From: a virus | Reading direction: 5' to 3' (one strand) | Virus record (IMG/VR): IMGVR_UViG_3300049855_000064 | Location: 1-25,818 of that record | DNA length: 25,818 nt | Part shown: piece by piece, positions 1 through 25,818 of the stretch | How positions within the stretch are numbered: the first letter of the stretch is position 1 | How the letters are laid out: each line of letters opens with the position of its first letter | Translations under genes and position numbers: made by a program | The notes under the pieces: model-generated | Told to the model about the DNA's origin: nothing | Seen by the model: only the letters and a program-made list of their open reading frames with translations | Databases searched by the model: none

Positions 1-44
1 TTCCCGTTAAAAGCAGAGGGCGGTAAATTCACGAGGTATCGCAA

Positions 45-371
45 ATGAAGACTATCACTCGCAAAACTCTTGACAAGATCCTGGCTGCGGAAAAAGAGTA
101 TGGCGAGCCGTTTGGCCAGATTCTCCGTGGATTCGCCGCCGACGGCGAGAGCATTCATTCTGTGGCGCAGATCCTGGAAATCCCGTACCCAACATTCAGG
201 GTCCTGGACGCCGTGCAGGATCCGGGTATCGAATGGCCTGCCAGGAATCGGTCGTGCGCCTTCCGCGAATGCGATAGGGATACGGGCCGAATCCCCGAAA
301 CAGCGCGCCGTAACCTGGCGAAAGCTCGCAGTCTCCGATGGCCTAAGACGCAGTTGAAATTATTTTCATGA
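45..371 (+). CDS. small putative helix-turn-helix phage protein
   Basis: 108 residues. The ATG at 45 is preceded by GAGG at 33-36, a good ribosome binding site. Residues ~22-55 look like a helix-turn-helix: a helical segment, then 'SIHSVAQILEIPYPTFRVL', which resembles an HTH turn and recognition helix. The C-terminal half is Arg-rich (~66-100) with two Cys and may help bind nucleic acid. It is the first complete plus-strand gene in the window; anything upstream of base 1 is unseen. Its stop lies inside a palindrome-rich stretch that may control the next gene. I do not recognise a named family. A DNA-binding role is inferred from the HTH-like pattern and composition only. Confidence 0.6.
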   Translation: MKTITRKTLDKILAAEKEYGEPFGQILRGFAADGESIHSVAQILEIPYPTFRVLDAVQDPGIEWPARNRSCAFRECDRDTGRIPETARRNLAKARSLRWPKTQLKLFS

Positions 372-404
372 AGTAGTGTACACTTCCCGAGATGCGTATA
401 GAAT
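354..404 (+). promoter_or_regulatory. putative promoter and operator-like palindromes
   Basis: In the 82-base gap before the gene at 454, a -35-like TGTACA (377-382) and a -10-like TAGAAT (399-404) are separated by 16 bases. A second -35-like TTGAAA lies at 354-359. Two palindromes sit here: TTCATGAA (365-372) and the 10-base AGTGTACACT (375-384), which overlaps the -35-like box. The layout suggests a sigma70-type promoter with a repressor site. The box matches are partial, so this is a candidate only. Confidence 0.35.
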
Positions 405-453
405 ACCCGACATGCCAAGGCAATTCCGCTAAGGCAAAACGAGGATCTACCCA

Positions 454-885
454 ATGAACGTTCACACCGCTAAGACTTCTGAACTGATCGCTTTCTACAA
501 CGCCAACTCTGGTCGTGACCCGATCAAGAAGTTCACCGATCGCAAGACCGCTGAAGCGCGTGTCCAGGCTCTGGTCGACTACATCGCGATGACTACTCCG
601 GCTCCTGCCGCCGAGCCGACTGAGTCAGTTAAGCCTAAGCGTGAGCGCAAGCCCGCCAAGGCTGCCAAGGTTAAAGCTGAGAAGGTCGTCAAGTCGCGTC
701 GTCGTGATAAGGTCTACGCGATTCTGGTTGAAGACTGCGTCACTGTCGCATACCTCGCCAAGCAGCTTAAGACCGTTGAGCGCAACATCCAGGGCGATCT
801 GTTCTTCCTTCGCAAGGAAGGCTACAACATCATTCGCGTGTCGATCGACGGCGAAACCCGCTACCAGTTGGGAGAGTCAAAATGA
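454..885 (+). CDS. basic DNA-binding-like protein with H1-like linker
   Basis: 143 residues; ATG 454 has GAGG at 441-444. Three parts are visible. Residues ~8-40 carry a motif seen in small phage and bacterial proteins (SELIAFYNANSG, then KKFTDRKTAEARV). Residues ~48-85 form an Ala/Pro/Lys/Arg-rich linker like a histone H1 tail. Residues ~86-140 resemble a winged helix: helix, 'VAYLAKQLKT' turn, 'RNIQGDLFFLRKEG' helix, then a beta hairpin. The codons are strongly host-like (AAG, CTG, CGT/CGC, ATC) compared with its neighbours, which suggests high expression. It may bind or compact DNA, or act as a transcription factor; both are inferences. The ATGA overlap with the next gene points to translational coupling. 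Confidence 0.72.
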   Translation: MNVHTAKTSELIAFYNANSGRDPIKKFTDRKTAEARVQALVDYIAMTTPAPAAEPTESVKPKRERKPAKAAKVKAEKVVKSRRRDKVYAILVEDCVTVAYLAKQLKTVERNIQGDLFFLRKEGYNIIRVSIDGETRYQLGESK

Positions 886-1121
886 GTCGCAAACTTTGGG
901 AAATCGCTCAGGAAATTCGCTTTGAGTGGGGCAGCAACTTGGCGCGGGAGGCGAAGCCTTATCTGGATGCGATGCAAGACCTCGAGACAATCAACGATAA
1001 GTACTACGCTGACGATGCCCGGACTGTCGTCAACTGCTTCCTGGCTAACGCGGGAGGTTGGCGTGGTGAGAAAGCTCGCGAGCTAAAGCGCGAACTGAAA
1101 CTAATTTTGCAGGGGAAATGA
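882..1121 (+). CDS. conserved small phage protein, unknown function
   Basis: 79 residues, starting in a 4-base ATGA overlap with the gene at 454, so probably translated by coupling. The sequence is mostly helical, with an opening 'SRKLWEIAQEIRFEW', a central acidic part and a closing 'GWRGEKARELKRELKLIL' basic amphipathic helix. This pattern recurs in small conserved proteins of proteobacterial phages, but no function is known to me. There is no signal peptide, membrane segment or metal motif. It belongs to the same operon as its neighbours. Confidence 0.7.
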   Translation: MSRKLWEIAQEIRFEWGSNLAREAKPYLDAMQDLETINDKYYADDARTVVNCFLANAGGWRGEKARELKRELKLILQGK

Positions 1122-1122
1122 C

Positions 1123-1464
1123 ATGATCAAGTTTCGTGAAGAGTTGAAAACGCCGGTCGAGATGGGCCGCGTTGCTGTGCCGTACATGCCGACTGCAGTG
1201 ATGAGTGAGCACAGCAGCCCGGACAGCGCAGGCTTCCCTTACTCGACGCGGTATGAACTCCGCGCACGAGTCGGTGTGATGTTTACAGCCAACTCGGCTG
1301 AGTACGAACGCGCTCGTGAGAATGCCGAACGACTGCTGCTGTCGATTGTCTACGCTGAGGTTCTGGACGCTATCGCGCTAGCAACGTCAGCGGCAAGTGC
1401 GGGTGACTTCCACGCTACGTGCGACATACTGCAATCTCTGCGCCGTGAACTGGTGACGCCATGA
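1123..1464 (+). CDS. small phage protein, unknown function
   Basis: 113 residues. It starts one base after the previous stop, with AGGGG just upstream as ribosome binding site. The N-terminal half (~1-50) is extended and Pro/Ser-rich. The C-terminal half (~58-110) is helical, with the pattern 'AERLLLSIVYAEVLDAIALA' followed by 'GDFHATCDILQSLRREL', like other small phage proteins of unknown role. There is no signal peptide or membrane segment. Its stop overlaps the next start by four bases. Function not recognised. Confidence 0.68.
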   Translation: MIKFREELKTPVEMGRVAVPYMPTAVMSEHSSPDSAGFPYSTRYELRARVGVMFTANSAEYERARENAERLLLSIVYAEVLDAIALATSAASAGDFHATCDILQSLRRELVTP

Positions 1465-1850
1465 GCGAAGTCGGCGCAGTATTCAAACGAGTGGGGGCGC
1501 CCTTGCGGGTGCCTCGTCAGTCCTGGGGTTCGGTGCGCGAAAGCGACGGGACGGTCTTCCTTCGCGTGTGGCAGGAAGAATGCTGCAAGATCAATGGCGT
1601 CACGTGCGCTTTGATTCGTCGCTCAGAAGGCATCAGCACGTTCGGCCGCACAGAACGGCTCCGGCATATCCAACTCATTAAGGAGGGCGCTCCCTGCTTA
1701 CTGGTGATGTGCCAGGCCAAGGATCCGAAGGCGCGGCCTAAGTCAATAGCCAAGGTCAACGAACGAGAGTTGTTCGTAACCAACAGTCAAGTCGTCGAAC
1801 TGAATGGCGATGTCTACCTCCAGATGACGATGGAACGGGTGAAAATATGA
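1461..1850 (+). CDS. hypothetical phage protein
   Basis: 129 residues, start in an ATGA overlap with the gene at 1123. It looks like a soluble, beta-rich protein: many short strands separated by Gly, Pro and charged turns, and a basic overall charge. Two adjacent Cys (~36-37) and further single Cys are present without a clear metal-binding spacing. No known domain is recognised. Its end overlaps the next start by four bases (ATGA), which keeps it inside the coupled operon. Confidence 0.65.
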   Translation: MSEVGAVFKRVGAPLRVPRQSWGSVRESDGTVFLRVWQEECCKINGVTCALIRRSEGISTFGRTERLRHIQLIKEGAPCLLVMCQAKDPKARPKSIAKVNERELFVTNSQVVELNGDVYLQMTMERVKI

Positions 1851-2218
1851 GCGACTTTATGCGTGACCGCGCCGAGGCGCTGAGCAAAGAGAACTTCCAG
1901 TTGAAGGGTCGTCTGCGCGAAATAAACGACTTGGCGTGGATGTACCGTTGGGCTTCGATCATCTTGGGTGTCATGTTCGTCGTCGCGTTGATGACCCCTC
2001 GCGAAGTCTGCGCTGCGGAGTATCCTATCGTTGCGAAAAACTGGTGCAGCGAATTCGCCGATGGCTACTACACAGGCTTTTGTTGGAAGGGGCACTGCGA
2101 AGAAGAAGCAGTCCCTCCCGTCATGTGTCCTTACCCGAAAGGCGATGAGGATCCGTACACTCGCGGATTGAAAGAAGGTCTGAAGGCAGGCGAACTTTAC
2201 AGGCAGGAATCACTATGA
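1847..2218 (+). CDS. single-pass membrane protein with Cys-rich outer domain
   Basis: 123 residues, starting in an ATGA overlap. Residues ~4-30 form a charged, probably cytoplasmic coiled-coil helix. Residues ~34-50 ('RWASIILGVMFVVALM') form one membrane segment. The rest (~56-123) should lie in the periplasm and holds Cys at 67, 79, 84 and 94 (with another at 55, beside the membrane), enough for two disulfides. The 'CAAE' just after the membrane segment could also be a cleavage site, which would make it a secreted protein. The layout fits an inner-membrane protein facing the periplasm, such as an exclusion or envelope-sensing factor, but no family is recognised. It shares an operon with a lipoprotein and a small membrane peptide. 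Confidence 0.65.
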   Translation: MSDFMRDRAEALSKENFQLKGRLREINDLAWMYRWASIILGVMFVVALMTPREVCAAEYPIVAKNWCSEFADGYYTGFCWKGHCEEEAVPPVMCPYPKGDEDPYTRGLKEGLKAGELYRQESL

Positions 2219-2697
2219 ACGAGCCCATATTCCCGAGCATCGACGAGTTGCCCACGCAGTCAGGCGTGTACGACTACAGGGGCCGCATCTGGGCGTTCTA
2301 CATGGACGCAGACGGTCTGCGCGGGCACAGCTTCGCGCAGGAAGACCAGTTGTACTACGGCAGGGGCAGGTTCTGGCGCCGCTACCATGATGGACAGCAG
2401 TGGACGCCGTGGGTCGAACGCGCGACAGTGCTCAAAGACGCGAATGTCAGTTACTCAGCGGGAAGCAAGCCCTTGGCGCTCGCACGCCTCGCCAACTTCG
2501 AGCTCGCCTATAAAGAGTGGTCTGATAAAACGGAATGGGTGCAGGACGAGATCAACGCAGGCACGATTAGCGCGAAGGCGCTGGGCAAACATCGCGCAGA
2601 CGTAATGACAGACCTGATTCGCGAGTTGCGAACCGAAGTGGAGCAGCTCAAGGCAGAGAACGAAGCGCTCCGCCTGAACAAAGGGGAAAAGCAATGA
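2215..2697 (+). CDS. hypothetical protein with C-terminal coiled coil
   Basis: 160 residues, start in an ATGA overlap. The N-terminal ~80 residues are rich in Trp, Tyr, Phe, Gly and Arg, with repeats of the type 'YYGRGRFWRRY' and 'GQQWTPWVER', which suggests a compact beta-rich fold. The C-terminal ~35 residues are a clear coiled coil ('LIRELRTEVEQLKAENEALR') likely to make dimers or trimers. There is no signal peptide or membrane segment. I do not recognise the family. The stop overlaps the next start (ATGA). Confidence 0.65.
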   Translation: MNEPIFPSIDELPTQSGVYDYRGRIWAFYMDADGLRGHSFAQEDQLYYGRGRFWRRYHDGQQWTPWVERATVLKDANVSYSAGSKPLALARLANFELAYKEWSDKTEWVQDEINAGTISAKALGKHRADVMTDLIRELRTEVEQLKAENEALRLNKGEKQ

Positions 2698-2969
2698 GCC
2701 GGATACTGCACATCTATGCAACACAACGAGAGGCGACCACAGGGAAGCGTGTGTTCACGTACTACAACGCAGGGGGCATCATGCAGGAGGGCAGGAACTT
2801 TCTAGTGATGCGCAACGGCGACGAACACTTCTGGCGCGTGGTTGATCAGGAGCTACTCGGGATGGAAGTCGACGCCGTGCTGGTCGACGAACACACCACT
2901 CGCAACTTTAAGATAGCGGACGTCGCTCGCTTCGACGCGCTGGTAAAAAGCCGCGTCCGTCCGCGGTAA
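2694..2969 (+). CDS. small hypothetical phage protein
   Basis: 91 residues, starting in an ATGA overlap with the gene at 2215. It looks like a small soluble alpha/beta protein with alternating strands ('RVFTYYNAGGIMQEG', 'FLVMRNGDEHFWRVV') and an acidic middle part. No known domain is recognised. It ends the first run of coupled genes; a 73-base gap follows before the lipoprotein gene. That gap is GC-rich, holds a small hairpin (GGTGC 3008-3012 with GCACC 3019-3023) and has no obvious promoter or U-tract. Confidence 0.6.
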   Translation: MSRILHIYATQREATTGKRVFTYYNAGGIMQEGRNFLVMRNGDEHFWRVVDQELLGMEVDAVLVDEHTTRNFKIADVARFDALVKSRVRPR

Positions 2970-3042
2970 GTGGCTAGCGGCCAGTCACTCCCAGGGGGTG
3001 ATTGTCCGGTGCGCCATTGCACCACTATCCAGAGGAAGCAAC

Positions 3043-3480
3043 ATGAAAAACGTAATGACAATCGCGTCGCTGACAATGATGACGCTGGTAGTGGGCTTGA
3101 GCCTGCTGGTGTCCGGATGCGGTAACCCTGAGGTCGGCTTTGACACGCTCGAAACGGCGCGTAAGCAGGCTAAAGAGAACGCCGGATACAACGCCAAGGC
3201 GTGGCGCGCCAATGCGCCTGGCATGGGCGGTGTAGGCATCATCGAGAACGGCGATTCGACCCAGACTCCGGACTGCCCCCAGGGCGACGGATGGGCTACC
3301 ATCGAGCTAGTCAATCCGACTACCGCCGCCAAGGTCGGCAAACTCAAGTGCAGCACGGTGTCCAGTGCCGTAGGCTGTATGACCGCAGATGACTTCCAGA
3401 CAAAGTCGTACGCCAGCGATGACGGCCGCTGCCAACCGCTGACCAAGGTGCCGCATCCGCTGCCGAAGATCGCGCAGTAA
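3043..3480 (+). CDS. phage-encoded lipoprotein
   Basis: 145 residues from ATG 3043, chosen over an upstream start at 2998 because AGAGGAAG lies just before it and the protein then begins with a proper signal peptide. After Lys2 comes a hydrophobic stretch (~4-22) and the lipobox Val-Ser-Gly-Cys, with Cys26 as the lipidated residue. The residue after Cys is Gly, not Asp, which by the usual rule sends it to the outer membrane. The mature part (~119 residues) is polar and holds four more Cys. Phage lipoproteins often block superinfection or modify the host surface; that role is an inference here. It overlaps the next small gene by one base (TAATG). Confidence 0.72.
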   Translation: MKNVMTIASLTMMTLVVGLSLLVSGCGNPEVGFDTLETARKQAKENAGYNAKAWRANAPGMGGVGIIENGDSTQTPDCPQGDGWATIELVNPTTAAKVGKLKCSTVSSAVGCMTADDFQTKSYASDDGRCQPLTKVPHPLPKIAQ

Positions 3481-3575
3481 TGGGACTGACTGTCCTGATC
3501 ATGACCGCCATGTCGTCGAGCTTCGTACTCGGCTTCATGGTCGCCAAACTCTACTACAAAGGTGAAAAACGATGA
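3480..3575 (+). CDS. 31-residue membrane peptide
   Basis: A small open frame that simple ORF length cut-offs miss. ATG 3480 shares its A with the stop of the lipoprotein gene (TAATG), and its own TGA overlaps the next start by four bases (ATGA), so both ends are tied into the operon. The peptide is hydrophobic at ~3-22 ('LTVLIMTAMSSSFVLGFMVA') with a basic C-terminal tail (KLYYKGEKR), which predicts one membrane helix with the tail in the cytoplasm. It could partner with the lipoprotein or act as a small membrane effector. It is too short and simple to be assigned as a holin. Confidence 0.6.
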   Translation: MGLTVLIMTAMSSSFVLGFMVAKLYYKGEKR

Positions 3576-3946
3576 GCAACGAAAAAGCTATAAATGATTT
3601 CCTGCGGGTTATCGCGGCATGCGTCAGCCCCGATGGCGGCGCCAGCGAACTTGAGTTCTCTCGCGCAGAGCTGTTCAACAAAATGCGCGAGCCTGTTCCT
3701 GAGTTCAAGGCGGGAGAACTGGTCGAGTGGAAGTGTGATCAACTGCGCGTCAGCAAGTTGCCGCGGTCTAACGGCACGATGGTAGTGGTCGCCCCGCGGT
3801 TGGACGTACCGCGACACGACTCAGAGCGCGGAAGCGGTTCTATGTTCTGGGCGATGCCGCTAGACTTGCTTGTATCTGCGCTGGACGACAGCGGGGACTA
3901 CATCGAGTTCTACGTTGACGCGCGGCGTGTGACGCTGGCGCCGTAA
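3572..3946 (+). CDS. conserved small phage protein, unknown function
   Basis: 124 residues, start in an ATGA overlap with the 31-codon gene; GGTGAAAAACG precedes the start. The N-terminal ~45 residues are helical. Residues ~48-124 look like a small beta-barrel: 'FKAGELVEWKCDQLRV', 'GTMVVVAPRLDVP' and 'GDYIEFYVDARRV'. Similar 'F.aGd.V.WK' proteins occur in phages and prophages, without a proven function known to me. It is the last plus-strand gene, ending 19 bases before a terminator hairpin. Confidence 0.66.
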   Translation: MSNEKAINDFLRVIAACVSPDGGASELEFSRAELFNKMREPVPEFKAGELVEWKCDQLRVSKLPRSNGTMVVVAPRLDVPRHDSERGSGSMFWAMPLDLLVSALDDSGDYIEFYVDARRVTLAP

Positions 3947-3965
3947 ACTAAGATCTGGACGTAAC

Positions 3966-3997
3966 AAAGGGCGGCCATTGCGGTCGCCCTTTCTTTT
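3966..3997. terminator. bidirectional intrinsic terminator
   Basis: An 11-base stem pairs AAAGGGCGGCC (3966-3976) with GGTCGCCCTTT (3982-3992), with one G-U pair and a 5-base loop. On the plus strand it is followed by CTTTTG; on the minus strand the stem ends in TTT followed by GTTAC. It lies between two convergent operons, 19 bases after the plus-strand gene end and just past the stop of the last minus-strand gene, so it probably ends both transcripts. Confidence 0.85.
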
Positions 3998-3999
3998 GC

Positions 4000-4236
4000 T
4001 TACGGAACAAACGGCGTAAGCGTAGTCGTCGGGGTCGACTCCGTTGTCTGCGAGTTGCTACCGTTGCTGGTGGCATCGCCCTTAGCGGCTTTGTCCTGGC
4101 TAACTACGCTCTGGCTGCCCAAGACGTTTGTGCTGTCGGTCGTCTGAATGTTGAGCGGTCTGTCTCCGCCAGAACCTACGTAGATCGCTGTGCAACCGAC
4201 CAGCGTCAACGCGACCAGTAATAGCAAATTTCTCAT
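4000..4236 (-). CDS. small phage lipoprotein
   Basis: 78 residues from ATG 4236, chosen because AAGGAG lies seven bases upstream and because this start gives a textbook lipoprotein signal: Arg2, a Leu-rich core (~4-12) and lipobox Leu-Val-Gly-Cys with Cys15. The residue after Cys is Thr, so sorting to the outer membrane is likely. The mature part is ~60 residues, rich in Ser, Thr, Asn and Gln, low in order, ending in a Pro/Thr tail. Similar small lipoproteins are found near the tail-fibre end of some phages. It could be an outer-membrane spanin-like part or an exclusion lipoprotein, but no matching inner-membrane spanin gene overlaps it. Last gene of the late block. Confidence 0.68.
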   Translation of the reverse strand: MRNLLLLVALTLVGCTAIYVGSGGDRPLNIQTTDSTNVLGSQSVVSQDKAAKGDATSNGSNSQTTESTPTTTLTPFVP

Positions 4237-4247
4237 GGCGCTTCTCC

Positions 4248-4793
4248 TTATGGTGCGAAAGGTACGTTGCTGAAAGGCCACGCCAGCGCCGGGAACAGAG
4301 CGATAATCTCTTCCGTGGGCGGGAACGGTTGCGGCAAAGCCCCGGCTATAGCGTTGCATTCGTCCATCCAAGCTCCGAAGACTTGGCCGTTGACTTGATA
4401 GGTGCCCGCGTAACCCGCCCGAGCGACGCAGGCATTACGGTCAGCGAAGCCTCCGAGTCTCGCCTGAGCGTCGTAGTAGACGGCCAGTTCCGAGCGAGTC
4501 TGCTCGTAGCGCATTTGCGTACGCGCCTCGATCTCTTCCGCAGTGGCGGCAGACACCAACCATGTTTGAGACCACTCGCCCATCGAATACGTGGGCTCGA
4601 GTTCAGACAGGTTCTGCGTGATTGGGTCGTACTCAGGGACAGGTGTCTCTTCGACTACGCTCGCGCCGAAGTCGGTGTAGATCTCCTCTGGCGTAGGCAC
4701 GGGAAAACTCGTGTGAGGGTTGTCCGCTTGCAAGTCAGTAAACGTGTACGGGTACTTCAGGACGGTCGAACCGTCAGCTTTGAGGTATAGCAT
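4248..4793 (-). CDS. tail fibre assembly / chaperone-like protein
   Basis: 181 residues; ATG 4793 has AAGGAG seven bases upstream. The N-terminal ~90 residues carry the pattern common in small proteins next to phage fibre genes: 'MLYLKADGSTVLKYPYT', then 'PVPEYDPITQNLSE' and 'GEWSQTWLVSAATAEE'. Such proteins are usually annotated as tail fibre assembly or fibre chaperone proteins. Residues ~90-120 are helical and the C-terminus is Pro/Phe/Ala-rich with two Cys in the middle part. Its position directly after the two fibre genes supports the role. The exact partner, the fibre at 5482 or the protein at 4805, cannot be told. Confidence 0.6.
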   Translation of the reverse strand: MLYLKADGSTVLKYPYTFTDLQADNPHTSFPVPTPEEIYTDFGASVVEETPVPEYDPITQNLSELEPTYSMGEWSQTWLVSAATAEEIEARTQMRYEQTRSELAVYYDAQARLGGFADRNACVARAGYAGTYQVNGQVFGAWMDECNAIAGALPQPFPPTEEIIALFPALAWPFSNVPFAP

Positions 4794-4804
4794 TTTGTTT
4801 CTCC

Positions 4805-5485
4805 TTATGGGTTGTGCAGTCCGACATTTATCTGGTACATCTGAACGAAAGACACGTCTCCCGCTTCTGAGTAGACACCCGGCGTGTACGTCCCTGCGGG
4901 CAGTTTGTCGCTAAGACATAGACGACTGTTGTCGTTTTCCGGCACGATGTTCATCTGGTTCCACTCAGGGTAAGGGAATGTGAACCCAGAACCGTCGCCT
5001 GCGAGGAAAGTGACTCGCCCCCCGAAGGGTATTATAGTACCTTCCTTTGGAAGAGTGATAGGCGTGGACACGCGAGGCGTATCTCTAGGCGGCGCGCTGG
5101 CTGATGCGACAACGCCTGCGCCGCCTCTCAGAACGACAACAGCGGTGTGAGTGAAGCCCCCGCTCATGACAGTCATCGGGACGGAAGTCGCTCCGTTCCC
5201 TGCGCGCGTAAAGACTCGCACTTCGTATCCGCCAGCGATACCTGCGAATCCCGTAGTAGCTAATTGCGTCCACCCCGCAGGACTTGGAGCGACGCCCGCA
5301 GCGACCGCGTCGAAGAAAAACGACACGAACATGAGCAGTCTGTCCGACGAAGAATTCGCGGGTAACGCGAGCGTATACGAGTGTCCCAGATTAGCGTCAG
5401 CCTCGTACTGCCATAACGGAGCCTCTGTCGGAATGAGGGGGCTCCCGCCACCGCCCCCTGCTGTCATCATCGCGCGCCGGCTCAT
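4805..5485 (-). CDS. putative second tail fibre / tip protein
   Basis: 226 residues from ATG 5485, which overlaps the fibre stop by four bases (ATGA); the longer frame up to 5629 lies inside the fibre gene and is not used. The N-terminus has a Gly-rich linker (MTAGGGGGS). The rest is beta-rich, with segments such as 'SDRLLMFVSFFFDAV' and 'AGWTQLATTGF', a pattern seen in jelly-roll-like domains of phage tip and fibre proteins. There is no catalytic motif. Location between the pyocin-knob fibre and a fibre-assembly protein supports a receptor-binding or tip role. The specific fold and function are inferred. Confidence 0.55.
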   Translation of the reverse strand: MSRRAMMTAGGGGGSPLIPTEAPLWQYEADANLGHSYTLALPANSSSDRLLMFVSFFFDAVAAGVAPSPAGWTQLATTGFAGIAGGYEVRVFTRAGNGATSVPMTVMSGGFTHTAVVVLRGGAGVVASASAPPRDTPRVSTPITLPKEGTIIPFGGRVTFLAGDGSGFTFPYPEWNQMNIVPENDNSRLCLSDKLPAGTYTPGVYSEAGDVSFVQMYQINVGLHNP

Positions 5486-6798
5486 GATGCGGCCGCCATA
5501 GACTTGCCGCCCTGGAAGCCGAAAATTGATATCGTCCCGCCGTTCAGTCGCCGCATCATGAACGTGTAGATCGATTGACTGGCGTATGCGGGCACTCTCC
5601 CTTCCGGCCACAAAATATCCGCGGGCCACGTTACAGCAAAATTGCCGATGACGTTGACGTTAAACACAACCGACTCATCGTCCGCTGTCAAGGCTGAACG
5701 GTCGATCGTGACAGTTGTGTTGGCTGTCATCCAGAAAGAAAGGTCAGCCCCGTTCTGCGGTTGCAGGTTGACGGATCCGCCGCCCACGAAGCCGTAGTTG
5801 ATGAACCGCTCGATGACGTTGTTGAGGCGCGGAGTAGTGCCCGCCAGAACGACTTCGGTCCATGCGCCCCAGGTGTTTAGAGCGCTACTCGTACGAACCC
5901 ACGAGCGAGGAGCGATAGCGCTGCCTCCTACGACGTCAGTCCAAGTTTGCTTAACGATAGTCGCGCTGAACCGCTCAACGAATACAGATCCGTTCAGCGC
6001 AGCGCCTGTCGGCCGGGTACCTAAAGACACGCCGCTAGAGAATCGCATCAGGCCTGAAGGCATAGAGGCGGTCGTGTCAAGACTGACGATCACAGGCGCG
6101 TTGCCCGTGTTAAGTATCCCGCCGTCACCTACACGAGTAACTCTATTCGCTGTGGCGTCTAAACTGCCGGTCGTCAACACGAGATTGTTCTGAGTCCAGA
6201 GTTCAGTCCACGCGCCCCACGCGTTGACGTTTGCAGTTCTCAACCAGATCCGCGGAGTCGTGCTGCCTGCTGTCAAGTATATTTGAGCAGCTTGTCCGAC
6301 GGTGGCGCTGGTCGTACGAACGTAGTGCTGAACAAGACCGCCTGACTGACCCGTGGGCGGAGTGAAGTTCGCCATGCCTGAGGTGTGGACGTAAAACCCA
6401 GTGCGGTCGGCGCTGGGATCGTCTAGGTTATTCGCGACCTGACCACCCGTCCAACCGAGGCCGAAAGCGCCCACAGCCATAAGACGCCCGGCTGTCGGAT
6501 CAAGCGGGCCCGTCTGCACGTCTCTACCTGCCGCCGTGCCTAGTCCAGAGATAGTCGCCTGACCTGTCGTCGGATTGATCGTGAACAAAAGCACATCCTG
6601 GTCGCCGTCATAAAGCATAAGCTCCCAGACAGTGGGCGACACTTGCTTCAGCCACATGAAACCCGCCAGAACGCCTTCAGGGCGACTAGTGCCCGTCTGC
6701 GTCGTCTGCAAAGCGGGCGCCCAGAGATTCAGCCACGCAGCAAGCTGCGAGCCCGTTACGACATCAGGATCGATGAAGGGTAAGAGATACTGACTCAT
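5482..6798 (-). CDS. tail fibre with pyocin-knob-like repeats
   Basis: 438 residues; ATG 6798 has AGGAG seven bases upstream and overlaps the stop of the gene at 6795 (ATGA). The N-terminal ~130 residues look like a baseplate-anchoring part. The middle has at least two knob-like repeats ending in 'RTANVNAWGAWTELW' (~205) and 'RTSSALNTWGAWTEV' (~310), the hallmark of pyocin knob domains found in phage and pyocin fibres. The C-terminal ~110 residues are a beta-rich domain ('TVTIDRSALTADDESVVFNV') that may cap the trimer. It should bind the host surface. Receptor and host range cannot be read from the sequence. Confidence 0.75.
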   Translation of the reverse strand: MSQYLLPFIDPDVVTGSQLAAWLNLWAPALQTTQTGTSRPEGVLAGFMWLKQVSPTVWELMLYDGDQDVLLFTINPTTGQATISGLGTAAGRDVQTGPLDPTAGRLMAVGAFGLGWTGGQVANNLDDPSADRTGFYVHTSGMANFTPPTGQSGGLVQHYVRTTSATVGQAAQIYLTAGSTTPRIWLRTANVNAWGAWTELWTQNNLVLTTGSLDATANRVTRVGDGGILNTGNAPVIVSLDTTASMPSGLMRFSSGVSLGTRPTGAALNGSVFVERFSATIVKQTWTDVVGGSAIAPRSWVRTSSALNTWGAWTEVVLAGTTPRLNNVIERFINYGFVGGGSVNLQPQNGADLSFWMTANTTVTIDRSALTADDESVVFNVNVIGNFAVTWPADILWPEGRVPAYASQSIYTFMMRRLNGGTISIFGFQGGKSMAAAS

Positions 6799-7016
6799 GC
6801 CGGTGCTCCTGCTAGTTGTTCAAGCGCCTGCCGGAACTGCGCGCCTGTAATGGTAGTGCCGCCCAGCAGCTCGATGAGCGTGTCAGGCGATACTCGGAAA
6901 ACGGCGTTGCCCGCGCCGTACAAATTGCCTCCCGCATCTCGCTGACCTAGACTAGCGCAGACGCTGATGTCGGGACCGACGTTAAACACTAACGTCATTC
7001 GTATCACCTCTTTCAT
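6795..7016 (-). CDS. small tail-tip-associated protein
   Basis: Up to 73 residues between the hub gene and the fibre gene. Two starts are possible. ATG 7016 overlaps the hub stop (ATGA) and has GGGAGGG upstream. ATG 6998 has AGAGGTG six bases upstream and gives 67 residues (MTLVFNVGPD). Both ribosome binding sites are good. The first half is beta-like and Gly-rich; the second half is helical ('TITGAQFRQALEQLAG'). Small genes in this place often encode tail tip or fibre-linker proteins. No family is recognised. Confidence 0.6.
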   Translation of the reverse strand: MKEVIRMTLVFNVGPDISVCASLGQRDAGGNLYGAGNAVFRVSPDTLIELLGGTTITGAQFRQALEQLAGAPA

Positions 7017-10000
7017 GGTATCGCCCTCCCAGGGCCGTTGACTAGAATGTCCACTACGCCAGTGCGTGTTATGTTCGGCGTCTTGTAGAAGCCGTTGCTG
7101 AAGCCGTTGCTGAAGTAAGCCTGCACGTCACCCTCAACGATCGCTATATCTACGCCGTATTGGTCAGCCTGGCTGCGCCAAACATATTGACTCGGTTGTG
7201 CGTTCTGAAGCGTTATGGCGACCGTGGGGGGCATGATAAACGGATAATCGAAGATCAATCGAGTGCCGCCCACTGCGATCGGGTAGTCAGGGTGCGTTTC
7301 AGTGCGCTCAGGGAAGTCGATGTCAGCGCCCGCTTGCACGACAGAAGGCGTCGTCTCTCCGTCCAGCGTGCGCAGCTCCAAGATGAACCAAATGCTCGAA
7401 GCCTCTATCTGCGCGTTGATGATAGGTCGAGCTTCTGCGATGGGATCGTCTGGCGTTAGCGCAGGGTTGACAGCGCTGATCCACAGCTTCACGTCGTAGT
7501 CTTCAGCTGCGTGCTGTGTCGCGAGAGGAACTGCGTTTGATAGAGGCGTAAAGCGAGGGCCCGATAGCACATCGCCTGCGTCAACACCATACGCGATAAG
7601 GAATGCGGCTAACTGCGAAATGATCGTCTGGTTGTACCGCTCGACGTGACTGGAAATAAAGTACCCGACAGAGGGCAGCGACGAGTCAGGATTACGCTTG
7701 AGCCGTAACTCTCCGCCGTATATCTCAGTGTCGATGAAAGTGCCTGACCAGCTAGGCGCGAATCTCGGTTGCGCGTAGTAATTTATGCGGATCAAGTCCT
7801 CTGTATGAATTACTGTACGACGAGCGTCGCGAGAGTATACGCCCGAACTCGTGTAAGGCTTGATCAAGTACGCACCGTTTCGCGTCGGCACGGTTATGGT
7901 CGACGCGGGCCACGCGATTAAGTCAGCGATGCGAGTGGCTGTTGAGAAAGTCGCATTAGGGTCAGGCGACCAGCGCAGGTCGAAGCCGACGACTTGGCTA
8001 TTGCCCATGTTGGCGTTCGGTATAGGCAGACGCCACGTCAGCACCGTGTTCTCGCCCTGGACGTTGCTCGACAGGAAGTCAAGTGCGTCAGGCACCCAAC
8101 GCGGATTCGACAAGTTCTCAGATACCCAGACGATGTCAGATGCTGCGCCCACAAAGTCGATAGCCTCGACGCCGAACTGGAAGACTTGTTCGTTATACGG
8201 CGACGTCATAATGTCGATGTCAGCCACCAGGGTGAAACTCTTGCCTGTCGTCGTCCCTAGACTTATCGTCATGCCATCTTTGTTCAGAGCGTAGACGTTG
8301 AAGCGACGATACGCCCCCACTGTCGGCAGGTTCCACTCGAGAATAAGATCGGCTCCAGGACGACGAGCGATAGTCTTATTAAGCTGAGTGACCCGCACAT
8401 TGAGCGGAGGTTGTGGGAGCGTGTCAGCGGGCCGTCCGCTTTGCGGCGGCGAGTACGGCGGAATCGGTCCAGTGTCAGCGCTGTATATCGCGCGCGCCAT
8501 TTCGCACAAAGTGAGTGTGGCTGTGAAGTCTTGCCCAGGCGCGATGTTCTTGACCAAGTATTCGCCTGTCTCGTGGACTAGTTCACCCCAAGCCAGCAAG
8601 TCACCCTCTTGCAAACCTGTGATAGGCGACGACAGCGTCCACGAGTAGGGTGGGTTCGCGTATGCTCTGATAGGTCCTACCAGTTGGCCGTTCGAGCTTT
8701 TCCGGATGCGTACGCCGAGCGCAATACCCGGGTCAATCGTGGGCAGTGGGTCAAACTGAGTGAACTGCGTCGTCGAAGCGACAGACACGATTCGGCTACT
8801 GTCGCCCCCAACGCGGAGAACGTCATGCTGGACTAACACAAGGTCGCCGCGTATGCATGCGAGGTTCTCGATGTCTGTCTCAAGACTGAACTCTTCGCGA
8901 CGAAGCAGACCTTGCGCCAGCATATATCGACCGTCGCGCCACGCCTGTTCAGCAGTAATGATCCCAAAAGTCTTGTAGTCTTCGAACTTAGTTGCGTTAG
9001 TTTCGTTGTACCCGTCAGCGTAGACCATGACCTGACCCTCGCCCCAGTCAAGAGCAGGATCTACGAAAGCAACGCGAAAAGCGTGCGGCGTCTCAAGGTA
9101 AGAACGATTGCTCGACAACCCCCAGCTATTGCGAGGAGTGAACAACTGCGCCGGAACGTTTTGCTCTTTGTCCATGATCACGCCGATCTTGCCATCGCGC
9201 CAGCTAAGCGTCGCGCGACCCGCGCTTGCGATCGAGTTCAACAACTGATATTTAGTTGTCGAGTAGTCGACGACGTGGCACAACTCGAAGCTAGGCTGAC
9301 CGCTCTGGTTCAAAGTTGCACAAGCGTTATACCACGCTTGCAGACTTTCGAAGTCGATAGAGCTGTCGGGTACAGGTCGCCTGTTAGCGGTTCCGCGAAG
9401 CACGTCCAGGAAGGCAGAAGCGGGGTTACCTGTTTGAGCAGCGACCCATGCAGAACCGTTCCACGCGGGCAGTATCGCTGTGCAGATGCCGGATAGCGTT
9501 TGCACGACGCCAGACAGTTGCTCGCTCGCTCTGATGCGAAGCTCCATGATTGTATGCGGAACTTCAGGCGCTATCGGCGGGCGAGAAGCCTGAGAGCGTA
9601 GCGCAGTCCAGACAGACTGTGTGCTGACGTTCGTCGCGGTATCGTCAGCGCTCGTACGAGTTACGCGGACTTCGTATTTGCCTTCGGGGACGATGACGTT
9701 TAGAGTTACGTAAACGGGTTCAGAACTCGCCGCCGTGACTGACATGTACGGGTTGCCTGTCGAGTCCAGTATGCCCAACGTCAATGTCGAACCCGCAGAG
9801 GAACCGAATCCGTAGTTCACAGCCAAGGCGGGCGAGATCGTCACGACGCTTCCGCTCACTGACTGGACGGTGTACTTGCGCCCATCAGGAAAAGCAAGTT
9901 GAGCGCCGATAGCGGGTACGCGCGCGCCGCCCGCCAGGTTCAGAGTCGTGTCGCCTGCTTTGACGCCATAGACAGAACGACGGCGGAATGTTGGGTCAGG

Positions 10001-11062
10001 ACCTTCGAAGGGAGTTATGTCTCGCGCCACTGCGCTCTGAGTTCCTATCTTGACCTCAGCTACGACCGCGGTCGTCGGCGTATTAGACGTGTTGACAAAC
10101 TGACTAGCGAATCGGAATTGGTAGGCACCATAGCCCTTCCAAGTAGGCGAGCCTTCTTCGCGCAACTCTATGTTGAAGCCGACGCCCGCAGATTGGCGGT
10201 TGCCGTTCTCCTTGTTATACACGACCAAGCCACGAGGGAACTGCAAGTCGATGCCGACGCTAGTCGTCTCAGACTTAGTCGTCCTGAGCACGGGCACGTT
10301 GTACTTCAGTTCAGTTCCCAGGGACTCAGTAAAGATGTCGTTCGTATAAAGCTCTAGCGGATCGCCCGCAACGAATTCAGGATGGATTCGGTAGTCGACG
10401 TTCAAGTACTGCAGCAGCGGCGTCTCGCCTATCATCAGACTTTCGACGTCCAGTGGGCCAAAGCCGAAGTCGAGCAACATGTAAAGATATTGCTCATTTG
10501 CTTCGTTGACCGTGAAAGGCGAAGCAGCAACACGAGGAAAAACTTTGTGCACGCCATACACCCTCGGGATCGGGGAGTAAGGAGTCGCCTGGTTCGACTG
10601 AGACGTGATCGAATACGTCTTCGACTCAGCGGGATCCGTCGAGCCTGAGCTGCCAGGGTTCATGCCCGAAGGCTTAAACAAAGCGCTGACTAACAGGTTG
10701 CCCACAAGCGAGATGCCCATCGCTACGGCAGTCGCAGCCAGTCCAGTGAACCCCATCGCGGCCGCTGCGTAAGGAGCGAAGATCGCAACTGCGATCATAG
10801 CGACCAAGCCCAGCGTGCTCTTGCCGCCTTTCTTTTTGCCGAAAGTCAAGAACCCGCGAACCATGGCGCCTTCCTTAGGCCGCACTTGCTTCCAGTAACG
10901 ACTGGGAACGGCGTCGCCATTGACAGTCAGCACGACGCAATCAAGAGCCTCTTCAGGCCAGACGAGCTCAGCGATGTCCTGCAAACTCTTGCCTTCGGGA
11001 AGTACAAGCTCGATCTGATCTCTGTCAGACAGAACGTGCGGTCGAATCAGTGCTGTTGCCAT
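7013..11062 (-). CDS. J: central tail hub / host specificity protein, gpI-gpJ-like fusion
   Basis: 1349 residues; ATG 11062 has AAGGGG seven bases upstream and overlaps the NlpC/P60 gene by 16 bases. Residues ~1-75 look like the beta-grasp domain of lambda gpI, followed by a hydrophobic stretch (~85-128, Ala/Gly/Val-rich) like the one in gpI. From ~150 the sequence follows gpJ-type hub proteins ('QATPYSPIPRVYGV'), with a large hub region to ~870. Residues ~885-985 resemble a fibronectin type III domain ('PPLNVRVTQLN' to 'FQFGVEAIDFVGAAS'). The C-terminal ~300 residues are beta-rich and may reach the receptor. In lambda, gpJ closes the tail tip and binds the receptor. The joining of gpI- and gpJ-like parts in one gene is an inference from pattern. 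Confidence 0.82.
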   Translation of the reverse strand: MATALIRPHVLSDRDQIELVLPEGKSLQDIAELVWPEEALDCVVLTVNGDAVPSRYWKQVRPKEGAMVRGFLTFGKKKGGKSTLGLVAMIAVAIFAPYAAAAMGFTGLAATAVAMGISLVGNLLVSALFKPSGMNPGSSGSTDPAESKTYSITSQSNQATPYSPIPRVYGVHKVFPRVAASPFTVNEANEQYLYMLLDFGFGPLDVESLMIGETPLLQYLNVDYRIHPEFVAGDPLELYTNDIFTESLGTELKYNVPVLRTTKSETTSVGIDLQFPRGLVVYNKENGNRQSAGVGFNIELREEGSPTWKGYGAYQFRFASQFVNTSNTPTTAVVAEVKIGTQSAVARDITPFEGPDPTFRRRSVYGVKAGDTTLNLAGGARVPAIGAQLAFPDGRKYTVQSVSGSVVTISPALAVNYGFGSSAGSTLTLGILDSTGNPYMSVTAASSEPVYVTLNVIVPEGKYEVRVTRTSADDTATNVSTQSVWTALRSQASRPPIAPEVPHTIMELRIRASEQLSGVVQTLSGICTAILPAWNGSAWVAAQTGNPASAFLDVLRGTANRRPVPDSSIDFESLQAWYNACATLNQSGQPSFELCHVVDYSTTKYQLLNSIASAGRATLSWRDGKIGVIMDKEQNVPAQLFTPRNSWGLSSNRSYLETPHAFRVAFVDPALDWGEGQVMVYADGYNETNATKFEDYKTFGIITAEQAWRDGRYMLAQGLLRREEFSLETDIENLACIRGDLVLVQHDVLRVGGDSSRIVSVASTTQFTQFDPLPTIDPGIALGVRIRKSSNGQLVGPIRAYANPPYSWTLSSPITGLQEGDLLAWGELVHETGEYLVKNIAPGQDFTATLTLCEMARAIYSADTGPIPPYSPPQSGRPADTLPQPPLNVRVTQLNKTIARRPGADLILEWNLPTVGAYRRFNVYALNKDGMTISLGTTTGKSFTLVADIDIMTSPYNEQVFQFGVEAIDFVGAASDIVWVSENLSNPRWVPDALDFLSSNVQGENTVLTWRLPIPNANMGNSQVVGFDLRWSPDPNATFSTATRIADLIAWPASTITVPTRNGAYLIKPYTSSGVYSRDARRTVIHTEDLIRINYYAQPRFAPSWSGTFIDTEIYGGELRLKRNPDSSLPSVGYFISSHVERYNQTIISQLAAFLIAYGVDAGDVLSGPRFTPLSNAVPLATQHAAEDYDVKLWISAVNPALTPDDPIAEARPIINAQIEASSIWFILELRTLDGETTPSVVQAGADIDFPERTETHPDYPIAVGGTRLIFDYPFIMPPTVAITLQNAQPSQYVWRSQADQYGVDIAIVEGDVQAYFSNGFSNGFYKTPNITRTGVVDILVNGPGRAIP

Positions 11063-11439
11063 CTGTAGACCCCTTCAATACGAGTTGACCAGCCAGAACT
11101 AGAGACGCGCTCGACGCAACTGTCGCGGCCCGTGAGCGTATGCAAGAATCGGCCTTCTCCGAGATATAGCGCGGCGTGCATAGGCAAACCGTGCAGACGC
11201 ATTACGATAACGTCGCCTGGAAGTTCAGCGCCCTTAGGAACGCGGATCCAGTCTTCGCGTGCGGTGAACAAAGGAGAAGTCTCCTTCATGTTATCGCTGT
11301 CGCGATAGTCAGAATAGTCGGGCAACGTAGTCGAGTATAAATTCTGCGCAGCGTGAAGAATCAAGCCCCAGCAGTCAAAGCCGTCCAGCGTCCGGCCCAT
11401 GCTGACATAAGGGATCCCGATATAGTTCTCAACGTTCAT
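11047..11439 (-). CDS. NlpC/P60 peptidase, tail tip (gpK-like)
   Basis: 130 residues from ATG 11439, chosen because AAGGA lies eight bases upstream and the start overlaps the previous stop (TAATG); longer versions would run far into the upstream gene. NlpC/P60 cysteine peptidase marks: Cys23 in 'DGFDCWGLIL', His88 in 'LPMHAALYLG', and His100 in 'GRFLH' as the third polar residue. The 'ELPGDVIVM' strand before the His is also typical. In lambda-like tails this protein (gpK) sits at the tip and is thought to cut peptidoglycan peptides during DNA entry. It is short for gpK because it lacks the N-terminal JAB/MPN-type domain seen in lambda gpK. Confidence 0.85.
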   Translation of the reverse strand: MNVENYIGIPYVSMGRTLDGFDCWGLILHAAQNLYSTTLPDYSDYRDSDNMKETSPLFTAREDWIRVPKGAELPGDVIVMRLHGLPMHAALYLGEGRFLHTLTGRDSCVERVSSSGWSTRIEGVYRWQQH

Positions 11440-11912
11440 TAGAATAATCCTTGCCATTCTTTTGGCGTGTAACCGAAAGAGGGAAAAGCCGCTGACAAGA
11501 TGTCTTCGTTCAGCAGTTTGCCTGTGATTGTAGTAGCGTCCCAAGTGACCTCGCGCATTGCAAGATCGTAGATGCCGATCTCGATTTCGTTCGGAACGCT
11601 CGCCAGGATAACCTCGATGTCTACGCGAGGAGCTTCGATAGCCGCGCGCAACATGTCGACCAAGGTGAGGTCGACGTTGTCGATCTCGAATGTGGCGGCG
11701 CCGATGCCTTCGCCGCTTTCCGCGGGTAGGATCAAGCTGAACGGATACGCCTCGAAAGTGTTGCCTCGACTGACGATGTTCTCGGTGTTGTTGACGACAC
11801 GCAAGATAGTGCTTGTCGGCTCATGCCGTATCGTAGCCAAAATCAGAAACGCCTCATCAGTCGTACTCGCGTACATGTTCTGACGGGCGAAATTAGTCAA
11901 CGCGCGAGGCAT
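11439..11912 (-). CDS. minor tail protein, DUF1833 family (gpL-like position)
   Basis: 157 residues; start overlaps the stop of the gene at 11912 (TAATG), with GAGAAG upstream. The sequence matches the DUF1833 pattern: a bulky N-terminal segment, 'FEAYPFSLILPAESGEGIGAATFEIDNVDLTLVDMLRAA', then a beta-rich C-terminus. These proteins sit between tape measure and hub genes, where lambda has gpL, and are part of the tail tip. No cysteine cluster as in lambda gpL is seen. The gene is coupled to both neighbours, fitting a tip module in which parts are made in fixed amounts. Confidence 0.72.
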   Translation of the reverse strand: MPRALTNFARQNMYASTTDEAFLILATIRHEPTSTILRVVNNTENIVSRGNTFEAYPFSLILPAESGEGIGAATFEIDNVDLTLVDMLRAAIEAPRVDIEVILASVPNEIEIGIYDLAMREVTWDATTITGKLLNEDILSAAFPSFGYTPKEWQGLF

Positions 11913-12259
11913 TATAGCTTCTCCCAGTTCATGGTGATCTGCACAGCCAAGGCCGACAAGTTAGAAATGTCAGGCGCCTCCAGAAAACGATACGTCTCAA
12001 CGACGCCAGTGAAAGGATTCGTGAACGAGTGGAAGTTCACGCCGCCTTGCAACTCCAAGTCGAAGAACTCCTGGACGGCGTTTCCCTGGGCGTGCGTCCC
12101 GATCATGCCGACCTGGTACTTGCTCATCGCGCGAGTATAGCGGCGACGGACCTTAGGCGGTCCGATCTCCATGCTACTGCGGACAGTGACAGGTTCTCGC
12201 TTTTCCTGCCACGACTCAGCGAACTGGGGAGCCCCTGCGGGCCACACGAATGTCGTCAT
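11912..12259 (-). CDS. minor tail protein, gpM-like
   Basis: 115 residues; start overlaps the tape-measure stop (TAATG). It has the size and layout of lambda gpM-type proteins: N-terminal 'FVWPAGAPQFAESWQEKREP', a central Arg-rich strand region, and a C-terminal half with 'FFDLELQGGVNFHSF' and 'YRFLEAPDISNLSALAVQI' reminiscent of the 'F..W' loading domain. gpM-like proteins form the ring that joins the tail tube to the tip. Place in the gene order (tape measure, M, L, K, J) supports the call more than sequence pattern does. Confidence 0.62.
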   Translation of the reverse strand: MTTFVWPAGAPQFAESWQEKREPVTVRSSMEIGPPKVRRRYTRAMSKYQVGMIGTHAQGNAVQEFFDLELQGGVNFHSFTNPFTGVVETYRFLEAPDISNLSALAVQITMNWEKL

Positions 12260-14271
12260 TACCGTCCTCTCCTGTTCAAACCGTACACCGTTGAGAGCGT
12301 GCTGTCGAGGCGCCCAGAGCTTATGGCGTTCTCCACTGCTTTTTCTACCATGATGTTGATCATCTGCTCGCCGTTCGGTCCGCGGTCTTCCTGCACGCTA
12401 ACTTTAGACTCGCTCTGATTGTAGACGTTGACTTCAACCGAAGAGCCGCCACCTCCGCTTGACTGAACGCCTAGCTTGCCATCAGCACCGCGAGTCAAAG
12501 GCATGATAGCCTCAGGCCCTGCTTCGCCCATAAGGCCCGCGCCGTTAGCCATCGGAAACAGCGTCGGCGAATTGACAACGCCGCCTTTCGCGTAAGCCTT
12601 GACATGGTGACCATGATCCAACACAGCGCCGTCAGCTGCGAACAGACTCAGAAAACCCCCTGCGCCTCCCGCGCCCGCCATAGCCGTTTTCAAACTGCGG
12701 ATCAGCGGCTCGACGATCATGATCTGAGTCACCATCTGCAGAATGTCTCGCAGAATCGAATCGACCATGTCACCGAAACTCGAAGACACGTCCTCAGCGC
12801 CCGTGCTCCAGTCAATTAAAGTGCCCGCGATGTCCTTACCATAGCCGTCGATCTTATCGCCCAAAGAATCAAGAAGAGCGTCGGTGCCTTCCAGCTCTGT
12901 CTTAGTTTTGGTCACTGCCTCGGTCGAAGTCTGGTAGTTACCCGCCGCATCGCGAACAGCACGATTGTAAGTCTCTTGAGTAATTGCTCCTCGCGCGAGC
13001 AATTCGTTATACCGCTCAAACTCGTCAGCCATCACCTCCTGAGCCGTGCGCATTTGCAGCGTCAGGTCAGCGCCCTCTTTCAAGATTGCCAGTCGTTCTT
13101 TCTCGCCGGGAAGCATCTCGTCTGTGGCGATCTTACTCGCTTTCTTCGCTTTAGTATTTTCGTTCTGAGCCTCGGTACTTTTCTTCAAAACAGCAGTCAC
13201 AGCCGCCGAGTTGTCAGCCACGGCTTTCTCAGCGTCGGCGATCTCCTTGGCTGCGCTCGCGACAGGAGGCGCCTTGACGGACAGGTCGGTCAGCGTGTCC
13301 CCAAGAGCTGCGAACTCAGCGCCGACGTCAGCCGTCCGCATTTTAAGAATATCGAATGCTTCGCTGAAATTGCCTTGAACAACTTGAGCGAAAGCAGCAG
13401 CCACGGCGCCGATGTTTCCGCCTGCGATCTCAAAGCCTTTAGCTACTATAGCCGCTGCGTTCGCCAGTCCAGTAAGAACGACTCCCAGGGACTCACCTAC
13501 GTTCTTAAAAGTCTCTCCATCGACTGACGCGTTCAGCAACTCGTTGCCCATGCGCTCGAGAGAAGGCGTCAGGCCTTCAGCGATGTCAATGAAAATCGAT
13601 CGTGTCGTGCCTTGGAGTTTCTTCACCATGTTATCGAGATCGCCAAGCTTAGTGGCAGTCTCGTCGTTCACAACGCGCCCTAGATTCTCAGCCTCAGTGG
13701 CGAAAGCTTTCAAACCTTCGGATCCGTCCTCCAGCATCGGACGAAGCGCCAAACCAGAACGCCCCAAGACTTCAATCAAAGCGTTCGTCTGGGTGACTGG
13801 GTCCTGGATAGTTTGCAGGCCGTCAGCGAATTCAGCCAAAACTTCTTCAGGCGATTTGCCGTCAGTAACTATTCCCAAGGCTTCCAGAATGTTGGCGCCC
13901 TTGTCGGTCGTCCCCATAGCCGCCATGGTTTTCTGCAGTTCTTTCATCCCAATCGTCAGTTCGCCTATGCTCACGTCGCTTTGTTCAGCGGCATACTCTA
14001 GTCGGCTAAATGACTCGACAGATACGCCGAGACGTTGCGCTTGAGTTGCGAGCTCGTCGACATACGACACGGCTTGCGACAGACCGCTGATGAACGCGTC
14101 GACGCTGAAGCCCGCCAACAGACCCGCGCCGAAACTCTTAGCGACGCCTGTCAAAGCGTCTAGACTTTTCTCAGTGTTCTGAGCGCTCTGCTTCAGTTGC
14201 TTCAACTGATTCAAGGATTCTTGAGCAACCTTGACTTGCAGCTCGTATATTCTTTGGGTTGTGGCGGCCAT
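12259..14271 (-). CDS. tape measure protein
   Basis: 670 residues from ATG 14271; this start is used because AGAGG lies nine bases upstream and it overlaps the previous stop (TAATG). The upstream TTG at 14298 is unlikely. The N-terminal third has coiled coils ('LQVKVAQESLNQLKQLKQ'), the middle has a hydrophobic Ala/Gly-rich helix region and long helices, and the C-terminal part has the mark of lambda-type tape measures: 'KAYAKGGVVNSPTLFPM' followed by 'GLMGEAGPEAIMPL' (~555-600). Length sets tail length: at ~0.15 nm per residue it predicts a tail of roughly 100 nm. It fills the tail tube before DNA passes. Confidence 0.9.
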   Translation of the reverse strand: MAATTQRIYELQVKVAQESLNQLKQLKQSAQNTEKSLDALTGVAKSFGAGLLAGFSVDAFISGLSQAVSYVDELATQAQRLGVSVESFSRLEYAAEQSDVSIGELTIGMKELQKTMAAMGTTDKGANILEALGIVTDGKSPEEVLAEFADGLQTIQDPVTQTNALIEVLGRSGLALRPMLEDGSEGLKAFATEAENLGRVVNDETATKLGDLDNMVKKLQGTTRSIFIDIAEGLTPSLERMGNELLNASVDGETFKNVGESLGVVLTGLANAAAIVAKGFEIAGGNIGAVAAAFAQVVQGNFSEAFDILKMRTADVGAEFAALGDTLTDLSVKAPPVASAAKEIADAEKAVADNSAAVTAVLKKSTEAQNENTKAKKASKIATDEMLPGEKERLAILKEGADLTLQMRTAQEVMADEFERYNELLARGAITQETYNRAVRDAAGNYQTSTEAVTKTKTELEGTDALLDSLGDKIDGYGKDIAGTLIDWSTGAEDVSSSFGDMVDSILRDILQMVTQIMIVEPLIRSLKTAMAGAGGAGGFLSLFAADGAVLDHGHHVKAYAKGGVVNSPTLFPMANGAGLMGEAGPEAIMPLTRGADGKLGVQSSGGGGSSVEVNVYNQSESKVSVQEDRGPNGEQMINIMVEKAVENAISSGRLDSTLSTVYGLNRRGR

Positions 14272-14999
14272 TATATACGACCTCTGCGGCGTGACCAAAT
14301 TGCGACAGCAGGAACTCGATCGACGGCGACTTTGCCACCAGGATTCAGGTTCTGCGATTGAATGAACGTGTCTACGATGTTGACGTTGACGTGTTTGCGT
14401 TGCGCGCTCATAGCAGCAAGCTCGTGAATACTTCTTTGAACCAGAGGCTTGTCACGAGCTTTCCACTTAGAGTAGCGCTTTGCTTTCGAGCGACGGAATC
14501 GAGCCTCTACACCCGAGCCCATCATGTAACGATATTTGCGAGTAAAAGGCACCATGGGACCGACGATATAAATGCCTGTCCCGAGTTTGACGTTGCCGCT
14601 ATTCAAGGAGCCCGGGTCAGAGCCCACCAAGGTGACGCGGCCCTCTGTCTGAACGTATACTTCATACTCGCCCGCGGTTTTACCGGTCACCCGGCGATTA
14701 ACGCGTTGCAGTTCGCTGTACGCGCTCTTCGCTGCGCTGATCATCATGGCGACATCGAGGAAGAACACACGCACCGAATAGAGCGCCTGCGTGATAGGCT
14801 TGTTCTGACGGTTGTCGACGATAACGTTTGCGGGCTTGTTCCCGATAGAGATCTGCTCGTTGATTTCCTGGCCCGCGATGCCCCGAAGAACCGTCAGATA
14901 GTCTGCCTTAGCTACCCCGAGCAAGTCGTACGCGAGTTGCCCTTTCCTGAGGATTTTGTGCTCGAGGTTTTGGACTTGGAGAGCTTTTGCGCTTGCCAT
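14271..14999 (-). CDS. unrecognised protein between tail chaperones and tape measure
   Basis: 242 residues; ATG 14999 has AGGGAG eight bases upstream. The first 88 bases overlap the end of the gpT frame. The protein is strongly basic (many Lys/Arg, notably ~160-200 'RFRRSKAKRYSKWKARDK') and ends in 'IWSRRRGRI'. The N-terminal ~60 residues are helical, the middle is beta-rich with an aromatic 'GIYIVGPMVPFTRKYRYM' segment. No known domain is recognised. In lambda no gene lies between T and the tape measure. A role in tail assembly, DNA binding or virion structure is possible; none is shown. Confidence 0.68.
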   Translation of the reverse strand: MASAKALQVQNLEHKILRKGQLAYDLLGVAKADYLTVLRGIAGQEINEQISIGNKPANVIVDNRQNKPITQALYSVRVFFLDVAMMISAAKSAYSELQRVNRRVTGKTAGEYEVYVQTEGRVTLVGSDPGSLNSGNVKLGTGIYIVGPMVPFTRKYRYMMGSGVEARFRRSKAKRYSKWKARDKPLVQRSIHELAAMSAQRKHVNVNIVDTFIQSQNLNPGGKVAVDRVPAVAIWSRRRGRI

Positions 15000-15663
15000 G
15001 TATTGAACTCCCTGATCGCAGTTCTAAGAACAGTCCACAGCCAGTCAAAGTCGATCCCGTAAACCCTTGACCACTGATAAACATCCCGCCATGTTACTGA
15101 GCCGCCAAGATCCGAATAGCAATCCCAAGCTGGAAAAAGGAAGAGGGGAATCGTAGGCCGATTCGCTAAAGCCGGAACGTGCCGTCCACCCGCGGCGACA
15201 CGTTCCAGGTCAGCTACTCGGTCGCCCCATTCATAGTTCCAGCGGAGGACTCCCCCAGCAATCGACCGTCCTCTTCAGCTCGCTTGAAAAGATTGTCGTC
15301 CACCGCCGCGCCTTTCAACGCGTCCCATACCGCGGGACAGCTTTTGACAAGATCCAGAAAAGCGGCTTGCGAAAAAGCCAAAGGCTGACCGTCGCGCCCG
15401 TCCACGTTCGACCAACCAACCACGACAGACTGAGCGAACGCCTGCTGCACGATGTCTTCTTGAGCCTGGAACACAGCGACAGGGTCTGCGTCTTTCGCCA
15501 GCAGAATGTCGCGATGCTGAGCCGAAGCAATCGCCAGCGCGTAGCGGTAGGCGCGATTGCCCCCGCCTGCGCGTCGTAGAATAAACGTAGACTCGTCGAA
15601 CTGGACGGGAATGCCGCCTAGTTCTTTCTCGCTGTCCGTTTCGTACTTTTCAAAAAGGTTCAT
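14912..15663 (-). CDS. gpG-T tail assembly chaperone by -1 frameshift
   Basis: After gpG, the -1 frame stays open for ~113 codons to TAG 14914-14912, with no start codon near its beginning, as expected for lambda gpT. The last stop upstream in this frame lies at ~15277, so the switch must occur between there and the gpG stop at 15214. The only good slip site is the G5 run (15252-15256), within CTG GGG GAG. The T part is aromatic and compact ('PAWDCYSDLGGSVTWRDVYQ', 'DWLWTVLRTAIREF') with a Ser/Lys-rich tail. The fusion would be 250 residues. In lambda, gpG and gpG-T guide tail tube assembly on the tape measure. The exact slip position is inferred. Confidence 0.72.
15214..15663 (-). CDS. tail assembly chaperone gpG-like
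   Basis: 149 residues from ATG 15663, which overlaps the tail tube stop (ATGA). The longer frame up to 15795 lies inside the tail tube gene and is not used. It is a mostly helical, acidic protein with the usual gpG size and position (between tail tube and tape measure). Segments such as 'STFILRRAGGGNRAYRYALA' near the N-terminus and 'CPAVWDALKGAAVDDNLF' near the C-terminus match the general layout of siphophage tail chaperones. It is not a virion part in lambda. It is the main product; a fraction of ribosomes slip to give gpG-T. Confidence 0.78.
   Translation of the reverse strand: MNLFEKYETDSEKELGGIPVQFDESTFILRRAGGGNRAYRYALAIASAQHRDILLAKDADPVAVFQAQEDIVQQAFAQSVVVGWSNVDGRDGQPLAFSQAAFLDLVKSCPAVWDALKGAAVDDNLFKRAEEDGRLLGESSAGTMNGATE
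15252..15274 (-). promoter_or_regulatory. -1 frameshift signal of gpG/gpG-T
   Basis: On the minus strand an AGAGG Shine-Dalgarno-like motif (15274-15270) precedes a G5 run (15256-15252) by 13 bases. The zero-frame codons are CTG GGG GAG; tRNA-Gly on GGG can re-pair with GGG after slipping one base. The run is not a full X XXY YYZ heptamer, so slipping may be mainly at the P site, helped by the upstream SD-like element as known for dnaX. Confidence 0.5.
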
Positions 15664-16607
15664 GGAGTAGTGTCCGCGCGAGTGACTTGGCAGGTGTAAC
15701 CCAGAACCGAGTCGTAGAGTGCCTGAATTGACAGAGCCGCCACAATGTCTGTGTCGGTGCCGCCAGCCACAACAGGAGCCGCCGTCAATTTGCAACGAGG
15801 AAACTTGAACTCGTACATCATGACGTCTGCTGCGTCGCTCAGTGTCACTGTAACCGGGAACGCGTCCTGATCAAGCAAAGCTTGAAGAGGCGCGTCATTG
15901 CTATAGTAAGCTTCTGCCGTGATTTGACATTCGAAGCGACCGCGCACTTGCTCCTTGGTCCCCAGAGTGCCAATGCACTGGATCCCGCGAACGCCGTCAG
16001 AAAAAGCCATTGACAACGTGCCGAAGCAACTTGTCGCGCCCCAGGCGTCCATCGCGATAGTGACGTTAGTAGGCGACAGCACGTCGTCAGTGCCTGGATC
16101 CGGATATGTAGCCCCCGGAATGATGGCTGTCCCCAGTGTCAGAACGCCTCCAGAAACGCTTGCGCTGCCAGAGATAGGGCTGCCCGGGGTGATGTCCAAG
16201 TTGATCCCCGCGAAAGCCGTATGCGGGAAACGGTGGTACGAACTACTGCCTGCGGCAGGAACGTCTTGGAAAGTTTTCTCTAAAGTGAACAACTGCAATT
16301 GCGTATTCGGGACAAGAACGTCTGACGCCCAAGTGTTTCCGAATACAGCAGCCAAGGCGGTGTCGAAGAAGTCGTTCGTACTCGCTTCGAAGTTGATGTC
16401 GCCGGTAGTCTCACCACCAGTGACGATGCTGTCGCGGACTTGACCCGAAGGATCGAGTTCAGCACTGACCGCCGTGGTCGGAGCATACGCGACGCCCTCG
16501 CCAGTCATGCGTGCGACAATAAAGACAGGAGTCGCCGGGGTGTTCGGCGGGTTCCCAGTTTCTCTTACAATCGCGAGTCGCGCTGTGTCAGCCGAGATGA
16601 CGGTCAT
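15660..16607 (-). CDS. major tail tube protein
   Basis: 315 residues; ATG 16607 has AAGGAG seven bases upstream. The N-terminal part has the usual tail tube start ('ARLAIVRETGNPPNTPATPV') and 'AELDPSGQVRDSIVTGGETTGDINFE', the pattern of the Phage_tube family (IPS elements). The middle and end are beta-rich with many Thr/Val/Gly. The length, ~300 residues, and its place just before the tail chaperones fit. It forms the stacked hexamer rings of the tail tube. A C-terminal extra domain is possible, since simple tube proteins are shorter (~200 residues), but no Ig fold is recognised. Confidence 0.85.
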   Translation of the reverse strand: MTVISADTARLAIVRETGNPPNTPATPVFIVARMTGEGVAYAPTTAVSAELDPSGQVRDSIVTGGETTGDINFEASTNDFFDTALAAVFGNTWASDVLVPNTQLQLFTLEKTFQDVPAAGSSSYHRFPHTAFAGINLDITPGSPISGSASVSGGVLTLGTAIIPGATYPDPGTDDVLSPTNVTIAMDAWGATSCFGTLSMAFSDGVRGIQCIGTLGTKEQVRGRFECQITAEAYYSNDAPLQALLDQDAFPVTVTLSDAADVMMYEFKFPRCKLTAAPVVAGGTDTDIVAALSIQALYDSVLGYTCQVTRADTTP

Positions 16608-16618
16608 GATGCTTCTCC

Positions 16619-17029
16619 TTACACTGTGTAGTCGTGTTGATAGTTAACGTCGACGTACGCCAGAAACCAGCGGCCGTCAGACTCGGGGTTGTTGCCGGGT
16701 GACACAACATTCAGAGCTTTGATCTTAGGCGACATGACAGACCAGCCACGATAGTGAGTCGCCACAGCGTCGCCTAAGTTGATAGCAGCATCGTCGCCTG
16801 AACCTGAGATCGCAGCTATCCAGACTCTCGCTGTTCCTGTCTCTCGATAGCAGGCGGGCTTGCCGATGCTGATAGCGCGGTCATCGCCATTGATGAACTC
16901 AAGTGACATCCACAGAGGGTCGAGCGTTTCGTTATCGACTCTTGTGGCGATAGATTCGACGTATTGAGTAGTCGGGAAAGCCGCCTGCAGTGTGTCACGA
17001 AAAGTCGTTCTGACAGATTTGCTCGCCAT
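16619..17029 (-). CDS. tail terminator-like protein (gpU position)
   Basis: 136 residues; ATG 17029 has GAGGAGG upstream. The N-terminus is a helix ('TTFRDTLQAAFPTTQYVES') followed by beta strands, as in gpU and DUF4128-type tail terminators. The stretch 'PLWMSLEFINGDDRAISIGKP' and the C-terminal 'FLAYVDVNYQHDYTV' fit this fold. It should form a hexamer ring that caps the tail tube and joins the head. Place directly before the tail tube gene supports the call. The sequence match is by pattern only. Confidence 0.68.
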   Translation of the reverse strand: MASKSVRTTFRDTLQAAFPTTQYVESIATRVDNETLDPLWMSLEFINGDDRAISIGKPACYRETGTARVWIAAISGSGDDAAINLGDAVATHYRGWSVMSPKIKALNVVSPGNNPESDGRWFLAYVDVNYQHDYTV

Positions 17030-17030
17030 G

Positions 17031-17387
17031 TTAGTTCCTCCTCAACTCTACCAGATAAAGGGGCAGAGTGTCTTGGGCCATAATAGGATGCGCGTCGGCT
17101 ACCAACGACCACGTGCCTGCGAATCCGGCGATGTTCGCCTTTATAATCGAGAACTTCTTAGGTGGACCTGCCAAGAAGTCGTCGGGGTTTATGAGCGCAC
17201 TCGCCGCCGAACTGTCAGCGTCTTGCACCAGAGCAGCGGACACTGTGTCGCGGTAAAGAACGACCTTGATGTCTTTGCCGACAGTATCGCCGACGTCGTA
17301 GTACCGGACTGTCGAGCCGTACGCCTGCAGCATCGCTTTGGTAGTAGCCGCGATTTCGGCGAAGTCAATTACTGGAAGAGAAGTCAT
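17031..17387 (-). CDS. neck / head-closure-type protein, unassigned
   Basis: 118 residues; start overlaps the stop of the gene at 17387 (TAATG), with AGAGGTG close upstream. N-terminal helix ('FAEIAATTKAMLQAYGSTVR') then a beta-rich body, including 'KVVLYRDTVSAALVQ' and 'PPKKFSIIKANIAGFAGTW'. Size and place, between the connector region and the tail terminator, suggest a head-closure (gp16/FII-like) or tail-joining protein. No family motif is firmly recognised. It shares the late operon with close spacing on both sides. Confidence 0.6.
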   Translation of the reverse strand: MTSLPVIDFAEIAATTKAMLQAYGSTVRYYDVGDTVGKDIKVVLYRDTVSAALVQDADSSAASALINPDDFLAGPPKKFSIIKANIAGFAGTWSLVADAHPIMAQDTLPLYLVELRRN

Positions 17388-17947
17388 TACACACCTCTCG
17401 AAGGCAGAAGACGAGCGATCATGCCCGCGGTCTCAAATGTGAAATTTGCGGGCGCGTTTCGGGACGCAGTCATCAAAGTGACGATGTCATTCAACTGCAG
17501 ACTCACGTACGCGGTCATGTTGACAGAAACAGGTTGACCTGCGCCCATCATCTGGGAGTCAGAACGGAAAAATACATTCGGAACGCCGTTGACGCCGAGA
17601 GCAAGATCCATGACTTCCGCAGAACCTGCTGAGCAAGTAACAGAGACGGTGAATTCGTAATCAGCAGCGAACTTAGCTGTGAACGTCTGAGCGGGCACGC
17701 TAAGAGCTATCTCAGCCGAGTCTCGAGTTTCGCCGCTCGTAAACAAGTTAGCGATAGTGCGGTAGCTCGTGTCAGAGAACGTGTACGCCAGAGGAGTATT
17801 CCGCAGCATATAGGCGCCAGTTGACCGAAGCGACTCAACCATGTCGACCAAGAGCTGCCGCAAAATCGCCGGAGTGATAGCGCCCGCGCTGTTGTCAGTC
17901 AGCACAGACTCTATTCGATCGATTAGCGGATTCGTTAAATAGCGCAT
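17387..17947 (-). CDS. putative virion surface protein, TNF/C1q-like beta-sandwich
   Basis: 186 residues; ATG 17947 with AAGGACTT upstream. Residues ~1-45 form a helix pair ending in 'ITPAILRQLLVDMVESL', a segment seen at the N-terminus of phage fibre and display proteins. Residues ~60-186 are a run of beta strands with alternating hydrophobics ('AQTFTAKFAADYEFTVSVTC', 'QPVSVNMTAYVSLQLNDIV'), like jelly-roll TNF/C1q domains, which form trimers. This suggests a short fibre or whisker on the neck or head rather than an internal joiner. Its role is inferred from layout; no catalytic motif is seen. Confidence 0.55.
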   Translation of the reverse strand: MRYLTNPLIDRIESVLTDNSAGAITPAILRQLLVDMVESLRSTGAYMLRNTPLAYTFSDTSYRTIANLFTSGETRDSAEIALSVPAQTFTAKFAADYEFTVSVTCSAGSAEVMDLALGVNGVPNVFFRSDSQMMGAGQPVSVNMTAYVSLQLNDIVTLMTASRNAPANFTFETAGMIARLLPSRGV

Positions 17948-17958
17948 TCGTCAAGTCC

Positions 17959-18579
17959 TTACGCGTAGGGTGAGAAGAAACGGCGAAGAGTGAAGGCGTA
18001 CGGTTGCAGAATCGTAGGCGCGTCCTCTACGTCGTAAGCCGATGAGGTGACTCCGCTCGTGTCAAAAGCGACAGCCAAGGCGCCGCTGCCTAGGCTCAGA
18101 CTCTTCAAAGGCGTCGATCCGCCACCGCCTCCCGTAGTGCCTCCCGCCACGGCGATGCCTGAATAGTCTTTGCAGCAGTTAGCGTAAGCGGTCGCCAAGT
18201 CTATCGGGACGTCCGTCTGCGGGAATCCGCCCGTGTAAGTGATCGTCGCTCTCGTGGAGCTATTGCGATAACCCAAGAGAATGTGCCCGTTGCGTCGATC
18301 GAGTTTCGGAACTTCTACGGCTACGTCATCGATCAGCAATTCGGTGACAACCTCCAGAGGGAAACGAAAGACAGAAAGACGAGGCCCGACTTCCATTTCC
18401 TCGACGATGTCGACCCCATGCGCAAGTCCGCGTCTGCAGTAGTTCTCGAAAAGATCAGTCACGACCGGAGCCGCCGCAGTCAGCGCTGCGTCATGCTCGG
18501 TACCAGTAATGCCGAGAATAGTCTTGATCTGCTCGAGGGTGATCAGAAACAGTTCGTCGTTGTATACGATGTCAGCCAC
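17959..18579 (-). CDS. head-tail connector protein (gp6-like)
   Basis: 206 residues. The start is GTG 18579 with AAGGAGG four bases upstream, slightly close spacing. The first ~105 residues follow the HK97 gp6 / gp15 connector pattern: 'FLITLEQIKTILGITGTEHD', then 'TDLFENYCRRGL', then 'FRFPLEVVTELLIDD' and 'TITYTGGFP'. Such proteins form the ring under the portal. The last ~55 residues include a Gly/Thr-rich linker ('VAGGTTGGGGGSTP') and an extra tail not needed in the basic connector. Confidence in the family is good. Confidence 0.75.
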   Translation of the reverse strand: MADIVYNDELFLITLEQIKTILGITGTEHDAALTAAAPVVTDLFENYCRRGLAHGVDIVEEMEVGPRLSVFRFPLEVVTELLIDDVAVEVPKLDRRNGHILLGYRNSSTRATITYTGGFPQTDVPIDLATAYANCCKDYSGIAVAGGTTGGGGGSTPLKSLSLGSGALAVAFDTSGVTSSAYDVEDAPTILQPYAFTLRRFFSPYA

Positions 18580-18588
18580 GTTGCCTCC

Positions 18589-19479
18589 TTAACCCTGCGC
18601 GATAATGCTTTCAAGATAGTCGATTCGATCGCTCATGCTTTTCAGCATTTCGGCGACCGGGCCCGAAAAGTCTACGTCATGGCTGCTCGTCTGACCGTCT
18701 GTCTCAATGACGATGACCATCTTCAAGCCTGCCTGCTCAATCGCCAAGATCCGACTGCCGTCTTTGCCGTCAGCCCCGGGCTTCCCAGGAGCCCCGGCCA
18801 GACCGCGTTCACCTTTCCCGCCTCGCCCTGCGAAAAGATGGGCTTGACCGCCCGACCAGATAAAGCAACCGAAGTCCTTGACGTAGAGATCGCCTTCTCC
18901 GTAAGTCTTGCCTTCAACGTAGCCGCCCGTAAAGTTAAAGCCGAAACTTCCTACTCGCTGCCAGTCGTCTGACTCCCCGGGAGCTGACGCAGTGTCACGA
19001 ACCGACTTGAAAAGTTGACCATGATAAGCGGTTACGAAGCAGCCTTCGCGATAAACCTCGCCTTGGACGTAGATTTTAGTCTCAATGCCAAGACCATCGG
19101 CCCCAGGTTGTCCAGGTTGTCCGTCAGCTCCGGGTTGCCCAGGCTCGCCCTTGAGTTTGTCGATATGCTTCTCTACGAGGTCAGCTACGACGTCACTGAC
19201 TAGAACAGACTCACCAGGTTGGCCGGGCTCTCCAGGCTCGCCCTTGAGTTTGTCGATATGCTTCTCAACAACTAAGTTCGCGACAATCTCAGGGTCAACG
19301 GACTGACCAGGTTCGCCAGCAGGTCCGGGTTCGCCAGCAGGTCCGGGTTCGCCAGCAGGTCCGGGTTGAAGAGCAAGCGTCTTAACCGTTTGCTCTAACT
19401 CAAGTACCATATCCACCACGGGCTCGAGAGCAGCGACCAGGGCTTTCTCTCTGCCGTGCATTAGTGTCGTCTTAGGCAT
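18589..19479 (-). CDS. collagen-like virion protein with carbohydrate-binding-like domain
   Basis: 296 residues; ATG 19479 has AGGAG upstream and overlaps the portal stop by 8 bases. An N-terminal helix (~10-36) leads to Gly-X-Y stretches at ~39-58 (PGPAGE three times), ~80-90, ~110-130 and ~219-242, broken by helical spacers that repeat 'VEKHIDKLKGEPG'. Residues ~135-212 look like two carbohydrate-binding half-modules ('VYREGCFVTAYHGQLFKSV' and 'YVEGKTYGEGDLYVKDFGC'), similar in pattern to chitin-binding type 3 (CBM5/12) repeats. A C-terminal helix (~275-295) may trimerise. It probably forms a thin fibre on head or neck. Binding target unknown. Confidence 0.72.
   Translation of the reverse strand: MPKTTLMHGREKALVAALEPVVDMVLELEQTVKTLALQPGPAGEPGPAGEPGPAGEPGQSVDPEIVANLVVEKHIDKLKGEPGEPGQPGESVLVSDVVADLVEKHIDKLKGEPGQPGADGQPGQPGADGLGIETKIYVQGEVYREGCFVTAYHGQLFKSVRDTASAPGESDDWQRVGSFGFNFTGGYVEGKTYGEGDLYVKDFGCFIWSGGQAHLFAGRGGKGERGLAGAPGKPGADGKDGSRILAIEQAGLKMVIVIETDGQTSSHDVDFSGPVAEMLKSMSDRIDYLESIIAQG
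19139..19266 (-). repeat. 35-base direct repeat in collagen-like gene
   Basis: Two identical 35-base copies at 19139-19173 and 19232-19266, 93 bases (31 codons) apart, encode the same 'EKHIDKLKGEPG' spacer. The copies have no silent differences, which suggests a recent duplication or ongoing gene conversion. Confidence 0.85.
19311..19364 (-). repeat. three perfect 18-base tandem repeats (PGPAGE)
   Basis: The unit GTTCGCCAGCAGGTCCGG (plus strand) is present three times in a row at 19311-19328, 19329-19346 and 19347-19364. It codes for six residues of the collagen triplet stretch. Perfect repeats like this can change copy number by slippage while keeping the frame. Confidence 0.92.
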
Positions 19480-20866
19480 GCCGCTTGCTCCTGATCAGCG
19501 CGTAAGTAAGAGCCTGAGTCACCTCGGCGTCAATTTCTTCGTCTTCGGTGTCGTCTTCATCGACAGGTGTTATTTCGGACTCAGTAACTGCGGGCTCGGT
19601 TGAAGTCTTCAATTCTGACGCAGCAATGTCGTTGATCAAGCTGATCGGGGTCATCTGGCGCTGCAAGAATACCTGGTCACCGCCTTCCACTTTAGGAAGC
19701 TGCTCTCGTTCACGAGCTTCATCGGGACTGTAGATGCCTCCCTGGACACCCTTCGAAAGCCCTTCCATTCGGGTCTTGAAGTCGATCCGCAAAAGAGAGT
19801 CGACCTTGAAGTCAATGCGGTCGCCTATAGGCAAGTTGAATGCTCGCTCCAGACTGCATTCGATGTTCTCTACCAAGGCGCCTAGACCGGTCGCAAGCCA
19901 GAAGTTTATCAGCGCTTCAGTCGAGCCAGAAGCCGCGTCGCCACTCGACACCAGAGCCAAGGGCATTCCGAAAACTCTCGCTACGTCTTCGATGCTCATC
20001 TTCTGAGCCTCGATCAACTGCGAGTCTTGACTACTGATCGACAAGGGTTGGAATGTAAGACCGCCCGCTAAGATCGGGATACCGCCCGCGTTCATGCCTT
20101 TAGCCTGGTCGTCGAAAGCCGCTCGAAGTTCACGAATCTGATCGCGCTTCAACAACTGATCAGTCGACAACACACCGCTAGGGCGATTCATGCGAGAGAA
20201 GAACGCAGCCTGGTTGCCTGACAACGCCACGTTTGTTCCAAGCGCCATGGCAGCGGCTTTGATCGGTGACTCTCCGATAAGCGGGTGCCGCGGAGTGTAT
20301 TGACGAAAGTGGATCATGTCTCGAGCGGGCACCATGTACTGAATGCCTGCGGGTAGCATAGGGTTGCTGCCTATCGAATAAAAAACTTCGCCCGTGCTTT
20401 GTTCGACGTAAGGACTGCAGGAATTCTTAGGCAGAAGATGCAAAGCACTCACTGCGTATCGCTCGTCGCGAATAATCAGAGCGAAAGCTTCGCCTTCAAA
20501 ACCCATCATAGCGGACACGTTCAGAATGAACTGCGGCCAAGTCTCGTATCCGTTAGGGTACCGTAAGACTCGGCTCGCGGGCGATGTAGTAATGGCGACC
20601 CAACGGCCGCCTTCGAGTCGTTCGTGAACAGCGGGGCAAAGAGCTAAAGCCCGAGCCGACTGCATGACGCATGCGTAAGCTATAGGGACGTTGTTCGCAG
20701 AAAAGTTAACTCCCAGGGTGAGACCTTCTTGAAAGCCATCGCCGAAAGGAATCGGGAAAGGCGTGCCCCAAGCGCCATAGCCTATGGCAGGGCCGCGGTA
20801 GCTGCCTTCCGCGCTCTTACGAGACAACCCGCTGACAAACGCGTTAAGCCGAGAGAATGCACTCAT
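19472..20866 (-). CDS. portal protein, HK97-like
   Basis: 464 residues; ATG 20866 has AGGAG nine bases upstream. It follows the HK97-type portal pattern: 'NNVPIAYACVMQSARALALC' near the N-terminus, 'LPKNSCSPYVEQSTGEVFYS', 'RDMIHFRQYTPRHPLIGESP' and 'RVFGMPLALVSSGDAASGST' in the stem/clip region, and 'YSPDEAREREQLPKVEGGD' near the C-terminus. The last ~60 residues are acidic. It forms the dodecamer ring through which DNA enters. Unusually, it lies after the capsid gene rather than between TerL and the protease. It overlaps the collagen-like gene by 8 bases. Confidence 0.9.
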   Translation of the reverse strand: MSAFSRLNAFVSGLSRKSAEGSYRGPAIGYGAWGTPFPIPFGDGFQEGLTLGVNFSANNVPIAYACVMQSARALALCPAVHERLEGGRWVAITTSPASRVLRYPNGYETWPQFILNVSAMMGFEGEAFALIIRDERYAVSALHLLPKNSCSPYVEQSTGEVFYSIGSNPMLPAGIQYMVPARDMIHFRQYTPRHPLIGESPIKAAAMALGTNVALSGNQAAFFSRMNRPSGVLSTDQLLKRDQIRELRAAFDDQAKGMNAGGIPILAGGLTFQPLSISSQDSQLIEAQKMSIEDVARVFGMPLALVSSGDAASGSTEALINFWLATGLGALVENIECSLERAFNLPIGDRIDFKVDSLLRIDFKTRMEGLSKGVQGGIYSPDEAREREQLPKVEGGDQVFLQRQMTPISLINDIAASELKTSTEPAVTESEITPVDEDDTEDEEIDAEVTQALTYALIRSKRHA

Positions 20867-20867
20867 G

Positions 20868-21083
20868 TCAGCGAGCTCCTTTCGTCGTTAGTTCTTTGTT
20901 CTGATACGAAGGACGAGAACGACGGGGCTTGATAGCCAAAAGCGCGCGCCCACCGACCCGAGGATCCTGAACCTTCCGCGCGTTGATCAACTGAGTAGCA
21001 AGATCTTGCTCACAAGCTACGAAGCCCGTCGCGTAGTTCAGCTCCTCGATCGGTCGATACGCCCAAACAGTCGTTTGTGTCAT
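20868..21083 (-). CDS. small hypothetical protein before portal
   Basis: 71 residues; ATG 21083 with GAGGTG four bases upstream. Its stop is just before the portal start. The N-terminal half is mixed helix/strand with one Cys. The C-terminal half is basic ('ALLAIKPRRSRPSYQNK'). No domain is recognised. Place and coupling suggest a minor head protein or an assembly helper. Confidence 0.58.
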   Translation of the reverse strand: MTQTTVWAYRPIEELNYATGFVACEQDLATQLINARKVQDPRVGGRALLAIKPRRSRPSYQNKELTTKGAR

Positions 21084-21091
21084 GACGCACC

Positions 21092-21550
21092 TCAGGTTAC
21101 TGTGATCGAGTTAGAAGTGGCTTCGACGCTGCCGCCTGCGTTCGTGACAGTTTCTTCCACGGTGATCGCGGCGCCTTGGTCTTCGACCTGAGTCGTGTAA
21201 GTCAAACCGACTTCGCCTGGGATCGGAGTCCCGTTACGGTTCCAGGTACGAGTCACAGTCGGAGCGGGTGAGCCGTAGTAGTTGCCCTGCGTGCATGTCA
21301 ATACGGATCCGACAGGAGCGGCGCCCGCGATGACAGGATCCTCAATGACGACAGGACCGTCGCCCAAGTCAATGATCGCTGTGTTTCCCAACCACTTGAT
21401 CTCGGGATTAGGGGTGAGTTGAAGACCGGAGTTAACTCGATCGGCAAATGCCGAGGCGATCAACATATTAGCGACTGCGTCAGGACGAACATCGAGAAAG
21501 CCAAGACGATCGCCAGTCGATGGGTGCTTTGTATGGAGCCAGATTCGCAT
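21092..21550 (-). CDS. Ig-like domain protein, probable capsid decoration
   Basis: 152 residues; ATG 21550 has GAGGAGA upstream. The N-terminal ~65 residues are a mixed helix/strand domain that may bind the capsid. Residues ~70-152 form an Ig-like beta-sandwich: 'VIAGAAPVGSVLTCTQGNYY', 'TRTWNRNGTPIPGEVGLTY' (core Trp) and 'ITVEETVTNAGGSVEATSNS', as in bacterial and phage Ig-like repeats. Phage Ig domains are common on capsids and tails and may hold the virion on mucus or carbohydrate. It is the first gene after the terminator that follows the capsid gene, so its level may be set by read-through. Confidence 0.7.
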   Translation of the reverse strand: MRIWLHTKHPSTGDRLGFLDVRPDAVANMLIASAFADRVNSGLQLTPNPEIKWLGNTAIIDLGDGPVVIEDPVIAGAAPVGSVLTCTQGNYYGSPAPTVTRTWNRNGTPIPGEVGLTYTTQVEDQGAAITVEETVTNAGGSVEATSNSITVT

Positions 21551-21569
21551 GATTGTTTCTCCTCACATA

Positions 21570-21602
21570 TAAAAATGGGGCCGCCACCGAAGTAGCGACC
21601 CC
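21570..21602 (-). terminator. intrinsic terminator after capsid gene, UUCG loop
   Basis: On the minus strand GGGGTCGCTAC (21602-21592) pairs with GTGGCGGCCCC (21587-21577) around a UUCG tetraloop closed by C-G. It is an 11-base stem with two G-U pairs, followed by ATTTTTAT. It lies 19 bases past the capsid stop. It should end much of the protease-capsid transcript, with some read-through to the portal and tail genes. Confidence 0.86.
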
Positions 21603-21620
21603 CTCAACGCACCGGGATCC

Positions 21621-22985
21621 TTAACCGACCCACGCCACCGCTGTCAGTTCCTGCACCAGGCCCGAACTACGCAGCTTGGCCCAGTCTACGTCCAGCATCA
21701 GACGCAGCGCCCAGGAGTTCGTCTGGAAGAGCGAACGTGCCGGAGCTGCTACAACGTTCGGGGTGCCGGCAGTACCGATCGCCACAGGGTTGACGCTTTC
21801 CTCGTGAATGACGGCTTGCTGGCTAGCCAGGAACTGAGGGCTGCCAATCGCAGTGGTGATGTGGGTGAAGTCAACCAAAAGCACCACGTTGTCCGGCATG
21901 TTAGTGGTGACAATGGCCGGGATGTTGGCCAAGCGACCGTTCGCAGTTTCCGGGAACTGAAGACTGCCGGTAGCGGTCAGCGCCATCGACACAGTGAACC
22001 AGTTCTTCGGAGACATCAGCCAGCGGGTGTTCGAGCCGCCCATGTGAGCTTCAGCCATCGCAGTCAGCATCGCTTTCAAGTCGGCGACGATGTCTGCAGT
22101 GGTGCCTGACCCAGAAGCGGCACGAGTATCGCCGCCAGGGATAGCATTCCGGATACCCGCTGGGCGGATAACAGAACCTGCCGTCGCGGAGATAAACTCG
22201 CCGTCCAGGTAAGAACCAGTATCCTGCACCATCGCCATCTGGAAATACGAAGCGAGGTCGATCGAGCTGCGAGTCAACATCTCTTCAGTCGCAGACAGGA
22301 TCACGCCCATATTCTTGGGAGTAAGTGCCTGACTGGTGAACTGCAGACCCTTGACCGGAATCGGCCCGCCTTCAGCGCGGAAAGTCGCCGAAGCGTCTTC
22401 GATCCCGCCAGTACGCATCGGGATAAAGATGCTCGAGGCGCCGTTGAACTGATGCTGCTGCGTCAGCGGAGTGGCGCGAGCCATCAGCGATTCTTCACGC
22501 AGCAGATCCATGAAGGTGCCATAGATCATCTGAGTGAGTTCTTGCGCATAACCAGCCACGTTAGACATAGCAGGATTCTGGGCGGCCTTGATCACAGTCT
22601 GCAGCGCTTCGTTATCACCGAAACGAGCGATAGCCACTTGCTGAGGCGACATACTCTTGACTCGCGATTCGAAAATCGACAAAGCCAGTTTGCCCAGCAG
22701 CAGATCAGTGTCTTTCGACTTGCTCAGGTGCTTGATCACAGCGGCAGCAGGTTGAGCGGTCGTTGCCTGGGTGCCCAAAGCCTTTTCAGCTTTTTGCAAA
22801 GTTTCCAGACGAGCGGTCGCAGTTTCCAGTTCAGCGGTGCGTTCAACGACTGCGCCTTCAGCAGCAGCCAGCGCGTCCTGGTTGTCGCCAGCTTCCTCCA
22901 GGGCCTTGGTGGCGGCCAAGAGGAGATCACGAAGTGCGACGATTTTGTCTTGCATTTCTTTAATTTGTTCGGAAAGCGTCTTCAT
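21621..22985 (-). CDS. major capsid protein, HK97 fold
   Basis: 454 residues; ATG 22985 has GAGG eight bases upstream. The N-terminal ~75 residues form a long coiled coil ('EQIKEMQDKIVALRDLLLAA' onward), like the HK97 delta domain that acts as scaffold and is removed by the protease. The main part from ~100 has HK97-type elements: 'EESLMARATPLTQQHQ', 'RTGGIEDASATFRAEGGPIP', 'LGVILSATEEML'-type P-loop region, 'WLMSPKNWFTV', and C-terminal 'WALRLMLDVDWAKLRS'. Codons are host-like, as expected for the most abundant protein. Sits between its own promoter (through the protease gene) and a strong terminator. Confidence 0.92.
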   Translation of the reverse strand: MKTLSEQIKEMQDKIVALRDLLLAATKALEEAGDNQDALAAAEGAVVERTAELETATARLETLQKAEKALGTQATTAQPAAAVIKHLSKSKDTDLLLGKLALSIFESRVKSMSPQQVAIARFGDNEALQTVIKAAQNPAMSNVAGYAQELTQMIYGTFMDLLREESLMARATPLTQQHQFNGASSIFIPMRTGGIEDASATFRAEGGPIPVKGLQFTSQALTPKNMGVILSATEEMLTRSSIDLASYFQMAMVQDTGSYLDGEFISATAGSVIRPAGIRNAIPGGDTRAASGSGTTADIVADLKAMLTAMAEAHMGGSNTRWLMSPKNWFTVSMALTATGSLQFPETANGRLANIPAIVTTNMPDNVVLLVDFTHITTAIGSPQFLASQQAVIHEESVNPVAIGTAGTPNVVAAPARSLFQTNSWALRLMLDVDWAKLRSSGLVQELTAVAWVG

Positions 22986-23000
22986 GGCAGTAGCCTCGAT

Positions 23001-23555
23001 TCAAGTTGGGATGAGTGATTTGCAATTGTCGAGAGCGACTGCCGCCCGACGGAGTGCGACCTTCTGTCCCAGGGTGAGCGACTGCTCAGGAACGAAGAGC
23101 GGATCTGGATTAAGGCCCAGAGCCAAAGCCTTGACTCGCACTGCCTCTGCGTTGCAGGGGACAGCTACGATGCTCGTTTCGAAAATGTCGATCTCTTTGT
23201 AGTGCCAGCCACCTACGTCATTCGGGACTGCAGTCCCCATGAAGCCGATGCTAGCCGACAAAGGCACGTCATCCTCGATAAGAATTTTGATCATCCGGCC
23301 AAGGTCAGTGCCTGCCAATTTCAGGGTGGCCAGGAGTCGACCTCCTTTCTCAGCACCGACTTCCCAGTACCCGACAATCTGCGTATGGTCGTGCCCGAAT
23401 AGGGCAGGAATTTTCTTGTTAGCGTTTTTGCGAAGAGCAACAGGATCTATCGTGTCCCCAGCTCTGTCGGGATTCTTCGTTGAAATAACCCAAGTGCCAT
23501 CGCCCGAGTCGGAGGCAGCCTTTTCGATCGCGACTGTCAAGTTCTTAGTTTTCAC
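23001..23555 (-). CDS. prohead protease, HK97 family (S78)
   Basis: 184 residues; start GTG 23555 with GGAG eight bases upstream. Catalytic residues fit the HK97 protease: His55 in 'LFGHDHTQ' (His57 is also possible), Ser102 in 'LSASIGF', and Glu126 in 'FETSIVAVPCNAEA', which matches the family pattern E-x-S-x-V-x-V-P. It should cut the delta domain of the capsid protein inside the prohead. Overlapping the GTG is an ATG directly followed by TGA (ATGTGA), which gives no product. It shares a short transcript with the capsid gene. Confidence 0.9.
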   Translation of the reverse strand: MKTKNLTVAIEKAASDSGDGTWVISTKNPDRAGDTIDPVALRKNANKKIPALFGHDHTQIVGYWEVGAEKGGRLLATLKLAGTDLGRMIKILIEDDVPLSASIGFMGTAVPNDVGGWHYKEIDIFETSIVAVPCNAEAVRVKALALGLNPDPLFVPEQSLTLGQKVALRRAAVALDNCKSLIPT

Positions 23556-23610
23556 ATTTCAATCTCCACTCGTTAATGGGAACGCGCGCACGCTAATACA
23601 AGTAGAAGCA

Positions 23611-23640
23611 ATTGTAAACCTCTTTTGCGCTTTGTGTAAA
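23611..23640 (-). promoter_or_regulatory. sigma70-type promoter for protease and capsid genes
   Basis: Minus strand: -35 TTTACA (23640-23635), an 18-base spacer, and -10 TACAAT (23616-23611); each box matches five of six consensus bases. It lies in the 134-base AT-rich gap between TerL and protease, about 55 bases before the GTG. The gap holds no gene. Good candidate for a capsid-specific promoter. Confidence 0.65.
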
Positions 23641-23642
23641 TA

Positions 23643-23692
23643 TAGCGTAGAAAATGAATTCAAGTGCCTGATTCTATTACCTTTTTACGCTA
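23643..23692 (-). repeat. inverted repeat between TerL and protease
   Basis: TAGCGTA (23643-23649) pairs with TACGCTA (23686-23692), extended by A4/T4 runs. The TerL stop codon lies in the arm. The loop of ~30 bases holds an 8-base palindrome TGAATTCA (23655-23662). It lies directly upstream of the promoter's -35 box. It may be an RNA hairpin at the end of TerL or an operator; it has no U-tract and is not a normal terminator. Confidence 0.5.
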
Positions 23693-25261
23693 TCCGATCA
23701 TCGCAGCTGCGTCAAAACCGTCTGAAGCGGCGTTTTCAGTGACTTCGAATACAGCCATGACCGCCGCGACAAGAGGGTCAATGCGCTGCGTCGACTTAGC
23801 CTTGTCGAGTTTCGTGTTTCCAGCCGGATCCTTGACAGATATAGCGTTGGCTGCAGCCATGTTCAAAAGCGGATGACCCCCGTGTCGAAGTCGACTGCTA
23901 AGAAGCAAATGCTCGAACGCAGTCATGCGCGGAGAGAAGTCTTTATAGCCTTGGCCAATCTCCTTCCACTCGGCTTCCTGAGCGAATCCCTTGGCGTCTG
24001 CGGCGATCTTAAACTGCTCGATCCGCCACCGGTCAAAGCACAGTTTGTCGACTCGTATTCCCATCTCATCGAATTTCAATCTCAGATACTCAGCAACCCA
24101 CTCGTAATCAACTGACGACCCTGGGCAGGTGATCAAGAAGCCTTGCTTGACCCATGTCGTGTAGGGTGCTCGATCTCGTTGCTCGCGCTCTTTTAGTCCC
24201 ATCGCAGGCGTGAACACGAACGGGACGATGTGCGTCCAGCCCGCGTCGTCTGTTGTCGCCACGACAGCCGCCGTTAAGTCAACACGAGCCGAAAGGTCAA
24301 GACCTAGCGCGACAGTGTTCTGACTGTCTGCGAATGCTGACATGTCCGGGGCGCCTGCGCATTCCTTCCAGGGGGTGGGCGCCAGCCACAACGACTGAAG
24401 CGACACGCGCTGGTTCAGCAATAAGTTCCGAGCGCCTGACTCAAGAGCAGGCAGGCGCGAAGCTTTCTGCAATTGCTTGCGCAAGTCATCTTCTGATCTG
24501 AACAAGCCAAGAGCCGGGTTCGCTTTTTTCCACTGCTCTTCGTCCATCAAATCGCAATTGTCGTCAGCTTTGTATTCATGGACAACGATGCACGGATCTC
24601 CGCTCCTTTTCGCGTCATCGATCCAAAGCGACAGCATGTCTGCATCAGACGCAGCTGAAGTTGAGATAGCGATCAGCAGTGGGTTTTCGTGCGCGCCCTG
24701 AGCAGTAGTCACAGCTTCAATGAAGGGCGACGAAGGCCCGATGATCTGGCCTACTTCGTCCAGAATCGCCAAGACGGGACTCAGACCGAACGCTGTCGTC
24801 GCCTCAGCTGAGATAGCTTTGTACTCGACTCCCATCGCCAGACCCGCAATCAACTTGACGCTCGGAACAATCCGCGTCACTTTCGTCAACCGCTCATCTA
24901 GGCGTATCATCTTAGCTGCCAGATTGAACACCAAGGCAGCCTGCTCGCGGCTCATGGCCCCTGAGACTATCTGCGTATTCTGTCTGGCTTCAGGTCCGCA
25001 GATATGAACCAGCAGCAGGCACGCGATAGTAGCTGACTTAGCATTCTTACGCGCCATAGACAAGATCGCCGTGTGCGTCTTATATGGGTTGTCGTAAATG
25101 TCCAGGATAAACTTCTTTTGAAAAGGCGCAAGTCTGAGGGGCTGTCCTACCAAGCGGCCCTCAGGCACTTTACAATACTCGTGGATGAACGCGATGACTC
25201 TCTCACCGCGTGTCATTTTCCCGACAGGTTTACGCCGTTCTCTACTGGCGCGCTTAATCAT
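23690..25261 (-). CDS. terminase large subunit, HK97-like (Terminase_1)
   Basis: 523 residues; ATG 25261 overlaps the TerS stop (ATGA). ATPase marks: Walker A at ~69-77 ('MARKNAKSA'; the common form has Gly where Ala73-74 region reads NAKS), Walker B at ~163-169 ('VLAILDE') and a coupling Ser-Thr-Ser at ~200-202. Nuclease marks: Asp322 in 'VALGLDLSARVDL', a second Asp in 'KLCFDRW', and the last Asp in 'RIDPLVAAVMAV' near the C-terminus, matching the RNase H-like fold. It cuts and pumps DNA into the prohead. The HK97-like family suggests cos-type ends, but this is not shown here. Confidence 0.92.
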   Translation of the reverse strand: MIKRASRERRKPVGKMTRGERVIAFIHEYCKVPEGRLVGQPLRLAPFQKKFILDIYDNPYKTHTAILSMARKNAKSATIACLLLVHICGPEARQNTQIVSGAMSREQAALVFNLAAKMIRLDERLTKVTRIVPSVKLIAGLAMGVEYKAISAEATTAFGLSPVLAILDEVGQIIGPSSPFIEAVTTAQGAHENPLLIAISTSAASDADMLSLWIDDAKRSGDPCIVVHEYKADDNCDLMDEEQWKKANPALGLFRSEDDLRKQLQKASRLPALESGARNLLLNQRVSLQSLWLAPTPWKECAGAPDMSAFADSQNTVALGLDLSARVDLTAAVVATTDDAGWTHIVPFVFTPAMGLKEREQRDRAPYTTWVKQGFLITCPGSSVDYEWVAEYLRLKFDEMGIRVDKLCFDRWRIEQFKIAADAKGFAQEAEWKEIGQGYKDFSPRMTAFEHLLLSSRLRHGGHPLLNMAAANAISVKDPAGNTKLDKAKSTQRIDPLVAAVMAVFEVTENAASDGFDAAAMIG

Positions 25262-25746
25262 GACTCAGGTCCTTGCGCCAGCAATCCGTCGCTGTTGTTC
25301 TCCTTGTCATGGGCAGCCTCGCTGACCTTCTTCCCGCGCTTGTTCTTCGGTCCAGCCTCGGCGTTGCCACCGATGCCTGCGTTCAGCGACAGCGCTCGAA
25401 TGATAGCCAGCTGCCGGACCTGCAGCGTGTTGACAGCTCTGAAGCGCGGATTCTCCATCGGGTACCCACTGGGCGCGGGAATGACGACTCCTTCGATCGC
25501 CAGCATGTCTTCGTTTTTTCGGATATCGACCTCCAGTTTGACCACTTTAGCCAGCAATAACAGGTCCATCGTCCGCCAATCGTCGGCCAATCGCGCGCGA
25601 GAATATTGCTCCCAAATGAGCGCCTCCTCCTGCGATTTGAACACGACGCCCTTCGGCGGCTTTATTCCCTTGTTAACTTGCGCCATCGCCTCGCGCGCGC
25701 CTTCGATCGTGTTGATTCGGGTGCGCTGGTTGTGAACTGTTCCCAT
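25258..25746 (-). CDS. terminase small subunit (P27-like)
   Basis: 162 residues from ATG 25746, chosen over GTG 25758 because GAGGTG lies nine bases before the ATG and the GTG is part of that ribosome binding site. The sequence follows P27-type small terminases: 'EEALIWEQYSRARLADDWR', 'LLLAKVVKLEVDIRKNEDML' and 'NTLQVRQLAIIRALSLN'. The C-terminal ~35 residues are polar and Lys/Asn-rich, probably the flexible part that touches TerL. It recognises the packaging site and feeds DNA to TerL. It overlaps TerL by four bases. Confidence 0.8.
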   Translation of the reverse strand: MGTVHNQRTRINTIEGAREAMAQVNKGIKPPKGVVFKSQEEALIWEQYSRARLADDWRTMDLLLLAKVVKLEVDIRKNEDMLAIEGVVIPAPSGYPMENPRFRAVNTLQVRQLAIIRALSLNAGIGGNAEAGPKNKRGKKVSEAAHDKENNSDGLLAQGPES

Positions 25747-25773
25747 GATGTTTTTCACCTCGTTTTTGCTTCA

Positions 25774-25782
25774 ATTATCCCA
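25774..25782 (-). promoter_or_regulatory. possible extended -10 promoter before terminase genes
   Basis: Minus strand reads TGG then GATAAT (25782-25774), an extended -10 type (TGN plus five of six consensus bases), 28 bases before the TerS start. No good -35 is seen. It could start the late transcript. The window ends 36 bases further, so the region cannot be judged in full. Confidence 0.35.
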
Positions 25783-25818
25783 GAAATGTTCCCGGGAGTT
25801 TCTAAGTAAGTCCTAACG

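Follow-up and report, generated by a model that had tools for sequence, protein, structure and literature searches.

The window analyzed here is the whole of one virus record (G000; 25,818 bases). Its right two thirds carry, on the minus strand, the late genes of an HK97-type siphovirus. As assigned from Pfam and PHROGs, their order in the direction of transcription is TerS, TerL, protease, major capsid protein (MCP), Ig protein, 71-aa protein, portal, collagen protein, gp6-like connector, TNF protein, 118-aa protein, tail terminator, tail tube, tape measure, tail tip J, and fibres (Table 1). An initial annotation of this sequence had proposed three possible surface-display proteins, at 21092, 18589, and 17387, interleaved with portal and connector genes. 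All three genes are present at these positions on the minus strand, among the capsid, portal, and connector genes, with intact reading frames. Their placement in the head and neck region is well supported by comparative genomics, and by context the genes are virion-structural.

The portal gene served as the anchor for comparison with other phages. Used as a single query, the portal found no relatives in viral contigs, whereas an alignment query did. A scan of genome contigs returned only four portals, all distant. The nearest relative of the window is contig L009, whose portal is 58% identical; there, the connector and 118-aa protein genes are adjacent, with no TNF gene between them.

Table 1. 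Features of the head and neck gene cluster, in the direction of transcription
Feature	Coordinates	Strand	Evidence
Major capsid protein	21621-22985	-	Pfam/PHROGs
Ig protein, 152 aa, likely capsid decoration protein; its gene directly follows the MCP gene	21092..21550	-	PHROG_12736, Moby similarity, pb10 profile match
N-terminal ~65 residues of Ig protein, putative capsid-docking part	21356..21550	-	no significant family match
Single Ig-like domain, residues 66-151	21098..21355	-	PHROG, tblastn, profile matches
71-aa protein, kept in close relatives; context	20868..21083	-	homologs in the same place in L009, L012, L013, L017, L018
Portal protein; context and synteny anchor	19472..20866	-	Pfam PF04860, E 9.6e-69
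Collagen-like protein, 296 aa; likely trimeric neck/portal-vertex fibre	18589..19479	-	Pfam Collagen; homolog right after portal in close relatives
N-terminal helical/coil segment, residues 1-36, putative trimerisation or docking part	19372..19479	-	sequence pattern common to relatives, by inspection
Interrupted collagen region; GXY blocks at residues 40-60, 80-91, 111-128	19096..19362	-	sequence
CBM5/12-like core, residues 132-221	18817..19086	-	alignment A13, PDB, Pfam, hhalign
Second collagen block, residues 220-243	18751..18822	-	GXY block
gp6-like head-tail connector; context	17959..18579	-	PF05135, E 1.5e-5; PHROG_442, E 1.5e-9
TNF/C1q-fold protein, 186 aa, likely neck appendage; its gene separates the connector gene from the next neck gene	17387..17947	-	AF2, Foldseek, HMM
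Putative N-terminal docking motif, residues 1-42; DNSAGAITPAILR at 18-30	17822..17947	-	17-protein comparison; AF2 helices
TNF/C1q-type beta sandwich, residues 44-180	17408..17818	-	AF2, Foldseek, HMM on C part
118-aa protein; context, probably the next neck protein (stopper position)	17031..17387	-	37% homolog directly after connector in L009
Tail terminator	16619-17029	-	Pfam/PHROGs

The Ig protein and the interval between capsid and portal genes

The Ig-like call for the first of the three proteins holds up in profile comparisons. Residues 66-151 match PHROG_12736 ("virion structural protein") with E 2.7e-11 and have tblastn matches in 61 phage records. The longest match, covering residues 18-146 (36%), is to a protein of Stenotrophomonas phage Moby that is annotated as a capsid decoration protein with similarity to Hoc. 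A five-row profile, built from the window protein and four phage relatives, matches two PDB entries: 9c2d, a phage tail protein with an Ig domain (E 5.8e-11), and 8zvi, the decoration protein pb10 of T5 (E 0.0019). The Ig fold of Hoc/pb10-type decoration proteins is thus supported by both the PHROG and the PDB profile matches. For the N-terminal 65 residues, a comparison with capsid-docking domains gave no significant match; a short HPxTGxxL stretch that they share with the Hoc-like proteins of Moby and ACP17 is not significant either (E 0.09-0.3). The Pfam match to DUF1254 (E 0.023) is below the cut-off and was dismissed as chance. A search of 40 related viral records did not recover the Ig protein, but it had no positive control and is hence uninformative.

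As judged from these sequence matches, the Ig protein is most likely a capsid decoration of the Hoc/pb10 type. The same Ig domain recurs across many kinds of phage protein, with tail, esterase, and fibre proteins among them, as would be expected if the window protein were a general adhesive accessory, gained by chance and lacking a fixed capsid site, for instance one attached to the tail. We consider this improbable, because the window gene is small, encodes a single Ig domain, and adjoins the MCP gene, and because the best named relatives of its product are decoration proteins. Among unrelated phages, Ochrobactrum phage OH has a similar small single-Ig gene directly after the MCP gene, and in Sinorhizobium NV1.1.1 such a gene is separated from the MCP gene by one other small gene.

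The interval between the MCP and portal genes has different contents in relatives of the window: an SGNH hydrolase in RHph_X2_26, a 358-aa fibre-like protein in SOVA965, and a proline-rich protein in L009. The interval thus accommodates accessory genes that can be exchanged for one another.

The collagen protein and its conserved core

The collagen-like character of the second protein is confirmed by a match to Pfam PF01391 (E 4e-9) that exceeds the curated cut-off. The start of its gene overlaps the portal stop by 8 bases, and the spacer EKHIDKLKGEPG occurs twice in the interrupted collagen region. All close relatives whose sequence extends past the portal (L002, L009, L010, L012, and L014-L019) have, like the window, a gene with a homologous core directly after it. 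The association with the portal is also seen in a wider sample: at least five contiguous GXY triplets are encoded by the post-portal gene in 39 of 80 portal loci, compared with 5 of the 639 other genes in the same loci. The window protein shares both features of this portal-adjacent family, the post-portal position and the GXY runs. In the cultured phages PAJU2, SP-016, SOVA965, and RHph_X2_26, a gene of the collagen/CBM type occupies the same place. Records of EHEC prophages name the post-portal collagen gene "portal protein" or "portal protein B", a misleading designation. Thus, the collagen protein is a conserved component of the phage lineage to which the window belongs.

The collagen part itself varies among relatives from few or almost no triplets to long stretches, and the version in L002 reaches at least 997 aa, with more modules. 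The constant element of the family is the core of 90 residues. The initial annotation had recognized "carbohydrate-binding-like modules" here, and a CBM5/12-like core is indeed weakly visible. The top three PDB matches of the core profile are CBM5/12 domains (E 0.035-0.15), Pfam CBM_5_12 is found in four of ten family members (best E 0.0023), and the core of the window type is homologous to that of the cultured-phage branch, with a moderate hhalign match between the window-type and EHEC/PAJU2-type cores (E 3.3e-5, probability 72%, 38 columns). A CBM5/12 fold is therefore likely, as far as profiles can tell.

The binding function implied by that name does not follow. CBM5/12 domains stack on sugar via a canonical tryptophan in an AKWWT-type motif. 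The corresponding position is occupied by an invariant Asp-Thr in all ten aligned cores, so that the ligand-contacting residue of a functional CBM5/12 is missing. Given this replacement, the fold may have been kept for structure, and sugar binding by the predicted core is doubtful.

An alternative is that the collagen and TNF proteins serve the structure or assembly of the neck, holding the joint between portal and connector together or closing the head once packaging is complete, and that their beta-rich modules are not adhesive. The conservation of the collagen gene in the lineage, despite collagen lengths from almost none to long, agrees with such a role, as do the invariant Y, R, D, T, W, and G positions kept in a core that has lost the canonical tryptophan. 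In addition, the N-termini of the TP901-1 neck protein cover the portal/adaptor interface (PMC10747895). However, the nearest relative, L009, has no TNF gene, so that the TNF protein cannot be a universal completion factor, and the highly variable collagen length, together with the L002 extension, fits an exposed fibre. On this evidence we regard a purely structural role as unlikely.

A TNF-fold family beside phage neck genes

The third protein is the least conspicuous at the level of single sequences. Taken alone, it has no match in Pfam, PHROGs, NCBIfam, the PDB, phages (tblastn), or the 40 related viral records, and its AF2 model from the single sequence (pLDDT 34) is of no use. The clue to its family was a non-significant tblastn match of 28 residues (E 6) between residues 12-39 and the N-terminus of a 204-aa Kagunavirus protein encoded in the same slot, after the head-tail adaptor. 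This short stretch proved to be a motif common to proteins in the same gene slot. A similarly weak match, close to adaptor genes in mycobacteriophage Adzzy, was discarded as chance. The Kagunavirus protein belongs to PHROG_3614, which is represented in 538 phage records, some of them annotated as "neck protein"; a close homolog, 92.6% identical, is encoded by Escherichia phage SonjaBuckley_Bas74. Further homologs were collected by motif-guided scans of viral contigs, and some of them share length and layout with the window protein.

With an alignment of 27 rows, the window protein and 26 homologs, AF2 produced a confident model (pLDDT 89.6, pTM 0.82) comprising helices at residues 5-15 and 26-40 followed by a beta sandwich. 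In Foldseek, the PDB entry that this model matches best is a chain from the portal-tail complex of cyanophage A4 (E 2.3e-8); the best viral match superposes over the full length (TM 0.90). Other matches include BclA (6.5e-8), C1QL2 (1.1e-6), ExsFA, EDA, 4-1BBL, Bdellovibrio Bd2734, and the Photorhabdus TNF-like lectin. An HMM built without the window recovers the protein with E 1e-26, its N part alone with 2.3e-10, and its C part alone with 2e-13, compared with 0.009 for the best-scoring of 5000 shuffles, although these values are somewhat optimistic because the collecting scans used patterns partly derived from the window. The structure prediction proposed in the initial annotation as a check, carried out here for this protein as a single chain, thus returned the expected fold, and the TNF/C1q-type jelly roll of this protein is confirmed at the level of an alignment-based model.

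The N-terminal motif DNxxGxITPAxLR is the common denominator of the family. Its N, G, I, and R are invariant, and D and P nearly so, in 17 divergent proteins; the C-terminal parts behind it vary widely. No solved structure contains the motif. The window protein has both hallmarks of the neck TNF family, the N-terminal motif and a gene located among connector/adaptor genes. Because it does not match the PHROG_3614 profile at E 0.01, it is placed in a wider superfamily and not in PHROG_3614 itself. The motif also starts long fibre proteins with collagen-like GTSGTSG or coil repeats, and these fibres may attach elsewhere than at the neck.

After removal of near-duplicates, 27 of 28 full-domain genes of the family have a connector, adaptor, closure-position, or MCP gene no more than 3 kb away; since some neighbour references were drawn from the same groups, this count corresponds to about five different arrangements rather than to 27 independent events. 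In the window, the gene follows the gp6-like connector. In Guernseyvirinae, it is found after the Ad1 adaptor and before the next neck gene, again with some proteins annotated as "neck protein", and in the L129 group it comes after the protein that follows a PHROG_442 connector. Podovirus-type contigs (L099-L104 and L121-L126) have it between the MCP gene and an adaptor-position gene, under the label PHROG_6013 "tail protein".

Another assignment is possible. Many of the PHROGs matched by the collagen proteins and by the TNF family have tail fibre or tail as their name, and tail fibres in general often bear TNF and C1q-like heads; the two proteins might accordingly be tail-side or tail-tip fibres whose genes are merely placed in the head-neck cluster. 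This is quite improbable, however, given the recurrent proximity of TNF-family genes to connector, adaptor, and MCP genes and the fact that the window has separate genes for tail fibres, located downstream of J (5482-6798).

Thus, a widespread and mostly unannotated TNF-fold family with a common N-terminal motif is encoded next to neck genes in many phages that are unrelated to one another. This result goes beyond the original finding of three genes and is, in our judgement, the more interesting one. A constant N-terminus with exchangeable C-termini, encoded beside connector genes, is what one would expect of a docking peptide, and the comparison suggests that DNxxGxITPAxLR may be a common neck-docking peptide. 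A broader version of this idea is a neck socket common to unrelated tailed phages, both siphoviruses and podovirus-type contigs, in which the motif would plug onto the connector/adaptor ring and carry interchangeable outward heads, such as a TNF/C1q knob or collagen-like and other fibres. The window protein would be one such plug-in, and the family would have stayed unnamed since its single sequences match nothing. We put this forward tentatively, as a possibility that falls short of being probable.

Three candidate appendages and their known counterparts

We lean slightly towards a model in which the head/neck operon encodes three separate virion appendages: an Ig capsid decoration, a collagen fibre near the portal/connector, and a TNF knob on the connector. 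Placing two of the three at the neck is the best reading of the data. The Ig protein would be a dispensable decoration, its N-terminal segment sitting on the capsid shell and its one Ig domain pointing outward. The collagen protein would form a trimeric fibre anchored near the portal/connector and built, in order, of an N-terminal coil, an interrupted collagen stalk of variable length, a compact CBM5/12-like knob, and a second short collagen segment. The TNF protein would be a trimeric knob, with the DNxxGxITPAxLR helix-turn-helix holding the connector ring and the TNF/C1q sandwich directed outward. Together they could provide weak, reversible, multivalent contact with glycans or other structures on the host surface, preceding commitment by the tail tip.

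A further element of the initial annotation fares less well. Binding to mucus, capsule, or biofilm has no specific support, as nothing identifies the ligand or an animal host; mucus binding by Ig proteins in general is possible, and nothing here points to an animal setting. The three proteins, moreover, do not form one set. The collagen protein is conserved in the lineage. The nearest relatives, in contrast, have neither the Ig nor the TNF protein, and by this comparison their genes look like independently acquired add-ons. Each protein is of a known kind, and it is their combination within 4.2 kb that is unusual. Two swappable slots and one lineage-specific gene are enough to explain it.

Work on the receptors of tailed phages centres on tail tips. 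In the loci compared here, adhesive-type folds recur in two gene slots next to the portal and connector genes, and one slot is that of the widespread unnamed TNF-fold family with its common N-terminal peptide. If this peptide docks on the connector, interchangeable heads would share one attachment point at the neck, and testable functions could be proposed for hundreds of "hypothetical" or "neck" proteins of well-studied Salmonella and E. coli phages.

Appendages of several such kinds have been described. Adhesive decorations include pb10, Hoc, SPP1 gp12, and phi29 gp8.5 (PMC7602432), the head spikes of RcGTA bind capsule (PMC10218006), and the TNF-like fibre tips of Bdellovibrio bind sugars (PMC10769870). 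TP901-1 has CBM-tipped neck passage proteins (PMC10747895), and A-1(L) has neck fibres whose carbohydrate-binding module did not bind the host (PMC10966104), a warning against assuming a host ligand for neck fibres. The TP901-1 and A-1(L) proteins offer portal- or adaptor-anchored appendages with binding-type tip modules as a parallel (PMC10747895, PMC10966104), but they are far longer than the window proteins, and the likeness is one of description. SPP1 gp12 resembles the window collagen protein, a presumed virion component, in being a collagen-like virion protein of a siphovirus; it is short and binds capsomers, whereas the window gene is tied to the portal and has a CBM-like core.

Closer parallels exist for the individual proteins. 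T5 pb10, T4 Hoc, and N4 gp17 have, like the window Ig protein, a C-terminal Ig domain on a small virion protein, and pb10 is of similar size (164 vs. 152 aa) with a weak but specific profile match; the docking N-termini are not recognisably homologous, and the capsid placement of the window protein is predicted. The post-portal genes of PAJU2, SP-016, and the EHEC prophages share with the window gene their position and the combination of coil, collagen, and CBM5/12-like core, while the order of the core differs and the window type has a second degenerate module. The fold of the TNF protein is that of BclA, C1q, TNF ligands, Bdellovibrio fibre tips, and the Photorhabdus lectin PLTL (Foldseek E 6.5e-8 to 8.7e-6), all of them trimeric adhesive or lectin heads, at 9-17% identity and with ligand residues not conserved where compared. 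Its closest counterpart in genomic setting is the Guernseyvirinae "neck protein" (PHROG_3614). Taken alone, the Kagunavirus protein is similar to the window protein in the motif only, but the two types share DNxxGxITPAxLR, a length of about 200 aa, a TNF-type C-terminal part, and a gene located between the head-tail connector and the next neck gene.

Shared N-termini and variable stalks

Long fibre proteins of 370 to over 1000 aa (in loci L106-L112, L132, L113 and L110) also start with DNxxGxITPAxLR, the N-terminal motif of the TNF-family proteins encoded beside phage neck genes. Thus, very different C-terminal parts are found on one N-terminus; GTSGTSGLNG collagen-like repeats occur among these fibre proteins. 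In the podovirus-type contig L123, two clearly different TNF-family genes lie in tandem, an arrangement suggestive of either a knob built from two components or a duplicated gene whose copies are diversifying.

In the collagen/CBM protein of the window, the spacer EKHIDKLKGEPG is present twice between collagen blocks, and non-collagen spacers are also observed in the collagen proteins of relatives L012 and L002. This suggests that the stalk changes its length via duplication of spacer and collagen units. The L002 protein reaches at least 997 aa through further modules, with one CBM_5_12 match (E 3.4e-4) C-terminal to the common core. Many records (H84-H95, EHEC-type prophages) name the post-portal collagen/CBM gene "portal protein" or "portal protein B"; these names look like an annotation error copied from record to record.

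Gene content around the capsid and portal

The interval between the capsid and portal genes holds an SGNH hydrolase in RHph_X2_26 (L007) and a fibre-like protein in SOVA965 (L005); hence, in related phages it is a swappable accessory slot. The 71-aa protein of the window has no family match and is probably a small head protein. Convergent with the late operon, at least eight small plus-strand genes lie in a row; most of them have no family, the sole matches being PHROG_4730 and PHROG_13953, both function-unknown families.

Coordinates of the features discussed
Feature	Locus	Position	Remark
TNF-family tandem	L123	1242-1817, 1825-2382	
Long fibre protein	L110	from about 2940-2990	
Collagen/CBM relative	L002	4944-7934	
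EKHIDKLKGEPG spacer copies	window	19207-19290, 19096-19190	
SGNH hydrolase	L007	6032-7246	
Fibre-like protein	L005	4281-5357	
71-aa protein	window	20868-21083	upstream of portal; kept in L009, L012, L013, L017, L018 (about 50%)
Small plus-strand genes	window	45-3480	
Protease and capsid	window	21621-23555	
Protease-capsid	L009	5017-6933	
Protease-capsid	L002	360-2426	

Protease and capsid genes

The window encodes protease and capsid as two separate genes, whereas in its closest relatives, L009 and L002, they form a single fused gene.
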